Shown: positions 1 through 64,000 of the stretch, one piece after another
Position numbering within the stretch: position 1 is the first letter of the stretch
How the letters are laid out: the number at the start of each line of letters is the position of its first letter
Virus record (IMG/VR): IMGVR_UViG_3300046171_000193
Coordinates: 62,001-126,000 of that record
Reading direction: 5' to 3' (one strand)
Length of the DNA: 64,000 nt
Origin: a virus
Made by a program: the position numbers and the translations under genes
The notes under the pieces: generated by a model
The model's input: only the letters and a program-made list of their open reading frames with translations
Told to the model about the DNA's origin: nothing
The model's database searches: none

Positions 1-141
1 GCTGTATATGCATACGGTGTGAGAATGAGCAACGACATCGAAAGAATGGATAGAAATAGATGGTTCTATGATTCCGACGCTGGTAACCCAAGATATATGG
101 CTCTTGGATATGTCGACTCAAATTACGTAGAACTTACTTAG
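1..141 (+). CDS. C-terminal end of a structural protein (partial)
   Basis: Open frame from the window edge to TAG at 139-141, giving the last 46 residues of a protein that begins upstream. The visible part is rich in Asp, Arg and Tyr and ends in VELT. The next gene begins 9 bases later behind an AGAGGTAA ribosome site, so the two are probably in one late operon. By position this is the end of a tail or baseplate protein, but the fragment is too short to name. Confidence 0.6.
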   Translation, partial: AVYAYGVRMSNDIERMDRNRWFYDSDAGNPRYMALGYVDSNYVELT

Positions 142-150
142 AGGTAAAAC

Positions 151-1734
151 ATGGCAATCACATTAAGAAATTCTAAAGGGACGGCATTGACCCACGTCGA
201 ACTCGATGCCAACTTTACCACACTGCAAAATGCTGACTTAGATTCGGCAGCGGTTACGTCTATTGCGCAAGCTTTAGATAATGCGCAGGTTATTCCTTCA
301 CATATCAATACACTTGCTGGCGATTCAGATGTAGATTTTGGGTCTAAAAAAATCTATTATGCCAATATGTGGGATTCTGAAGGAGCTCTTCCAAATGCTA
401 CGACGTATCATGGTATGTTTGCTCACGTTCATGCAACCGGAGCAGGATACTTTGCTCATGGCGGAGCCTGGGTAAAGCTTGCTAATAACGCAGATCTTGG
501 AACCGGTATTGACTCGGCCAAGACTATTGCGCTCATTGATAGTGCATACGTACAAGCAAGAGAAGGCATTGACAGTATCGGTGAATTATCTAACGTTAAC
601 ATGTCTGGTATTGCAAACAACAAAATCCTTAAATGGGATTCAGGAACTCAACACTTTATTGTTGCTTCTGATGTAAGTGGCGGTGGAGGCGGTGGAGGTC
701 TAGCATATGCAGACTTTAGTGTATCAGTCGCTGCAGCAGGTTCTGCTAACTTGGCATATAATAACGCAACAGGTGTGACTACTTACACTCCACCAGACTT
801 ATCAAGCTATTTACAAAGCTATACTGTAACTGAAAACGATGTAACGAACCATCAAGCTGCATTGTCAATTACTGAATCTCAAATAAGTAACTTACAGGCT
901 TATCTAACAAGTGAAACATCTCATGCTGATGTACTTGTAGATGGAGACTTTGCAAGTGCAGGATTTATGAAAACTAATGGATCCGGAACATATTCGATAG
1001 ACAATAGTACATACATTTCTCAGGGTCAATCGATTGATATGAACGGTACTGAGTTAATACTAGATCAAAATGGTAATACAAGTTTTCATGCAAGTACTGA
1101 TGATCAGATCGATATTAAAATAGGTGGTACAGATGTAGGATATTTTAATTCTACCGGACTTGTTGTTGATAATATTACATCTCAGGCAACAGGTACTCCT
1201 ACTCTCACTGCATCAACTGATATTAATATGGTCACAGGTGGCTCTGTTACAGTAAGTCAAAACAGTGGTGCAGGCGGTGGATTCAGGGTTGGTAGTATGA
1301 CAACGTCACAGCGTAATGCATTGTCAGCATCTAATGGTGAAATCATTTATAATACTACTAACAGTCAAATGGAAATTTATGAGCATAGCGCATGGCATCC
1401 GATGACAAAAGGTTCTAATGTATTTAATGTCACAAGTAGCGGTTCTAGCGATTATGTTTTTAATGATCCAGAGAGTCATTGGTTTACTTCATCAACAAAT
1501 GATCCTGTTCTCTATTTGCGTAGAGGCGAAACATATTACTTTGTTGTTAATGCTTCTGGCCATCCATTTCAAATTCGTGTAAGTAATGGTGGGTCTGCAT
1601 ATGCTGATGGTATAACAGGAAATACACAGGCCGTAGGAACGGTCGTATTTAAAGTTCCGATGGGTGCACCATCTACATTGTACTATCAATGTACTGCACA
1701 CTCGGGTATGGGTAACACAATAAACATAGTGTGA
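151..1734 (+). CDS. Tail fibre-like protein with C-terminal cupredoxin-like domain
   Basis: A 527-residue virion protein. The start (MAITLRNSKG) follows AGAGGTAA, and the ELDANF segment is a common opening of marine T4-like fibre proteins. The middle is Ser/Thr/Asn/Gly-rich with a poly-Gly stretch near residue 175. The last ~100 residues look like a cupredoxin fold: a His in SGHPFQIRV and a terminal YYQCTAHSGMG, giving the order H...C-x2-H-x2-M known from type I copper proteins of the amicyanin class. Whether copper is bound cannot be told from sequence. The subtilase gene follows 4 bases after the stop, so the two are likely co-translated. The fibre assignment is inferred from composition and context. 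Confidence 0.75.
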   Translation: MAITLRNSKGTALTHVELDANFTTLQNADLDSAAVTSIAQALDNAQVIPSHINTLAGDSDVDFGSKKIYYANMWDSEGALPNATTYHGMFAHVHATGAGYFAHGGAWVKLANNADLGTGIDSAKTIALIDSAYVQAREGIDSIGELSNVNMSGIANNKILKWDSGTQHFIVASDVSGGGGGGGLAYADFSVSVAAAGSANLAYNNATGVTTYTPPDLSSYLQSYTVTENDVTNHQAALSITESQISNLQAYLTSETSHADVLVDGDFASAGFMKTNGSGTYSIDNSTYISQGQSIDMNGTELILDQNGNTSFHASTDDQIDIKIGGTDVGYFNSTGLVVDNITSQATGTPTLTASTDINMVTGGSVTVSQNSGAGGGFRVGSMTTSQRNALSASNGEIIYNTTNSQMEIYEHSAWHPMTKGSNVFNVTSSGSSDYVFNDPESHWFTSSTNDPVLYLRRGETYYFVVNASGHPFQIRVSNGGSAYADGITGNTQAVGTVVFKVPMGAPSTLYYQCTAHSGMGNTINIV

Positions 1735-1738
1735 TAAA

Positions 1739-3787
1739 ATGAGCGAAAAGTATTACGTACTAACAACATATACAAAGGAACAATTTGATGAAATAAGCGC
1801 AGAGCTTATAACATCTGATTCAACTCCGGAGACAATACCCGATCGATCAGTTGATTGTACTGATACGAAAGAACACAGCGATGTACGTGGTGAATTTTCA
1901 TTAACAGAAGAAGAGTCAGCCGCTTTACAATCCGATGATCGTGTTAAAATAATTAATGAAAGTCCAAACAGATACCCTGAAACATATATGCCACCTCCTG
2001 ATGAATTAAAAAATCAAATATGGGGAACGGCAAAAGATCGATGGGATACTGCATATAATAATTACCAAATGTGGACAGTAGGAAGTTCGTCTATTCAAGG
2101 TAATTTTAGTGGAGCTGAACCGACAGTTAATAGGACTACCGCGCTATACCGAATGCAAACAAAACAAAATCCGTGGAAGACTGCATCAACTAATGAAAAC
2201 GTGGCTATAAGCTCTAAAGTACAACAACAAGGCGCAGGTGAAAATGTTGATGTCATATGTGCTGATAACGGTACATGGATCGCACATACAGAATTTATTA
2301 ATAAAGGCGTAAACAATGCAGTAAATCCGGTTGATTATAAGTCAGGTAACGTTTTAAATCGAGCAGGATATTGTGACGTATTAGATGTTGTTCTTGACGG
2401 TCCATACTATATTGATCCTGACTGGTTCAATGCAGATACAAGTAGATTAGAAACACGATGGGATGGTACGGTTGTACCGACCGAAGCTGCAGCTCAAAGC
2501 TGGTGGAGAGATTCAACTCAGCGCAGTGCATCGTTTGCCGCATTTGGAAATATTCTTGTATCTACTGCTTATACTCGAGACAATGTACACGGGAGTCCGA
2601 CAACGTTAGCATACGATGCAGATCATGGTACACAATGTGCTAGTTTAATATACGGTCGTACACACGGGTGGGCATACAACGCAAATAAGTGGCATCTAAA
2701 CTTATATGGTAGTGGTTATAATGTAGGTAGTTTTGAAATCGGATTTGACGTACAAAAAATATTTCACACATATAAACCTAATAATCCTATCTTTGGCACA
2801 AAAGATCCTACCATTAGCTCAAACAGTTGGGGATTTAGATCATCTTCTAAAGGTGGATCTTATTACTACTTTAGAACAGATGGAGCTGCCTCTTATGGTG
2901 GAACATCAAACGAACCAAACTATATTAGTTGGTTAGGCGCAATGGGCGATGGCGGTCGTTGGAAAAGCGAGCATTACGATAACAGTACGACACAGGCTGG
3001 AGACGAATTAACTCAATCAGGTGTCATTATGGTAACTGCAGCTGGAAATAGCAATCAGCCACAATATAATCCTGATCATCCGAACTATGATAATCGTATA
3101 TCAAATAACAATACAAACACTTTTTATCAAGATACGTTCAGTGAATTTGGTTATAACGTAACAGGATCAACTAATCGTAGAGGGTTTCCACAGCATATAG
3201 GAAAAACTGTAAGTGAAACATCATATGGAAATACTACGGTTAAATTTCCTGCAATCAACGTTGGTTGTTTAGATGATGATATGACAAATAGCTATGATCA
3301 AGATAGAAAAGTAAATTATAGTGATTGTGGAAATGCAATTGACTTTTTTGCTCCTGGAGATGGAACGTTAGCCGCATGTCCAGATGCATCTTATGGAGTT
3401 GATACAAGCAGAAGCGATGGAGAATACGCTGATTTAACTGCTATCTCTGCATGTAGAGATACAAGGTTTAGTGGTACAAGCGCTGCATGTCCTGTAGGCG
3501 CAGGTCTAATGGCCGTGGTTATGCAATTCAATAGAAGTTGGACATACGAGAATCTTCGTAATTGGATTGAGACAACCGTAGATGAACAACCGTCTTCTGA
3601 TATGTACGAAGGAACTGAAGTTACAACAGCCGGTGGTAGTTGGTCAAGTGATTATAATGCATTACAAGGCGCTGATCGCAGAGTATTGTATGCTGCCACG
3701 ATACCTATAAATACTCCATATCCTGCAGATTTTAAAATGGAAGGTCCTTTAGCGATAACCGCTGGACACTTCGATAAAGTAGTATAA
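1739..3787 (+). CDS. Subtilisin-like serine protease (S8 family), virion-associated
   Basis: A 682-residue protein with a complete S8 catalytic set: Asp176 in VICADNGT, His296 in DADHGTQCA, oxyanion Asn437 in TAAGNSN and nucleophile Ser581 in FSGTSAACP. Residues ~1-80 resemble an I9-type propeptide (YYVLTTY near the start; FSLTEEESAAL and DDRVKIINE later), which normally folds and inhibits the enzyme until cleaved. There is no signal peptide or membrane segment, so it is probably assembled into the particle rather than exported. It sits between two fibre genes. Likely roles are maturation of tail proteins or digestion of host surface protein at adsorption; both are inference. No active-site residue is lost. 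Confidence 0.88.
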   Translation: MSEKYYVLTTYTKEQFDEISAELITSDSTPETIPDRSVDCTDTKEHSDVRGEFSLTEEESAALQSDDRVKIINESPNRYPETYMPPPDELKNQIWGTAKDRWDTAYNNYQMWTVGSSSIQGNFSGAEPTVNRTTALYRMQTKQNPWKTASTNENVAISSKVQQQGAGENVDVICADNGTWIAHTEFINKGVNNAVNPVDYKSGNVLNRAGYCDVLDVVLDGPYYIDPDWFNADTSRLETRWDGTVVPTEAAAQSWWRDSTQRSASFAAFGNILVSTAYTRDNVHGSPTTLAYDADHGTQCASLIYGRTHGWAYNANKWHLNLYGSGYNVGSFEIGFDVQKIFHTYKPNNPIFGTKDPTISSNSWGFRSSSKGGSYYYFRTDGAASYGGTSNEPNYISWLGAMGDGGRWKSEHYDNSTTQAGDELTQSGVIMVTAAGNSNQPQYNPDHPNYDNRISNNNTNTFYQDTFSEFGYNVTGSTNRRGFPQHIGKTVSETSYGNTTVKFPAINVGCLDDDMTNSYDQDRKVNYSDCGNAIDFFAPGDGTLAACPDASYGVDTSRSDGEYADLTAISACRDTRFSGTSAACPVGAGLMAVVMQFNRSWTYENLRNWIETTVDEQPSSDMYEGTEVTTAGGSWSSDYNALQGADRRVLYAATIPINTPYPADFKMEGPLAITAGHFDKVV

Positions 3788-3790
3788 ATA
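3783..3790 (+). promoter_or_regulatory. T4-type late promoter (TATAAATA)
   Basis: Exact match to the T4 late consensus, recognised by the gp55 sigma factor with the sliding clamp. It overlaps the end of the subtilase gene and lies 24 bases before the next start codon. Confidence 0.8.
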
Positions 3791-3813
3791 GATAAAACGA
3801 ATTAGAGGTAATA

Positions 3814-4800
3814 ATGACTCGTCAGAACATAGCAAATGGTACGTATGCCAATGACGGAAGTGGTGATACATTACGTCAAGCGAGCCAGAAAATTAATGAA
3901 AATTTTGTCGAGCTTTATCAAAAACTCGGTGGAGATAGTAATACTTTAGTTGGAGCAATTGCTGTTGCAGCGGGTGGTTTACAGTTTGAAGGAACTACGG
4001 CAGATCTAAACGAAACAGTTTTAAGAGCTGTTGATCCTACGGCCGATCATGTTATTCATTTACCAAATGCCTCTGGTGAAATTTTACTTGATTCTGCCAC
4101 ACAAACATTATTGAATAAAACACTTACCAGCCCAACAGTAAGCGGAATAAAAGTTCAAGATAATGATGCATCGCACACATATAATTTTATAGCGGGTTCA
4201 TTGACTGCGAATCATAATCTTAATATACCAACACTATCAGATAGTGATACACTTACTTTACTTGGTGCATCTCAAACATTAACAAATAAAACTCTTACAG
4301 CTCCTACAATGTCTCAACCTAAAGTTAGTGGTTATATTGGAGACGCTAACGGAGCTGAAATTTTTAGTATTACTGCAACAGGAAGTGCAGTTAATCATGT
4401 TGATGTACAAAACGCCGGTACTGGTTCAAATCCTGTTATGAGTGCAAGTGGAGACGATGCTGATGTTAATCTTAATTTAAGTGGTAAAGGAACAGGATCA
4501 GTAGAAATTGAAAAAGCAGCTTATTCTTCTGATGTGATTACGGCCACAGGAGCTGCTGATACTTCTAAATCATATATTGTCGGAAACTCTGGAACACCAA
4601 TTTCGGTATCAGTGGCTAATGGTACGACAGTAGGAGAATATAAACTATTTACAAATAAGAACGCTGGTACTGCTACTATTACACCAGCCACCTTTGGACC
4701 AGGAACCAGCATTGCTTTAGCAAATAATCAAGGATGCACAATGATATGGGATGGAACAAGTTGGCAGTTGGTCAGTAACTTCGGCGGAACCGTGAGCTAG
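3814..4800 (+). CDS. Tail fibre / virion structural protein
   Basis: A 328-residue structural protein of a type common in marine T4-like phages (opening MTRQNIANGT, then INENFVELY). It has two copies of an internal motif of the form QTLxNKTLTxPT around residues 97 and 152, suggesting repeated beta-structured shaft modules. The C-terminal part (ITATGAADTSKSY onward) is a compact Gly/Thr-rich domain. It starts at ATG 3814 behind AGAGGTAA and has its own late promoter. The gp8 baseplate gene follows 10 bases downstream. Exact role in the tail is not known. Confidence 0.7.
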   Translation: MTRQNIANGTYANDGSGDTLRQASQKINENFVELYQKLGGDSNTLVGAIAVAAGGLQFEGTTADLNETVLRAVDPTADHVIHLPNASGEILLDSATQTLLNKTLTSPTVSGIKVQDNDASHTYNFIAGSLTANHNLNIPTLSDSDTLTLLGASQTLTNKTLTAPTMSQPKVSGYIGDANGAEIFSITATGSAVNHVDVQNAGTGSNPVMSASGDDADVNLNLSGKGTGSVEIEKAAYSSDVITATGAADTSKSYIVGNSGTPISVSVANGTTVGEYKLFTNKNAGTATITPATFGPGTSIALANNQGCTMIWDGTSWQLVSNFGGTVS

Positions 4801-4810
4801 GGAATCTAAA

Positions 4811-6187
4811 ATGGTTGCAATTATTACAGATAAATTTAAAAGACAAGTTCTTAACGATATTTTTACAAACGTTACAGATTCTGCGGCTACGTACTATATT
4901 GGTATTGGTAGATCACAAGACTGGAATGCTACGGACGCAGCTCCCACTCCTTTGAATACTGCAAAAGAAGAACGTGACTTTCGTTTAAATTTACAGGCTA
5001 TGAAAAAAGGTGAAGATGTTTCATATGTGATTCCTAGATATAACTGGTCTTCTGGTACAATTTATGCTTCGTATGATGATCATGTTCAAGGTTATCCAAC
5101 AAATGCATATTATGTTATGACAGATGAGTTAGCTGTTTACATGTGTTTACAGCAAGGTAAAGATGCTACAGGATCTTCTGTGACATCTACGGTTAAACCG
5201 ACAGGCACTTCTTTAGATCCTATTTCAACAGCAGACGGTTACGTATGGAAATACCTATATGGACAAACTGCTTTGCGTTCGGTAAAGTTTACATCAGCTA
5301 ATTATATTCCCGTACAGTTCGTTGACTCTGCCGGCGCTTCTGATCCTGCATTAGAGCAAGAACAAAAAACAATTCAGGATGCAGCCGTCAAAGGACAGAT
5401 TACTAGTATTAAGGTAGATAACGGTGGAACAGGATATACGTCTGCTCCAACTATTACATTTACCGGTAACGGAACAAAAACTCCTGGCGCAACAGCTACT
5501 GTATATAACGGAACTATTGTAAAAGTTGAGATGAATGATTCTGGTACAGGAAAAGCTTATGGCGCTGGATACGATTATGCATCAGTTCTATTTTCTGGTG
5601 GCGGTGGAACAGGAGCACATGCTCGTGCTGTAGTATCAACACCGTTAGGAATAGGTGGAGATGCAAGAGACGATCTTCGCTCAAGCGCTATTATGTTTAA
5701 TTCGAAGCTAATTGGCGACGAAACAAATGCGATGATTACAAGTAATGATTATAGGCAAGTAGGAATAATTAGAGATCCTAAAGTTGGTCCAGATTCTGCA
5801 GATTCAGATTTTGAAGGTCCTGCAGCAAACGTCTTAAATAAATTAAAGTTTGGTTCTATTGCTCAAAACTTTACCGAAGACAAAACAATTCTAGGATCCA
5901 CATCTGCTGCAAAAGCATATATCGATAACGCAGATTCAAGCTATGTATGGTATCATCAGACTGATTCTACTGGCTTTGCTACATTTATCGAAGGCGAAAC
6001 GATTACGGAGACTGATGGTAATGGTGAAGGCATCTTAGATTCAGCTTCGGTTGACGGTGATACATTGGCATATATAAAAGGTACAGTCGATCGATTGTCT
6101 GGTACAATATTGTACATCGATAATCGAGCTGCGATTGAAAGAGATCCCGCACAAACTGAAGACATAAAAGTAATAATTCAACTGTAG
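4811..6187 (+). CDS. 8: Baseplate wedge protein gp8 homologue
   Basis: A 458-residue protein related to T4 gp8, a baseplate wedge subunit. Recognisable gp8 features include the N-terminal DKFKRQVLNDIF, YYIGIGRSQDW, the segment YYVMTDELAVYMCL and TADGYVWKYLY near residue 145. It is longer than T4 gp8 because of a Gly-rich insertion around residues 195-270 (GTGYTSAPTITF and a second copy-like stretch), as in marine relatives. It lies between a fibre gene and the large DUF4815-type protein, the usual baseplate neighbourhood. Confidence 0.82.
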   Translation: MVAIITDKFKRQVLNDIFTNVTDSAATYYIGIGRSQDWNATDAAPTPLNTAKEERDFRLNLQAMKKGEDVSYVIPRYNWSSGTIYASYDDHVQGYPTNAYYVMTDELAVYMCLQQGKDATGSSVTSTVKPTGTSLDPISTADGYVWKYLYGQTALRSVKFTSANYIPVQFVDSAGASDPALEQEQKTIQDAAVKGQITSIKVDNGGTGYTSAPTITFTGNGTKTPGATATVYNGTIVKVEMNDSGTGKAYGAGYDYASVLFSGGGGTGAHARAVVSTPLGIGGDARDDLRSSAIMFNSKLIGDETNAMITSNDYRQVGIIRDPKVGPDSADSDFEGPAANVLNKLKFGSIAQNFTEDKTILGSTSAAKAYIDNADSSYVWYHQTDSTGFATFIEGETITETDGNGEGILDSASVDGDTLAYIKGTVDRLSGTILYIDNRAAIERDPAQTEDIKVIIQL

Positions 6188-6196
6188 AGTGATTTA

Positions 6197-9100
6197 ATGG
6201 CGACAAAATTTACGGAAAAAGTCTTTGCTGATACGTATAAAGACGATTATAGAGACAGTAATAACTATCATAGGATACTGTTTAATTCTGGCCGTGCTTT
6301 GCAGGCAAGAGAGCTAACTCAGTCTCAAACGATACAACAAAAAGAAATTGAAAGATTTGCCCGCAATATCTTTAAAGAAGGTGCATCAGTTAATCCTGGT
6401 GGACCAAGCCTTAATACTCGATATGAATTTATCAAGCTTGATACAACTACGAATAACTTGCCAACAGATACTTCTACTATTGTTGGAGATGAATTTACCG
6501 GGCAAAACTCTGCATTTAAAGCAAAAATTTTAGAAGTCGTTGCTGCGACTGCAAGTGATCCTGCAACAATATACGTTGCATATATCGATACCTTATCAGC
6601 TTCTTCATTTGCTTCTCCAAACACTATGGATCCAGGCGAAGACATTGTTGGTACGAATTCAGGTGTTACGTTAACTGTTCAAACCACAAGTACAACGGCA
6701 AATCCTGCTACCGGATTTGGTACAAGATTTTCGGTAGAAAAAGGTGATTTCTTTACACAAGGGCATTTTGTATTTTGTGAAAAACAATCTATCATACTAA
6801 GCAAATACGGTCAACAACCAGATGCAACTGTAGGATTTTTAGTAACACAAGACGTTGTTACTGCTGCAGACTCTGAGCTTCTGTATGATAACCAAGGCGC
6901 TACTCCAAATACTTCTGCTCCAGGTGCTGATCGTTATAGAATTACAATGACGCTTACCACTCAGGATGATATAGATTCAGATCAAAACTTTGTTTACTAC
7001 GCAAGAATAAGAAACGGCGTTGTATTTGATGTTGTAACTGGCGATGATGCATATGCGCGCGTTGAAGATAGAATGGCTAAGCGTACAGCAGATATTCAAG
7101 GTGATTTCTTTATCAATCCGTTTATTGTAAATTATGAAGACGATTCGAATGACGCAAATCTTATTGCAACAGTATCTGAAGGATTAGCATACGTATCAGG
7201 ATATAGAATAGAAAAAACCTTTCCAACACGTTTACGTATTCCAAAAGCAAGAGATACTCAAACTAATAACAACGAAGTGGTAGCTGCATCTTACGGTAAC
7301 TATATTACAGTTACAGATCTTAAAGGTTTGCCAAACGTTAACGTGTTTCAAAATAGAAACTTACGTTCTGCAGTAACCCACGGTGGTTCAACCATTGGTA
7401 CATGTCGTATTCGTGCAGTAGAAGAAGACGGAGCATATTATAGATTTTATATCTTTGATGTCGTAATGAACGCAGGCCAATCGTTCGCGAATGTAAAATC
7501 TATTGGCGGTAGTTCTTTTGATTATGCCAACTTAGTTTTAGATAATGGTAGTGCGATACTAAGAGACGTTGGTAATAATAACTTATTCTTTAACTTGCCA
7601 TTTGAACGACCAAAAACCTTATCTGATATATCATTAGAAGTATATCGTGCTTTTAATGCTTCACTCGATCCTTCTGGTGCTGCTACACTGACATTGACTG
7701 CTACCGGAGAAACGTTCGGTAGTGTCAATGACTGGATAGTTTCAGTTGATTCATCTGGTTCTGTCATTTCCCCAACAATTACAGGTGCTGGTACCCAGGC
7801 TGCGACAATTAGTGGTGGTCCAACAAGTTCTAACATTGAAATTATTGCAAAGGTAAACAAAGCTGCTGGTAGTGTACGTACAAAAACTCTTGTTGAAACC
7901 ACGGTTGTACGAGCTATAGAATCTGATGGAACCGGTACTGCTTTTATAAGTTTACAAAAACCAGATTTATTTAAGTTAGATCGTCTGCGTGATTCGGATT
8001 CTGATGGTGCAGATTTAATTAATAATTTTATTGTTGATAACGGTCAGAGAGATAACTGGTATTCTCCTGCAAGATTAATTTTAAAAGGTGATAAACCAGC
8101 TCCAGGTGGACAAGTATTTGCAAGATTTAGATATTTCACACATGGTGCATCTGGTGAATTCTTTGCAGTTAACTCATATACTGGTCAGGTGGATTACAAA
8201 GACATTCCGGCTCATACATTAAACGACGGAAGTAAAGTATTCTTACACGACGTATTAGATTTTAGACCACGTAAAACCGATGGAGACTCAGACTTTACTG
8301 GTGGTACTGCTCGTATTAACGAACTACCAACCAATACTGATTTGATTACAACTGACGTTGAGTACTATCTTCCGCGGTACGATAAAATCGTACTCGATAA
8401 AGATGGTAACATTAAAGTGCTTCTTGGTACATCTGCTCTTGAACCACAGTTTCCGGTCAAGCCAGACGGGGATCTTTTACTTACAGATGTAAAATTACAA
8501 AGTTTTACAAAAAGTGACTCTGATGCGAACTTAGCACCATATGAAACAAAATTGTTTACAATGGACGATATCGGTAGTATATCTCAAAAAGTAGATAATC
8601 TATTTGAACTTACTGCATTATCGTTAATTGAAACAGGTTTATCTAATTTTAGTGTATTTGATTCTACAGGAGTTGATAGAACAAAGGCTGGCTTTTTAGT
8701 AGATGGATTTAAAGATCAATTAGGATCTAGTGTATTTAATAATGAATATAGAGCTGCTATAGATCCACAAGCGCAATTACTGCGACCATCATTTTCAGAA
8801 GAAGCTATAAGACTTATATATGACTCAGATCTTTCTACGAATACAATTCTAAAGGGAGATAACATATATAAGAAATTTACACACGTAGAATATATCGATC
8901 AGCCTCAGGTTTCAGGCGTCATGAATATTAATCCATTCTCAGTTATTACAAACATGGGTGCAATGGAATTATCTCCAGCATCTGATGAGTGGAGAGAAAC
9001 AAGACAGGCTGCTGACGTCATTGTTGGTGGAGGAACACAAAATCAATTTAGTGGAAATCAATCACAATTATTTAATAACTCACAGTGGAACTGGGCAGGA

Positions 9101-11449
9101 TCAACAGTTGGCGCAACTAGATCTCAAAGTCTAGGAAGCTCTTCTAATACTAATACTAGCACTAATAATGTAAACAGTGGTGGCAATGTTGTAGGTGGCC
9201 AGGCATTTGGAGCAGGGTGGAGAGGCTCATGGGATCGTACAGATACTGTTACTACAACTACAACTACGTCCACTACGGCAACAGCAAGAGTTGCATCGTT
9301 CTCTACGATTCGAAGCGTTGTAGGTAATAGAGTCATAGACGTAGCGATGATTCCATTCATGAGATCGCGACGTGTAAGTTTTAAATGTCAAGGTATGAAA
9401 CCAAATACTAGAGTATTTCCATTCTTTGACGGTACTGCTGTAGATAACTGGGTTAAGTCAGACACATTTACTAGAATTGCTACAACTGATAACGAAGCTG
9501 GAAACAGGTATGACAGAAATAGCGGACATCCGGATGGAGCAACTTCTCTCTTTACAAATGCCGAAGGCGTTGTAGAAGGCGAATTCTTTATTCCGAGCGG
9601 AAGTACATTAAGATTTAGAACTGGTACAAGAGAATTAAAACTTTTAGATATTAGTAGCGATAATGAAGATGCTGCAACTTCTATTGGTGTAGCATCGTTT
9701 ACTTCAAGCGGTGCACTCGAAACCAGACAAAGAACTATTCAATCTACTCGAGTTAGAAATATTGTAACTGGTACAACTTCTTCGTCTTCTGCTTCATCTA
9801 GAACGTCTAGAGGTACAGCTAACATTAATACTTGGAACGTAGTAACCGGTGAAAGACGTGTTAACAATGTTGTTACCACTCCTCCACGTACGGTACGACA
9901 GAGAGATCCATTAGCTCAATCGTTCTTTATTCCAGATCAAGATGGTGTTTTCTTAAGTAAGGTTGATATATTCTTTCAAACAAAAGATGACACTATTCCA
10001 GTATCATTAGAATTAAGGCCAATGGTAAATGGTAGTCCTTCTGCAACTGAAACTATACCAGGTTCTCGTGTGTTTAAATCGCCATCAGGTGTAAATACTT
10101 CGGTTAATGCGACAGCTGCAACAACATTTGAATTTGAAGAGCCAGTATATCTAATGGCATATGAAGAATATTGTGTGGTTCTTGTTGCTGAGACAGATAA
10201 CTATAATGTTTACATTGCAGAAACTGAACAATTTATTTTAGGTTCTACAGAGAGACGTATTACATCTCAGCCGACATTAGGCTCATTGTTTAAATCACAA
10301 AATACAACAACATGGTCTCCCGATCAAACAAAAGACCTAATGTTTAAATTGTATAGAGCAAACTTTAGTACTGCGACGTCAAATGCTATACTTCGAAACG
10401 CAAGCGTACCTACAAGATTGCTTGATGCAGATCCCATTACTACAACAAATAGCGCTACTCGTATGGTAATGAAACACGCCGATCATGGTTTTGTTGCTGG
10501 CGATAACGTTTTCATTGGAGGATTTGATTCATCAACCTCATACGCTGGTGTTAAAGGAACATCTATTATTGGTAACCGTACAATCGATAGCGCCGATAAT
10601 GATACAATTACATTTGATGCAGATTCTGCAGCATCAAGTTCAATTTCAATAGGTGGATTTACGGTTACAAATTCTCAAAACTATGCATTCGAAAGCGTAT
10701 TTCCATACATTGAAACTAATTTACCACAATCAACAACTATAGAAGTTAATGGTAAGTTTCTTTCTGGTAAATCAAATGCTGGTTCTGAAACTCCATATAG
10801 TCAGGATGGAACATTTGAATCTCTAGTGTTAAGAGAAAATAATTTCTTCTTTGCTCCAAGAGTTGTAGCTAATGATGCAATTCAAACATTAAATTTACCG
10901 GCAGGTGAAAGGTCAGCAAGCATTCGAGTTGATATGAGTAGTACTTCTGCTTATGTTTCTCCGGTACTTGATATGCAAAGAGCTTCATTGTGGTTAACAC
11001 ATAATAGAATTGATAACCAAGATTCAAACGGATCTAGTTTAAGTAATATTAATACTCCAATAAATTTTGTCGCAGAAACAGATAAGACTGGTGGTACTCA
11101 TCTATCTAAACATATTACAAGACCTGTAACACTAGCTACAAGTGCAGTTGGATTAAAAATTATTCTTGCTGCCAATAGACCTTCTGTTGCAGACTTTGAG
11201 GTTTATTATAAAGCGATTAGTGACGATGCTACATTTGATGAAACAAATTGGATAGAAGTTCCTAAAGAACGAATCTTACCATCGGATGAAAACCCAGGAA
11301 TATTTAGAGACTATGAATATATAGTTGGTGGACCAGGTGGTTTATCAGTACCTTTTAACAGATTCATACTTAAATTTATAATGAAAAGTTCAAATAATGC
11401 TAGAGTACCACAATTTAAAGATTTACGTGTAATAGCATTGGCTTTATAA
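6197..11449 (+). CDS. Very large virion structural protein (DUF4815-like)
   Basis: A 1750-residue protein and the largest product in the window. The N-terminal ~350 residues carry the marine T4-like DUF4815 signature (NYHRILFNSGRALQARE, followed by an early IERFARNIF). Such proteins are virion components encoded next to baseplate genes. The middle has a low-complexity Ser/Thr/Asn region near residues 975-1045, probably a flexible linker. The C-terminal third is beta-rich. The next gene overlaps its stop by one base (TAATG), indicating translational coupling. A baseplate or tail-fibre attachment role is inferred from position. Confidence 0.75.
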   Translation: MATKFTEKVFADTYKDDYRDSNNYHRILFNSGRALQARELTQSQTIQQKEIERFARNIFKEGASVNPGGPSLNTRYEFIKLDTTTNNLPTDTSTIVGDEFTGQNSAFKAKILEVVAATASDPATIYVAYIDTLSASSFASPNTMDPGEDIVGTNSGVTLTVQTTSTTANPATGFGTRFSVEKGDFFTQGHFVFCEKQSIILSKYGQQPDATVGFLVTQDVVTAADSELLYDNQGATPNTSAPGADRYRITMTLTTQDDIDSDQNFVYYARIRNGVVFDVVTGDDAYARVEDRMAKRTADIQGDFFINPFIVNYEDDSNDANLIATVSEGLAYVSGYRIEKTFPTRLRIPKARDTQTNNNEVVAASYGNYITVTDLKGLPNVNVFQNRNLRSAVTHGGSTIGTCRIRAVEEDGAYYRFYIFDVVMNAGQSFANVKSIGGSSFDYANLVLDNGSAILRDVGNNNLFFNLPFERPKTLSDISLEVYRAFNASLDPSGAATLTLTATGETFGSVNDWIVSVDSSGSVISPTITGAGTQAATISGGPTSSNIEIIAKVNKAAGSVRTKTLVETTVVRAIESDGTGTAFISLQKPDLFKLDRLRDSDSDGADLINNFIVDNGQRDNWYSPARLILKGDKPAPGGQVFARFRYFTHGASGEFFAVNSYTGQVDYKDIPAHTLNDGSKVFLHDVLDFRPRKTDGDSDFTGGTARINELPTNTDLITTDVEYYLPRYDKIVLDKDGNIKVLLGTSALEPQFPVKPDGDLLLTDVKLQSFTKSDSDANLAPYETKLFTMDDIGSISQKVDNLFELTALSLIETGLSNFSVFDSTGVDRTKAGFLVDGFKDQLGSSVFNNEYRAAIDPQAQLLRPSFSEEAIRLIYDSDLSTNTILKGDNIYKKFTHVEYIDQPQVSGVMNINPFSVITNMGAMELSPASDEWRETRQAADVIVGGGTQNQFSGNQSQLFNNSQWNWAGSTVGATRSQSLGSSSNTNTSTNNVNSGGNVVGGQAFGAGWRGSWDRTDTVTTTTTTSTTATARVASFSTIRSVVGNRVIDVAMIPFMRSRRVSFKCQGMKPNTRVFPFFDGTAVDNWVKSDTFTRIATTDNEAGNRYDRNSGHPDGATSLFTNAEGVVEGEFFIPSGSTLRFRTGTRELKLLDISSDNEDAATSIGVASFTSSGALETRQRTIQSTRVRNIVTGTTSSSSASSRTSRGTANINTWNVVTGERRVNNVVTTPPRTVRQRDPLAQSFFIPDQDGVFLSKVDIFFQTKDDTIPVSLELRPMVNGSPSATETIPGSRVFKSPSGVNTSVNATAATTFEFEEPVYLMAYEEYCVVLVAETDNYNVYIAETEQFILGSTERRITSQPTLGSLFKSQNTTTWSPDQTKDLMFKLYRANFSTATSNAILRNASVPTRLLDADPITTTNSATRMVMKHADHGFVAGDNVFIGGFDSSTSYAGVKGTSIIGNRTIDSADNDTITFDADSAASSSISIGGFTVTNSQNYAFESVFPYIETNLPQSTTIEVNGKFLSGKSNAGSETPYSQDGTFESLVLRENNFFFAPRVVANDAIQTLNLPAGERSASIRVDMSSTSAYVSPVLDMQRASLWLTHNRIDNQDSNGSSLSNINTPINFVAETDKTGGTHLSKHITRPVTLATSAVGLKIILAANRPSVADFEVYYKAISDDATFDETNWIEVPKERILPSDENPGIFRDYEYIVGGPGGLSVPFNRFILKFIMKSSNNARVPQFKDLRVIALAL

Positions 11450-11682
11450 TGGAAAGAAATTTTAAGAAGGTAGAGGGATCTCAAAATTTATTCAGAGATC
11501 CTAATACAAATGCGATACTAAATACTGATATTGCTGGAATACAAAAGGCAAGAGAATTAAAGGCTGAAAGAAAAAAACGAGCTTTAGAATTTGAAAGAGT
11601 AAAAGACGACGTACAAGAAATGAAGGAAGATATGTCTGACATAAAATCCTTATTAAAACAATTGGTGGAAAAAAATGGCTAG
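11449..11682 (+). CDS. Small coiled-coil protein, virion operon
   Basis: A 77-residue, highly charged protein. After a short NLFRDPNTNAIL segment, residues ~30-75 form a continuous amphipathic helix with heptad-like leucine and isoleucine spacing ending in SLLKQLVEKNG, typical of a short coiled coil. It overlaps the gene before by one base and the gene after by eight bases, so it is translated from the structural operon. Similar small proteins sit here in T4-like cyanophages. Function unknown; an assembly or oligomerisation role is inferred. Confidence 0.65.
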   Translation: MERNFKKVEGSQNLFRDPNTNAILNTDIAGIQKARELKAERKKRALEFERVKDDVQEMKEDMSDIKSLLKQLVEKNG

Positions 11683-12061
11683 AACCTTTGTAGATCTAAA
11701 TGATTTAGTTAATACATGGCGGGAAAAAACAAACGAGATCAGTTACAAAGTAGGTGACTTAGCTAACCTTGCCACCGGTGGGGACTCAGATCTTGTACAA
11801 GCGATTAACGAATTACATACTGAAGTTAGTAGTAATACTACTACATTAGGTAGTTTAAATCTATTAGATTCGGCCGGAGTTATAGCGCTTATTGGTGGTC
11901 AATTTCCAGTAGACACATCAGATCTTGCGGACTCTTCTATTACAGGAAGTCAAATAGCTAACGATGCTATTGGTCAAGAGCAATTATTATCAGTTGAAAG
12001 CCTTTCAATTTACGATTCAGCAGGAACTCTCTTGAAGCAGTTGTATGGCGCAGGAGCTTAA
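11675..12061 (+). CDS. Short fibre-like structural protein
   Basis: A 128-residue protein with the opening MARTFVDLNDLVNTWREK, also used by other marine T4-like tail proteins. An Asp/Ser-rich middle (DTSDLADSSITGSQI) resembles the connector repeats of phage fibre shafts. It overlaps the preceding small gene by eight bases and is followed two bases later by another structural gene. Probably a short tail fibre or baseplate spike accessory; the assignment rests on context. Confidence 0.6.
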   Translation: MARTFVDLNDLVNTWREKTNEISYKVGDLANLATGGDSDLVQAINELHTEVSSNTTTLGSLNLLDSAGVIALIGGQFPVDTSDLADSSITGSQIANDAIGQEQLLSVESLSIYDSAGTLLKQLYGAGA

Positions 12062-12063
12062 GT

Positions 12064-13083
12064 ATGGCTGTTATAAGGCCCCTAAAAATTAACGAACCTG
12101 GTGGGGATCTGCAGGAAATGACTTCTGCAGAAGTTCAGTTACTTATTAACGAAGTGATAAGATTATATGCTAATAATCCAGGAATAGAATTATCCGTAAC
12201 ATCTGGATTAGATGATGGCACAGGCTGGCAATATAAACTTTCTTCTCTAGTTGATAATCGATTGCAAGCAAGTCCAGCTGCTAGCTCCGGTGCACCATGG
12301 CCAACGCCTGATGCTGTTTCATATAAGTCGGTTGCATATACCGAAACGTTATTAGATATGATATGGCGTTATCCCTTTCCATATAAAGATAGAGCCGGCA
12401 GTGAATATGTAAATCATTCATATCCTATTTTTTATAACGATCCAAGCGGATATATTAAAGCTGCAGGCTGGCAAGATATGGTTGATACATTTATTGAACC
12501 AGCATTACAATCATTAGCTGGCAATACATTAACACCAGAAGCAGCTGGTGGAACGTATTTTATTTCTACAAATACTTCTGAAACAGATGCGACTTTAGTT
12601 GGCACCGGTCTTATTGCAAAAGATACAGTTGCAGATGTTAATGCGTTTCAAACTGGTAGTTTGCCAGAAGATGTAGATCAACCCTTAAACTCGTTTACCG
12701 TAGATTATTATCTACACAAAATTAATGCTCCAGCTGAATTCTCATTTACTCTTCCTGCAGTAATGATGGCTGATGAAAGTTTTAAAGCTATTCCTAAATC
12801 TGTTCTTAGACCAATGTTATTACATTTAGTTCAATATTGGGCCGTGCAAGGCGCATCGCAAGGTATTGCATTACGTTATCAATATGGATCGTCTGCATTT
12901 TTAACCGGACAAGGAATGGTTGCAAGAGGAACCGGTATAGGTGATACATATACAAGTGCATCTATTCTTAGAAGAGAACAAGATTTTCCGGATCCTAACG
13001 GTACTGTATATTATGCACAACATGTACCTGATGGTAGTCCATCATTACAGACAACTACATATTTAGGAGTTGGATTAATTTAG
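12064..13083 (+). CDS. Virion structural protein, T4-like marine family
   Basis: A 339-residue protein in the tail operon. It opens with MAVIRPLKINEPGGDLQEM and has an aromatic-rich central region (YPIFYNDPSGYIKAAGW). No catalytic motif or membrane segment is visible. Spacing of two bases to the previous gene argues for coupled late expression. Related proteins are annotated only as structural in marine T4-like phages. I cannot assign it to a numbered T4 protein. Confidence 0.6.
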   Translation: MAVIRPLKINEPGGDLQEMTSAEVQLLINEVIRLYANNPGIELSVTSGLDDGTGWQYKLSSLVDNRLQASPAASSGAPWPTPDAVSYKSVAYTETLLDMIWRYPFPYKDRAGSEYVNHSYPIFYNDPSGYIKAAGWQDMVDTFIEPALQSLAGNTLTPEAAGGTYFISTNTSETDATLVGTGLIAKDTVADVNAFQTGSLPEDVDQPLNSFTVDYYLHKINAPAEFSFTLPAVMMADESFKAIPKSVLRPMLLHLVQYWAVQGASQGIALRYQYGSSAFLTGQGMVARGTGIGDTYTSASILRREQDFPDPNGTVYYAQHVPDGSPSLQTTTYLGVGLI

Positions 13084-13096
13084 TGAAAGGTTTATT

Positions 13097-14173
13097 ATGG
13101 CACTATTTTCAAACAAAATAGAAACTGCAAAATTTGTAGATAGAAAAGAAAAAACGATTGAGGTGTTGTATAAACAAACTCCTGAATCAGAAACACTTTC
13201 CACGTATATTTTAGAATTAGACTATAGTAATCAAGATTTTTTAGATCTCTTGGATGAACTTACTATCGAAGAGATTCAAGACAATACAAAAAATTACTAT
13301 GATAATATGCGTAATGCTATGAACTTAAGTGTAGAAGAAAAGGCAAAAGTTTATTTTGCTGAATGGGTAAAAGTTGCACAAAAGGAATTAGATAAACAAG
13401 ATCAAGAACGATACGCTATATTTGAAAAATATAAAGAAGAGCAGCTTGCTATTTTACAAGGAGAAGTAGATGAACAAGTAGAGCGTAGAGTTCAAGAAGG
13501 ATATGACGGTGTTCAAGCTGTTATCGATCAACAATACGAAAAAGTTGAGGTATATAAAGAAGAACAAGTGCGCATATGGCAATCTGAAATTGATGTACAA
13601 GTTGAAGAACGTTATAAAGAAGTTGAAACATATAAAGAAGAACAATTAAAAATATTACAGGCTGAAGTTGACGAACAAGTAGAACGACGTGTTTCTGAAG
13701 GATTTGCTGATGTTGATGCATATAGAGAAAAACAATTATCAGTTTTACAAGCGGAACTCGATCAACAAGTAGAGCAAAGATACAAAGACGCTGACAAATA
13801 TAAAGAAGAACAATTAGAGACTTTACAAGTTGAAGTAGATGCACAAATTGAAAATCGATACAAACAAGCTGATCAATATTTAGAAGAACAAAAAGATTAT
13901 CAACAAACTCAAATGGAAGAAATAAAAGACGATCTTTTAAGTAAATATAGACTTGCTCCTAAAAACCTTAAAATTACTCCGGATAAAGTTGCAGACTATA
14001 TGGTAAATAATTTTAAAGATGAAGATCTAGTGTTTAAAACTAAGTTAGCTATATTTAATCTTCCAGAAGTGAAAAATAATAAAGATAGAGAAGTAAAAAT
14101 GAAAGTACGGAAAGCAAAAACTATTCCGGAATTATTTAAAGTATATGATGATATACAATGTAATCACAGTTAA
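13097..14173 (+). CDS. Long periodic coiled-coil protein
   Basis: A 358-residue protein. Residues ~110-275 are tandem repeats of about 26 residues, each beginning YKEEQ(L/V) and containing an (E/D)VDxQVExR core; at least five copies are seen, one expanded to ~30. The array is almost all charged and Gln residues with regularly spaced Leu/Val, so it should be a long rigid helix. N- and C-terminal regions are non-repetitive (C-terminal VKMKVRKAKTIPELF). The glycosyltransferase-like gene starts inside its last 29 bases. A rod-like virion or scaffold role is an inference. Confidence 0.7.
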   Translation: MALFSNKIETAKFVDRKEKTIEVLYKQTPESETLSTYILELDYSNQDFLDLLDELTIEEIQDNTKNYYDNMRNAMNLSVEEKAKVYFAEWVKVAQKELDKQDQERYAIFEKYKEEQLAILQGEVDEQVERRVQEGYDGVQAVIDQQYEKVEVYKEEQVRIWQSEIDVQVEERYKEVETYKEEQLKILQAEVDEQVERRVSEGFADVDAYREKQLSVLQAELDQQVEQRYKDADKYKEEQLETLQVEVDAQIENRYKQADQYLEEQKDYQQTQMEEIKDDLLSKYRLAPKNLKITPDKVADYMVNNFKDEDLVFKTKLAIFNLPEVKNNKDREVKMKVRKAKTIPELFKVYDDIQCNHS

Positions 14174-14852
14174 GTTCGGTAACAAATACGATTCTGAATT
14201 TGTTAATAGACTTTTTAGAGAAATTTGTTATTTTAGCAGAGGCTATTATGTAAACGGCTGGTTTAAGTTTTATTGCTATACAGATAATCCAGAAGGATTA
14301 ATGCATGGTATTAATGTTATCCCTGCTAAAACAGATCCAACACTAAAAGGCGTATGGAATAAGTTACGTCTCTTTGATCCTTCTATGCCATATGTAAGAG
14401 AAGGCCATTACAATATTTACTTAGATTTAGATACGTTTGTACAAGATTGTATCTTTACACGTTTCAGTCACTTTGGTGAAAAGGACTGGAATACACTTCA
14501 CGTGTGTGGCGCGCCATGGAAAAATGATAAGAAAAGATACGGCAGATTATCGAACTATGATGTGACTATACATAGTTCAGTAATGGCATGGAAAGCACTT
14601 AGTCATTTTGAAGTATGGAATCATTTTAGTAATCACGGTTTACGAGATTATTATATGAGAAAGTATTCAGGAGGTATGGATAGATTCTTAGCACACGAAG
14701 ATGTAAACATGAAAACATTCAAGCGTGACTTTGTAAGATCTATGAAATACGATAAAAATATAAAAGATGCAGCTATTGTATCATTTGAGGAACTAGATGT
14801 ACAATTCGGAGATCTTATACCGAACTATAAAACTAAGCGAGAAAGTGTATAA
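14145..14852 (+). CDS. Putative glycosyltransferase (DxD-containing)
   Basis: A 235-residue protein beginning MMIYNVITVKFG. A YLDLDTF motif around residue 97 has the DxD pattern used by GT-A transferases to bind the nucleotide-sugar metal ion. The surrounding pattern (KLRLFDPSMPY before, HVCGAPW after) fits small GT-A enzymes encoded in marine phages. It overlaps the coiled-coil gene by 29 bases. Donor and acceptor are unknown; modification of fibre proteins or host glycans is inferred from its place among tail genes. Confidence 0.6.
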   Translation: MMIYNVITVKFGNKYDSEFVNRLFREICYFSRGYYVNGWFKFYCYTDNPEGLMHGINVIPAKTDPTLKGVWNKLRLFDPSMPYVREGHYNIYLDLDTFVQDCIFTRFSHFGEKDWNTLHVCGAPWKNDKKRYGRLSNYDVTIHSSVMAWKALSHFEVWNHFSNHGLRDYYMRKYSGGMDRFLAHEDVNMKTFKRDFVRSMKYDKNIKDAAIVSFEELDVQFGDLIPNYKTKRESV

Positions 14853-14859
14853 TGAATCT

Positions 14860-15420
14860 ATGTATGGAATAGATGATCTTTATCGTATAAAAGATTTATC
14901 TCATTCTATGGATCATAAACACTGGGTCGGAAAAGAACATCTTGCAAAAAAGTTTTTTGAATTATATAATCACGACGCCGGGAAATTATTAGTACTCGGT
15001 GGATGGTATGGCATGATGGCTTATCAATTACGTGAGCAATGGCCTGATTCACATATGAATATAGAATCTACCGATATGGATCCTATGTGTGAAGAATTCG
15101 GATATGAATTATTTGGTGATAAAGATATTGCATTCTCCACCCTCAACATAAGTGACTCTTTTATTATAACACAATATACAGGGATTGTAAACACCTCTTG
15201 TGAGCATATGGAGCAAAAAGATTTAATTAATATAGTTAAATCAAAAGACCCAGATTGTTGGGTTGCATTTCAATCGAACAATTATACAGATTTAGATTCT
15301 CATATTAACTGTTATCCTTCGGCCGAGATATTTGCAGAGAGTTTAGAATTAGATTGGTATGCTGACATAGATACCCTAGATCTAGGTGATTTTCAAAGGT
15401 TTACAGTCATTGGAAAATAA
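14860..15420 (+). CDS. Putative class I SAM-dependent methyltransferase
   Basis: About 186 residues if the ATG at 14860 is used (MYGIDDLYRIKDL). The same frame is open from ATG 14797, which has a GAGGA site but lies inside the upstream gene and would add 21 residues. KLLVLGGWYGMMAY resembles the SAM-binding glycine loop and MNIESTDMDP matches the acidic end of strand 2. The third motif is weak. It lies between two glycosyltransferase-like genes, so it probably acts on the same glycan. Enzyme class is an inference from these motifs. Confidence 0.55.
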   Translation: MYGIDDLYRIKDLSHSMDHKHWVGKEHLAKKFFELYNHDAGKLLVLGGWYGMMAYQLREQWPDSHMNIESTDMDPMCEEFGYELFGDKDIAFSTLNISDSFIITQYTGIVNTSCEHMEQKDLINIVKSKDPDCWVAFQSNNYTDLDSHINCYPSAEIFAESLELDWYADIDTLDLGDFQRFTVIGK

Positions 15421-16303
15421 AGTTGTATTTAGCGTATTCATTGATATTCCTGAAGATCGTTTAGATAATCCTGGATGGTATGATCAAGGTAAACAAGTCA
15501 TAACCGATAAAAGCAAAGTCACTAAACTTGCTTTACTGAATAATGCAGAGCTTGTCACACAAAGGCAAAAGCAATACGCTAATGATATTGGTGCAGACTA
15601 TATACTATTTAAATACGATAGTACATATAAAAAATTCTTTGATGATATAAAAAATAGGTTTACAGAGATCTCGGAATATGATATAGTTAACTTTTACAAA
15701 CACCGGGTGATGAGGGATTTAGCAGATGAATACGATTATGTATGTTATCTCGATTTTGATGTTATACCAAATACTACTGACTGTGTATTTCAAGTACATA
15801 ATGTAGATAAAGCTTTAGCAGTCGCTGAATCTAATAGATTGGCGATTCGTGGTAAGGTTATAAAATCAAAATATTACAATTTTTGTATTCGTAATCCTGC
15901 TACTAAATATTGGAATACTCATGCGCTTCTTACGGAAGAAGGATACGATCCAGAAAATGATGTATTTAATACTGGAATTATGGCAGCATCATCTAAGATA
16001 ATAAAGCAATTAGATTATTTTAAAGACTTTGAATATGTTATTAAACTTATGTCTGATGTAAAGCATGATGAGTTTTCGCTTTATCCAGAGAATATACAAA
16101 GAGTATTTAATTATGATAATGAGACTGTATTTTCTTTTTTAATTCAAACTAGAAATATACAAATAAATTATATGAAAAAAGAATGGCATTGGCTAGTAGA
16201 TGAGCTTATGTCAGAACCAAAGCACGTAGATCCTAAAGCAAAATTATATCATTTTATAAACAAGAAAATGGAGTGGATTAAAGATATAAATAAGAACAAA
16301 TAA
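15410..16303 (+). CDS. Putative glycosyltransferase (DxD-containing)
   Basis: Roughly 300 residues. A TTG at 15410, ten bases after AAAGG, would give LENKVVFSVFIDIPEDRL; a GTG at 15386 would add eight residues. YVCYLDFDVIPNTTD contains a DxD-type motif, and GIMAASSKI resembles the acceptor side of GT-A folds. The frame overlaps the methyltransferase gene by about 11 bases. A late promoter for the next gene lies inside its 3' end. The sugar substrate is not evident. With its two upstream neighbours it forms a small glycan-modification cassette in the tail region. Confidence 0.58.
   Translation: MENKVVFSVFIDIPEDRLDNPGWYDQGKQVITDKSKVTKLALLNNAELVTQRQKQYANDIGADYILFKYDSTYKKFFDDIKNRFTEISEYDIVNFYKHRVMRDLADEYDYVCYLDFDVIPNTTDCVFQVHNVDKALAVAESNRLAIRGKVIKSKYYNFCIRNPATKYWNTHALLTEEGYDPENDVFNTGIMAASSKIIKQLDYFKDFEYVIKLMSDVKHDEFSLYPENIQRVFNYDNETVFSFLIQTRNIQINYMKKEWHWLVDELMSEPKHVDPKAKLYHFINKKMEWIKDINKNK
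16285..16292 (+). promoter_or_regulatory. T4-type late promoter inside the glycosyltransferase gene
   Basis: Exact TATAAATA within coding sequence, 28 bases before the ATG at 16320. The spacing equals that of the intergenic late promoters, so it probably drives the fibre operon beginning at 16320. Confidence 0.7.
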
Positions 16304-16319
16304 CCTTAGAGTGTTGCAC

Positions 16320-16670
16320 ATGGCCCAGTACGAAGAATTATCAATAGATAAAGGTACCGATATTACTCTCCAATTAGAATTGGAAGATACTAGTGGTAAT
16401 CCGAAAAATCTTACAAATTACACAGTTGCAGGTAAAGTTAAGAAAACTTACAACACATCAGATAGTGATGCGACTGCATTTACGGCCGAGGTAAAAGCTC
16501 CAGCTACAGGCGGAGTTGTAAACCTTTCATTAACAAATACTCAAACAGGCGCATTTAAAGCCGGGCGATACGTATATGATGTAGAAATTTCTTTCGTAGA
16601 TAGCGATGCACAAACAGTGATAGAAAGAGTTCTTGAAGGCACAATCACAGTCACACCATCCGTGACATAG
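16320..16670 (+). CDS. Small beta-rich virion protein
   Basis: About 116 residues starting MAQYEELSIDKGTDIT; a GTG nine bases upstream is in frame but less likely. The sequence alternates Thr/Val/Leu strands (ITLQLELEDTSG, YVYDVEISFVDSD) with no catalytic motif, like an immunoglobulin-type or baseplate-upper-protein-like domain. The long repeat fibre follows 16 bases later, so it may be a fibre adaptor or collar. The fold assignment is tentative. Confidence 0.6.
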   Translation: MAQYEELSIDKGTDITLQLELEDTSGNPKNLTNYTVAGKVKKTYNTSDSDATAFTAEVKAPATGGVVNLSLTNTQTGAFKAGRYVYDVEISFVDSDAQTVIERVLEGTITVTPSVT

Positions 16671-16686
16671 CTTTAAGGAATTCCAT

Positions 16687-19600
16687 ATGAAGGTTGTTGT
16701 TGGTCAAAACACGATCGTAAAAAAGATTACTGTTGGAACTCCACTGCGGGTGGGTTCGGCAGCAAATGGTTCATTAACAGGTTTAGACGATGTCAACGGT
16801 TCTATCAACCTTAGTGATGGAACAATACTTCAATATGACAGCGCTACCGGAAAATTTAACCATGTAACTCCTGCAGGAATAACAGGAAGTGGATTAACAG
16901 TAAATGATGCATCTGGATTAGGTTCAGTTGTATATGATTCAAGTTCAGCAGTTCTAACTTATGCTGGACCTTCTAGCGACAGCGTCCATTCGTTATTTAA
17001 TTCTACATACGATTCTAATTCCCTTGGTACATTATCATATACAAATGGAACTGTAAGACTTGTCGGTCCTACATCTGCTCAGATACGTGCACTCTTTAGT
17101 GCAGGAAATAGTTTAAATTATAATGAAACTACTGGAGAATTTTCAGTAACTGTACCAGATACAAGCGCGTCTTTTGATTCTGATTTTGGCACAAAAACTA
17201 CTGACGATTTAGCTGAAGGTTCAAATTTATATTTTACGGATTCTCGTGGTCGAGCTGCGATTGGTGTTACAGATAACGGAGTCGGCTTTGGATCTCTTGC
17301 ATACAATAGCGCATCAGGTCAAATAACATATACCGGTACTTCTGTTGCTAACATGCGAAGTGTTATCAACGTTGGATCAAATCTTGCATATGATTCTACT
17401 ACTGGTAAAATTACATTTACTGGTAGTCTAGGCGGAGACTTTGATGCCGGTGACGCTCAACAATCTATATCAGTAGTCAATGATAATGGTGACTACGGAT
17501 CACTAGCATATGATAATGCTAGTGGCGTATTTACATTTACAAAAGTTACAGATTCTGATATAAGAGGATCTATATCTGCCGGTGGTGATTTAGTTTACGA
17601 TCAAACTACTGGCCAAATAAGTTATTCAAAAAGAACAGATGCTGATATTAGATCGCTCTTTAGCGCTGCAGGAGATCTAACATATAATAATACTACTGGT
17701 AATTTTAGTATTACGACAGGAGCTCACTATGCAGACAGCGACGCTCGCGCAGCTTTTTCTGTTAATTTTGTTGGTGATACTGCTTTCGATAGTAGCCCAT
17801 ATGGAGGGGCTTCTTATAATTCTAGCACCGGTCTACTTACTATTAACGGTACTACTGATTCGAACATACGTAATTCCTTAACTGTACAGGACTCTGGCGG
17901 TTTAGGATCTCTTACATATAACGTAAAACAAGGTAGGATAGTATACACTGGCCCGGGCGTCAGTGATGTTTCAAGTCTTTTATCAGCTAATGTTGATTCT
18001 CTTTCAATGGGTAAACTTACCCTTGATTCGAGCAAAGGTCAATTTACTCTTAAATTAGAAGATGATAGTGTACGTGCTCTCTTTAGTGTGGTATCAGATC
18101 AAGAAGGTGGAGCAAATCTTACATACGACCAAGCAACCGGTGTATTTACTCATAGCGGTCCAAGTGACTTAGATCTTCGCGGTAAAGTTAGTGCTAGTGA
18201 TTTAGGCGGCGACGGCTCATTTACTTATTTTGAATCTGGCGGAGTCTTTACATATACAGGTCCAAGTCCTGCCGAAGCAAGAGCACACTTTGAAGGTGGA
18301 CTTGGTATTGATTATATCGAATCAACCGGCACATTTAGGCTTGATAGTTCTGCAAATATTGTAACAGGAAGTATTGTTACCGGCAAGTTAACTACAGATT
18401 CAGCTACAATTAATAGAGCCACAATCGAAAGTAGATTACGCCTTGATACTATTAGATCGTTAACCGATAGTGGTGATATTGATATTATAGCTGGTGATGA
18501 TGTTGAGATCACCGCTGGTGATAAAATTAATTTGCTTACATCTAATTTACGAACTTCAGCAGATAAACTTCGTCTTTTATCTGACGATAGTAATATTAAT
18601 AATATTTCTGGTGGTGGACTTATACTCGGCGCTGGATCTAATGAAAAAAGTATTTTACATCAGCAATACTTTGGCTATGACCAGTTTGTAATAGGCGCAA
18701 ATACAGGACTACATGTTCCTGGCTTTATGACCGGCCGAACTGTCGATTCTATTAATAAACGCATAGATGAGTTACCTGATTCTGCTCAGATGAAAGGTAT
18801 TCTATCTGCTGGTCCTGGTCTATCTTATGATAATATTAATGGTATATACAGAATCACATCTTCAGGTGTTGTTGCTGGAACTTACGGTGATGCAACAAAT
18901 GTTCCAAGATTTTCCGTAGATTCTCTTGGGCAAATTGATAGCATTAGTAATGTACCAATATCAACAGTTAATAACTTCGTATATGATTCTGCCACTGGCA
19001 ATCTTAAGATTACAACTGCGACAGATAGTTATAATGTCGGACTTACATTAGATCCTTTTACAACTAATAATCTTGTAGAAGGTCCTAACAATCTATATTA
19101 TACTCGAGCACGATTTGATAGTGCATTAGATGATAGTACTTCTGAAACAAGAATACGTCAATATTTTAGAACAGATCTTGCATCTGATTCGTCTCGTCAA
19201 CAAATAAGAAAATATATTAATGTTGGCGCAAGTTTAACATACGACTCAGCAACTGGTAAGTTAACAACTAATCAAGCTCTAGATTCTAACAGCGACGTAA
19301 GATTCCAAAATATCACACAGTCTGGGCAGTTACGTGGTCCGGCAGAGTTCATAATCGATCCGGCGGCTATTGGTGACAATACTGGTACAGTTAAGATCCT
19401 TGGTAACCTTCAGGTTGAAGGTACGCAAACGATTATTAATTCTACAACTGTTTCTGTCAATGATAAAAATTTAGTATTAGGTGATTCGGCTGCAGATTCT
19501 TCTGCCTTACACGGCGCTGGAATTACTTTAGGCGGAACTAACATTGTAGACAAACCATCGTTTACATATTCTCATGCCGATAAACGATTTGTATTTAATC

Positions 19601-20352
19601 GCAATATTCAAGCCGATAGTTTCTACGGCGATGTTACAGGTAACGTAACAGGCGACGTCGTTGGTAATCTTACTGGTAACGTAACAGGTCAAGTATCTGA
19701 TATATCAAATCACAATACAGATAGTCTTGCTGAAGGTTCTACTAATCTTTATTTTACGATACCAAGAGTAAGAAGTTCACTTTCCGTTGTTGATGCAGGT
19801 GGAGATGGTAGTTTTGTTTATGATTCATCAGCTGGACAGTTTACATATACTGGACCTAGCCCAGCAGAAACAAGGCAGCATTTAAATGTTCTTGACGCTG
19901 GCGGAGATGGAAGTTTAACATACGACAGCTCGCTTGGTAAATTTACATATACCGGTCCTTCGCCAACAGAAGCAAGAGCTCACTTTCAAGTAAATGATAC
20001 TGGTGGAGATGGTTCATTATCATATGATTCAGCAACTGGTACATTCACTTACGTCGGTGCATCTGAAGCCGATTTTTATCAGCATTTAAAAAATAATCAT
20101 GATAGCCTTGGCGATCTTACTTTTGATTCGACATATGGAAGTAAAGGCGGATTTGCTTTACATACTAGACATATACTAAGACAAAGAGAAGTTTATGCTG
20201 ACTCTTTTATTAATTCACAAGAGTATTTTTTAATGTATAGCGGAACAACAGGTGGAACACTTGTAAAAGTTAGGGCTGATACACTTGCTTCTAAAATGGG
20301 TGGCGGTGGCGGTGGTGCCGGCGGTGGATTGCTTGGTTATATTAACTTGTAA
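16687..20352 (+). CDS. Giant repeat tail fibre
   Basis: A 1221-residue fibre. Residues ~60-560 and ~1035-1130 are tandem modules of about 30-35 residues with the form GxLxYDSxTGxFTYTGPS followed by xxRxxF; some 14 copies are recognisable with variable divergence. The middle holds a distinct segment (TINRATIESRLRLDTI) typical of fibre proteins with peptidase-tail or beta-helix regions. The C-terminus is glycine-rich and ends GLLGYINL. It is probably a trimeric long tail fibre. The last copies (GGDGS-type) are the most alike, suggesting recent repeat expansion. Confidence 0.78.
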   Translation: MKVVVGQNTIVKKITVGTPLRVGSAANGSLTGLDDVNGSINLSDGTILQYDSATGKFNHVTPAGITGSGLTVNDASGLGSVVYDSSSAVLTYAGPSSDSVHSLFNSTYDSNSLGTLSYTNGTVRLVGPTSAQIRALFSAGNSLNYNETTGEFSVTVPDTSASFDSDFGTKTTDDLAEGSNLYFTDSRGRAAIGVTDNGVGFGSLAYNSASGQITYTGTSVANMRSVINVGSNLAYDSTTGKITFTGSLGGDFDAGDAQQSISVVNDNGDYGSLAYDNASGVFTFTKVTDSDIRGSISAGGDLVYDQTTGQISYSKRTDADIRSLFSAAGDLTYNNTTGNFSITTGAHYADSDARAAFSVNFVGDTAFDSSPYGGASYNSSTGLLTINGTTDSNIRNSLTVQDSGGLGSLTYNVKQGRIVYTGPGVSDVSSLLSANVDSLSMGKLTLDSSKGQFTLKLEDDSVRALFSVVSDQEGGANLTYDQATGVFTHSGPSDLDLRGKVSASDLGGDGSFTYFESGGVFTYTGPSPAEARAHFEGGLGIDYIESTGTFRLDSSANIVTGSIVTGKLTTDSATINRATIESRLRLDTIRSLTDSGDIDIIAGDDVEITAGDKINLLTSNLRTSADKLRLLSDDSNINNISGGGLILGAGSNEKSILHQQYFGYDQFVIGANTGLHVPGFMTGRTVDSINKRIDELPDSAQMKGILSAGPGLSYDNINGIYRITSSGVVAGTYGDATNVPRFSVDSLGQIDSISNVPISTVNNFVYDSATGNLKITTATDSYNVGLTLDPFTTNNLVEGPNNLYYTRARFDSALDDSTSETRIRQYFRTDLASDSSRQQIRKYINVGASLTYDSATGKLTTNQALDSNSDVRFQNITQSGQLRGPAEFIIDPAAIGDNTGTVKILGNLQVEGTQTIINSTTVSVNDKNLVLGDSAADSSALHGAGITLGGTNIVDKPSFTYSHADKRFVFNRNIQADSFYGDVTGNVTGDVVGNLTGNVTGQVSDISNHNTDSLAEGSTNLYFTIPRVRSSLSVVDAGGDGSFVYDSSAGQFTYTGPSPAETRQHLNVLDAGGDGSLTYDSSLGKFTYTGPSPTEARAHFQVNDTGGDGSLSYDSATGTFTYVGASEADFYQHLKNNHDSLGDLTFDSTYGSKGGFALHTRHILRQREVYADSFINSQEYFLMYSGTTGGTLVKVRADTLASKMGGGGGGAGGGLLGYINL

Positions 20353-20369
20353 CTTAAATGTGAATTTTG

Positions 20370-20377
20370 TATAAATA
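20370..20377 (+). promoter_or_regulatory. T4-type late promoter (TATAAATA)
   Basis: Exact consensus 21 bases upstream of the ATG at 20398, in the 45-base gap after the giant fibre gene. Confidence 0.8.
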
Positions 20378-20397
20378 AGAGTAAAGAAGTAGGAATT

Positions 20398-20736
20398 ATG
20401 GCAGCAGTATTTTCAACGAGCTACGTTAAAAACGTAGGAAGCACAGAGGCCACTCTGTATACCGCACCGGCTGGCCTAACCGGTAGGCACCTAGTTGTAA
20501 GTTTAGTTGCTACAAATATATTTGGATCTGCAATACCGATAAGCGCCAAGCTAGTACAAGGCGCAGATTCGGTTTTTATTGCATATAATAAAAGAGTTTT
20601 AGCAAATGATACTGTAGATTTGCTTATAAATAACTCAAAGATAATGATACAAAATGGCGATGTAATAAAAGTTTCTGCGCCAGTAGACGATGCGTTTAGT
20701 ATAATTATGACGGTAGTAGAGGAAGTTGAAACATGA
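20398..20736 (+). CDS. Small structural protein, fibre operon
   Basis: A 112-residue protein with hydrophobic beta strands (HLVVSLVATNIFG, FSIIMTVVEEVE) and no membrane segment long enough to be certain. The start follows GTAGGAATT. It overlaps the next gene by four bases (ATGA), a coupled pair. Marine T4-like phages encode similar small proteins beside their fibres. Possibly a fibre cap or head/tail decoration domain; not assignable further. Confidence 0.6.
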   Translation: MAAVFSTSYVKNVGSTEATLYTAPAGLTGRHLVVSLVATNIFGSAIPISAKLVQGADSVFIAYNKRVLANDTVDLLINNSKIMIQNGDVIKVSAPVDDAFSIIMTVVEEVET

Positions 20737-21035
20737 GTTACGGACACGATAATGAGGGCGGTATCTATACTGGAACCTCTTATAGTGACAAGACTTTCTA
20801 CGGGTTTAAGCTCGATAGCATCGGCGATCTAACTTGTACTGTTATAAGATCAGATGATAGTGATGTTGTTGAACTTCCTTCAGAAGTTTCTGCATCTTAC
20901 TTTGATTCAACGGTCGATTCTTTAGGAGTTACATTTGCTGACCCTGACGGATACCGTGCACACTTTTGGTCCATGGACGCAGTAACATTTAGGTTTAATC
21001 AAAATAACGGCCACCTTGAAATGGTTGTATTCTAA
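20733..21035 (+). CDS. Small structural protein, fibre operon
   Basis: A 100-residue acidic protein (MSYGHDNEGGIYTGTSY) that overlaps the previous gene by four bases. The end, FRFNQNNGHLEMVVF, is typical of short beta-strand termini of phage fibre accessories. No enzymatic motif. It precedes the CBM-repeat fibre gene by 20 bases and is probably part of the same structure. Confidence 0.58.
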   Translation: MSYGHDNEGGIYTGTSYSDKTFYGFKLDSIGDLTCTVIRSDDSDVVELPSEVSASYFDSTVDSLGVTFADPDGYRAHFWSMDAVTFRFNQNNGHLEMVVF

Positions 21036-21055
21036 TGATTCGGAGTAATTAATCT

Positions 21056-22651
21056 ATGGCAACAATTATAGATCTCGGTAAACTAAGATTTGAGTATCGT
21101 GGTGAGTGGTCAAATTCCACTACTTACGAGGCTAATGATGTTGTCAAGTATGGTGGCAACCTTTACGTATACAAATATGGTTTAAAAACTTCAGGTAATA
21201 TTCCACAGACAGCTTCCCTGTATTGGGACTTGATGGTAGAAGGCTTTAAGTTTGAAGGAGCATACGATTCTGACGCAACATATAACATTGGCGATGGATT
21301 TTCATATGGTGGTATTGTTTATATCACAACAGCAAATAGTATAAGCGGAACACGTCCACCAAATGCTGGATATTCTACATTTACTGATGGTATTCAATAT
21401 GAAGGCACGTGGATTAATTCAAATCAATACCAAAAGTCAGATATTGTTAAGTATGGTCCAAAGTCATACATTGCTACACAAGATCCTCCAATCGGGGCGG
21501 TCCCATTACAATCTGCGTATTGGCAAGTATTTTCTGACGGAATATCCTTTGACGATGCCTACGACAGCAATTTAACATATAAGCCTGGCCAAGTAGTTAA
21601 ATGGGGTCCAAACTCTTATATAGCTCAGGCAGACGTTATAGCAGGGGATTCTCCTAATGTTGCCGGCAATTGGAATTCCATCATGGAAGGCCAAGAATGG
21701 AGAGATTCATACGCTTCTTCTACAAAATATTATAAAAATGAAATTGTAAAATGGGGTGCTCAAGGTTATCGTGCTAAACGTGATAATATTTTTAACTCTC
21801 AACCAGATAATAATCCAACAGACTGGCAACTAATTAGTGAGGGTTTTTTACCAAAAGGTGCATGGAACAGCGGAACTCAATATTATAAAAATGATGCTGT
21901 ACAATATGGTAATAATTTTTATAGAGCAAAACAATCTTCTTTAAATCAACTTCCTGATACAGCTACTACTTATTGGGAAGAATTAACTTCCGGTGTGAAT
22001 ACCCGTGGTTCTTGGGCATCCACCACAGTTTATTATGAAGGTGATGTTGTTATAGACGGTAATAAATCGTATATTAAGAATGGAACAACACACACTTCTG
22101 CTGCAGATTTTGCAACTGATGCGTCAAACTGGACACAGCTTACAAACGGAATTAATTATAGAGCAGGCGGTTACGATAGTTCTGCTAACTATTTAATAAA
22201 TGATGTTGTACAATATAGTACAAGCTCTTATATAGCACTAGAAAATTTTGCTGCTTCTGGTAATTTTGGTAGTGAGCTTTCGGGTGGTAAATGGGAACTA
22301 TTAGCTGCAGGCGGTGGTTCTGTTTTACCATCAATAACTAATGCTGACAGAGGTAAATTTTTAGGATCGACAGATGGTGTTGCTTATAGTTGGCAATATC
22401 CAGGTAAAGCTGATAAGGTTTATTATGTTGCTAAAGGCGGTAATGCAGATTCTGGTCTTGGTCAAACAATTGATACGGCTTGGGGATCAGTTAAATTTGC
22501 GTTAGATAACGTAACAGGTCCAGCTACTATCTACGTAAAAGAAGGTTCTTACCAAGAAAGCTTACCTATGACTATAGGTAACGACATAACACTTAGAGGT
22601 GATGGCCAAAGAAACACTGAAATTAGGCCAGCTGCTGGTGATTCGAAATAA
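21056..22651 (+). CDS. Tail fibre, N-terminal part: CBM-like repeats (frame broken at end)
   Basis: A 531-residue open frame. Residues ~8-425 contain eight modules of about 45-50 residues with a W/Y-x-Y-x-x-x-D-V-V-x-Y/W-G-x-x-Y-x-A pattern and a closing aromatic (W-x-x-x-x-G), resembling chitin-binding type 3 / CBM5-12 domains. Such modules bind polysaccharide and suggest surface-glycan recognition. Residues ~445 onward begin a right-handed beta-helix (YVAKGGNADSGLG, then TIYVKEGSY). The frame ends at a TAA created by one extra A in the AAA at 22646-22648. Restoring it gives ...GDSNKTMFFVNSG and joins the following frame, so both belong to one protein of about 1,400 residues. Confidence 0.75.
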   Translation: MATIIDLGKLRFEYRGEWSNSTTYEANDVVKYGGNLYVYKYGLKTSGNIPQTASLYWDLMVEGFKFEGAYDSDATYNIGDGFSYGGIVYITTANSISGTRPPNAGYSTFTDGIQYEGTWINSNQYQKSDIVKYGPKSYIATQDPPIGAVPLQSAYWQVFSDGISFDDAYDSNLTYKPGQVVKWGPNSYIAQADVIAGDSPNVAGNWNSIMEGQEWRDSYASSTKYYKNEIVKWGAQGYRAKRDNIFNSQPDNNPTDWQLISEGFLPKGAWNSGTQYYKNDAVQYGNNFYRAKQSSLNQLPDTATTYWEELTSGVNTRGSWASTTVYYEGDVVIDGNKSYIKNGTTHTSAADFATDASNWTQLTNGINYRAGGYDSSANYLINDVVQYSTSSYIALENFAASGNFGSELSGGKWELLAAGGGSVLPSITNADRGKFLGSTDGVAYSWQYPGKADKVYYVAKGGNADSGLGQTIDTAWGSVKFALDNVTGPATIYVKEGSYQESLPMTIGNDITLRGDGQRNTEIRPAAGDSK

Positions 22652-25247
22652 AACAATGTTCTTTGTTAACAGTGGAACACTTGTCGAAGAATTTAAGTTT
22701 AGTGGATTGACTGGCTTTGCTTTAGATTCTGCAGGTGGCCAGCCACACGACATTGAATACGCAACTATCGGTGGTGTATATTTTAGATTAGATCCAAATG
22801 CGGTCATTTATAAATCTCCATATATTAAAGAATCAACTGCTTTTTCAAGTGGTGGTATAGGCGCTGTTATCGATGGTGGCTTGAATAGCAATGCTGCAAA
22901 CCAAGGTTCTATGGTTTTCCATACATTTACTCAGGTGCACAATGGTGGTGCAGGTTTCTGGGTACGAAGAAATGGTAAATCTGAGATCGTTTCTTGCTTT
23001 ACTTACTATAACGATTTCGGTCTTGTAACGACCGGTGGTGGTAAGATTAGAGCGCTAAACTGTAACAACTCGTACGGTACATATGGTGCTGTTGCTGAAG
23101 GATTTGATTCTGGTGAAGTTGCTATTACAGGTAAAATTAGGGGTCAATCACTTCATTATGATGGTAATACAATTACTGGTGGTACTGAATTCAGTGTAGG
23201 ATCACTAATTACTGGTTTAGCTAACGACAACAACGTCAATAGAGCAACACGTGCTGCTAATGTTTCTTTCCATTCACCAAATCACGGTTTGTTAACCGGT
23301 GAAAAAATTGCTATCTCAGGAATGACACCTTCAACATGGGCGTCACTATTTACAGCAGATAGTTATTGGGTAACAGTTACAGACTCGTCTAACTTTATTC
23401 CATATATAGACTCAGCTAGATCAACAGGTATTGATACACAATTAGCTGGTGGAAGAAATACAGTTTCTTCAACTATTACGGACATTGCTCGTCAAAATCC
23501 GGTTCGACTGACTGTTACAACATCTGCTAATACAGATTCATATGCTCCACACTATATTCAAAGTGTTGGTGGCATGACGCAAATGAATAACATTTGGGTT
23601 ACATTTGATAGTGGAGCCGCAACAGCAGGTACCACCTTGTATGCAAGACAAGCTGAAAATACTCAGATTCGAGTTAGTCAGCCTAATCCGGCATCTGAAG
23701 GTACTCAAACAAAAGGAACAACTGGCGGATCAACATATGATTTTGGTTCTAATAACCAAACAATAACACTTTATAGAGGTTCAAGATATAGATTCCTTGG
23801 TGACTCTGCAGCCGCTGTAACAAAATCGGTTGCTGGTGGGCGTTTCTATCTTTCTACATCAACGAGCTGGGATTCTAGTAACTTTACTGATGAATATACA
23901 ACTGGAGTTCTAAATAGCAGAAATACATTAGATGGCGATTCGACTCTTGATAGTACCGTAGACGGACTGATTATTGAAGTTGGACCTACAACTCCATCAA
24001 CATTGTATTATAATTGGGATAGTGCTTCATCTGCTTCTACAATGAGAGGACAAATTAACATTGTTAATCCTCCATTCATCGACGCTCAGTCATATAACGT
24101 TTATACGTCTGGTGGTCAAATCAGATTGATGGACTCAGGCGATTATTTTGACTCTGCTCATTGGAACGCTGAAGCACCAACTGCTAGTGTAATTAATACG
24201 CAGCCATCAGAAGACAAAATCTATATTGAGAACATGACGTTCCCTGGATTTACCGGTGGTGAGACAATTACACAAGGCGCAGTATCTGCTAGCATTGTTA
24301 ATAGTAACTTCATTAGAGGACAATATGGCTATATTGTAGCACTAGATACTTTGACAGGACAACCAAAACCTGGCCAATCTATCTCATTTGCTGATGATCA
24401 GGATAGTGCTGGATACGGAAGAGCATATGTTGTTTCTAGTGTAACCGGATACGACTCATCGACGGCTCAAGCAACACTAACATTATCACAGCAAAAACTT
24501 GAGACAAACGCTTCGGCTGATGACGCTGTCGCAACAATTAGAACTAATTATTCTCAGGTACGATTAACAGGTCACGATTTCTTGAGCGTGGGTACTGGTG
24601 GAGTAACTACAACAAATTATCCTGGAACTCCAACTCAACCTGCTTCTCAAGGTAACGAAGTTATTGAGACTGCTCCAGGTCGAGTTTACTTTATTTCGAC
24701 CGACCAAGATGGTAACTTTAGAGTTGGTAATTATTTCCGAATCGATCAGGCTACTGGACGAGCAACATTGGATGCATCTGCATTTGATCTTTCTGGTTTG
24801 ACGTCATTGAGACTTGGTTCAATTGGTGCACAAATTGGTGAATCAATTAACGAGTTCTCATCAGATGCAACGTTATCTGGTAACTCAAACCTTGCTGTTC
24901 CAACGGAGAAAGCAACTAAAGGTTATGTAGATGAAGCACTTAATTCTTTGGTTGATGCAATAGGTGCTGGAAATTATGACTCTGCTAATACTACATGGGC
25001 GACTGGTGCAAATACAGGAAATCCATTCCTTGACTCTGATCGTGGAGACTCTGGCGGAAGAAGAGCATTAGGATATACTATTGGACCGATAACTGTTTCT
25101 GAGATAGATTACGATTCGTATACCGATGAAGTTAAATCTTATAAAGAAAAAATGGTTTTAGGATTTGGATTTACAGAAGAAAAAAGCGTTTCTATTACAT
25201 ATAATAGCGACGGATCAATAGAACGAATACAAACGACCGTGTTATAA
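22599..25247 (+). CDS. Tail fibre, C-terminal part: beta-helix and degenerate cupredoxin-like domain
   Basis: Continuation of the fibre that starts at 21056; genuine coding sequence begins near 22649, not at the apparent ATG at 22599. The first ~150 residues are beta-helix rungs (FKFSGLTGFALDS, ATIGGVYFRL). A central block (residues ~375-490) resembles the cupredoxin-like end of the fibre at 151 but has YYNWDSAS where that protein has YYQCTAHS, so the copper ligands are missing. The C-terminal region has the fibre phrase KATKGYVDEAL and a final globular domain. Probably a host-recognition fibre. Confidence 0.72.
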   Translation: MMAKETLKLGQLLVIRNKTMFFVNSGTLVEEFKFSGLTGFALDSAGGQPHDIEYATIGGVYFRLDPNAVIYKSPYIKESTAFSSGGIGAVIDGGLNSNAANQGSMVFHTFTQVHNGGAGFWVRRNGKSEIVSCFTYYNDFGLVTTGGGKIRALNCNNSYGTYGAVAEGFDSGEVAITGKIRGQSLHYDGNTITGGTEFSVGSLITGLANDNNVNRATRAANVSFHSPNHGLLTGEKIAISGMTPSTWASLFTADSYWVTVTDSSNFIPYIDSARSTGIDTQLAGGRNTVSSTITDIARQNPVRLTVTTSANTDSYAPHYIQSVGGMTQMNNIWVTFDSGAATAGTTLYARQAENTQIRVSQPNPASEGTQTKGTTGGSTYDFGSNNQTITLYRGSRYRFLGDSAAAVTKSVAGGRFYLSTSTSWDSSNFTDEYTTGVLNSRNTLDGDSTLDSTVDGLIIEVGPTTPSTLYYNWDSASSASTMRGQINIVNPPFIDAQSYNVYTSGGQIRLMDSGDYFDSAHWNAEAPTASVINTQPSEDKIYIENMTFPGFTGGETITQGAVSASIVNSNFIRGQYGYIVALDTLTGQPKPGQSISFADDQDSAGYGRAYVVSSVTGYDSSTAQATLTLSQQKLETNASADDAVATIRTNYSQVRLTGHDFLSVGTGGVTTTNYPGTPTQPASQGNEVIETAPGRVYFISTDQDGNFRVGNYFRIDQATGRATLDASAFDLSGLTSLRLGSIGAQIGESINEFSSDATLSGNSNLAVPTEKATKGYVDEALNSLVDAIGAGNYDSANTTWATGANTGNPFLDSDRGDSGGRRALGYTIGPITVSEIDYDSYTDEVKSYKEKMVLGFGFTEEKSVSITYNSDGSIERIQTTVL

Positions 25248-25262
25248 TGGTAGAGGTAAAAA

Positions 25263-26510
25263 ATGGCAATTAATGTTTTACAATATAATCAGCTGATAAA
25301 ATCTGTTAATGCTAAGAGCGATCAGATTGCGACTCAACGGCGTATAAGAGACTCAGCAGATTCTGCGATAGGAACTCTTCCTGCTCAAATAACGGCATTA
25401 GCAGATTCTATTGCAAATTACGATAGTTTAATTGACAGTGCTCAGCAGTATGTAGCCAACTTTGGAGGAGATTTAAGCCTACTTGGGCTATGCGACTGCC
25501 ATTTTATGTTTTATTCTAGTCCTGTAGAATGCGTATGCACGTGGCAATATATTGTAGATTTATGCGATTATGCTGGATATTCGAGTGTAGGATGTCTGTG
25601 TCTTGATGGAGTTACTACTAACTGCTGTCATGGGCAATGTGGATTTAATTGTAACTGGACAGTTCCAGCTGGTACTAATAGAGTACAATTTGAAATCTGG
25701 GGACCGGGTGCTTCTACTACTTGGGGATCTTGTTGCGCATTTAGCCCCAATGGTATAACTGGTGCATACTTGTCTCAAATTATTTGTGTCTCTCCAGGTG
25801 ATACATTTTGTCTTCAATCAGGATGTGCTATTTGCTGTTATGCAAAAGGCTGTGAAGGTGGTTATCCAGCTAGTAATATAGGAACTCATAGTGCGGTATA
25901 CGGTTGTACTACTGCAACAGGCTCGGCTGTTTGTATGTGTATGTGTGCAATGAGCGGATATTCTAATCTGGCATGTGAAATGGTAGAACGTGATGGTTGT
26001 TGTGGTGCTTGGACTCAAGGATACTGCAGAGGCTATTGGAATTCTGGTAATTGTCTATGCACTCAAGGTCACTGGATGTGCTTTGAGAACAGCCGAGGAA
26101 TGTTCGGTTATGAAGGCCACCAAGGACAAGGTGGCTACTGTCAATGTACAATGCCCTATATGCCTTCTAGATGTACAGTTGCATATACATCAATTAACAC
26201 CGGTTCTTGGAATGACATTAGAGTGCCTAACACTTGTTTTACAGTTCCTGGTATCCTTTCAAAAGGATTTTTTAGTAACGACAACTACGGAAATGCGTGT
26301 TCTCAAGGTACTCCTAAATTCCCATGTATTCAATGTGATTGCTTTACTTCACAAACATGTTGGGGTGGACAGGCCTGCCAAAACTGTTGTGGCTATAGGC
26401 GAATTCCAGGTGCAGGTGGGGCGGTGAACCACGCAATGGGTGGTGGTACTGCTTGGTGTGGTGATATTGGCCGCGGCGGCGCAGTATACTTACGATGGGG
26501 TTGCATATAA
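25263..26510 (+). CDS. Cysteine-rich adhesin-like protein A
   Basis: A 415-residue protein starting behind AGAGGTAAAA. Residues 1-75 form a helical, cysteine-free N-terminus (DQIATQRRIRDSADSA) like fibre-attachment regions. The remainder holds about 44 cysteines, many as CxC or CC, with Gly, Trp, Tyr and Asn. NWTVPAGTNRVQFEIWGPG opens a beta-sandwich-like domain. The end (GAGGAVNHAMGGG, then CGDIGRGGAVYLRW) resembles glycine-rich phage adhesin tips. It is clearly paralogous to the protein at 27421. There is no signal peptide, so it is a cytoplasmically made virion protein. The cysteines may be disulphide-bonded or bind metal; this cannot be decided from sequence. Confidence 0.72.
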   Translation: MAINVLQYNQLIKSVNAKSDQIATQRRIRDSADSAIGTLPAQITALADSIANYDSLIDSAQQYVANFGGDLSLLGLCDCHFMFYSSPVECVCTWQYIVDLCDYAGYSSVGCLCLDGVTTNCCHGQCGFNCNWTVPAGTNRVQFEIWGPGASTTWGSCCAFSPNGITGAYLSQIICVSPGDTFCLQSGCAICCYAKGCEGGYPASNIGTHSAVYGCTTATGSAVCMCMCAMSGYSNLACEMVERDGCCGAWTQGYCRGYWNSGNCLCTQGHWMCFENSRGMFGYEGHQGQGGYCQCTMPYMPSRCTVAYTSINTGSWNDIRVPNTCFTVPGILSKGFFSNDNYGNACSQGTPKFPCIQCDCFTSQTCWGGQACQNCCGYRRIPGAGGAVNHAMGGGTAWCGDIGRGGAVYLRWGCI

Positions 26511-26516
26511 TATGAG

Positions 26517-26524
26517 TATAAATA
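26517..26524 (+). promoter_or_regulatory. T4-type late promoter (TATAAATA)
   Basis: Exact consensus in the 56-base gap after adhesin A, 43 bases before the ATG at 26567. It is well placed to drive 26567 and adhesin B. Confidence 0.78.
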
Positions 26525-26566
26525 AACAAAACAAACAAATTCTTAATTCTCTAAGAGGGATATAAA

Positions 26567-27409
26567 ATGCCAATTACTATTACATATCCAATTCCTGATG
26601 AGCCATATGTCAACTCTTGGGATGCAGGTAAAACAACAACTACAGTATATAATGGACCAAACGATGTTACATTGTATGCTAATCAAGACGGTTCAGTATT
26701 TGCAACTTCGTTCGATATGGATAGCGATGCAGCTCACGCTTTTAATAGCGATCCTGTAGCGGGAGATGGAGCTCCTACTTTAAATATTAGACTAGATGCT
26801 ACTTCAGGAAATAAACATGCGGCTGCGTGTTGGATATTAAGACATTTCCATTCACAAGATAGTGAGAATGCTGAGTGTATGAATATGCCTCATGACGAGA
26901 TAGAAGAAGATGCGACTCTTGCAGCAGATAATTCTGTAACATATAAAAGAGTGACAAATCCAAATCTTCATAAAGTATATGAGCTTTTTGTAAGCAAAGA
27001 CGTCGATTCTAATGGAGATAAATTTGATAATATTCTATTTAGACAGATAACAAGATCTGCAGAATCTCATAACGCTTTCTTAGCTAAACAGCGATTGCAT
27101 AATGTTAGGCATTATTATGAAACCTACGATCTTGGTCCAGCAGGTGAATCAGACGCAGCTTCCTATATAACAAGATTAAATACTTATATAGCCGGAGAAG
27201 AAGGTAAATGGCCATGGGCATATACAACTCATCCTTCAAGAACTGAAGTTCCTAAAGTTCCGCTAACTGTGGCTACAGCAATTACTACTGTAAAACAAAA
27301 TGAGCTTTTAGACAATTCAGGCGGTGAACTTAATCAATATCCTGGGAATTCACCTTATGAGTTACCTACACCAGCTAATTCACCAGAAGTTTTCAAAGAT
27401 TTTAATTAA
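26567..27409 (+). CDS. Conserved-type phage protein between the two Cys-rich adhesins
   Basis: A 280-residue acidic protein starting behind AGAGGGATAT. The N-terminal half is beta-rich (VTLYANQDGSVFATSF); the C-terminal half is helical (ESHNAFLAKQRLHNVRHYYE). It has only two cysteines, unlike its neighbours, and no recognised catalytic motif. It lies 11 bases before adhesin B behind a late promoter, so it is probably a structural or assembly partner of the adhesins. I do not recognise the family. Confidence 0.6.
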   Translation: MPITITYPIPDEPYVNSWDAGKTTTTVYNGPNDVTLYANQDGSVFATSFDMDSDAAHAFNSDPVAGDGAPTLNIRLDATSGNKHAAACWILRHFHSQDSENAECMNMPHDEIEEDATLAADNSVTYKRVTNPNLHKVYELFVSKDVDSNGDKFDNILFRQITRSAESHNAFLAKQRLHNVRHYYETYDLGPAGESDAASYITRLNTYIAGEEGKWPWAYTTHPSRTEVPKVPLTVATAITTVKQNELLDNSGGELNQYPGNSPYELPTPANSPEVFKDFN

Positions 27410-27420
27410 AGGAATAGAGT

Positions 27421-28617
27421 ATGGCAGACGTATTATATTACGCAGCATTAGATAAGTACTTGTATGCCGATACTCAGTTGGCCGCGGCGCAAGATCAGGC
27501 AACTAGAGCAGTAAATAGATTTAACACTGCTAATAACCAAGTCACCGCTTGCCAAACATGTTTAAACTGCTGCAAATGCTGTTATTGTTGCGAAGAATAC
27601 AATAAAGTAAACGCCTCTCAAGGATTAGAGGACTTAACTACTTTAAACACGTGTCTTCGAACTGACTCAATGATAGGTCGAACCCAGTATTGTAGAGCTT
27701 GGAATTGTATTCCAGATCCTTATGTAGAAGGAGCTAGTGGAATCACAACAATTTGGGTAGCAGATCAAACGGTGGCTAATCCAGGATGTTGTTGCTGTAG
27801 TGGATATTGGAGATGCGGTTTTTGTTGTCAATTTACTGTACCATCTGGCGTGTCAAAAGTTCAGTTTACAGGTTGGGGTCCAGGTAATAGTAGTGGAGGC
27901 ATATCCGGTTGCGGCGGTTCTCCATACGGTGGTACTGGTGCATTCTTCACAGTAAATCTACCAGTGACTGCTGGAGAACAATATACAGTTTGTGCTGGAT
28001 GTGCTTATTGCTGCTATGTAGGCCAAAACGACACCTATTACACAAACGGCGGTCCTACGTATATACAGGGCCCTGGCATGTGTAACGTTTGTGCTAACCC
28101 TGGCAGACACAGTTTTATGCAAATTGTTTCATTTCAAGGAGGCACGTCTTGCTGTTGTAGAGCTGCTGCACCTTGGTGTTGGGATTCAGGTGGATGCTGG
28201 TGTCAGTGTTCAACATACTATTGCTTTGATAACTCTTGTGCGTCATGCGGAATGGTTGGTAACGTTTCAAATAGAATGTATGCTTATGGATGTTCACCAA
28301 GATCGGTTATATATAAAGTTCCTGGACACTGGGGCGGTTGGTGCTATGATACAAACCACTACGGATATACCTTTGAGCCAGGAGTTCCATTCATGTGTAA
28401 CTCAAATTATAATGGAACATGTTGCGTAGGATGTTGTTTTGGTTGGTCAAGCGGAACATGTTATGGAAAATGTTGTGCTGCATGTTGTACCAACGGATCC
28501 GGCTGGAGACGCTGGCCAGGATTAGGTGGAACAATGACTCATACCATGGGTGGTAACGGTAACTGCGGAGACTCTGGAAGAATGGGAGCGGTAAGAATCA
28601 CTTATCAAACCCCTTAA
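27421..28617 (+). CDS. Cysteine-rich adhesin-like protein B
   Basis: A 398-residue paralogue of the protein at 25263, with the same plan: a helical N-terminus (~40 residues), then a Cys/Gly/Trp-rich beta domain opened by FTVPSGVSKVQFTGWGPG and ended by GLGGTMTHTMGGN plus CGDSGRMGAVRITY. About 48 cysteines are present (~12%), including clusters such as CCKCCYCC and GCCCC. The two paralogues share the terminal motifs but differ strongly in between, as expected for receptor-binding variants. Function as an adhesin is inferred from the glycine-rich C-terminus and location in the fibre region. Confidence 0.7.
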   Translation: MADVLYYAALDKYLYADTQLAAAQDQATRAVNRFNTANNQVTACQTCLNCCKCCYCCEEYNKVNASQGLEDLTTLNTCLRTDSMIGRTQYCRAWNCIPDPYVEGASGITTIWVADQTVANPGCCCCSGYWRCGFCCQFTVPSGVSKVQFTGWGPGNSSGGISGCGGSPYGGTGAFFTVNLPVTAGEQYTVCAGCAYCCYVGQNDTYYTNGGPTYIQGPGMCNVCANPGRHSFMQIVSFQGGTSCCCRAAAPWCWDSGGCWCQCSTYYCFDNSCASCGMVGNVSNRMYAYGCSPRSVIYKVPGHWGGWCYDTNHYGYTFEPGVPFMCNSNYNGTCCVGCCFGWSSGTCYGKCCAACCTNGSGWRRWPGLGGTMTHTMGGNGNCGDSGRMGAVRITYQTP

Positions 28618-28633
28618 TAAATAGGTGTACAAT

Positions 28634-28735
28634 ATGAAATTATTATGGTATAATATTAAAAATTACTTTAAAAGAAGAAGTAAATTGAAAAAAATGAAAG
28701 CGAAAGACCCATTTATTTATGAGTACTACAAATAA
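28634..28735 (+). CDS. Tiny basic peptide
   Basis: A 33-residue frame (MKLLWYNIKNYFKRR at the start, KAKDPFIYEYYK at the end), too short for most gene callers. An AGGTG lies eight bases upstream. It overlaps the SGNH hydrolase start by 17 bases. It is very basic with an aromatic C-terminus. Small proteins ending with a DPFIY-like motif occur in marine T4-like phages, as I recall. Function unknown and coding status uncertain. Confidence 0.4.
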   Translation: MKLLWYNIKNYFKRRSKLKKMKAKDPFIYEYYK

Positions 28736-29615
28736 CAATAATTTTTGGTTGTTCGGTGATAGTTTTACGGCCGGACAACCAGAAGATCCTCCTGCAGCTA
28801 GTTTAAGCTGGTTTAGGCAAGTTCACGCTAAAATTAATGAAACTACAAGAAAAGATATTGATCTTCATAACTTTTCGGCAACTGGCTCTTCTATAGAATA
28901 TACTTTCAAAAACATATTACAGGCAGTTCCTCATATGCAACCAGGGGATTTTGCTGTTTTTCAATTGACTCAATCCTCGCGAAGATGGTTTGTAAAAGAT
29001 CGTCCTGATTGGGGAAACATTCATATGCGTGAAGGATACAATCTTCATGATATAAAACCAATAGTGACAGCAATTGATATGTATAAAGAGCATCTACAAG
29101 ATGATCTTAATGATCAAGCTCTTTATCAAAGTTTTATTGGGTTTTGTAATTATATAGCGTCAATAAAACGCTTAAGATATGTTGTAATTCCTGGATTTCC
29201 TGAAGCTCATATTGAAGGAATCCCTGTAATGCCTCATGTAGAAGTTTCCGGAAATCTGACCAAAATATCTACTGAAGAATTTGGAAGTGATCAAGACGAG
29301 CATACCAATTTGTGGAAACAAATTATGATAGAGAAATGGCAAGGATGTGACCAAAGATTAAACCATTTAAGCCCAGAAAATCATGAACTAGTTGCATACA
29401 GAGTATACGAAACATTAATGACTGGAAAAAGGCTAGATTTAATTTCTGACTTTAAGAAAGATTGCGTAAACTTAGATAACTGGAAAGAAGTAAATAAGGG
29501 TAATATATATAGTCATGTATTATCGATAGACGAAGATGGAAATGTAAGAGATCCTGATGGAGATATCGTAAATACAATGCAAGCCTCTCATTGGTGGGAT
29601 GCAATGAAAAAATGA
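28719..29615 (+). CDS. SGNH/GDSL-type hydrolase-like protein
   Basis: A 298-residue protein. FWLFGDSFTAG near the N-terminus is block I of SGNH hydrolases, with Ser15 as nucleophile. The C-terminal NHLSPENHELVA resembles block V, with His216 as the catalytic His; the Asp usually three residues before is Arg here, though Asp211 is close. The family removes acyl or acetyl groups from sugars and lipids. It is first in a run of rightward sugar genes, so deacylation of host surface glycan is likely. No signal peptide, so it acts in the cytoplasm or on the particle. Confidence 0.68.
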   Translation: MSTTNNNNFWLFGDSFTAGQPEDPPAASLSWFRQVHAKINETTRKDIDLHNFSATGSSIEYTFKNILQAVPHMQPGDFAVFQLTQSSRRWFVKDRPDWGNIHMREGYNLHDIKPIVTAIDMYKEHLQDDLNDQALYQSFIGFCNYIASIKRLRYVVIPGFPEAHIEGIPVMPHVEVSGNLTKISTEEFGSDQDEHTNLWKQIMIEKWQGCDQRLNHLSPENHELVAYRVYETLMTGKRLDLISDFKKDCVNLDNWKEVNKGNIYSHVLSIDEDGNVRDPDGDIVNTMQASHWWDAMKK

Positions 29616-29646
29616 ATGAACAAGTAACTACTTTATGGAGTATACA

Positions 29647-30555
29647 ATGGATAAAGCCTTCTTCGTTAACGGCGGGGCCGGAAGAGTTCTATGTGCAATT
29701 CCTGCACTAGAAAAACATATCAAAGAAAATCCAGATGCTATTATTATAGCTGAAGCCTGGCCAGAACTTTATCTAATGAGTCCTACTCTTAGAGATAAAT
29801 CGTATGTTCCTACAACAAAAAATCTATTTGAAACTTTCTTAGCTAATCGAGAATGTATTAGCCCTGAGCCGTATAGGCTTAATGCATATTATACTCAAAA
29901 ATGTAGTATGTCTCAGGCCTTTGATATACTAATTAACGAACATGATGATATTCCAGAACCTATGGACTTAAATTTAGAGCTATCTAAAAGAGATCAGGTA
30001 TTCGGTTATAATTTTGTTGAAGATGCTAAAAACAATATGCGTAAGAAAAAGTCTATTGTTTTTCAGCCTTTTGGTTCAGGTGCTACACTTGAGGGAAGAT
30101 TTATAATTGATTCTACAGGAAGAAGCTTTGAGTTATCTGATGTTCTTTGGTTCATTGATAAACTTAAAGAAGAATATGCTATTATTATGATGAGCTCTTT
30201 TCCTATTCCAACTGATAAAGATCTAGGAATTATGATGCCTAAAGATTTGGGGCTTATTCAATGGGCAGCAATTGTAAATGCTACTGATGGATTTTTTGGT
30301 TGTGATTCTGTAGGACAACACTTTGCAAATGCTTTAAATAAGCCAGCAACCGTTGTAATTGGAGGAACTAATCCAGAAAGTATTAGTTATCCTAATAATA
30401 AAGATTTTAATATATTTGATCTTGGTGAAGGAAAAAGAAAATTCTCTCCTATGAGAGTATCTTTTGATCCATCATATGATTTAAACAATGAAGGTTTAAT
30501 GATAATGGATGATAAGAAAAAAAATGAAATACTTAATGTAGTGAAGGAATATTAA
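29647..30555 (+). CDS. GT9-like heptosyltransferase
   Basis: About 302 residues from ATG 29647, which has a TGGAG site (an ATG at 29635 adds four). The C-terminal domain has the GT-B / family 9 pattern: FQPFGSGATLEGR near residue 140, then GFFGCDSVGQHFANAL and a Pro-linked TVVIGGTNPESIS, matching the nucleotide-binding end of ADP-heptose:LPS heptosyltransferases. The neighbouring island makes ADP-heptose, which fits the predicted donor. The acceptor is unknown: either host LPS core or a phage glycan. The N-terminal acceptor domain is shorter than in bacterial WaaC/WaaF. Confidence 0.65.
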   Translation: MDKAFFVNGGAGRVLCAIPALEKHIKENPDAIIIAEAWPELYLMSPTLRDKSYVPTTKNLFETFLANRECISPEPYRLNAYYTQKCSMSQAFDILINEHDDIPEPMDLNLELSKRDQVFGYNFVEDAKNNMRKKKSIVFQPFGSGATLEGRFIIDSTGRSFELSDVLWFIDKLKEEYAIIMMSSFPIPTDKDLGIMMPKDLGLIQWAAIVNATDGFFGCDSVGQHFANALNKPATVVIGGTNPESISYPNNKDFNIFDLGEGKRKFSPMRVSFDPSYDLNNEGLMIMDDKKKNEILNVVKEY

Positions 30556-30556
30556 G

Positions 30557-32389
30557 ATGAGTACAGGATATATTTTATCTGTTACAAGAGGACATAATGG
30601 AGGAGCTTGTCTTTTAAAAGATGGAGAAATTGTTTTTCACATAGAAGAAGAAAGGTTAACCCGTCACAAATATGATGGTGGTCCTTATGCATCTTTAATT
30701 AAAACCTTAGAATATACAAATAAGATTGATTATCTTGTTATTGCTCATACTCAGCCATTAGATCAATCTGCTTCAGTAGACTTTTCTGGTGATGACGTCT
30801 ATACAGGATTAGCAAGAAAATTAGGATTAATTGAACGACGGAGAGATACTCGCAATCACCCACAAGTGCTAGACTATTCTCACATACACCACAAGCTTCA
30901 TGCCGCTGCTGCTTTTTATAGATCGGGATGGACTGATGCAGTTGCCGTAATCGTAGATGGGGCAGGTACATTTGCAAATATGGAATTTCAAAGCGGTATG
31001 GGTCCTAGAGCAGAAATAACATATGAAATTGAAAGCATTATTGATTGTGGATATCCACATAAGTTTGCAAACTTATATAAGCATCATGGCCATGCTGCTG
31101 ATATTCCTCCAATGCTGACTCGTAATTTTCAATCTCAAGATGAGCTAGGAACTGACTCTTTTGATATGTTAGTATCTGATCGTGCAGGTATTACAAAAAC
31201 ATATGAGAGTGTTACGGAATATTGTGGATTTTCGGCGATTGAGGCTGGTAAAACTATGGGCTTAGCTCCGTATGGTAAGCCTAATCCAGATCTTCCTCCT
31301 ATGTTTGAACCTGCATATATCGACGGAGAGAATTTTTTCTTAGCAAATCGTGGTAAATTTATACCAACATATCCTAATTCTGCTATTTATGTTGGTGGAA
31401 CTAATAGGGTATCAGGTCATAATTTGCATAGACAACAAGGGCAGGATCTTACTACTTTAGAAAATAGAAGAGATGTTGCGTATCAAGTTCAGCATGAAAC
31501 ACAGGCTCAAGTGCTTAGATTAATTAAAAAAGCAGTTGATATGTCTGGAAAAACTCAAGTTGTTTTATCTGGAGGATACGGATTAAACTGTGTAGCTAAT
31601 TATGAATATTTAAAAGATTTACAAGAAAAAGGCATTGAATTATATGTTGAACCTATTTCTAGTGATGCTGGTACGTGTATTGGAGGAGCTCTTCTTTGTT
31701 ATCATTTAAATACTGCTATTACTGGAGAAGGTCGATATAAATTAACTAGAAGTTGCTATTTAGGTCCAGAACAAAAATATAACTTAGATGATGTTAAATC
31801 TCTTGTTCCTCAAGATTCAGAGATAAAAGAAAATGTTAAATATTCTGATGTAGTTGATATTATTAAAGATAATACTATTGTGACTATTTTTCAAGGAAGA
31901 TCTGAATCTGGTCCAAGGGCATTAGGTAATAGAAGTATATTATATAATCCTGCAGATCCTAATGGCAAAGATCATGTAAATCAAGTAAAACGAAGAGAAT
32001 ATTTTAGACCGTTTGCCGGTACAATTCTTGAAGAAGACGTTCATGATTGGTTTGATTTGCGAGGCATGGAATCTAGTCCACATATGATGTATGCCGTAGA
32101 TTGTAAAGAAGGTGTGGGAGAAAAAATTCCTTCAATTATCCACGTCGACGGAACTTGTAGAATTCAAACTGTAAACGAAGAACAAAATCCTCACTATTAT
32201 AATTTGATAAAAGAGTTTAAAAAACAAACTGGAATTCCAGTAATTTTTAATACATCGTTTAATTTAGGTGGAGAACCTCTTGTGGAAACATTAGAAGATG
32301 CAGTTAATACTCTGGTAAATTCAGCGATTGAACACTTATATTTACCAGAGTTAAATGTTCTAGTTACTATTGCCAATTCAGAGGATTAG
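30557..32389 (+). CDS. O-carbamoyltransferase (NodU/CmcH family)
   Basis: A 610-residue full-length carbamoyltransferase. The N-terminal Kae1-like domain shows GHNGGACLLKDGE, the His-rich HHKLHAAAAF near residue 112 and VDGAGTF. The C-terminal domain shows SGPRALGNRSIL, REYFRPFAG and FNTSFNLGGEPLVETL. These enzymes use carbamoyl phosphate and ATP to O-carbamoylate sugars. It follows the GT9 gene by one base and ends tail-to-tail with hldD, overlapping by 23 bases. Carbamoylation of a heptose, as known for Pseudomonas LPS core, is the suggested role. Confidence 0.88.
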   Translation: MSTGYILSVTRGHNGGACLLKDGEIVFHIEEERLTRHKYDGGPYASLIKTLEYTNKIDYLVIAHTQPLDQSASVDFSGDDVYTGLARKLGLIERRRDTRNHPQVLDYSHIHHKLHAAAAFYRSGWTDAVAVIVDGAGTFANMEFQSGMGPRAEITYEIESIIDCGYPHKFANLYKHHGHAADIPPMLTRNFQSQDELGTDSFDMLVSDRAGITKTYESVTEYCGFSAIEAGKTMGLAPYGKPNPDLPPMFEPAYIDGENFFLANRGKFIPTYPNSAIYVGGTNRVSGHNLHRQQGQDLTTLENRRDVAYQVQHETQAQVLRLIKKAVDMSGKTQVVLSGGYGLNCVANYEYLKDLQEKGIELYVEPISSDAGTCIGGALLCYHLNTAITGEGRYKLTRSCYLGPEQKYNLDDVKSLVPQDSEIKENVKYSDVVDIIKDNTIVTIFQGRSESGPRALGNRSILYNPADPNGKDHVNQVKRREYFRPFAGTILEEDVHDWFDLRGMESSPHMMYAVDCKEGVGEKIPSIIHVDGTCRIQTVNEEQNPHYYNLIKEFKKQTGIPVIFNTSFNLGGEPLVETLEDAVNTLVNSAIEHLYLPELNVLVTIANSED

Positions 32390-33314
32390 GATCATCCATA
32401 TCTAAGTCAGATAAAAATTGAATGATTTCTGTCCAATCAAAATCACCACCTAAGGCTGCCTCTAACATTTTAGGGTTGGCCTTAGTGTAGTATTGATAAT
32501 GCGCTTTAAGATTTTCTGGCATTTCTTTTTTATATACACTAAACCCCTTATATTTTGTCATGATATTAGCTAAATGTTCAAAGCTATAGCATATTCCTGT
32601 TCCTACATTATAAATTCCAGAATATGGAAGATCTAACATTCTCCTATGTATTTCACATATATCTTTTACGTGAACAAAATCCCTAAACATTGATTTGCTA
32701 TCTTCAAATATTTCCGCTTTATTATCTCTTATCCATTTACTAACGACACTAGCTTGTTCACCCTTATGTTCTTCATGCGGGCCATACACATTAAAATATC
32801 TAAAGCCTTTAATATGGATAGGTATATTAACCCTTAACGTATCTTTTACTAATCTATCAAACATGTATTTAGACCAGGCGTATGCATTCTGAGGGTCTGG
32901 TAAACCTTCTTCATGCGTACCATCATGATCCATTGGATCAAGTATAGGGTTTCCGCCAGTTTCATAAAGTTCGTCTTGCCTTGATTTAATTTCATCTAAA
33001 GTAAAACCATTCTTTTTTCCATATACCGAAGCTGAAGATGCATATTGAAAATCTACTTTATGTTCTAGACATTGCATCAGAAGTTTATAACTAAAATTAT
33101 AATTGTGATCTAATATTAGATCGACATCAGTTTCCGTTGTACTCGAGATAGCTCCTAGATGTATAACTTCATCTATTGAATCCATAATTGTTGCATCAGG
33201 AATTGCATATGGAGTATTCCATTCTATAGTTTCTATATTATTATTATTAAAGTACTCTACTAGATTTTTTCCAATAAATCCTTCTGTACCAGTTATTAAC
33301 ACTCTTTTTTTCAT
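32367..33314 (-). CDS. hldD: ADP-L-glycero-D-manno-heptose 6-epimerase
   Basis: A 315-residue short-chain dehydrogenase-type epimerase that converts ADP-D-glycero- to ADP-L-glycero-D-manno-heptose. It has an N-terminal NAD(P) loop (ITGTEGFIGKN, Gly9/12/15), YASSASVYG, the catalytic Tyr145-x3-Lys149 (YAWSK) and the HldD-specific stretch FRYFNVYGPHEEHKGEQ near residue 171. The length equals bacterial HldD (~310). Its start overlaps the stop of the heptose kinase gene by four bases (ATGA), so the pair is translationally coupled on the minus strand. Confidence 0.9.
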   Translation of the reverse strand: MKKRVLITGTEGFIGKNLVEYFNNNNIETIEWNTPYAIPDATIMDSIDEVIHLGAISSTTETDVDLILDHNYNFSYKLLMQCLEHKVDFQYASSASVYGKKNGFTLDEIKSRQDELYETGGNPILDPMDHDGTHEEGLPDPQNAYAWSKYMFDRLVKDTLRVNIPIHIKGFRYFNVYGPHEEHKGEQASVVSKWIRDNKAEIFEDSKSMFRDFVHVKDICEIHRRMLDLPYSGIYNVGTGICYSFEHLANIMTKYKGFSVYKKEMPENLKAHYQYYTKANPKMLEAALGGDFDWTEIIQFLSDLDMDDPNPLNWQ

Positions 33315-34180
33315 TGTAATACCTTTATTGATTCTATCCAGTCTTCGCCTGTAATAGTATAAGTTCCGTTATGTGATACTGCTATACCAGCTAATTTATT
33401 TGCGGTTCTTGTTGAGGCTGATATAGACATGCCAGCCTCTGTACCTAAAGCTAATCCTGCCATAAATGTATCTCCTGCACCAGTCACATCAAATACTTCT
33501 TCAACTTCTGATTCATAGTGCTCTATAGTATCTCCGACCAATAACACTCCGTCTTCTCCTAATGTAACAACTAAATGTTCTAATTCTAAATGATCTCTTG
33601 TTAGTTGCGCTTTAGCCATTAACTCCTTTGGTGTCTTACAGACTCCTACATAATCTTCAAATTCTTTTTGGTTTGGCTTTAAAAGATATGCGCCTTTATA
33701 ATTATCTAATGATAACTTAGGATCTACTAACACTTTAGCTTTAGCATTTTTTATAAATTCTAAAGGATTTTTTATAGTTCCTTTATTATAATCTGATAAT
33801 ACAATAAGTCCACTTTCTGCATTCCATAGTTTTAGTATTTTATCTTCTAATTCAGAATTTTGTATATACTCTTCATCATCTATCCGAGACATATATCGAT
33901 TATTTGACATAATTCTAGTTTTTAGAGGTATTTTATTTGTATCAAAAAATGCATGGTAAGGATTAATTGGAAACATGTCTAAATTAGAATTATCTTTATA
34001 ACAAGCTAATCTAGCGGTAGAATAGACTTGTACAATATTATTGTATACATTGCCACAACCTCCCCATCGCTTTTCGCGTGAGGTTAAATCTACAATGGGG
34101 ACTGGTGCTTCTGGAGAAATGCGAGTTGTAGTACCATAGATATACTCATCTATAATCATATCACCTGTTACATATATCAT
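33311..34180 (-). CDS. hldE1: D-glycero-beta-D-manno-heptose-7-phosphate kinase (HldE1-type)
   Basis: A 289-residue PfkB-family kinase like the N-terminal half of HldE, which makes heptose-1,7-bisphosphate. The start MIYVTGDMIIDEYIYG matches the family opening (V-x-GDxMLDxYxYG). The middle has VLSDYNKGTI, and DVTGAGDTFMAGLA carries the catalytic base Asp237. The adenylyltransferase half is a separate gene at 37199-37597. It is divergent from the heme oxygenase gene with only a 33-base gap. No clear Shine-Dalgarno precedes the ATG. Confidence 0.88.
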   Translation of the reverse strand: MIYVTGDMIIDEYIYGTTTRISPEAPVPIVDLTSREKRWGGCGNVYNNIVQVYSTARLACYKDNSNLDMFPINPYHAFFDTNKIPLKTRIMSNNRYMSRIDDEEYIQNSELEDKILKLWNAESGLIVLSDYNKGTIKNPLEFIKNAKAKVLVDPKLSLDNYKGAYLLKPNQKEFEDYVGVCKTPKELMAKAQLTRDHLELEHLVVTLGEDGVLLVGDTIEHYESEVEEVFDVTGAGDTFMAGLALGTEAGMSISASTRTANKLAGIAVSHNGTYTITGEDWIESIKVLQ

Positions 34181-34187
34181 ATAAATA
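34180..34187 (+). promoter_or_regulatory. Late promoter for the heme oxygenase-bilin reductase pair
   Basis: Exact TATAAATA, 26 bases before the heme oxygenase ATG at 34214. It overlaps the first codon of the divergent heptose kinase gene by one base. This places the pigment genes in the late regulon although the flanking sugar genes run the other way. Confidence 0.8.
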
Positions 34188-34213
34188 TCTATTTCATAAT
34201 TAAGGGTTACATT

Positions 34214-34747
34214 ATGGCGTTACGAGACTTAGTTAAAGACGTACACGGCAGAGCCGAAAATAGTCCTTTTGCAAAATTACTAATGTCAGGAGAAATACCT
34301 GAACAGCAGTATGCAAACTATTTATATCAGCAAAAGATCATGTATAGGGGACTTGAAAATCATGCTGATGATTTAGGTATATTAAAAGATATTCCTCATA
34401 TAAAAAGACATGAAAAAATATCTAATGATTTAGATAGTATAAAGTGCATTAAAGATTTTAGAATATACGATGTTACTCAAGAATACGTTGATTATGTAAA
34501 AACTATAGATGAACAACAATGTTGGGCACATATCTATGTTAGACACTTTGGTGACATGTACGGCGGAAACATGATCTCAAAAAGAATTCCATATGGCTTA
34601 CATAGTATGTATCAATTCGATGATAAAAAAGAATTAATCGAATATGTTAGAAACAAACTAAGTGAAGACATGGCCGATGAAGCCAAGAAAGTATTTAAAT
34701 ATGCCACTACATTATTTAGAGAATTAGAGCAAGAATATGATCTTTGA
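34214..34747 (+). CDS. ho1: Heme oxygenase
   Basis: A 177-residue HO-1-type heme oxygenase that opens heme to biliverdin IX-alpha, CO and iron using ferredoxin-type electrons. The proximal heme ligand is His11 in KDVHGRAENSPF, a close match to the classical HO-1 K-x-V-H-x-x-A-E-N. The distal helix shows YVRHFGDMYGGNM (Gly113-Asp114...Gly117-Gly118), matching GDLSGGQ of known enzymes. The length is slightly shorter than cyanobacterial HO1 (~240). Its stop overlaps the bilin reductase start by 11 bases, so the two products are made together. It has its own late promoter. Confidence 0.92.
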   Translation: MALRDLVKDVHGRAENSPFAKLLMSGEIPEQQYANYLYQQKIMYRGLENHADDLGILKDIPHIKRHEKISNDLDSIKCIKDFRIYDVTQEYVDYVKTIDEQQCWAHIYVRHFGDMYGGNMISKRIPYGLHSMYQFDDKKELIEYVRNKLSEDMADEAKKVFKYATTLFRELEQEYDL

Positions 34748-35387
34748 AAAACTTATAGAAACTAGTGAAAAAATGAGAGAGCTTTTAGAATCTCTTTCTA
34801 CTACTAAACATATACACGATTTTCCGTGGCCTGCAACTACATATTATTCTCCTGACATTTGGCGCAGAGCAGACTTAGACATTATTGATGCGCGAGAAGA
34901 TCGAAAACTATGGATGATGCATTTGTGCGTCTATCCACATGTTAACGATCCTGCACCGATTTACGGTTTTGATATTATTGCTGGACCAAAGAAAGTAACC
35001 GGAGCCTTTCACGACTTTAGTCCTATTGATCCTGATAGTCATATATTATCACAGTTTAAAGAGAATGTACACAGTTTTATTCCATCAAAGAAAAGAGAAT
35101 TGCCTGATTGGGCAAAGGCTATATTCAGCGGTTCCATGGTTTCAGCTGGTAACGTTAGAGACCCTGACGAATTACAGGAGTTATTGGATCTTGCTGTCAA
35201 TAACTTAGAATACTTTGTAAATAATATAGGACTGAGTACTAAAACAAATTATACTCATAAACATAATTGGTATGCAATCAATCAGAAGAAAAATCCACAT
35301 ACACCAAGAGTAATGGAAAATATGGGTGTGGCTCCTGATGTAGTTAGGAAATATATAGACGAATGTTTATTTCCTGAGATTACTTAA
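34737..35387 (+). CDS. pcyX: Ferredoxin-dependent bilin reductase, PcyX/PcyA-like
   Basis: A 216-residue FDBR that reduces biliverdin with ferredoxin electrons. It aligns by eye with PcyA: His62 in MMHLCVYP and Asp79 in PIYGFDII keep the exact 17-residue spacing of PcyA His88 and Asp105, followed by HDFSPIDPD and RELPDWA. The PcyA residue Glu76, twelve before the His, is not Glu here (Ile, with Asp adjacent), arguing against a normal PCB-forming PcyA. PcyX, known from uncultured non-cyanobacterial marine phages and paired with a heme oxygenase, makes phycoerythrobilin; the gene order and sequence fit it. PebS is the alternative. It ends tail-to-tail with the GmhB-like gene, overlapping by eight bases. 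Confidence 0.85.
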   Translation: MIFEKLIETSEKMRELLESLSTTKHIHDFPWPATTYYSPDIWRRADLDIIDAREDRKLWMMHLCVYPHVNDPAPIYGFDIIAGPKKVTGAFHDFSPIDPDSHILSQFKENVHSFIPSKKRELPDWAKAIFSGSMVSAGNVRDPDELQELLDLAVNNLEYFVNNIGLSTKTNYTHKHNWYAINQKKNPHTPRVMENMGVAPDVVRKYIDECLFPEIT

Positions 35388-35976
35388 GGGTCTTTTCAAA
35401 CTCTGTAAGTGATTTAAATATTCGTGTTTTCTTTTTTATCTTTTGATTAGCAAAGCTATTAAGCTTCTTAATCGTTTCTTCTGTTGGATTAATTAATGCT
35501 GTTCGCGAACCAACCTTAAATGCAGCTTTAGCATCTGCAATAGTATAACCTACATACCATCCATTTTTAAAAACAATTCCCTGTTCTTGCACTGCTCTTT
35601 TAAACATTCCTGTACTTGGCTTTACAAAAGGATCTTGTTTTTCTATTCCAATAGAATAGTACATATAGTCAATAGTCATAATACCAGCATCACCAAATAC
35701 TTTCATAAGTCCTTGTAGCATAGATTCTGATTTTTGTTCAGTGGAACCAGCTTCATCCATAATTAATCCGACTTTATAACCTTTTAGTCTTAGATTTTTT
35801 ATAGCTTCTAAAGCTCCTTCAATAGGTTCTAACGATGCTCCTTGTGTAATAACATCTTTCCGTTCAAATGCTATATTAGTTTTAGGAAATGTTTTAGGCC
35901 AAATCACCTGGTTATTTTTATTTTCTACCTGACCAGGATTATAATCAGGTATTTCCATTGCTTTTAAATCAACCAT
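35380..35976 (-). CDS. GmhB-like HAD phosphatase with altered catalytic motif
   Basis: A 198-residue HAD-fold protein. KPSTGMFKRAVQEQ and YVGYTIADAKAAFKVG match the Lys and acidic motifs of GmhB (heptose-1,7-bisphosphate 7-phosphatase), and the island otherwise lacks that step. The nucleophile motif, normally DxD in a FLDRDG context, appears as IAFERKDVIT: the first Asp is Glu and the second Lys. The protein may therefore be inactive, regulatory or use a changed mechanism. It overlaps the upstream carbamoyltransferase-domain gene by eight bases. Confidence 0.6.
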   Translation of the reverse strand: MVDLKAMEIPDYNPGQVENKNNQVIWPKTFPKTNIAFERKDVITQGASLEPIEGALEAIKNLRLKGYKVGLIMDEAGSTEQKSESMLQGLMKVFGDAGIMTIDYMYYSIGIEKQDPFVKPSTGMFKRAVQEQGIVFKNGWYVGYTIADAKAAFKVGSRTALINPTEETIKKLNSFANQKIKKKTRIFKSLTEFEKTLK

Positions 35977-36856
35977 TATTTAAATACGCTAATACTGCGC
36001 CCTCCGCTGAACCTGTATCACTTGGATTTGGCGGAATGTATAAGTCATCCCAGGTTTTACCAACAAGCTTTGGCATTGATTTATTAAATGCCACTCCGCC
36101 ACTTATTACTAAATTTTTACTAGTTGTAATTTTTCTTGCATATCTTAATATGTAAGTTATACACTGTTCAAATATTCCTCTTGTTGCACTTGCTATCTCT
36201 TTATTGCCTTTACCCCACCACATTCCTCGTGCGCCACGATGAAAGTTCATTTTAAATTTAGGCATAGGTTCCCATTTTTTTATTATATCTATTTCAATAT
36301 GGGTTCTTAATAGAGAAAATGGTGTAAAAGAGTGTGACATCTCTTCAAACTTTGCTTCATCCTTTTGTGGCTTTAATCCTACACGATCGGTCATAGCAGA
36401 ATAAAATAATCCCAAGCTATGAGGATATTTTGATGACTTTAGCTTTTTAAGTTTACCGTTCTCTGCTTTCCATATCGTAGTACAATCAAATTCTCCTATA
36501 CTATCAAAGACAACTACTGTTGCATCTTCAAATCCGCTTTTATAAAAAGCGGCAGCATGAGACTCATGATGTCCAACATAAGTCCATTTACAGTCAATTT
36601 GTATATCACGTAAATAACGTTTAATATTATTTCTATGAAACGGTCTCTTTTGTCCGGCTAAAAATTGCCTAATAGCTTTAAGATACGGATTTTCATACCA
36701 TACTACTAAATCAGGTTCGCCTTCTTGTTTAGCATCTCTAACTGCTTTAAGTGTATGCTTACGTCCTTTACCAGATATAACTCTAATAAGTTCTTTATCT
36801 TTAAATATGGCAATTGCCCAGTCATGGCCATTCTTTGACATACCCCATATTATCAT
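35969..36856 (-). CDS. Stand-alone carbamoyltransferase N-terminal domain
   Basis: A 295-residue protein homologous only to the N-terminal Kae1-like half of NodU/CmcH carbamoyltransferases: GHHESHAAAFYKSGF, VVVFDSIGEFD, then NLVISGGVAFNKSMP and PPNPSDTGSAEGAVL. The C-terminal domain seen in the 610-residue protein at 30557 is absent and there is no remnant downstream, where the next frame is the GmhB-like gene. It may form a two-subunit enzyme with another protein or be a distinct family member. It overlaps the cupin gene by four bases in a compact leftward operon. Confidence 0.78.
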   Translation of the reverse strand: MIIWGMSKNGHDWAIAIFKDKELIRVISGKGRKHTLKAVRDAKQEGEPDLVVWYENPYLKAIRQFLAGQKRPFHRNNIKRYLRDIQIDCKWTYVGHHESHAAAFYKSGFEDATVVVFDSIGEFDCTTIWKAENGKLKKLKSSKYPHSLGLFYSAMTDRVGLKPQKDEAKFEEMSHSFTPFSLLRTHIEIDIIKKWEPMPKFKMNFHRGARGMWWGKGNKEIASATRGIFEQCITYILRYARKITTSKNLVISGGVAFNKSMPKLVGKTWDDLYIPPNPSDTGSAEGAVLAYLNNG

Positions 36857-37212
36857 TTTTGACTATTGCCTTTTGCAACTCTATAATTATCTTCTACGGA
36901 ATCTGGAGTAGAAACTTCTATAATAGTTCCTTTTTGCACGCATATGAGTTGATGCGGTATCAAAGGTTTAATTCTTCTGCTATCTCCAGCCGTTAATCTT
37001 TCTTTTTTTACAGTAGCGTCTAAAGTTTCTATTGTGAGTAAATCAAACACTCCTTCAAGAACAAACCATGATTCATCTTTTTCTGCATGGAAATGCATTG
37101 AAAATCTTGATCCTTCATTAAATGCTAATAATTTTCCACAATACTTATCATTAGTAGCAAAGATATTTTCATGGCCCCAACCTTTTTCGACAAAGCCTTC
37201 AAGTTGTGTCAT
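36853..37212 (-). CDS. Cupin-fold sugar isomerase-like protein
   Basis: About 119 residues from the ATG at 37212, which has a strong AAAGGA site; a TTG at 37227 would add five residues. It is a single-domain cupin with VEKGWGHENIF near the start, the metal-binding motif HFHAEKDE and a second His in LIPHQLI, similar to the cupin half of type II mannose-6-phosphate isomerases. It overlaps the adenylyltransferase gene before it and the carbamoyltransferase-domain gene after it. A role in sugar isomerisation or in sensing nucleotide sugars is inferred from context. Confidence 0.72.
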   Translation of the reverse strand: MTQLEGFVEKGWGHENIFATNDKYCGKLLAFNEGSRFSMHFHAEKDESWFVLEGVFDLLTIETLDATVKKERLTAGDSRRIKPLIPHQLICVQKGTIIEVSTPDSVEDNYRVAKGNSQK

Positions 37213-37597
37213 TGCGAATCCTTTCAATAAATTTAGTAGTAGAATACCCTATTGTATATGGTATAATTTTTATCCTAGCTAAATCGTTACCTATAACATT
37301 ATCTGGAACATAATCACCACCTTTGGTAATTATGTCTGGTCTTATATATTTAATTAATTCATATGGGTTTGGCTCATCAAAAATATAAACACGATCAACA
37401 AAGCTTAAACATTCTAATGCAAACTTTCTGTCTTCTTCTTTATTTATTGGCCTATCTGAACCTTTTAGTTTACGTACACTACTGTCTGAGTTGATACCGA
37501 CAATAAGTCTTTCTCCCCAAAAGGCAGATTCTTTTAAATAATCTAAGTGACCTCGATGTAAAATGTCGAAGCATCCATTTGTAAATACTGTTTTCAT
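37199..37597 (-). CDS. hldE2: D-glycero-beta-D-manno-heptose-1-phosphate adenylyltransferase (HldE2-type)
   Basis: A 132-residue nucleotidyltransferase like the C-terminal half of HldE: FTNGCFDILHRGHLDYL contains the HxGH-type site (His14-Arg-Gly-His17), followed by VGINSDSSVRKLKG, RPI and ITKGGDYV. It makes ADP-D-glycero-beta-D-manno-heptose. The kinase half is a separate gene 3 kb away. Its ATG overlaps the stop of the oxygenase gene. The length matches the stand-alone RfaE2 domain. Confidence 0.9.
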   Translation of the reverse strand: MKTVFTNGCFDILHRGHLDYLKESAFWGERLIVGINSDSSVRKLKGSDRPINKEEDRKFALECLSFVDRVYIFDEPNPYELIKYIRPDIITKGGDYVPDNVIGNDLARIKIIPYTIGYSTTKFIERIRNDTT

Positions 37598-38178
37598 TAA
37601 AAATATATATTAGCTGATAAGCATTTCCTAATATTTTCGGTTTTATTTTTAAACACGCCGTGTTCTAACCAACTTGGAAATAATAATAGCTTCCTTTCTT
37701 GTGGAGATATTCTTACCATATTTGGTAAATGCGATGTATTAGCTGCATACTTTTGTTGTCCAGGGTTAGAAAAATAGAAATCTCCATCTTGCCCATTACT
37801 AGCAATGTAATAAGCTACCGATATGCTTGCTGAACCATGTGAATGCTGCTGAGCATAGTCACCCTTTTCATATTTTGTTATCCAAGAAGTTCTTGAAAAG
37901 TCTCCAATATATCCTCCAATGTTTTTAGAATATTCTTGTATATGCTTTATAAGCTCATCATTAAATTCTGATAAGTCAAATTGTGATATAACATCGGATT
38001 GAAAATTTGCAGTTCCGTCGGCGGATATATTCATTTTATGTGCTTCTGAAGAATGTTCAACCGGATAATCCCATTGAACATTTTCTAATTTATCCATAGT
38101 TGTATTATGAACAGCTTCAGTAATTTCACCTTCATATACATTAATTGGAAAAATTTGTATTGTGTTTCCAGTTATCAT
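37597..38178 (-). CDS. 2OG-Fe(II) oxygenase-like protein (PF13759 type)
   Basis: About 193 residues from ATG 38178 (MITGNTIQIFPINVYEG); the frame is also open from an ATG at 38196, but that lies at the predicted -10 element. QQHSHGSASISVAYYI and LLLFPSWLEHGVFKN are the two iron-ligand regions of the phage-common 2OG-Fe(II) oxygenase family. These small oxygenases hydroxylate unknown substrates. It is the first gene of the leftward sugar operon and overlaps the adenylyltransferase gene by one base. Confidence 0.75.
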   Translation of the reverse strand: MITGNTIQIFPINVYEGEITEAVHNTTMDKLENVQWDYPVEHSSEAHKMNISADGTANFQSDVISQFDLSEFNDELIKHIQEYSKNIGGYIGDFSRTSWITKYEKGDYAQQHSHGSASISVAYYIASNGQDGDFYFSNPGQQKYAANTSHLPNMVRISPQERKLLLFPSWLEHGVFKNKTENIRKCLSANIYF

Positions 38179-38184
38179 TGTTCT

Positions 38185-38213
38185 ATTATAACACACTTCC
38201 TAGTAATTGTAAA
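38185..38213 (-). promoter_or_regulatory. Sigma70-like promoter of the leftward sugar operon
   Basis: On the minus strand: TTTACA (38213-38208), 17-base spacer, TATAAT (38190-38185) preceded by TGT, an extended -10. Only six bases separate the -10 from the ATG at 38178, so the transcript may start at or next to the start codon. Confidence 0.65.
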
Positions 38214-38215
38214 CG

Positions 38216-38223
38216 TATAAATA
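38216..38223 (+). promoter_or_regulatory. T4-type late promoter (TATAAATA)
   Basis: Exact consensus 27 bases before the gp13 ATG. It lies back to back with the leftward sugar-operon promoter. Confidence 0.82.
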
Positions 38224-38250
38224 GATAAAAGTTTTTGAAAAGGAACGAAT

Positions 38251-39006
38251 ATGGCAGCACCAACATCAAGGCAAGGATTGATCGACTATTGTCTTCGTAG
38301 ACTCGGTGATCCTGTATTAGAGATCAATGTAGATGACGATCAACTTGAAGAGAGAGTTGATGATGCATTACAGATGTATCAAGAGTTTCACTCTGACGCT
38401 ACGATTAAAACATACCTAAAGCATCAGGTTACACAAACTGATGTTGATAATGGTTATATTCCTATTTCTTCTAATATTATATATGTATCTCGCTTATTAC
38501 CGATCAATTCTTCATTCGGCTCTTCTCGTAACTTCTTTGATATAAAATATCAGTTGATGTTAAATGATATTGCTGATATGCAAAACTTTGCCGGTGACTT
38601 GGCTTACTATGAGCAATTGCAACAATATCTATCGTTATTAGATATGAAGCTAAATGGGCATCCGCAAGTAGAATTTGCTAGACGACAAGATAGGCTTTAT
38701 ATACATGGTTCGTTTGCTGAAAAAGAAATAAAGGTAGGAGATTTTGTAGTTGCAGAGATATATCAAATAATAGATCCAGATACTCATACAAGTGTATATG
38801 ATGATATGTGGTTAAAAGAATATTCTACTCAGCTAATAAAACAACAATGGGGCGCAAACCTAATTAAGTTCGAAGGAATGCAATTACCTGGAGGCGTTAC
38901 ACTAAACGGTAGACAGTTATACGACGATGCTTTACAAGAAATTGATAGGCTTCGCGAACGCATACGTTTAGAACATGAACTTCCACCTAACTTTTTTGTA
39001 GGTTAA
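38251..39006 (+). CDS. 13: Neck protein gp13
   Basis: A 251-residue homologue of T4 gp13, which with gp14 joins the filled head to the tail. The N-terminal helix (RQGLIDYCLRRLGDPVLEI), the YISRLLP-like strand (YVSRLLPINSS) and the C-terminal RLRERIRLEHELPPNFF are diagnostic of the marine gp13 group. It starts behind AAAGGAACG and its own late promoter. gp14 follows one base after the stop, as in other T4-like phages. Confidence 0.9.
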   Translation: MAAPTSRQGLIDYCLRRLGDPVLEINVDDDQLEERVDDALQMYQEFHSDATIKTYLKHQVTQTDVDNGYIPISSNIIYVSRLLPINSSFGSSRNFFDIKYQLMLNDIADMQNFAGDLAYYEQLQQYLSLLDMKLNGHPQVEFARRQDRLYIHGSFAEKEIKVGDFVVAEIYQIIDPDTHTSVYDDMWLKEYSTQLIKQQWGANLIKFEGMQLPGGVTLNGRQLYDDALQEIDRLRERIRLEHELPPNFFVG

Positions 39007-39007
39007 C

Positions 39008-39880
39008 ATGGCACGAAATATTTATTTCTCAGATGCAATTAGATCTGAACAGAAGCTCTATGAAAATATAATCATAGAATCTCTAAAGATGTATGGACAA
39101 GATGTCTATTATCTACCGCGTACTGTTGTAAATGAGAATAGAATATTAGGCGAAGACGTATCGTCAAAATTTAGTAACTCTTATAAGATTGAGATGTACA
39201 TTGAAAACACAGAAGGATTCGACGGTGAAGGAGACTTATTCACTAAGTTCGGAGTTGAGATACGGGATGAAGCTACTTTTATCGTGTCTCGAAGACGTTG
39301 GAATACTACGGTTGGCAAAGTTGATAACCAAATAGAAGGTGAAAGACCGAGAGAAGGAGATCTCATATTCCTTCCACTTTCTAAATCAATGTTTGAAGTT
39401 ATGCATGTAGAACACGAGCAACCATTTTATCAGTTAGCAAATCTACCTACATTTAAAATGCGTTGTCAACTATTTGAATATTCTGGTGAAGATCTTGATA
39501 CGGATCTTACCACCATAGATACTATAGAACAAACAAATGCATACGAATTTGATATGGTATTAAGCGGTGTGAGTGGAGATTTCCAAATAGGCGAGAGAGT
39601 AACACAAACTCTTGTTGATGGAACTGTATTAGGTGCAGAGGTTTCTGAATGGGTATCTAGTGCAAATTCGCTTTCAGTTATTCATTTAGGCGGAAGTGAC
39701 GGAAAATTCCATCTGCCAACTACCGGAAAACTTATTACTGGTCAAGAATCAAATGCAACTGGAACTGTATCATCGTTTACGGAAGATAATCAAATGCATG
39801 CCAATGAACAAAATGATGATTTTGAAGGTTTAGATTTTATTGACTTTAGTGAGACAAATCCATTTGGGGATCCTGGATAA
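39008..39880 (+). CDS. 14: Neck protein gp14
   Basis: A 290-residue homologue of T4 gp14, partner of gp13 in the neck. It opens with YFSDAIRSEQKLYENIIIE; VYYLPRTVVNE and FIVSRRRWN are typical of the family. The C-terminal segment is acidic and ends NPFGDPG. It overlaps the gp15 start by one base (TAATG). Confidence 0.9.
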   Translation: MARNIYFSDAIRSEQKLYENIIIESLKMYGQDVYYLPRTVVNENRILGEDVSSKFSNSYKIEMYIENTEGFDGEGDLFTKFGVEIRDEATFIVSRRRWNTTVGKVDNQIEGERPREGDLIFLPLSKSMFEVMHVEHEQPFYQLANLPTFKMRCQLFEYSGEDLDTDLTTIDTIEQTNAYEFDMVLSGVSGDFQIGERVTQTLVDGTVLGAEVSEWVSSANSLSVIHLGGSDGKFHLPTTGKLITGQESNATGTVSSFTEDNQMHANEQNDDFEGLDFIDFSETNPFGDPG

Positions 39881-40665
39881 TGTTTGGAAATTATTTTTAT
39901 CATCAAAGAATAAGAAAAGCAGTAGCTACTTTTGGTGCTATGTTTAACGACATATACGTTTTGCGTAAAGACGCTAGCGGTGGTATTATTAACACACAAA
40001 AAGTACCTTTATCTTACGGACCTAGGTCTAAGTTTCTCGATAGAATCAGAGAAGTACCTGATCTAGAAGAACGCAGAGTAGCGATAAAGCTTCCTCGTAT
40101 GTCATTTGAGATTATGAATATTTCTTATGATCCTGCAAGACAGTTGCCAAAAGCTAACGTTACTGCACGTGCCCCCGTGGCCGGTACAGTTTTATCTCGT
40201 AGTAAGATAGAAGTTGGCGTTCCATATATGATTAGCTTTCAACTGAGCGTTTTTGCAAAAATGCAAGACGACGCTTTGCAGGTGGTTGAACAAGTTATAC
40301 CATATTTTAATCCACAATATACTTTAAGCATTAAACCTTTTGACGATATTGATACTATAAAAGAAGACGTACCAATTATTTTGACTGGCGTTACAATGAA
40401 TGATGACTATGAAGGTGAGGTTGCTTCACGTAGAACAATAGTATATACCATGGACTTTGATATGCATATTACGTTTCACGGACCGGTTACATCTAGTGGT
40501 ATTATACGTACAGCTATTACTGATATTCTCGATATTAATGCCGGGCTTAATGATTCAGACGTTCCATTAGAAAGAATAACAGTGACACCTAATCCAGGCA
40601 GTGCTAGCCCAGACAGTGACTTTGGATTTACAACAAATATATTAGGAATTGACAGTGCGTTATGA
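39880..40665 (+). CDS. 15: Tail sheath stabiliser / tail terminator gp15
   Basis: A 261-residue homologue of T4 gp15, the hexameric ring that caps the completed tail and docks to the neck. YFYHQRIRKAVATFG and KLPRMSFEIMNISYDPARQL are characteristic. The ordered run gp13-gp14-gp15-gp16-gp17 is intact. It overlaps the small terminase gene by four bases. Confidence 0.9.
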   Translation: MFGNYFYHQRIRKAVATFGAMFNDIYVLRKDASGGIINTQKVPLSYGPRSKFLDRIREVPDLEERRVAIKLPRMSFEIMNISYDPARQLPKANVTARAPVAGTVLSRSKIEVGVPYMISFQLSVFAKMQDDALQVVEQVIPYFNPQYTLSIKPFDDIDTIKEDVPIILTGVTMNDDYEGEVASRRTIVYTMDFDMHITFHGPVTSSGIIRTAITDILDINAGLNDSDVPLERITVTPNPGSASPDSDFGFTTNILGIDSAL

Positions 40666-41000
40666 TGGATTCAAACACAGCTAATAATGACTTTGAGTAT
40701 GCTCGACAGATATATCATGATCTGTTAGCAAAAGGATCTGAGTCAATGGAAGAGATGATGGAGGTTGCAAGAGCAACTGAACATCCTCGTGCCTTTGAAG
40801 TTTTATCTAATATGATGAAAAACATATCAGATATTAATGGCAATCTTATGGATATGCATAAGAAGAAAAAAGACTTTGAACAAAAAGAACAGAAAGCTTT
40901 GCCTCAAGGGCAGACTACAAATAATGTTTTTGTTGGATCTACTTCAGATTTACAACGTATGCTACAAGATGAAATGATTGATGTTACTCCAAAAGAATGA
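40662..41000 (+). CDS. 16: Small terminase subunit gp16
   Basis: A 112-residue protein. Residues ~10-80 are a helical hairpin-like coiled coil (DFEYARQIYHDLLAKG, PRAFEVLSNMMKNI) as in T4 gp16, which recognises concatemeric DNA and stimulates gp17. It is shorter than T4 gp16 (164 residues) because the C-terminal region is reduced, as usual in marine relatives. It overlaps the gp17 start by about 20 bases. Confidence 0.85.
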   Translation: MMDSNTANNDFEYARQIYHDLLAKGSESMEEMMEVARATEHPRAFEVLSNMMKNISDINGNLMDMHKKKKDFEQKEQKALPQGQTTNNVFVGSTSDLQRMLQDEMIDVTPKE

Positions 41001-42582
41001 CACATACTTAGGTAATCCTAATATAAAACGAGACGGAATAGTTACTCAATGGACAAACGAAGAAGTTCTTGAGTATGCTCGTTGTATGAAAGATCCGTCA
41101 CACTTCGCCACAACTTATTGTAAGATTATATCCCTTGATGAGGGATTAGTTCCTTTTGAATTATATGCTTACCAAGAAAAAATGTTTAAAGCGTTTGATG
41201 CAAATCGCTTTAATATAGTATTAGCATGCCGACAGTCTGGTAAATCTATATCTTCAGTGGCATATCTATTATGGTACGCTTTATTTCATACAGAAAAAAC
41301 TATTGCTGTTATGGCAAACAAAGGTGCTACAGCTCGCGAGATGCTGGGTCGTATTACTCTTATGCTAGAAAATTTACCTTTTTTCTTACAGCCCGGTTGT
41401 AAGGCTTTGAATAAGGGTTCAATCGAGTTTTCAAATAATTCCCGTATCGTTGCAGCGGCAACGTCAGGCTCCTCGATTCGAGGTATGTCTGTGTCGTTAT
41501 TGTATTTAGACGAGTTTGCGTTTGTGGAAAATGCTGCTGAGTTTTATACGTCGACATATCCGGTTATCTCATCTGGTACAAATACTAAAATCATTATTAC
41601 ATCTACTGCTAATGGTATTGGTAACGTATTTCATAAAATCTGGGAAGGTGCTGCGCAAGGAATAAATGAGTTTAAACCTTTTCGCGTTGACTGGTGGGAC
41701 GTACCTGGACGTGACGAGAACTGGAAAAACCAGACAATAGCAAATACGTCTCAGCTACAATTTGACCAAGAGTTTGGAAATACATTTTTTGGTACCGGAG
41801 ATACATTAGTTAACGCCGAAACATTACTAAAGCTTCGAGCAAAAAATCCTCTGCGCTATCTTGAAGGCGGTGACCTTAAGATCTACGAAGAAACACAAAA
41901 AGATAACGAGTACGTTATGTTAGTTGACGTATCGAAAGGAAGAGGACAGGATTATTCTACATTTAATTTAATCGATATAAGCTCTAGACCTTTTAAACAG
42001 GTTGCCGTTTATCGCAACAATCTTATCTCTCCATTACTCTTCCCTAATATTATATATAAGTGGGCGAATTCCTATAACAAAGCATATGTCGTAATTGAGT
42101 CAAATGATCAAGGTTCTCTTGTGACAAATGGTCTCTATCATGATCTAGAATATGAGAATATGCATGTTGAGTCTGCCATTAAAGCAAATGCTCTTGGAAT
42201 TGAAATGACTCGTAAAGTTAAAAGGCTTGGCTGCTCATCATTTAAAGATATAATAGAAAATAACAAACTAGACATATGCGATGATGATACTATTTTAGAA
42301 ATATCTACATTTGTAGCAAAAGGAGTATCATACGAAGCTTCTCCTGGAAATCATGACGATTTAGTGATGAATCTAGTAATGCTAGGTTATTTTATGTCAA
42401 CACAATATTTTAGCGATATGACTGATATTAATCTAAAAGAAATAATGTTTAAACAAAAGATGAAAGAAATAGAAGATGATCTCCCTCCATTTGGATTTAT
42501 TGATGATGGACTACCTGCTCACCCAACAGAAGAAGAAATTGAAGGAAGGCAGTGGGCTATAGAATATATGCCAGATATTTAA
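40981..42582 (+). CDS. 17: Large terminase subunit gp17 (packaging ATPase and nuclease)
   Basis: A 533-residue DNA-packaging motor from ATG 40981. The ATPase domain has Walker A CRQSGKS (residues 83-89) and Walker B LYLDEFA (Asp177-Glu178). The RNase H-like nuclease domain has Asp316 in LVDVSKGRGQD and Asp459-Asp460 in NHDDLVMN. All catalytic groups are present, and length is close to marine homologues though shorter than T4 gp17 (610). It drives headful packaging through the gp20 portal. Confidence 0.95.
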   Translation: MLLQKNDTYLGNPNIKRDGIVTQWTNEEVLEYARCMKDPSHFATTYCKIISLDEGLVPFELYAYQEKMFKAFDANRFNIVLACRQSGKSISSVAYLLWYALFHTEKTIAVMANKGATAREMLGRITLMLENLPFFLQPGCKALNKGSIEFSNNSRIVAAATSGSSIRGMSVSLLYLDEFAFVENAAEFYTSTYPVISSGTNTKIIITSTANGIGNVFHKIWEGAAQGINEFKPFRVDWWDVPGRDENWKNQTIANTSQLQFDQEFGNTFFGTGDTLVNAETLLKLRAKNPLRYLEGGDLKIYEETQKDNEYVMLVDVSKGRGQDYSTFNLIDISSRPFKQVAVYRNNLISPLLFPNIIYKWANSYNKAYVVIESNDQGSLVTNGLYHDLEYENMHVESAIKANALGIEMTRKVKRLGCSSFKDIIENNKLDICDDDTILEISTFVAKGVSYEASPGNHDDLVMNLVMLGYFMSTQYFSDMTDINLKEIMFKQKMKEIEDDLPPFGFIDDGLPAHPTEEEIEGRQWAIEYMPDI

Positions 42583-42586
42583 ATAT

Positions 42587-42594
42587 TATAAATA
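42587..42594 (+). promoter_or_regulatory. T4-type late promoter (TATAAATA)
   Basis: Exact consensus immediately after the gp17 stop, 68 bases before the gp18 start. The long leader includes GAGAGGAC just before the ATG. Confidence 0.8.
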
Positions 42595-42662
42595 AGACTG
42601 AGTGAAAAAGAATTCGTATTATGAACCCGCATATAATTTAAATTTTCGAGAGGACAGAAATT

Positions 42663-44399
42663 ATGGCATTTTCAGAATCTCCGGCAATTACGGTAAGAGA
42701 GATAGACGCGTCTGGTGTAGTGCCAGCAGTTTCTTCTTCTACTGGCGCATTTGTTGGTAATTTCCGTTGGGGCCCTGTTGAGAAACCAGTTTTGATTTCT
42801 AATGAAGCACAGCTGGCAGAAACATTTGGGACGCCAACACCCGCTAATTCTGTCGATTTCCATTCGGCAGCGTACTTTCTTAAGTACACAAATGCCCTTC
42901 AAGTTGTTCGTGTATTAGGCGATACAGATGGTTATAACGCTTATAATCATAACGAAGTAGCTAAGGGCAAAAATGTCAGAGTTAAAGATGGTGATGCATG
43001 GGATGCAGCACTAGCAGGATTTGATTCTGATAAACATACATTCGTAGCTAAATGGCCAGGTGCACTGGGCAATAGCTTAAGAGTTTCTTTATGCCCACAA
43101 CAAGGTGCTGATTCAGCATATAATGGATGGGCATATAAGGATAATTTTGATACACCTCCCGGTACATCAGGTTTTGCTGAAGGCAAAAACGCAGTGAACG
43201 ACGAAATTCACGTTGCAGTTGTCGACCAAGGCGGCAAATTTTCCGGTACAAAGGGAACAGTATTAGAAACATATCCATTTGTTTCAGTGGCAGCAAATGC
43301 TAAAACATCAGATGGTTCAACAAACTTTGTGAGAGACGTAATCAATAGAAAATCAGCATACATTTGGATGGCTGGTTTTGATTCAGATTACACTGTTGCA
43401 AACTCTGGACTAGATGCAGATTCTGGAAAAGATTTCCAACTTTCTGCTGGCGTACTAGCTGCTAAAAACTACGAACTAGATTCTGGTGATGAGTCAGAAA
43501 ATATGGACGTAGGTGATTACATTACTGGTTTTGATAAGTTTGAAGACAAAGATAATATCCAAGTAGATCTTATGATTGCTCCTCAAATGTCATCAAGAAC
43601 AGATACGACAACAATCGTTAACGATTTGGTAAGTATTGCTCAAGGTCAACGTAAAGACTGCGTAGTAGTTGCTTCACCAGCAAGAAGCGATATCGTTGGT
43701 GCAACTCCGGCAAATGCTAATACTGCTGCTGTGACGACCGCTAATACATTTACTGCTTCTTCATATTTAGTTGTCGACAATAACTTTCTTAAAGTCTATG
43801 ATAAATATAACGATGAGTTTATCTTTGTCCCCGCAAACTCTTCAACCGCAGGCGTTATGGCTGCGACTGATGTAACAGCGGCAACTTGGTTCTCACCAGC
43901 TGGTCCGCGACGTGGTCAATATCTTGGTGTAACAGGTATTTCATACTCTCCGAACAAAGCTCAGAGAGATGTGCTATATCGTAACGGTATTAACCCGATT
44001 GCGAATATTCCTGGTCAAGGATTGCTACTATTTGGTGATAAGACAAAACTCGCAAGGCCTTCGGCATTCGATCGTATTAACGTACGTCGTTTGTTCTTGA
44101 CTATCGAAAGAGCAATCTCGATTGCAGCTCGAAACGTAATGTTCGAATTCAACGATGAATTCACAAGAGCAGAGTTCGTTGGAGTTGTAGAGCCATTCTT
44201 AAGAGACATCAAAGGTCGCCGTGGTATAACAGACTTCCGTGTGATTTGTGACGAAACAAACAATACGGGTGCAGTTATAGATAGAAATGAATTTGTTGCG
44301 ACAGTCTTAGTCAAACCTGCACGTTCGATCAACTTTGTTACTCTTAACTTTGTTGCCGTACGTACCGGAGTTGATTTCGCAGAAATCGCTGGGGTGTAA
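42663..44399 (+). CDS. 18: Tail sheath protein gp18
   Basis: A 578-residue contractile sheath protein. The N-terminus SPAITVREIDASGVVPAVSSSTGAFVG, split here as SPAITVREID and SSSTGAFVGNF, and the C-terminal core (GRRGITDFRVICDETNN) are the conserved parts of T4-like sheaths; the middle (~residues 90-330) is a variable Asp/Ser-rich insertion exposed on the tail surface. It is followed 10 bases later by gp19 behind AAGGAGG, the strongest ribosome site in this stretch. Confidence 0.93.
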   Translation: MAFSESPAITVREIDASGVVPAVSSSTGAFVGNFRWGPVEKPVLISNEAQLAETFGTPTPANSVDFHSAAYFLKYTNALQVVRVLGDTDGYNAYNHNEVAKGKNVRVKDGDAWDAALAGFDSDKHTFVAKWPGALGNSLRVSLCPQQGADSAYNGWAYKDNFDTPPGTSGFAEGKNAVNDEIHVAVVDQGGKFSGTKGTVLETYPFVSVAANAKTSDGSTNFVRDVINRKSAYIWMAGFDSDYTVANSGLDADSGKDFQLSAGVLAAKNYELDSGDESENMDVGDYITGFDKFEDKDNIQVDLMIAPQMSSRTDTTTIVNDLVSIAQGQRKDCVVVASPARSDIVGATPANANTAAVTTANTFTASSYLVVDNNFLKVYDKYNDEFIFVPANSSTAGVMAATDVTAATWFSPAGPRRGQYLGVTGISYSPNKAQRDVLYRNGINPIANIPGQGLLLFGDKTKLARPSAFDRINVRRLFLTIERAISIAARNVMFEFNDEFTRAEFVGVVEPFLRDIKGRRGITDFRVICDETNNTGAVIDRNEFVATVLVKPARSINFVTLNFVAVRTGVDFAEIAGV

Positions 44400-44409
44400 G
44401 GAGGTTTAA

Positions 44410-44944
44410 ATGGCTATTTTAGGTATCGACGATTTTAAATCCAAACTTGCAGGTGGGGGGCGCACGTCCAAATCTGTTTAAAGTCACTGTAAACTTTCCA
44501 ACAGCAATTCCCACTGCGGGTGATGCTGAATTAACTTCTTTCTTATGTAGAGCGGCTCAGTTGCCTGGTTCTACGATTCCACCTATGCCAGTGCCTTTCC
44601 GAGGCCGAGTGCTAAATATGGCTGGTGATCGTACATTTGAACCATGGACTGTAACTTGTATGAACGATACAAACTTTACAATTCGCGATTCAATGGAAAG
44701 ATGGATGAATGGGATTAATGCTCATTCACTTAATACAGGGGAAGTGAATCCAGTAAACTATCAAGCTGATTTAAAAGTTGACCAATTGGATAAGGACGAA
44801 AAAGTTCTTAAAACATACAACTTTATTGCGGCATTCCCAACAGCAATCTCACCAATCGAGCTTGCTTATGATGCCAATGATCAGATTGAAGAGTTCACAA
44901 TTGAGTGGACTTACCAGTACTGGACATCAAACACAACTAGCTAA
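44410..44944 (+). CDS. 19: Tail tube protein gp19 (frame broken by one base)
   Basis: The true start is ATG 44410 (MAILGIDDFKSKL) behind AAGGAGG. The frame shifts at the six-G run 44455-44460: with five Gs it reads KLAGGGARPNLFKVTVNFP and continues without a break to 44944, giving about 177 residues, close to T4 gp19 (163). LCRAAQLPGSTIPP and the final EFTIEWTYQYW confirm the tube protein, which forms the inner hexameric tube within the sheath. One extra G is almost certainly a sequence error. Confidence 0.88.
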
Positions 44945-44951
44945 GTTGTTC

Positions 44952-44976
44952 AGGAGGCCAGGTTCTCTGGCCTCCT
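44952..44976 (+). terminator. Rho-independent terminator after gp19
   Basis: Perfect 10-bp stem (AGGAGGCCAG with CTGGCCTCCT) around a five-base loop, followed by TATTTAATTT. It separates the abundant sheath-tube transcript from portal gene gp20. Confidence 0.8.
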
Positions 44977-44996
44977 TATTTAATTTAGGATGAAGT

Positions 44997-46517
44997 ATGG
45001 CCGACAATAATGCATTAAAAATATTTGGCTTCGAAATTCGGAGAGCAAATAAAAAAGAAGAAGACAAGAAGTTACAATCTATTGTACCTCGTCAAGACGA
45101 CGATGGTGCAGGATACGTTACTGCTTCTGGTTCTCATTATGGTCAGTATATTAATATTGATGGAGATGATTCTAAAGACAATCATCAGATGATAATGAAA
45201 TACCGTGGCGTTGCAACACATCCGGAAGTTGATGCCGCAATAGAAGATATTATTAATGAATCTGTTTCAGCTTCAGAAGAAGAGGCACCAGTCACAATTG
45301 TTCTTGATAAAGTTGAAGTATCAGATCAGATTAAAAAAGGAATTACAGAAGAGTTCGATAACGTCTTATCGATGTTGGACTTTACAAATAATGGCCACGA
45401 CATGTTTAAACGTTGGTATATTGATGGCCGTTTATATCATCACCTTGTTGTAAATGAATCTAATATTAAAGCAGGTATTCAGGAGATTCGTCCTATTGAC
45501 TCTGCAAAGATTCGTAAAGTAAAACAAGTAAAGAAAAAGAAAGATCCAGTCACTGGAGCTAACTTAGTTGAATCAGTTGATGAATATTACATTTATCAAG
45601 AGAAACCTGGGCAACAGACATCAGGCGTAAAACTATCTCATGATTCGGTAAGTTATGTGACATCTGGACTTTTATCAGCTGATAGAAAGAAAGTTGTATC
45701 ACATTTACATAAAGCTCTGAAGCCAATTAACCAGCTTCGAATGATGGAAGACTCACTGGTTATCTACAGGCTTGCACGGGCGCCTGAGAGACGAATATTC
45801 TATATTGACGTAGGTAACTTACCACGAGGTAAGTCTGAACAATATATGAAAGATATTATGGCTCGTTACCGTAATAAACTTGTATATGATGCAGACACAG
45901 GACAAATAAGAGATGATCGCAAACATATGTCAATGCTCGAAGATTTCTGGCTACCAAGACGTGAAGGTGGAAGAGGCACTGAGATCTCTACTTTACCAGG
46001 AGGAGAAAATCTCGGACAGATTGACGATATCGTCTATTTCCAAAAGCGTCTTTATCGGTCTCTTAATGTACCGATTAATCGCTTAGAACAGGAAGCACAG
46101 TTTAGTCTAGGTCGATCTACTGAGATAAGTAGAGATGAATTAAAATTTCAGAAGTTTATTGACAGACTTCGTAAACGTTTCTCAATGTTGTTCTTAGAAA
46201 TTCTAAAGAAACAACTTGTGATGAAAGGTTTAATCACTGACGAAGATTGGAATGAATGGAAGAACGATTTAGTTATTGATTATACAAGAGATAATCATTT
46301 TACAGAATTAAAAGATGCCGAACTATTAAGAGAAAGACTGCAAACGCTTGATCAAGTAAGTCAATACGTAGGTGATTACTTCTCAAAAGAATGGGTTATG
46401 AAAAATGTGTTAATGTTTAACGACGATGACATTAAACAAAACGCTGAGCAAGATGCTGAAGAACAGCCGAATCAGGCAGATCAGGATAATGCGCAACAAA
46501 ATCAAGATGAAGAATAA
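44997..46517 (+). CDS. 20: Portal vertex protein gp20
   Basis: A 506-residue portal protein, the dodecameric channel for DNA packaging and initiator of head assembly. Diagnostic blocks: YRGVATHPEVDAAIEDI, WYIDGRLYHHLVV, LARAPERRIFYIDVG and FWLPRREGGRGTEI. The C-terminus is an acidic Gln/Asp-rich tail. Length matches marine homologues (T4 is 524). Confidence 0.94.
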   Translation: MADNNALKIFGFEIRRANKKEEDKKLQSIVPRQDDDGAGYVTASGSHYGQYINIDGDDSKDNHQMIMKYRGVATHPEVDAAIEDIINESVSASEEEAPVTIVLDKVEVSDQIKKGITEEFDNVLSMLDFTNNGHDMFKRWYIDGRLYHHLVVNESNIKAGIQEIRPIDSAKIRKVKQVKKKKDPVTGANLVESVDEYYIYQEKPGQQTSGVKLSHDSVSYVTSGLLSADRKKVVSHLHKALKPINQLRMMEDSLVIYRLARAPERRIFYIDVGNLPRGKSEQYMKDIMARYRNKLVYDADTGQIRDDRKHMSMLEDFWLPRREGGRGTEISTLPGGENLGQIDDIVYFQKRLYRSLNVPINRLEQEAQFSLGRSTEISRDELKFQKFIDRLRKRFSMLFLEILKKQLVMKGLITDEDWNEWKNDLVIDYTRDNHFTELKDAELLRERLQTLDQVSQYVGDYFSKEWVMKNVLMFNDDDIKQNAEQDAEEQPNQADQDNAQQNQDEE

Positions 46518-46523
46518 TTTTAT

Positions 46524-46531
46524 TATAAATA
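46524..46531 (+). promoter_or_regulatory. T4-type late promoter (TATAAATA)
   Basis: Exact consensus just after the gp20 stop, 18 bases before the gp67 start. It begins the prohead transcription unit. Confidence 0.8.
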
Positions 46532-46549
46532 ATAGGAAACGGAGTTATT

Positions 46550-46840
46550 ATGGAAAACATTGAGCAATTGATACAGCAAGCAGCTGATAAAGATTATGCT
46601 GGAGCTAATACTACATTTGTAGATATTATGAATCAAAAGCTTTCTGATACTTTGGAACAAGAAAGAATCAAAGTGTCTGGACAAATATATAATGGATTAG
46701 AATCCGAAGAAGATGAAGAACAACTAGAACTAGATTTAGACGATGACATAGAATTAGAAGATGAGTCTGAAGAGGATGAACACGATGTTGACGACGAGCC
46801 TGATACAGACGAATCCGATGAAGACCCTGAAGAATCTTAG
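46550..46840 (+). CDS. 67: Prohead core protein gp67-like
   Basis: A 96-residue protein. The N-terminal half (ENIEQLIQQAADKDY, FVDIMNQKLSDTLEQERI) is the gp67-type helical region, and the C-terminal half is almost entirely Asp and Glu. Acidic internal-core peptides like this are cleaved by gp21 during head maturation in T4. Gene order gp20-gp67-gp68-gp21-gp22-gp23 supports the call. Its 3' end overlaps the gp68 start. Confidence 0.8.
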   Translation: MENIEQLIQQAADKDYAGANTTFVDIMNQKLSDTLEQERIKVSGQIYNGLESEEDEEQLELDLDDDIELEDESEEDEHDVDDEPDTDESDEDPEES

Positions 46841-47021
46841 AGAAGCCGTAACAAAAGAGCGGACAGTATATCAAAGAAAATATACGGGTTTCAGACTAGA
46901 GATTATACAGAAGTATGATAAGTTTGAAGCATATGTAGACGGTGAGAAATTAGACACTTATGACACGAAAAAGCATGCAATGAAAATGATTATGCAATTC
47001 GTTAGGGAAGTAGATCAATGA
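46818..47021 (+). CDS. 68: Prohead core protein gp68-like
   Basis: A 67-residue basic protein from ATG 46818 (MKTLKNLREAVTKERTVYQ). The frame is open further upstream but only as a shadow of the acidic gp67 sequence. YTGFRLEIIQKYDKFEAYVDG and the C-terminal KHAMKMIMQFVREV suit the small prohead core protein of this position. It overlaps gp67 by 23 bases and gp21 by four bases. Confidence 0.75.
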   Translation: MKTLKNLREAVTKERTVYQRKYTGFRLEIIQKYDKFEAYVDGEKLDTYDTKKHAMKMIMQFVREVDQ

Positions 47022-47677
47022 AGCTTATTGCTGAATACACTGAACAGAATATACAATGCTTGGTGGAAGCCAAGGAGGACGGTAGTAAGAGTTATACTAT
47101 CGAAGGCGTATTCGCGCAAGCTGAACAAAAGAATAGAAATGGACGTATATATCCGCAGCCAATTATGGAAGCTGCAGTAAAGAAATACGCCAAAGAACAA
47201 GTTGCAACTAAACGGGCCGTGGGTGAATTAAACCATCCCGAAGGTCCTACTGTCAACTTGGACAAAGTTTCCCATCTCATAACTGACCTCAAAGTTGAGG
47301 GTAAGGATGTGGTGGGTAAGGCAACTATATTGGGCACTCCAATGGGTGAAGTCGTTAAAGGCTTACTTGAAGGTGGTGTGCAACTAGGTGTCTCAACTCG
47401 TGGTATGGGTAGCCTTGAGAGACGTGGCGATGCCATGTATGTCAAAGATGACTTTATGCTTAATACGATTGACATCGTACAAGATCCATCAGCTCCCGGA
47501 GCTTTTGTTAATGGAATTATGGAAGGCGTTGACTGGATCTGGAATAATGGCATCATTGAAGCTCAAGAAATTGAAAAAATGGAGACTGAAATTAAAACAG
47601 CTCCACGTGCTGATCTCTATGAGACTCAGACTCGTGAGTTTAAGAATTTCCTCTCGTTACTGAAAACTAAACTATAA
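47018..47677 (+). CDS. 21: Prohead maturation protease gp21
   Basis: A 219-residue serine protease that cleaves scaffold and capsid proteins before DNA packaging. His73 in GELNHPEGP and Ser126 in LGVSTRGMG match the catalytic pair of the gp21 family, and NTIDIVQDPSAPGAFV follows the third conserved block. RNGRIYPQPIM near residue 41 is the usual N-terminal motif. It is coupled by a four-base overlap to gp68. Confidence 0.92.
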   Translation: MKLIAEYTEQNIQCLVEAKEDGSKSYTIEGVFAQAEQKNRNGRIYPQPIMEAAVKKYAKEQVATKRAVGELNHPEGPTVNLDKVSHLITDLKVEGKDVVGKATILGTPMGEVVKGLLEGGVQLGVSTRGMGSLERRGDAMYVKDDFMLNTIDIVQDPSAPGAFVNGIMEGVDWIWNNGIIEAQEIEKMETEIKTAPRADLYETQTREFKNFLSLLKTKL

Positions 47678-47692
47678 TATAGGAGTCAAGAC

Positions 47693-48745
47693 ATGACTGA
47701 CCAAATCCAAGATCAGGATGTTGAGCTCGACGAGAATGAAATCGAAGAAGCTCACGATCCCAAAAATGCAGAGGCGCAATCAGTTGCTTCTGTAAAGGGT
47801 GCTGAAGGAAAAGGAAAGACTGCTAAAGAGCCAGGTGGCAAAGGCGGTCCGAAAGATCCTATGCAAAAGTTGCCAGGAACCAAAGCTGGTATGATTAATG
47901 CAATGTACATGAAAGCAAGCAAAATGAAGAAAGAAGAGCTTGCTGGCATGTATGCTAAACTTATGGGCGAAACTGTGTTAGAAGAGCTAAATGCTGATGA
48001 TCAACCACTCGTTGAATATCAGGCTGACTTTTCTGAAGATCTAGACGCATTAATCGAGTCTGAAGCTACTCTTTCTGAAGAGTTTAAAGCTAAAACAGCC
48101 GTAATTTTTGAAGCAGCTATTAAATCTAAACTATCTGAAGAGATCGATCGTTTAGAAGAAAACTATGCAACTGAACTCGAAGAAGAAGTATCAGCTACTA
48201 AAGCAGATATGGTCGAGAAAGTTGACAGCTACCTCAACTATGTTGTTGAGAATTGGATGGAAGAAAATAAACTTGCAGTAGAAACCGGTCTGCGTACCGA
48301 GATTTCTGAGAAGTTTATGAATTCATTGAAAGACCTGTTTACAGAATCTTACATTGAAGTTCCAGAATCTAAAGTTGACCTAGTTGACGAACTTTCCCTA
48401 GAAGTAACAGATCTTGAAGAAGCTCTGAACAATTCTATGGCAAAAGCAATTCAGGCTTCTGAAGAGCTAGAAACAATGAAACGACACGAAGTAATTCGTG
48501 AAGCTTCAAAAGATCTTGCTGAAACACAAGTTGAAAAACTTGCGAAGCTTGTAGAAGATATTACTTTTGAAGATACAGAAACCTTTTCTCAAAAAGTTAA
48601 AACTGTAAAAGAGTCATATTTCAAAAAAGAAGCTGTTGAGTCTGTAATTGAAGACGGAGTTGAAGATGACGATGGAAACATCGTTGAAGCAACTGGCCCA
48701 ATGGCGCAATACCTCACCGCGATCCGCAAGTCGGCGCAAACATAA
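47693..48745 (+). CDS. 22: Prohead scaffold protein gp22
   Basis: A 350-residue acidic, helical scaffold protein. Residues ~100-300 are continuous coiled coil (EEIDRLEENYATELEEEV, split in context by many EL/EE pairs). A Gly/Lys-rich segment (KGKTAKEPGGKGGPKD) lies near residue 40. The C-terminal GPMAQYLTAIRKSAQ is the conserved end that contacts the capsid shell. It is digested by gp21 during maturation. It precedes gp23 by 18 bases. Confidence 0.9.
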   Translation: MTDQIQDQDVELDENEIEEAHDPKNAEAQSVASVKGAEGKGKTAKEPGGKGGPKDPMQKLPGTKAGMINAMYMKASKMKKEELAGMYAKLMGETVLEELNADDQPLVEYQADFSEDLDALIESEATLSEEFKAKTAVIFEAAIKSKLSEEIDRLEENYATELEEEVSATKADMVEKVDSYLNYVVENWMEENKLAVETGLRTEISEKFMNSLKDLFTESYIEVPESKVDLVDELSLEVTDLEEALNNSMAKAIQASEELETMKRHEVIREASKDLAETQVEKLAKLVEDITFEDTETFSQKVKTVKESYFKKEAVESVIEDGVEDDDGNIVEATGPMAQYLTAIRKSAQT

Positions 48746-48763
48746 ATTTGGGAGTCCAAACAA

Positions 48764-50097
48764 ATGCAATCTTATGACAAATTAGTCGAAAAGTGGGCAC
48801 CAGTACTTAATGAAGAATCTGCCGGTACTATTAAAGATGCTCATAGACGTAGTGTAACAGCTGCGATTCTAGAAAACCAAGAGGTCGCTCTTCGTGAAGA
48901 ACGTTCTCAGAATAACTTCTTAACAGAAGCTGCACCAGCCGGTGCTAACACAGGTTCCATCGGAACATGGGATCCTGTATTAATCTCACTCGTACGACGT
49001 GCGATGCCAAACCTAATGGCGTATGATGTTGCTGGTGTTCAGCCAATGTCAGGTCCAACTGGTCTCATCTTTGCGATGAAATCACGCTTTGACGGTGGTG
49101 CAACTAACCAAACAGAAGCTCTCTTTAACGAAGCTCCTACACGTCACTCAGGTACAAAAACATCTGCAGCCTCAGGTACAGATGGCTCAGGTCTAAACGT
49201 AACAAATACTGGTGGCGGTGCTGCTGCTCTTACAATCGATTCCGATCGTGTAACAGATCTGAAGAACATGGGTATGACTACAGACTCTGCTGAAGCTCTT
49301 GGTGACTCAGCCTCAAATGCTTTCGAGCAAATGGGTTTCACCATTGAAAAAGCAACTGTGACTGCAAAGTCACGTGCGTTGAAAGCGGAATATACTCTAG
49401 AACTAGCACAAGATCTTAAAGCCATTCATGGTCTAGATGCTGAAACAGAACTAGCAAACATCTCTATCAACTGAGATTCTTGCTGAAATCAACCGTGAAG
49501 TTATTAGAACTATCAACAGCCAAGCTAAAACATGGTGCAGACATCTAACAGCTGCTTAACGGTATCTTCGACATAGTCATCAGATGCTGATGGTCGTTGG
49601 TCAGTTGAGAAGTTCAAAGGCTAATCGTTCAGATTGAACGTGAAGCTAACGTAATTGCTAAAGAAACACGTACGCGGTAAAGGTAACTTCATGTATGTTC
49701 TTCTGACGTTGCTTCTGCTCTTCAGCTTCTGGCATGTTGGATTACTCTCCTGCATTGTCAACAAACTTGAACGTTGATGACACAGGCAACACATTCGCTG
49801 GTGTTCTTAACGGTCGTACACGAGTATACATCGACCCGTATTGCAACTGCTGATTACGTAACTGTTGGTTACAAGGGTACTAACCCTTATGACGCTGGTC
49901 TATTCTATTGTCCATACGTACCATTAACTATGGTTCGTGCGGTAGGGGAAGAAAACTTCCAGCCAAAAATCGGTTTTAAAACTCGATACGGCATGGCATC
50001 AAACCCATTCGTAGGTGCAACACCTGCAAACGGTTTGGCAGCTGCGAAATCAAACCAATACTACAGAATTTTCCGTGTAGACAATATCATGGCATAA
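48764..50097 (+). CDS. 23: Major capsid protein gp23 (multiple frame breaks)
   Basis: The N-terminal 235 residues (LVEKWAPVLNEE; PNLMAYDVAGVQPM; TGLIFAMKSR) and the C-terminal ~85 (DYVTVGYKGTNPYDAGLFY; MASNPFVGATP) are typical marine gp23. Between 49460 and 49850 the coding similarity jumps frame at least eight times: for example EILAEINREVIR in frame 3, GADI in frame 1, DADGRWSVEKFK in frame 2 and LIVQIEREANVIAKET in frame 1. All expected segments are present in the right order, so the gene is intact in outline, about 445 residues. Such a density of indels in an essential gene points to a bad consensus rather than decay. Confidence 0.9.
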
Positions 50098-50119
50098 GCC
50101 AACGGAAATACCTCCACAA

Positions 50120-50145
50120 GGGTCGCTTCGGCGACCCTTTTTTTT
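50120..50145 (+). terminator. Rho-independent terminator after gp23
   Basis: Seven-bp GC-rich stem GGGTCGC/GCGACCC with the very stable TTCG tetraloop, then a run of eight or more Ts. It ends the capsid transcript. A new late promoter begins immediately after. Confidence 0.92.
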
Positions 50146-50147
50146 AT

Positions 50148-50155
50148 TATAAATA
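50148..50155 (+). promoter_or_regulatory. T4-type late promoter (TATAAATA)
   Basis: Exact consensus directly behind the gp23 terminator, 22 bases before the next start codon. Confidence 0.82.
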
Positions 50156-50177
50156 GTGACATATAAAGGAAGATTAT

Positions 50178-50720
50178 ATGGCTATATCGACAACAACCAC
50201 ATCTGCTGGGATTTTAGAATCTACTATTACATCTAATGCAAACTATCTACAACCTACTGGGTTTAAGATAGGCATTAATCGTAAGTACTTTCCAAACGTA
50301 GAATACTTTGCACAATCTATTATGCATCCAGATATGTCAGTAACTCAAATAGAAGTACCATATAAAAGAATTGGCGGCGTTCCACTTACAGGAGATAAAT
50401 TAAATTTCGGTGAGATGACAGCAATGATTATCATGGATGAAAATTTATCAGCATATACAGAAATGTATAACTGGTTAAAGTCTTTTGTTGAGGCGCCAGA
50501 CGTTAAAGCATCAGAAGCAGCAAACAGTTCAAAGGGACCTTCTGAAGCAGATATAACTCTCTCTATATTAACAAGTCATAATAACGTTGCAAAGAAAATT
50601 ATATATAGAAGTGCCTTCCCAACATTATTAGGAGATGTAAATTTTGAAGCTTCTACTGGCGATGTTCAATATATTACATTCCCAATTTCATTTAGATTTA
50701 CATACTTTGACATTGAATAA
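50178..50720 (+). CDS. 3: Tail completion protein, gp3-like (gp19-family)
   Basis: A 180-residue protein of the tube-protein superfamily. Features include NYLQPTGFKIGINRKYFPN, MDENLSAYTEMYNWLK and the terminal ITFPISFRFTYFDIE. In marine T4-like phages the gene after gp23 encodes the gp3 tail completion or sheath stabiliser; position and size (T4 gp3 is 176) agree. A second tube-like virion protein is the alternative. It precedes uvsY by 15 bases. Confidence 0.72.
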   Translation: MAISTTTTSAGILESTITSNANYLQPTGFKIGINRKYFPNVEYFAQSIMHPDMSVTQIEVPYKRIGGVPLTGDKLNFGEMTAMIIMDENLSAYTEMYNWLKSFVEAPDVKASEAANSSKGPSEADITLSILTSHNNVAKKIIYRSAFPTLLGDVNFEASTGDVQYITFPISFRFTYFDIE

Positions 50721-50735
50721 AAACTAGGATATATT

Positions 50736-51179
50736 ATGGATTTGAAAGTGATTCTCGACATGTGGTCGAGTGACTGTGCTATTGCACAAACTAGTTTAGA
50801 CGAATCATCTAGACAAACCCCGATGCTACACGCAAAATATTTAGAACTTCTTTCTACTATGAAATTGAGGTTAAAGAAAGCTGAGCAACAACAGAAAATA
50901 TTACTTAAAGACAAATGGCTTTATTATAATGGAAAGATGGATCAGGATCAAATAGTTGATAAGGGGTGGAAGCCGGACCCTTTTGATGGACTTAAAATAC
51001 TAAAAGGTGAAATGGATTACTACTACGATTCTGATCCAGAAATTCAGCAGTCTGTTGATAAAATAGAGTATCTAAAAACTATAATAGATACTTTAAATGA
51101 GATTATGAATAATATAAATTGGAGACATCAGACTATCGGTAATATGATCAGATGGAGGATCTTCGAAAGTGGTGGCTAA
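50736..51179 (+). CDS. uvsY: Recombination mediator UvsY
   Basis: A 147-residue homologue of T4 UvsY (137), which loads UvsX recombinase onto gp32-covered ssDNA. The block WKPDPFDGLKILKGEMDYYY (residues ~77-96) and INWRHQTIGNMIRWRIFESGG near the C-terminus are hallmark UvsY sequence. The final codons overlap the GTG start of the next small gene by eight bases. The pair with UvsW is the usual T4-like recombination cluster. Confidence 0.92.
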   Translation: MDLKVILDMWSSDCAIAQTSLDESSRQTPMLHAKYLELLSTMKLRLKKAEQQQKILLKDKWLYYNGKMDQDQIVDKGWKPDPFDGLKILKGEMDYYYDSDPEIQQSVDKIEYLKTIIDTLNEIMNNINWRHQTIGNMIRWRIFESGG

Positions 51180-51339
51180 ATATAATAGAGAGTTTAAATT
51201 AGATGTAAAAGATATTGAAATAATTGAAAATGCGTTAATAAAATATCAAAGAGATGATGCTAAAGCAACTGAGATATTAGCAAAACTATATCACCAAAAA
51301 GTATGGTACAGACCAGATGAGAATTTTGTAAGTGGCTAA
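51172..51339 (+). CDS. Small protein between uvsY and uvsW
   Basis: A 55-residue frame with a GTG start overlapping uvsY by eight bases and an end that overlaps the uvsW GTG start by eight bases. The sequence (KYNREFKLDVKDIEIIEN, then LAKLYHQKVWYRP) is helical with a basic C-terminus. The same GTGGCTAA overlap is used at both junctions, a tidy coupled arrangement that supports coding. Function unknown, possibly linked to recombination. Confidence 0.65.
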   Translation: MAKYNREFKLDVKDIEIIENALIKYQRDDAKATEILAKLYHQKVWYRPDENFVSG

Positions 51340-52849
51340 CATTAAAATATGGAAGAAAAATGAAAGCATAGCTCTTGTTGATTGCGATGCCGGAATTGCA
51401 AAAGAACTAAGTGATTATTTTTCTTTCTTTGTTCCTGGTTACAAGTACATGAAACTGTACAAACGTAAAATATGGGACGGCAAAATAAGATTATTTAATA
51501 ATGTAAGTAAAGAACTTCCTGCAGGTTTATATCCATTTGTCGACGAATTCTGTAAACAAAGAAGTTATACTCTTGAAACAGAATCAACTAAATATGGCGC
51601 GCCGCAGGATAAAAGTGAAGAAGATCCTAAAGAAATATATGAATACATAAAAGATTTAAATTTAACTAGTCGCGGCCAGCCTATTGAGATTCGTGACTAC
51701 CAGTTTGATGCGGTAATGAAAGCATTAAACATAAATCGCTGTGTATTGCTGTCTCCTACAGGTTCTGGTAAATCTTTAATAATTTATTGTATTTCACAAT
51801 TATGGCTAAAGTATATCTCAGATGGATTCAGATACCCACGTGCCGGAAGAGTATTAGTAGTTGTACCTACAACATCGTTAGTAGAACAAATGCAGAAAGA
51901 TTTTGTTGATTATGGTTTAGGCGAGAAGGCTATACACAAAATATATTCTGGTAAAGATAAAGATAATATAGAATCTTCTGTAGTAATATCTACATGGCAA
52001 TCAATATATAAGTTGCCAAAAGAGTGGTTTGATCAATTTGGCATGGTAGTTGGGGATGAGTGTCATGGATTTAAATCAAAGTCGCTAACTGATATTATGA
52101 ACAAATGTACCGAAGCAAAGTATAGGATTGGCACAACTGGTACTCTGGACAATGCACAAGTCCATCACCTCGTCCTACAGGGCCTATTCGGAAAAATACA
52201 TAGAGTAACAACTACTAAAGCTCTGCAAGACAATAATACTCTTGCTAAACTTGATATAAATATAATTATGTTAAAATATAACGAAGAGACACGTAAGTCT
52301 TTTGGGAAGATGACATACCAGGATGAAATTGATTGGATCGTTAGAAATAATTCTCGCAACACTTTCATTCGCAATTTGGCTTTGGATGCTGATGGCAATA
52401 CTCTCGTCTTATTTAATTTTGTTGATAAGCACGGTAAGCCTCTCTTTGATATGATAAATGCCAAAATTGAAGAAGGAAGAAAAGTATTTTATGTATCAGG
52501 TGAAGTAGAAACGTCAGATAGAGAAGCTATAAGAGAGATTACGGAGAAACAAAAGAATGCTATCATTGTTGCAAGCTTGGGTACATTTAGTACAGGAATC
52601 AACATTAAAAATTTGCATAATATTGTTTTCGCCTCGCCGTCAAAATCTCAAATCAAAGTCCTCCAGTCAATCGGCCGAGGACTCAGAAAAGCGGATGATG
52701 GCCGCATCACAAGACTATATGATATCGCGGACGACTTACAAACGAAAAGCAGGAAGAACTACGCGATCCTCCACAGCGAGGAAAGAATAAAAATATATAA
52801 TAAAGAGAAATTTGATTATAAAGTCATAGAGGTGCCAATTGGAAATTAG
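51332..52849 (+). CDS. uvsW: UvsW helicase
   Basis: A 505-residue SF2 helicase for replication fork reversal, branch migration and R-loop removal. Walker A SPTGSGKS (residues 141-148), DECH box (Asp242-His245), VVPTTSLVEQM, GTTGTL and the C-terminal QSIGRGLRK motif VI are complete. The N-terminal ~90 residues (LYKRKIWDGKIRLFN) match the UvsW N-terminal domain. The GTG start overlaps the small upstream gene. Length equals T4 UvsW (~503). Confidence 0.95.
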   Translation: MANIKIWKKNESIALVDCDAGIAKELSDYFSFFVPGYKYMKLYKRKIWDGKIRLFNNVSKELPAGLYPFVDEFCKQRSYTLETESTKYGAPQDKSEEDPKEIYEYIKDLNLTSRGQPIEIRDYQFDAVMKALNINRCVLLSPTGSGKSLIIYCISQLWLKYISDGFRYPRAGRVLVVVPTTSLVEQMQKDFVDYGLGEKAIHKIYSGKDKDNIESSVVISTWQSIYKLPKEWFDQFGMVVGDECHGFKSKSLTDIMNKCTEAKYRIGTTGTLDNAQVHHLVLQGLFGKIHRVTTTKALQDNNTLAKLDINIIMLKYNEETRKSFGKMTYQDEIDWIVRNNSRNTFIRNLALDADGNTLVLFNFVDKHGKPLFDMINAKIEEGRKVFYVSGEVETSDREAIREITEKQKNAIIVASLGTFSTGINIKNLHNIVFASPSKSQIKVLQSIGRGLRKADDGRITRLYDIADDLQTKSRKNYAILHSEERIKIYNKEKFDYKVIEVPIGN

Positions 52850-53105
52850 ACAATTTAAATTAGCTAACAACGATGAAATTATGTGTGAAGTAGTAGAGTA
52901 TCATGAAGATGATGATGCTATTGTTATACGAAAAACTATGAAGATGGTACAAATGGATAACATGGCAAACGGTACTCGTTATTACGCGTTTCGCCCATTT
53001 ATGATGTATCAGCATACAAAAGTAGGCTTTTCAAATCGATTTAACCGCGAACATATTATCGCAGAAGCAAATCTCGAATCAAGAATTGATATTAGAATAT
53101 TTTAA
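52839..53105 (+). CDS. Conserved small protein following uvsW
   Basis: An 88-residue protein read from TTG 52839, 11 bases inside the uvsW end, behind AGAGGTG. IRQFKLANNDEIMCEVVEY and YYAFRPFMMYQ recall a conserved hypothetical found at this point in T4-like cyanophages. The beta-rich pattern could be an Sm-like barrel, but no diagnostic motif is present. Function unknown. Confidence 0.65.
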   Translation: MEIRQFKLANNDEIMCEVVEYHEDDDAIVIRKTMKMVQMDNMANGTRYYAFRPFMMYQHTKVGFSNRFNREHIIAEANLESRIDIRIF

Positions 53106-53135
53106 GGCGATCGAAACTTTCTTTAGGATAAGAAG

Positions 53136-53240
53136 GTGAGAAAAAGAAAAATATGGATGACATTGAGAGATGATGGGTACAATACGTATGTCAAACAACA
53201 AAGTGAATTGTTATCCGAACTAGATTCCGTATCGGGATGA
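53136..53240 (+). CDS. Possible 34-residue peptide
   Basis: GTG-started frame (RKRKIWMTLRDDGYNTYV, ending SVSG) with AGGATAAG upstream, in the 335-base gap between the conserved small gene and gp55. It is basic at the N-terminus and acidic at the end. Nothing else in this gap codes. Coding is uncertain; the rest of the gap (53241-53440) holds a small ACCAGT/ACTGGT hairpin at 53332-53346 and the gp55 promoter. Confidence 0.35.
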   Translation: MRKRKIWMTLRDDGYNTYVKQQSELLSELDSVSG

Positions 53241-53389
53241 TGTAAGTACGTAATATAATTTACGATAGACAAAATATGATCGGCATTGTAGGTATTCCTA
53301 TCCATCCCTCAACTGTACTCTTTAATTATACACCAGTTTTACTGGTATTGTACACAGTTAATTTAGCAATAAATAAATATTTTTTTTAG

Positions 53390-53418
53390 TGTACATCCGT
53401 GCTTAAACGTGATAGAAT
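53390..53418 (+). promoter_or_regulatory. Extended -10 promoter of the late sigma gene gp55
   Basis: TGTACA, 17-base spacer, TAGAAT preceded by TGA (extended -10 form TGnTAGAAT). It is 22 bases before the gp55 start and similar to the gp43 and gp45 promoters. Confidence 0.6.
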
Positions 53419-53440
53419 TATATTATATTAAGGATATATT

Positions 53441-54040
53441 ATGAAACCTAAAGACAGACCACATTATGTAAATAATGCACAATTCTCACAGGCAGTAGTT
53501 GATTACGTTACTGTTGTACGTGAAGCAAAGAGTGAAGAAAAACAACTTCCTATTGTGCCTGATTACATCGCTACTTGCTTTCTTAAAATAGCAGAAGGAC
53601 TTTCCCATAAATCTAATTTTATCCGATATACGTATCGAGAAGAAATGGTTATGGACGCAGTCGAAAATTGTCTTAAAGCAATAGAAAATTATAATCTAGA
53701 AGCAGCTACACGATCTGGCAAACCTAATGCATTTGCATACTTTACCCAGATTTCTTGGTATGCATTCTTGCGACGTATTGCTAAAGAAAAGAAACAGCAA
53801 GACATTAAGTTTAAATATATGTCACAATCAGGGAGTAGAAGCTTTCTTACTAGATGAAACAGACAATAGCGTAGCAGCTAACTTTGTTGATACTCTAAAA
53901 GACAGAATCGATAAAAGTCAGAGGTTATGACACTGAAAGTAAAAGAATTTGCTAAGAAAGAGAAGAAACGTAAAAGACCTGTACAAAAAGTAGATTCTGA
54001 TTTAACAGGCTTTTTTAATGAAGGTAGCAATAATAAATGA
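53441..54040 (+). CDS. 55: Late-transcription sigma factor gp55 (frame broken)
   Basis: Homologue of T4 gp55, which directs RNA polymerase to TATAAATA promoters. The first 130 residues include FIRYTYREEMVMDAVENCL and NAFAYFTQISWYAFLRRI, the core of this reduced sigma factor. An extra G in GGG 53831-53833 breaks the frame; without it the sequence reads SQSGVEAFLLDETDNSVAANF and DTLKDRIDK. Around 53915-53930 a further shift seems to join EFAKKEKKRKRP and the C-terminal DSDLTGFFNEG, which resembles a sliding-clamp-binding tail. With both repaired the protein would be about 199 residues (T4: 185). The C-terminal extension is less certain than the core. Confidence 0.85.
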
Positions 54041-55080
54041 CACTCATTGTGGGATTCGCAATTCTTCTGACGTCTTTCTCGATAACGCAGAAAAATTTTA
54101 TAATGATGTATTTTTTCCTACTCTTTTGGAACGGGGTATTAGCCATATTATCCATCTTGGTGATTACTTCGATCACCGGAAGTTTATCAATTTCCGTGCC
54201 CTTAACCGTAACCGGCATGTATTTCTTGAACGGCTTAGGAAAGAACGAATAACAATGGATATTATTTGTGGTAATCATGATACTTACTACAAAAATACTA
54301 ATGACTTAAACTCACTCAAAGAATTACTAGGACATTATATGAATGAGGTTCATATTATACATGAGCCTACTGTTATGGAATACGGTTCTTTAAAGATGGG
54401 TATGGTTCCATGGATATGTGACGAGAACCATGATAAGACTATGGAGTTTTTAAAGACTGCTAAGTGTGATTGGATCGGTGGTCATTTTGAGTTTGCAGGG
54501 ATTTAGCGTATTACGTGGCGTACTTGCTCCTCATGGATTAGATCACACACAACTATCACGATTTGAAAAAGTATTATCTGGTCATTATCATACAAAGTCT
54601 CAAAAAGATAATGTAACATATCTTGGCACACAAATGGAATTCTCTTGGAATGATGCACACGATCCTAAGCATTTTCATATTCTCGATACAGAAACACGTG
54701 AGCTAGAAGCCATACAAAATAATAACACTTTATTTCAAAAAATAGTGTACAATGACGATGAAATAGATTATAATAAATATAACGTAACTGATTTAGACGG
54801 TAAGTTTGTCAAGGTAGTTGTTGTCAATAAAAAAGATCTATTTACATTTGATAGATTTATTGACAGAATACAGAATAGAAAGATTCACGATCTTAAGATT
54901 GCTGAGAACTTCGATGAGTTTTTAGGATCTAGCGTAGAAGATGAATCAGTTTCTATTGAAGAAACAACTGAACTATTAGATACGTACATTGAAGCAGTAG
55001 AAACTGATCTTGATAAAGGCAGGTTAAAACTTTCTATGCGTAATCTTATGACTGAAGCACAGGCTATCGAAAGCAGTATG
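54018..55080 (+). CDS. 47: Recombination exonuclease subunit gp47 (frame broken)
   Basis: Mre11-like nuclease subunit of the gp46/gp47 complex. Metallophosphoesterase motifs: INDTHCG (residues ~7-13), HLGDYFDHR, CGNHDTYY and GHYHT in the second part. An extra G in GGG 54498-54500 breaks the frame after GGHFEFAG; removal continues FSVLRGVLAPHGLDH. An extra A in AAA 55070-55072 hides the natural stop: corrected, the end is EAQAIEAV with TGA overlapping the gp46 ATG in an ATGA junction. About 352 residues (T4: 339). Confidence 0.9.
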
Positions 55081-56809
55081 ATCGTATTTACATCGTTAAA
55101 GTTTAAGAATTTCCTATCTACCTGGAAACGCTTGGACTGATATTAAACTAGATAAATCTAAGTCTACTTTAATTGTAGGCCAGAATGGTGCTGGTAAATC
55201 TACCATGCTAGATGCTATAGCGTTTGGTTTGTTTGGTAAACCACACCGTAATATCAATAAACCTCAGTTAATTAATACTATCAACAATAAGAACTGTATT
55301 GTTGAAGTAACATTTGTAATAGGTAAAGCAAAATATAAAATTATACGTGGCATAAAGCCAAACGTATTTGAGATTTGGAAGAATGGTGATATGATTAATC
55401 AATCATCTCATTCCAAAGAGTACCAGAAGATTCTCGAGCAAAACATCTTGAAGCTAAATCATAAAAGCTTTCATCAGATCGTTGTCTTGGGGTCCTCCTC
55501 CTTTGTTCCTTTCATGCAACTCCCTGCACAACACCGGCGAGATGTGATCGAGGATCTTCTGGACATTAACGTATTCTCAAAAATGAATAATCTTCTAAAA
55601 GAAAAAACTACTGGGCTGAAAGATAAAATGAAAGATTTGTCTTTTCAGTTAGACGTTGAATCTAATAAGATCACAACTCAGAAAAAATATATTAATGACT
55701 TAAGAGCATTGAATAGAACGGCTAAGGATAAGAAAGATGCTCAGGCTGCTAAACTTAAGACTGAACTCAATAATCTCGTCGAAGAAAATTCAACGCTCAC
55801 GACACAGATCCAAGACGAACAAGGTCCGCTTGAAAAAGAACTCAATGCGTTACATGATCGCAAACAAACGTTTACTCAATATAGTGGGCAGTTCAGACAA
55901 CAAATGTCTCAGGTCGTTAAAGAATCTAAATTTTACGAAGAAAATGAAAACTGTCCAACCTGCTCACAAGAAATCACGGAGTCCGTCAGGAGTGCTAAGT
56001 TACAATCCTCGAAGGAAAAAGCGAAAGAACTCCAAGATGCAATGCAAGAAGCGTCTGTAAAATCCGGTGAGTTAGAAGATAATATAGAAAAGGTTACTGA
56101 GAGACTAAACAATGTGAGATCTATTCAGTCTACGGTTAATAGTAATAATCAATCTATTGGTCGTATGCAAGCTGAGATCACGGAATTAGAAGCAGAAATA
56201 AATCAAACAGGTGATATTGAATCTGCTAAAGAAGAACTTGATTCAATGGAAAATACTGTAAATGAATTTAATGTTGAAAAATTTAAACTAAACGAAGATT
56301 ATTCTTACAATAATGTTATGTCTGAGATGCTCAAGGATACTGGTATCAAGACAAAGATTATTAAACAATACATACCTGTTATTAATAAATTAGTAAATCA
56401 ATATTTGCAGATACTAGATTTTTATGTGCATTTTGATTTAGATGAAAGTTTTACCGAAACGATTCGATCACGTCATAGAGATCAGTTTTCATACGATTCT
56501 TTTTCTGAAGGTGAAAAGCAACGTATTGACTTAGCTTTATTATTTACATGGCGGATGATTGCTAAAATGAAAAATTCAATATCAACTAACCTTCTACTTC
56601 TTGATGAGACATTCGATTCAAGTCTAGATCATGATGGCGTTGAGAACCTAATGAAGATTCTGCATTCTCTTGATGAGAATTCGAATACGTTTATTATATC
56701 GCACAAGGGTGATATTCTTGACGGTAAGTTTAAAGACAAGATAGAATTTGTAAAAGAAAAGAATTTTAGTAAAATAAAAGATTTACAAGTCCTAGAAGAT
56801 GTGATATAA
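55078..56809 (+). CDS. 46: Recombination exonuclease subunit gp46 (frame broken once)
   Basis: Rad50-like SMC-type ATPase partner of gp47. It starts MIVFTSLKFKNFLST; an extra T at 55123 breaks the frame, and removing it gives STGNAWTDIKLDKS leading to Walker A GQNGAGKST. Long coiled coils flank a zinc-hook CPTC near nt 55954-55965. The signature FSEGEKQRIDLALL and Walker B LLLLDETFDSS are intact. About 577 residues (T4: 560). It processes DNA ends for recombination-dependent replication. Confidence 0.93.
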
Positions 56810-56810
56810 T
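56782..56810 (+). promoter_or_regulatory. Extended -10 promoter of the sliding clamp gene
   Basis: TTTACA, 17-base spacer and TATAAT preceded by TGA, overlapping the end of gp46 and 26 bases before gp45. This is the best sigma70-like promoter in the window. Confidence 0.72.
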
Positions 56811-56836
56811 AGTATGATAAACAAACGAGGTATATA

Positions 56837-57514
56837 ATGGAACTGAAAGACGAAACACTTTCTGTATTGAAGAATTACGCATCTATTAATCCTAATATAG
56901 TAATTCAACAAGGCAACACAATTAAGACAATGACTGAGGCACGTAATGTGTTATCCTCTGCAACATTGTCAGAAGACTTCCCACAAGAGTTTGGCATTTA
57001 TGATCTCAATGAGTTTCTAGGTGTCATCAATCTTGTTGGAGAACCAAGACTTAAATTTGAAACTGATTACGTGGTTGTTACAGATAGTAGCAATCGTTCT
57101 CGTGTCAAATACTTTTATTCTGATCCTGAGATGCTGACAACTCCAACCAAAGATGTTAAAATGCCACCAGCAGATGTATCATTTCTTTTAGATAACGATA
57201 CGCTAGGCCGTATTAAAAGAGCAGCATCAACCTTAGGTCATTCAGAACTTTCTATTAAAGGAAAAGACGGTGTGCTTAGTCTATCAGTTGTTGATAGCCA
57301 AAACGCTACGTCAAATGCATTCTCTATCGATATCGAGTGGAGAATTTACAGAAGAGAACTTTAACTTTATATTTGATATTAAGAATTTAAAAATGATTCC
57401 TGGGCGATTATCAAGTTGGACTATCTTCAAAACTCATTTCACATTTTGTTAACAAAGAAACTGGCATCGAATATTGGATCGCCCTTAGAAAAGACATCAA
57501 CCTTCGGAGTATAA
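56837..57514 (+). CDS. 45: Sliding clamp gp45 (three frame breaks near the end)
   Basis: Homologue of T4 gp45, the trimeric clamp for gp43 polymerase and for gp55-driven late transcription. The first 165 residues are continuous (FGIYDLNEFLGVINLV; VKYFYSDPEML; LSLSVVDSQN). Three single-base insertions follow: T57338, one G in GGG 57402-57404 and A57487. Corrected, the end reads IDIEGEFTEENFNFIF, MIPGDYQVGLSSKLIS, IEYWIALEKTSTFGV and stops at 57512-57514. About 225 residues (T4: 228). Confidence 0.9.
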
Positions 57515-57515
57515 T

Positions 57516-57765
57516 ATGTCAGATAAAAAAGAAGAAACAACGGAAGCAGTGAGATCCACATGCTCCTATCTATGAAACAGGTAATCGTGCTGCTCGTAGT
57601 ATGATTGCAGTTGTTGATACTATGTGTCAACGTGGTGGCCTTTAAAGGTGAAGAGCTTTCTACTATTGGTACGACTTCGCGATCAATGTGTACAGATTAA
57701 TTCAAATGGCAGAGAACTATCAGCAGGAGCAAGCTCAAGCTGAAAATAATGTACTTTCCTATTGA
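57516..57765 (+). CDS. Small protein between gp45 and gp44 (several frame breaks)
   Basis: The sequence starts MSDKKEETTEAV one base after the gp45 stop. It then gives recognisable coding pieces in shifting frames: DPHAPIYETGNRAARSMIAV, then FKGEELSTIG, LRDQCVQI and QMAENYQQEQAQAENN, ending at TGA 57763-57765. Four or five single-base changes are needed to join them, so I treat it as one ~80-residue helical protein in a poorly resolved stretch. The family is not recognised. The order gp45-small-gp44 suggests a replisome-linked accessory. Confidence 0.55.
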
Positions 57766-57779
57766 AACTGTGTTATAAT
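57750..57779 (+). promoter_or_regulatory. Possible extended -10 promoter of gp44
   Basis: TATAAT at 57774-57779 preceded by TGT (extended -10). The -35 is weak (TGTACT, 18-base spacer). It lies 20 bases before the gp44 start. Confidence 0.45.
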
Positions 57780-57799
57780 ATAATTATGAAGGAAAGACT

Positions 57800-58730
57800 A
57801 TGTCAAGCGAATTTTTATGGGTCGAAAAATATCGACCAAAAGTAATTTCTGAAACGGTATTGCCTCCCCGACTTAAAGATACGTTTCAGAAAATGGTGGA
57901 TACCGGTGAATTGCCTAATATGCTTTTCACCGGTACCGCTGGTCTGGGTAAAACCACAGTTGCCAAAGCACTGTGTAATGAACTTGGTTTAGATTATATT
58001 ATAATCAACGGTTCAGAAGAAGGCAATATAGATACTCTTCGAACTAAGATAAAACAATTTGCATCTTCTATTTCGTTACAAGGCGGATACAAAGTTGTCA
58101 TACTAGACGAAGCAGATTATCTTAATCCACAATCTACTCAACCAGCTCTTCGTGGATTCATTGAAGAGTTTAGTAATAATTGTAGATTCATTCTCACATG
58201 CAATTTTAAGAATCGTATTATTGAACCACTACATTCTCGTTGTGGTGTTTATGAATTCAATACGACTAAAAAGAAATGGCAGAGCTCGCCGCTGATTTCA
58301 CAAACGACTCGTATATATATTAAAAGAAGAAGGTATACAAACAGATCAAAAAGCTGCAGCAGATCTTATTCTTAAACACGCTCCTGATTGGAGGAGAATT
58401 TTAAATGAGTGTCAGCGGCTTTCTATTGGTGGGTCTGATATTAGCAATAGCTCTACGGATATTAATAATACAAGCGATCTTGTAAAAAGTTTAAAAGATA
58501 AAGACTTTAAAAAGATGAGGCATTGGGTCGCAAACAATATGGACATTGATGCATCTACAATATTTCGTAGCTTGTATGATAGTATGACAGATACGGTAGC
58601 CAACAGGTCAATACCTCAGCTAGTTTTAATTTTAGCTGACTATCAATATAAACATGCCTTTGTGGCAGACCATGAGTTAAACGTTGTAGCTTGTATGACG
58701 GAGATAATGGCAAACGTAGAGTTTAAGTAA
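57800..58730 (+). CDS. 44: Clamp loader large subunit gp44 (two frame breaks)
   Basis: AAA+ ATPase that loads gp45 with gp62. EFLWVEKYRPKVISE opens the protein, with Walker A GTAGLGKTT (~residue 45), Walker B VILDEADYL and a sensor/arginine-finger region HSRCGVYEF. Two missing As break the frame: the five-A run at 58268-58272 (six expected: TTKKEMAELAADFTK) and AAA at 58302-58304 (four expected: RLVYILKEEGIQTDQ). The rest (APDWRRILNECQRLS to MANVEFK) is continuous. About 310 residues (T4: 319). Confidence 0.92.
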
Positions 58731-58933
58731 TGAAAGAATTTGTATTAGTAATTAGCATGTGGGGCAATAATGGCACCGTATGGGAATATATAGGTAATCA
58801 ATATGTGATGAATGAAAAATTTACAGAAGCTCAATGTGAGATTTTAGTAGATAATTCTAATTGGAAAAAACACATAATAAACGAATACTATAAATTACAA
58901 TTCGATTGTTTTCACGAGGACAACCATAACTAA
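58730..58933 (+). CDS. Small conserved-type phage protein
   Basis: A 67-residue acidic protein (MKEFVLVISMWGNNG; QCEILVDNSNWKKHI) overlapping the gp44 stop by one base and the next gene by one base, so it is translationally coupled on both sides. Aromatic- and His-rich C-terminus (FDCFHEDNHN). Similar small proteins occur in marine T4-like replication clusters. Function unknown. Confidence 0.62.
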   Translation: MKEFVLVISMWGNNGTVWEYIGNQYVMNEKFTEAQCEILVDNSNWKKHIINEYYKLQFDCFHEDNHN

Positions 58934-59973
58934 TGTTAGTATTATATACGCAACCTAGATGTCACTATTGTGAGATCATGAAAAGGATGCTGAGTAAGAT
59001 GGACGAGGCCGAAGGCTTTCAAACCTTAGACATTACTAAAGATCCTGAAGCTAGAGCCTTTCTAAAAAAGAAAGGTCACAAAACCGTTCCTATGCTTTAT
59101 TTAAAAGTGCCTGATCATGAGATATGGATTAATAAAGATATTGATACTAGAAAGCTAACAGGCGAAAACTTAGGTAAAAGAATAACAGATGCTATAGCAC
59201 AGACAAAGAAGGATAACTGTCTAGTATTTGATGTTGATGGTACGTTAACACCAAGTAGAGAAAAGATAGATCCTGCACATGCTGAAATAATAATGGATCT
59301 TGCTAGTAAGGTCGACATTTACATTATAACAGGATCAGACTTTGCCAAAACAAAAGAACAATTAGGAGACATTACTAAAGTTGTAAAAGGTTCCTATCAA
59401 TGTGCAGGCAATGAATTATGGGTAAATGATAAGTTAGTTCAATCTGTTCCTGAATTTAATATGTCTAAAGTAATGGTACAATGGTGTAAGCAAAAACTAG
59501 AAGAAAGCAGATTTCCTCATAGGACAGGCAAGAAGCATATTGACCTTCGGCCGGGTATGATGAACTTTTCTATTCTTGGTAGAGGCTGTACTAGAGCTCA
59601 AAGAAAACAATACATTGATTATGACACAAAAAATAATGAGAGAGAAGTTTTAGCAAGCGAGTTTAATTCAATATTCCATACATACTCTGCCCAAATAGCT
59701 GGAGAAACAGGTATTGACGTGTGCGAACGAGGAAGAGATAAAGGGCAGGTGTACAAACCGCTAGAAACATTGTATAATAGTATTATCTTCTTTGGCGATG
59801 ATACGCAAGAAGGTGGGAACGATTATCCGTTTGCAAAGCAAATAGAAGGATTCCCGCATCGGTGTTTTCATGTCAGCGGACCGGAAGAAACATTTGAATC
59901 TTTAGAAGGTATCAAAAGATTATTTCTTGATGAATGGCCTGGCCAAGATAGTGGAATAGAAGGACAACTATGA
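58933..59973 (+). CDS. Glutaredoxin - phosphomannomutase (eukaryotic-type) fusion
   Basis: A 346-residue two-domain protein. Residues 1-90 are a glutaredoxin with active site Cys10-His-Tyr-Cys13, cis-Pro in KTVPMLYL and a C-terminal helix. Residues 93-335 are a HAD-fold alpha-phosphomannomutase as in PMM1/PMM2: nucleophile Asp100-Val-Asp102-Gly in VFDVDGTLTPSR, TGSDFAKTKEQLG, the substrate loop LRPGMMNFSILGRG near residue 205, and FFGDDTQEGGNDYPF near 288. PMM interconverts mannose-6- and mannose-1-phosphate for GDP-mannose. No frame break separates the domains. It sits between gp44 and gp62, overlapping gp62 by four bases, away from the other sugar genes. Confidence 0.85.
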   Translation: MLVLYTQPRCHYCEIMKRMLSKMDEAEGFQTLDITKDPEARAFLKKKGHKTVPMLYLKVPDHEIWINKDIDTRKLTGENLGKRITDAIAQTKKDNCLVFDVDGTLTPSREKIDPAHAEIIMDLASKVDIYIITGSDFAKTKEQLGDITKVVKGSYQCAGNELWVNDKLVQSVPEFNMSKVMVQWCKQKLEESRFPHRTGKKHIDLRPGMMNFSILGRGCTRAQRKQYIDYDTKNNEREVLASEFNSIFHTYSAQIAGETGIDVCERGRDKGQVYKPLETLYNSIIFFGDDTQEGGNDYPFAKQIEGFPHRCFHVSGPEETFESLEGIKRLFLDEWPGQDSGIEGQL

Positions 59974-60356
59974 ATCCCTTTGAATTTTTAAATGCTATTA
60001 ATACAACTAAAAAAGATGTTATAACAGATGATATAACAGAAAAGGCTTATAACAGTTTTATGGTTAATCGCTCACTTTCTTACTTTAATGATACTGTTGT
60101 ATTAGCTAATGAGATGAATCGCTACCACCACCTCGATAATAAACTACAATTCGACTTTCTTATAAATATGGTTAGAAAGCGCAAACGCTTTTCTAAATGG
60201 ATAAAGCCTCAAATTGAGAGTGACGTCGAAGTGGTAAAAGAATATTATGGCTATAGCAATGAGAAAGCTCGTCAAGTATTGCCGCTTCTGTCACCCGAAC
60301 AAATAAATGGGTTAAAGAAGAAGGTGAATAAAGGTGGAAGAACAAGCACTAGTTGA
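59970..60356 (+). CDS. 62: Clamp loader small subunit gp62
   Basis: A 128-residue homologue of T4 gp62, which bridges gp44 to the clamp. The opening NPFEFLNAINTTKKDV, FMVNRSLSYFNDTV and NMVRKRKRFSKWIK are the family hallmarks. It is shorter than T4 gp62 (187), as in other marine relatives. The 3' end overlaps the regA GTG start by 23 bases. Confidence 0.88.
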   Translation: MNPFEFLNAINTTKKDVITDDITEKAYNSFMVNRSLSYFNDTVVLANEMNRYHHLDNKLQFDFLINMVRKRKRFSKWIKPQIESDVEVVKEYYGYSNEKARQVLPLLSPEQINGLKKKVNKGGRTSTS

Positions 60357-60744
60357 GTGGTCTCCAACTTCAATGTTGGAAGTAACTCTACACGAACCAG
60401 ACGATTTTCTAAAGGTTCGTGAAACACTGACACGAATAGGTGTCGCATCCCGAAAAGATAAAAAACTATTTCAGTCTTGCCATATATTACATAAGCAAGG
60501 CAGATATTTTATTGTACATTTTAAAGAATTATTCTTACTTGATGGTAAGAAAGCAAATTTAGAAGAAAACGACGTAGCACGTAGAAACACTATTACTACT
60601 TTGATGTCAGACTGGGGTTTAGTTGAGATTCAAAATAATGAAGAAGCTAAACCGCTAGCGCCATTACGGCAAATCAAAATTATTCCGTTTAAAGAAAAGG
60701 ATCAATGGGAACTTTGTCCTAAATATAATATCGGAAATAAGTAA
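60334..60744 (+). CDS. regA: Translational repressor RegA
   Basis: A 136-residue homologue of T4 RegA (122), which binds the start regions of early mRNAs, including its own and those of clamp-loader genes. It is read from GTG 60334 after AAGG. Blocks: FLKVRETLTRIGVASRK, LFQSCHILHKQGRYFIVHFKE (in two parts) and RNTITTLMSDWGL. The overlap with gp62 suits co-regulation. The stop is 42 bases before a late promoter. Confidence 0.9.
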   Translation: MEEQALVEWSPTSMLEVTLHEPDDFLKVRETLTRIGVASRKDKKLFQSCHILHKQGRYFIVHFKELFLLDGKKANLEENDVARRNTITTLMSDWGLVEIQNNEEAKPLAPLRQIKIIPFKEKDQWELCPKYNIGNK

Positions 60745-60786
60745 AAAAATGTATATCTGCTATGTACTTTTTGAATAGATACACTA

Positions 60787-60794
60787 TATAAATA
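60787..60794 (+). promoter_or_regulatory. T4-type late promoter (TATAAATA)
   Basis: Exact consensus 56 bases upstream of the hsp20 ATG, leaving room for an untranslated leader with a hairpin. Confidence 0.8.
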
Positions 60795-60796
60795 AT

Positions 60797-60824
60797 ATGG
60801 GTGCCGAATGATCGGGCCCATTTT
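60797..60824 (+). other. Hairpin in the hsp20 leader
   Basis: ATGGG and CCGA on the 5' side pair with TCGG and CCCAT on the 3' side around an ATGA loop, with a small internal bulge, then TTT. It begins at about the predicted transcript start of the late promoter. It could stabilise the mRNA, attenuate, or respond to temperature; none of these is shown. Confidence 0.5.
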
Positions 60825-60850
60825 AACCTTGCTAGTCATAGGAGGAAAAC

Positions 60851-61315
60851 ATGACAAGTAATTTCGTATATCCACGGAACGCATTCTTAGGTTTCGACCA
60901 CATCTTCGATCAGCTGGAGTCTATTCACAGCCACGCGAAGGATACTTATCCCCCACATAACGTAATTAAACACGACAATATGAAATATGAGATTGAACTT
61001 GCTGTTGCAGGTTTCAATAAAGATCATATTGATATTGAAATCAAAGACCACGTGCTCACTATCACAGGTGATAGACCACAAAGGCGTGATCAAAATAGTT
61101 ACGTTCACAAAGGGATTAGTGCTCGAAGGTTTAAGAAGTCGTATCGTCTAAGCGAATACACAGAAGTCACTGGAGCAGACATGAAGGATGGGATTTTGAC
61201 AGTCGGTTTAGAAGTCGTCCTACCAGAAGAGAAGCGTCCTCGTAAAATCAATATTGGTCAAAACGAGGTAATCAATGACAAATCTACTAAAGAACTTCTT
61301 ACAGAAGCTACGTAA
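60851..61315 (+). CDS. hsp20: Small heat shock protein (Hsp20)
   Basis: A 154-residue alpha-crystallin-type chaperone. The domain spans residues ~38-135 (YEIELAVAGFNKDHIDIE, VLTITGDR, MKDGILTVGLEVVLP). The C-terminal IxI motif in RKINIGQ docks neighbouring subunits. It starts behind AGGAGG. Hsp20 genes are widespread in marine T4-like phages and are thought to hold folding intermediates of virion proteins. It overlaps the DUF1127 gene by 41 bases. Confidence 0.92.
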   Translation: MTSNFVYPRNAFLGFDHIFDQLESIHSHAKDTYPPHNVIKHDNMKYEIELAVAGFNKDHIDIEIKDHVLTITGDRPQRRDQNSYVHKGISARRFKKSYRLSEYTEVTGADMKDGILTVGLEVVLPEEKRPRKINIGQNEVINDKSTKELLTEAT

Positions 61316-61478
61316 CAGACAAACCTATAGAAACACTTATAATGAACTTTCAAGCCTTACAGATTATGAATTAAATGATATTGGCATTACTCGAGGGGAC
61401 ATTAAAAGAGTAGCTATGGGAGATCCATCTTATCGATTAGTCACAGACTATAATGATAATCTGAAAGGATGGGTTTAA
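61275..61478 (+). CDS. DUF1127 (YjiS-like) protein
   Basis: A 67-residue basic protein. ELSSLTDYELNDIGITRGDI (residues ~24-43) is the DUF1127 signature, common in small proteins of alpha- and gammaproteobacteria; some bind RNA. It starts inside the 3' end of hsp20 and ends TAATG with the next small gene. A bacterial rather than typical phage family, so probably acquired from the host lineage. Confidence 0.75.
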   Translation: MTNLLKNFLQKLRNRQTYRNTYNELSSLTDYELNDIGITRGDIKRVAMGDPSYRLVTDYNDNLKGWV

Positions 61479-61642
61479 TGACAATTATAACGTCTTATAT
61501 ATTCTCGCCATTGTCGGGATTGTGGTCTTCATTAGACCGTACTATGAAGGTGATAGGGTACTCACGGGCAGCGGCAGAACTAACGCGGCTTGGGTATCAC
61601 GAGCAATCTAAACGGCTTATGATGGAATTTAAGAACTTATAA
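61478..61642 (+). CDS. Small protein coupled to the DUF1127 gene
   Basis: A 54-residue frame starting at the A of the previous stop (TAATG). The C-terminal half (YSRAAAELTRLGYHEQSK, then RLMMEFKNL) is a basic amphipathic helix and the N-terminus is hydrophobic (IITSYIFSPLSGLW). DUF1127 proteins often show a similar RAAxELxRL helix, so it may be a degenerate second copy. It is missed by a 60-residue length cut-off. Function unknown. Confidence 0.6.
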   Translation: MTIITSYIFSPLSGLWSSLDRTMKVIGYSRAAAELTRLGYHEQSKRLMMEFKNL

Positions 61643-61645
61643 ATA
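61638..61645 (+). promoter_or_regulatory. T4-type late promoter (TATAAATA)
   Basis: Exact consensus overlapping the stop of the 54-residue gene, 23 bases before the DoxX-like start. It heads the membrane-protein and pseudoazurin operon. Confidence 0.8.
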
Positions 61646-61668
61646 AGAGAACAATAGTCAGAGGTGAT

Positions 61669-62076
61669 ATGATAAAAAACATTGTTAATAAAATTCCAGA
61701 ATTTTGTATGAGTCATTGGCTTTTTCGTATTCCATTGGCTATTGTTTTTCTACAGCAAGGCTTTAGTAAATTACCGGTAACAATAGAAGGTGCAGAAAGT
61801 TTTGACTTGCCTTACATTGTGTGGTGGTTTGCAGCATACGGTGAGATCGGTGCTGGTATTGGCTTGCTTGTAGGCGGAGCCATTATATGGCAGAAGCTAA
61901 AAGAAATTAATGATATTATAACTCGGTTCAGCGGTATTACAATTTGTAGTATTATGACAGGAGTTATATGGGTAGGTCAACCAGAAAGTTTCTGGGATGT
62001 TATCTTGTACGATAACTTCCATGTGTTTCTTTGGGTTGGCGGTTTATATTTTGCACTGAGAGGTAATAGAACATGA
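61669..62076 (+). CDS. DoxX-like inner-membrane protein
   Basis: A 135-residue membrane protein with about four hydrophobic segments (residues ~18-35, 48-70, 85-103, 115-130). FRIPLAIVFLQQGFSKL is typical of the DoxX family, and the glycine-rich second segment (IGAGIGLLVGGAII) follows the family plan. DoxX proteins have been linked to quinol oxidases and sulphur/redox metabolism. First gene of a late operon ending in pseudoazurin; overlaps the next gene by four bases. Confidence 0.72.
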   Translation: MIKNIVNKIPEFCMSHWLFRIPLAIVFLQQGFSKLPVTIEGAESFDLPYIVWWFAAYGEIGAGIGLLVGGAIIWQKLKEINDIITRFSGITICSIMTGVIWVGQPESFWDVILYDNFHVFLWVGGLYFALRGNRT

Positions 62077-62273
62077 GAGAGCAACTAATTAAGGCAGCTA
62101 GAATGCACGCAGAAGGTGAGCTAGAGCGGGCCAAAACTAATTTTGAGGTCTACTTAAATCATCCTGTAGGCATTGGTGAACATAGCGATATTGTTGAAGC
62201 TATGCAGAAAGAGCTAAGTACTATGGGTCATGCATCCGAACGATTAGAAATGCTAGCTAAGCATTTTGAATAA
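62073..62273 (+). CDS. Small helical phage protein
   Basis: A 66-residue protein (MREQLIKAARMHAEGELER; NHPVGIGEHSDIVEAM) of a family seen in many marine T4-like phages. Two helices separated by a HPVGIGEH loop. No membrane segment or catalytic motif. Coupled to DoxX upstream (ATGA overlap) and to the next gene downstream (TAATG). Function unknown. Confidence 0.65.
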   Translation: MREQLIKAARMHAEGELERAKTNFEVYLNHPVGIGEHSDIVEAMQKELSTMGHASERLEMLAKHFE

Positions 62274-62428
62274 TGAGCGAGAACTATTGTACTACTAAAG
62301 GGCTAGGATGGGCCTTTCTAATTATTATTATTGGAATGGTAGGTATGCCTATTCTTGGGGCAGCGATTGCTTATCCAGACAACTGTAAGCAGTCCATTCT
62401 TATTCCATGCATAGGACTAGGTGAATAA
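62273..62428 (+). CDS. Small single-span membrane protein
   Basis: A 51-residue frame starting at the last base of the previous stop. One clear transmembrane segment (WAFLIIIIGMVGMPILGAAI), then a short Cys-containing tail (DNCKQ, IPCIG) probably on the periplasmic side. It is directly followed by the next ATG. Too short for the usual cut-offs but consistent with the tight operon. Confidence 0.6.
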   Translation: MSENYCTTKGLGWAFLIIIIGMVGMPILGAAIAYPDNCKQSILIPCIGLGE

Positions 62429-62620
62429 ATGCACTTTACTATTATTAATAATAGCACAGGTGAAACATTTGATATGGAATTTGATTCTCATGAACAGAAA
62501 GAAAAGTGGCTTGATCTGTCCAAGGGGTTTAAATGCCTTGGTGAAGTACAAGGTGACTATCTTCCAACTCGTCACGTGAGAATGAGAAACAAAGAGGAAC
62601 ACGCAGGATGGGGGAGTTAG
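62429..62620 (+). CDS. Small hypothetical protein
   Basis: A 63-residue protein (MHFTIINNSTGETFDMEF; EKWLDLSKGFKCLGEV) in the membrane/pseudoazurin operon. Charged and soluble, with no recognised domain. It abuts the upstream gene with no gap and overlaps the next by 13 bases. Function unknown. Confidence 0.58.
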   Translation: MHFTIINNSTGETFDMEFDSHEQKEKWLDLSKGFKCLGEVQGDYLPTRHVRMRNKEEHAGWGS

Positions 62621-62826
62621 ACCCAAGAGCAGAAGCTCAAGAAGAAGCCGAAGTAACATTTGACGCTTTTATGTTATGGACAAAAAGAGTTACGATGTAT
62701 GCTGCAATATTTCTTGGTATTGTTGTGTTTGGTTGTAATGCAGGAGTAGAAACTGGTAAAAATAAGACTGGCTCTCAATATAACGGAGAACAGTACGACC
62801 CATATAATTTAAATAAGGATAAGTAA
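62608..62826 (+). CDS. Small membrane protein, aa3-oxidase subunit IV-like
   Basis: A 72-residue protein with one transmembrane helix (residues ~30-47, YAAIFLGIVVFG). The stretch TFDAFMLWTKRVTMYAAI just before and into it resembles the short bacterial aa3-type cytochrome c oxidase subunit IV of alphaproteobacteria (TF-x-GF-x-x-x-T-x-W pattern). Here an extra hydrophilic tail of ~25 residues follows. The resemblance is by eye and could be chance. It overlaps the next gene by one base. Confidence 0.5.
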   Translation: MGELDPRAEAQEEAEVTFDAFMLWTKRVTMYAAIFLGIVVFGCNAGVETGKNKTGSQYNGEQYDPYNLNKDK

Positions 62827-63152
62827 TGAATGGAAGTATAAAAGCATTTCCTCCTATGGCTTTGTGGATAGTAGCCAAGGAAGGATGGAAGAGTATAATG
62901 ACTATAGAGCATTCGCCTCTTCGTAAACTACCACCTCAACTCGGATTAATGGTATTTTTAATTCTGTCAGTTATGTGGAGTGGTATCTTTGCTGCTCTTA
63001 TAAGCAATCCATACATATTTGGTTGGACAGCTGGCGGACATGTTCTAGTTATTTCCGGAATTTTTATAACAGCAATCGTTCATCAGCAGGCTGATAAGTA
63101 TCCCACACACATGAAGTATAGTGGAAGAAGCGCTAATGGTGAACACGAATAA
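62826..63152 (+). CDS. Two-span membrane protein
   Basis: A 108-residue protein with two hydrophobic helices (GLMVFLILSVMWSGIFAALI near residues 39-58 and GHVLVISGIFITAIVH near 71-86). The N-terminal MALWIVAKEGWKS is amphipathic and the C-terminus is hydrophilic with several His. It lies nine bases before the pseudoazurin gene in the same operon. I do not recognise the family; a membrane partner for the secreted copper protein is one possibility. Confidence 0.6.
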   Translation: MNGSIKAFPPMALWIVAKEGWKSIMTIEHSPLRKLPPQLGLMVFLILSVMWSGIFAALISNPYIFGWTAGGHVLVISGIFITAIVHQQADKYPTHMKYSGRSANGEHE

Positions 63153-63161
63153 GGATAAGAT

Positions 63162-63593
63162 ATGAATAAAGCTCTAATATTTACTATGGTACTTACCTTT
63201 TTGAGTACTATGATTATATCAGCTGCTAACGCAGGAGATATTACTATTGAAATGTTGAACAAACGTGACGATGGACAAAAGATGGTTTACTCTGCAGATA
63301 TTGCTAGAGTAGAAGTAGGTACTACAATAACATGGATTCCGACGTCAAAAGGACATAACGTAGAATTTATTGCTGGACCTGATGAATGGGATATGCCGAA
63401 GAAATCAAAGAACAATAAAGAAGTTTCTATTACCTTTGATGTTCCAGGCGTTTATGTATATCAATGTACGCCACACGCAACAATGGGCATGATTGCTTTA
63501 GTTGTAGTTGGTGATGGTGATAATGACGTATCTAAAGCAAAGGTACGAGGAAAGTCTAAAAGAAAGCTAAAGGAACTTTTAAAGGAGCTGTAA
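63162..63593 (+). CDS. Pseudoazurin-like secreted blue copper protein
   Basis: A 143-residue precursor. Residues 1-24 are a signal peptide (MNKALIFTMVLTFLSTMII, cleavage likely after ANA). The mature domain has the type I copper ligands His65 (SKGHNVEF), Cys102, His105 and Met110 (YQCTPHATMGM), with the C-x2-H-x4-M spacing of pseudoazurin and plastocyanin; GHNVEFIAG is pseudoazurin-like. These carry electrons in the periplasm, for example to oxidases or nitrite reductase. A ~20-residue Lys-rich tail (RGKSKRKLKELLKEL) is unusual for the family. Last gene before a strong terminator. Confidence 0.88.
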   Translation: MNKALIFTMVLTFLSTMIISAANAGDITIEMLNKRDDGQKMVYSADIARVEVGTTITWIPTSKGHNVEFIAGPDEWDMPKKSKNNKEVSITFDVPGVYVYQCTPHATMGMIALVVVGDGDNDVSKAKVRGKSKRKLKELLKEL

Positions 63594-63641
63594 TGCTTGA
63601 TCCTGATCACTCATATCGAAAAAAAGTTGGAAAATAAAAAG

Positions 63642-63662
63642 GGCGCTTCGGCGCCTTTTTTT
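63642..63662 (+). terminator. Rho-independent terminator after the pseudoazurin gene
   Basis: GGCGC/GCGCC stem with TTCG loop, flanked by an A-run before and seven Ts after. The A/T flanks could extend the stem and let it work on both strands. Confidence 0.88.
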
Positions 63663-63663
63663 G

Positions 63664-63692
63664 TTTACATTGCCCGCAAAGTGTGATAGAAT
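63664..63692 (+). promoter_or_regulatory. Extended -10 promoter of DNA polymerase gp43
   Basis: TTTACA, 17-base spacer, TAGAAT preceded by TGA. It begins immediately after the terminator T-run and lies 24 bases before the gp43 start codon. Confidence 0.68.
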
Positions 63693-63715
63693 AAGTATAT
63701 CGTTGGAGGTTTAAT

Positions 63716-64000
63716 TTGTCATTTTATACATCAGTCAATCGCTATGGGTCTCAGATCCTATATTGTGGCTATAACGACAATGGCGTACGTGTCGAAAAGA
63801 AAATAAAGTTTGCGCCCACACTTTTTATTCCAAGTAAAAATAAAAATACCGAGTGGCTTGCCCTTGATGGCACGCCAGTAGAACCTTTAGGTTTTCCCAC
63901 AATGAGGGATGCCAAGAATTTTGTAGATCAATACAAAGATGTTGATGGTATGAAAGTCTATGGCAATACTAATTATATTCATCAATGCATTACAGACATG
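63716..64000 (+). CDS. 43: DNA polymerase gp43, N-terminal fragment (runs off the window)
   Basis: The first 95 residues of the T4-type family B polymerase: SFYTSVNRYGSQILYCGYN, VEKKIKFAPTLFIPSK and LDGTPVEPLGFPT match the gp43 N-terminal domain. The start is a TTG at 63716 with a strong GGAGGT seven bases upstream; no in-frame ATG exists before residue 64, so the TTG is well supported. Transcription probably starts at the extended -10 promoter just upstream. The catalytic domains lie beyond the window. Confidence 0.88.
   Translation, partial: MSFYTSVNRYGSQILYCGYNDNGVRVEKKIKFAPTLFIPSKNKNTEWLALDGTPVEPLGFPTMRDAKNFVDQYKDVDGMKVYGNTNYIHQCITDM

Follow-up and report, generated by a model that had tools for sequence, protein, structure and literature searches.

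The C-terminal 104 residues of a fibre/baseplate protein from a marine virus almost certainly adopt the cupredoxin fold, and the four residues that could hold a metal in this domain are retained, almost without exception, in hundreds of related ocean phages. The explanation that we favour, and to which we give somewhat better than even chances as a whole, is that this is a genuine cupredoxin domain with a complete type-1-like metal site, the metal rigidifying a docking face. As part of the same explanation, and with the same chances, we propose that T4-like marine phages use the domain as a mobile structural module, terminal on gp9-like fibres and elsewhere internal or fused to subtilases.

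The DNA analysed here, called the window, is a stretch of 64,000 nucleotides corresponding to positions 62001-126000 of a 151,681-base IMG/VR virus record. Comparison of its gp8-like protein with those of annotated phages placed Phage C48C1 nearest (35%), with cyanophages and Pelagibacter phage Mosig (29%) further off. These distant relatives indicate a marine myovirus of the T4-like kind that has no close isolate.

Fold of the C-terminal domain

The gene lies at positions 151-1734 on the plus strand and encodes 527 amino acids in an uninterrupted open frame, the translation of which has no internal stop and ends at a TGA (1732-1734). The protein matched PHROG 677 ("baseplate wedge tail fiber protein connector", gp9-like) with an E-value of 2.7e-42 for the whole protein and 1.8e-33 for the C-terminal domain alone. 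Pfam T4_gp9_10_N (PF07880) was matched by 7 of the 23 aligned relatives and not by the protein itself, and a sequence search found no solved structure close to it. The last 104 residues (residues 424-527; positions 1420-1731, plus strand) contain GHPFQIRV and YYQCTAHSGMG, and the four residues singled out by the initial annotation, which had been made from the DNA letters alone, are present exactly as described. In domain numbering, and all on the plus strand, these candidate ligands are His48 in the GHPF motif (1561-1563), Cys91 (1690-1692), His94 (1699-1701) and, as the axial ligand, Met97 (1708-1710).

The AlphaFold2 model of the domain was a confident beta-sandwich of eight strands (residues 2-7, 11-15, 31-33, 38-44, 50-53, 72-78, 86-91 and 98-103), with a pLDDT of 95.1 and a pTM of 0.87. 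His48 immediately precedes strand 50-53, strand 86-91 ends with Cys91, and the loop leading into strand 98-103 carries both His94 and Met97; in the strand order of the model, the candidate ligands are thus predicted to occupy the positions at which they would be found in cupredoxins. The initial annotation had proposed structure prediction as a check, and its outcome was a sandwich of the cupredoxin type: among the 50 matches listed by Foldseek against the PDB, 49 were cupredoxin-fold chains with a probability of about 1.0, including rusticyanin, copper nitrite reductase (CuNIR), COX II, plastocyanin, amicyanin and pseudoazurin. The TM-scores to solved cupredoxins were modest (0.40-0.61) and a single PDB E-value among the matches listed was below 1e-3, and we therefore regard the domain as a distant member of the fold. 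The separately predicted full-length monomer had a poor stalk (pLDDT 62.8) and a good C-terminal domain; it served solely as a second view of that domain, and Foldseek again returned cupredoxin-type chains with it. Among viral models (BFVD), the Foldseek matches also included small "beta-sandwich proteins" from records of Pithovirus and Marseillevirus.

Sequence comparisons led to the same group of proteins. The E-values of the domain against PDB sequences were weak, the best phmmer match being plastocyanin (1b3i, E 0.0027), with pseudoazurin also among the matches. When a profile of 19 relatives was used, plastocyanin, multicopper oxidase, amicyanin and CuNIR ranked highest, and the loop aligned without gaps to the C-x2-H-x2-M of amicyanin, Met97 falling on the amicyanin ligand Met. 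The alignment by hhalign of a family of 174 sequences (described below) with the family of the pseudoazurin encoded by the same phage gave a probability of 94.8% and an E-value of 5e-8, and paired GHPF with GHNV and YYQCTAHSGMG with YQCTPHATMGM. The domain in the window did not match Pfam Copper-bind (PF00127), which 7 of the 19 relatives matched weakly (best E 4e-4), and neither the domain nor the whole ORF matched the NCBIfam amicyanin model TIGR02657 at an E-value of 0.01. Weak matches to Pfam PF25489 (At5g54830-like) were obtained for 12 of 19 family members, the domain in the window scoring 18.3 bits against a cut-off of 27.

The domain resembles amicyanin in its predicted fold and in its short loop, and amicyanin entries were among the Foldseek matches. 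It differs from amicyanin in being part of a virion protein, with no signal peptide of its own and no known redox partner, and in the residues at the first ligand, which read HPF instead of HNV. Asparagine usually follows the first His in small blue copper proteins, whereas the phage domain has a proline there. With pseudoazurin and plastocyanin the domain shares the fold, the first His in a GH motif and the CT-x-H core. The Met ligand of these two proteins is two residues further on (H-x4-M), and they are free electron carriers while the phage domain belongs to a virion protein.

Conservation and joint loss of the candidate ligands

We recruited relatives of the domain with three queries that stop short of the loop (residues 1-84 of the domain in the window, S-SSM5, and a divergent MED4-213 type), which yielded 174 distinct sequences. 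An earlier recruitment with loop-containing patterns (LYYQCTAH and YY[QV]CTAH) gave an apparent conservation of 100% that was biased, and was not relied on. With the loop-free queries, Cys91 and His94 were each kept in 171 sequences, Met97 in 172 and His48 in all 174. The recruitment was independent of Cys91. The conservation of the first His in close homologues, to which the initial annotation had tied its proposal, is therefore borne out, with the qualification that His48 lies inside the recruiting queries and that its count is the least independent of the four. All four residues were among the seven lowest-entropy columns of the 104, and the spacer positions 92, 93, 95 and 96 varied (1.5-2.9 bits). 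This conservation under loop-free recruitment rules out a chance motif, and fold, sequence and conservation agree on a cupredoxin-like domain with the full amicyanin-type ligand set.

The exceptions were few. One relative (L334) had a single Met-to-Leu change at position 97, another (L207) had one extra residue in the loop, and in L392/L395, L155 and a second copy in the window (L495) Cys and His were missing together. This second, diverged copy (23745-24065, plus strand; E 7.5e-6 with the A1 profile) is located in an 885-residue frame (22590-25247), and its ligand columns read G/A/A/M, His48, Cys91 and His94 all being replaced. When 341 distinct domain matches were read at the four ligand columns, all four residues were present in 277. 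Among closed C-terminal copies the complete set was found in 130 of 131, the exception (L248) being probably a frameshifted copy, and the ligand-poor complete copies were internal ones. A further 40 partial matches spanned the loop half only and appear to be mostly pseudoazurins.

The joint disappearance of Cys and His is what is expected of a metal centre, and we consider it probable that the domain binds a metal at this candidate site. It bears directly on the explanation of the domain as a cupredoxin-like sandwich in the apo state, its four residues being kept for folding or packing only and holding no metal in nature. Copies of the same fold that lack the ligands do exist, one of them in the same phage, so that the fold does not strictly need a metal, and F41 and G64, also invariant in the domain, are presumably structural. 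However, Cys and His were lost jointly rather than singly, the spacers vary freely, and a lone Cys with no partner is not expected to stay invariant in an apo protein. An apo domain is the reading least consistent with the pattern of losses, and we find it very unlikely.

Three other kinds of site were ruled out. The single conserved Cys of the domain excludes a conserved intramolecular disulphide, the absence of CxxCH excludes heme c, and the absence of HxH excludes an iron site like that of gp37. Separately, hybrid domains were observed in S-CAM1 and in a viral contig (L167:3001-3168 and L249:1501-1755), which combine HPFEIRV or HPFQIRV with another C-terminal half that has no C-x2-H-x2-M.

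Position in the virion, spread and gene context

In all 80 of the close homologues checked, the protein ended 0-5 residues past the domain. The C-terminal placement given by the initial annotation is thus supported; that its "fibre tip" would be a free distal one is not established, the nearest annotation being a gp9-type wedge/fibre connector and the stalk being poorly modelled. If the analogy with gp9 holds, the C-terminal domain may hold the long fibre, as a joint rather than a free tip. Direct homologues of the protein are the gp9-type proteins of T4-like cyanophages (PHROG 677) and further virion proteins that bear the domain, examples being S-SSM5 gp9 and those of ACG-2014d, S-RIM2 and S-CAM8. 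The homologue records that we inspected describe a wedge/fibre connector, a structural protein or a hypothetical protein, and annotate neither a metal site nor a cupredoxin domain. The loop of S-SSM5 gp9 reads CTIHAAM and that of the protein in the window CTAHSGM.

The domain was found in 370 annotated phage records, mainly of cyanophages, and also in Pelagibacter phage Mosig and Methylophilales phages; the proteins that bear it are baseplate, fibre, structural and S8-peptidase proteins. A few bacterial MAGs carry it as well (four matches). Two of these (L083 and L085) have a gp9/10-like N-terminus and are probably phage contigs. Another, a Bacteroidetes MAG protein of 2296 residues (L084:1397-8284), combines collagen-like repeats with the domain (GHPF...CTAHTSM); it looks cellular and possibly reflects a cellular use of the module.

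The adjacent gene (1739-3787, plus strand) encodes a subtilase-like protein (Pfam S8, E 3.7e-15; PHROG 9158, E 3.3e-80), and PHROG 9158 includes proteins that join a subtilase and a C-terminal cupredoxin domain in one chain. The two genes are also side by side in S-SSM7. A subtilase gene was directly downstream of the domain gene in 34 of the 71 homologous loci with enough flank, which rules out this partnership as a universal rule. The subtilase-like protein has candidate Asp175, His296 and Ser581 residues and lies within the tail gene region, in which a T4_gp9_10_N protein (3814-4800), the wedge protein resembling gp8 (4811-6187) and a protein of 1750 residues from a conserved phage family (6197-11449) follow.

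A separate gene near the end of the window (63162-63593, plus strand) encodes a pseudoazurin-like protein, with E-values of 9e-16 for Pfam Copper-bind and 1.8e-22 for a PDB pseudoazurin and a score of 97.9 bits with the NCBIfam pseudoazurin model, below its cut-off of 109.85. An N-terminal signal peptide is apparent by eye. No relatives of this protein were matched in annotated phages, but IMG/VR contigs contain 245 candidate stretches that code for relatives of it. It is a probable auxiliary metabolic gene, comparable to the plastocyanin gene petE carried by cyanophages (PMC3037559). Upstream of it (60851-62076, plus strand) are a small heat-shock protein (IbpA-like) gene and, identified by eye, a short DUF1127-like ORF and a DoxX-like ORF; the DUF1127-like ORF resembles, again by eye, alphaproteobacterial proteins. 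Together with the pseudoazurin, these three ORFs hint at an alphaproteobacterial host.

Another rival explanation is a chemical use of the site, in which copper at the fibre end would be recognised by a copper-uptake or redox protein of the host surface, or would serve in contact sensing or electron transfer. The retention of the full ligand set, axial Met included, across very divergent copies is in its favour, as is the separate pseudoazurin of the same phage. Iron precedents in marine phages and the "Ferrojan horse" idea have been discussed (PMC11705849, PMC12753301), and the chemical use would be a copper version of the latter. Against it, no receptor or redox partner is known, annotation as a gp9-type protein points to a joint more than to a tip, and the domain is also found internally and in subtilases, where contact with a surface is not evident. 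Redox chemistry or recognition of copper is conceivable; as the explanation of the domain as a whole, we regard such a chemical use as decidedly improbable.

A proposed structural metal at a docking face

What the analysis shows is the sequence, a predicted fold, ligands that are conserved and lost together, and a domain placed at the C-terminus; a structural metal at a docking face is what we infer. The site would bind a transition metal, most likely copper, with zinc as the main alternative, and the metal would be loaded during assembly or after lysis. By pinning the loops that carry His, Cys, His and Met, it would make the face at the metal end of the domain rigid, and this face would dock to a partner, either the next part of the fibre, should the analogy with gp9 be correct, or a receptor on the host surface. 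We put the chances of such a structural or docking role at about even. The role does not require electron transfer, which we think unlikely. The cytoplasm in which phage proteins fold is poor in copper, so that the loading of copper is not obvious, and this counts against our preferred explanation; that copper is the native metal of the candidate site seems to us only slightly favoured.

The main rival gives the metal the same structural role and replaces copper by zinc or iron, the site being genuine and its metal purely structural, as in the tips of T4-type fibres. Since folding is cytoplasmic, zinc would be easier to obtain there than copper, and cupredoxins made in the bacterial cytoplasm often emerge with zinc. 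Methionine, on the other hand, is a poor ligand for zinc or iron, and Cys-His-His-Met with an almost invariant Met is the type-1 copper ligand set. For iron, a fibre metal with a structural role has a precedent in the HxH motifs of T4 gp37 (PMC11705849), but the phage domain does not have the HxH pattern. We consider a native zinc or iron site unlikely.

The fibre tip of T4 gp37 holds iron at HxH motifs, which are also found in marine phages, and a structural or host-docking role has been proposed for metal in phage fibres (PMC11705849). The initial annotation, in stating that a full metal set is rarely retained by structural proteins of phages, accordingly went too far. The likeness to gp37 is one of working principle, a metal held in a fibre, and not of kinship: gp37 is an intertwined trimer of unrelated fold in which iron is coordinated octahedrally by His only, whereas the candidate site of the phage domain lies within a single beta-sandwich chain. 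It is a site of the blue-copper type that is unusual in a phage structural protein. Neither the cupredoxin fold nor the ligand set is new. Our literature search, which covered papers outside subscription, found no description of the two serving marine phage virion proteins as a near-invariant terminal module, and no link between cupredoxins and phage virion proteins.

Judging from these sequences, a metal ion, probably copper, may be present on the tails of many ocean viruses. Discussion of metals in phage fibres has so far centred on iron in HxH motifs, and a near-invariant type-1-like site in hundreds of ocean phages would, if real, be a second and chemically different class of virion metal. 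A bolder proposal, which we rate as rather improbable, is that the tails of T4-like marine phages bear copper in a standard blue-copper terminal module of their fibre/baseplate proteins that docks to, or is recognised by, copper or redox proteins of the host surface; phage particles would then be a hidden part of ocean copper chemistry. Some of the phages that bear the domain have been cultured with Synechococcus or Prochlorococcus, and the finding bears on the attachment of marine phages and on whether their particles bind trace copper.
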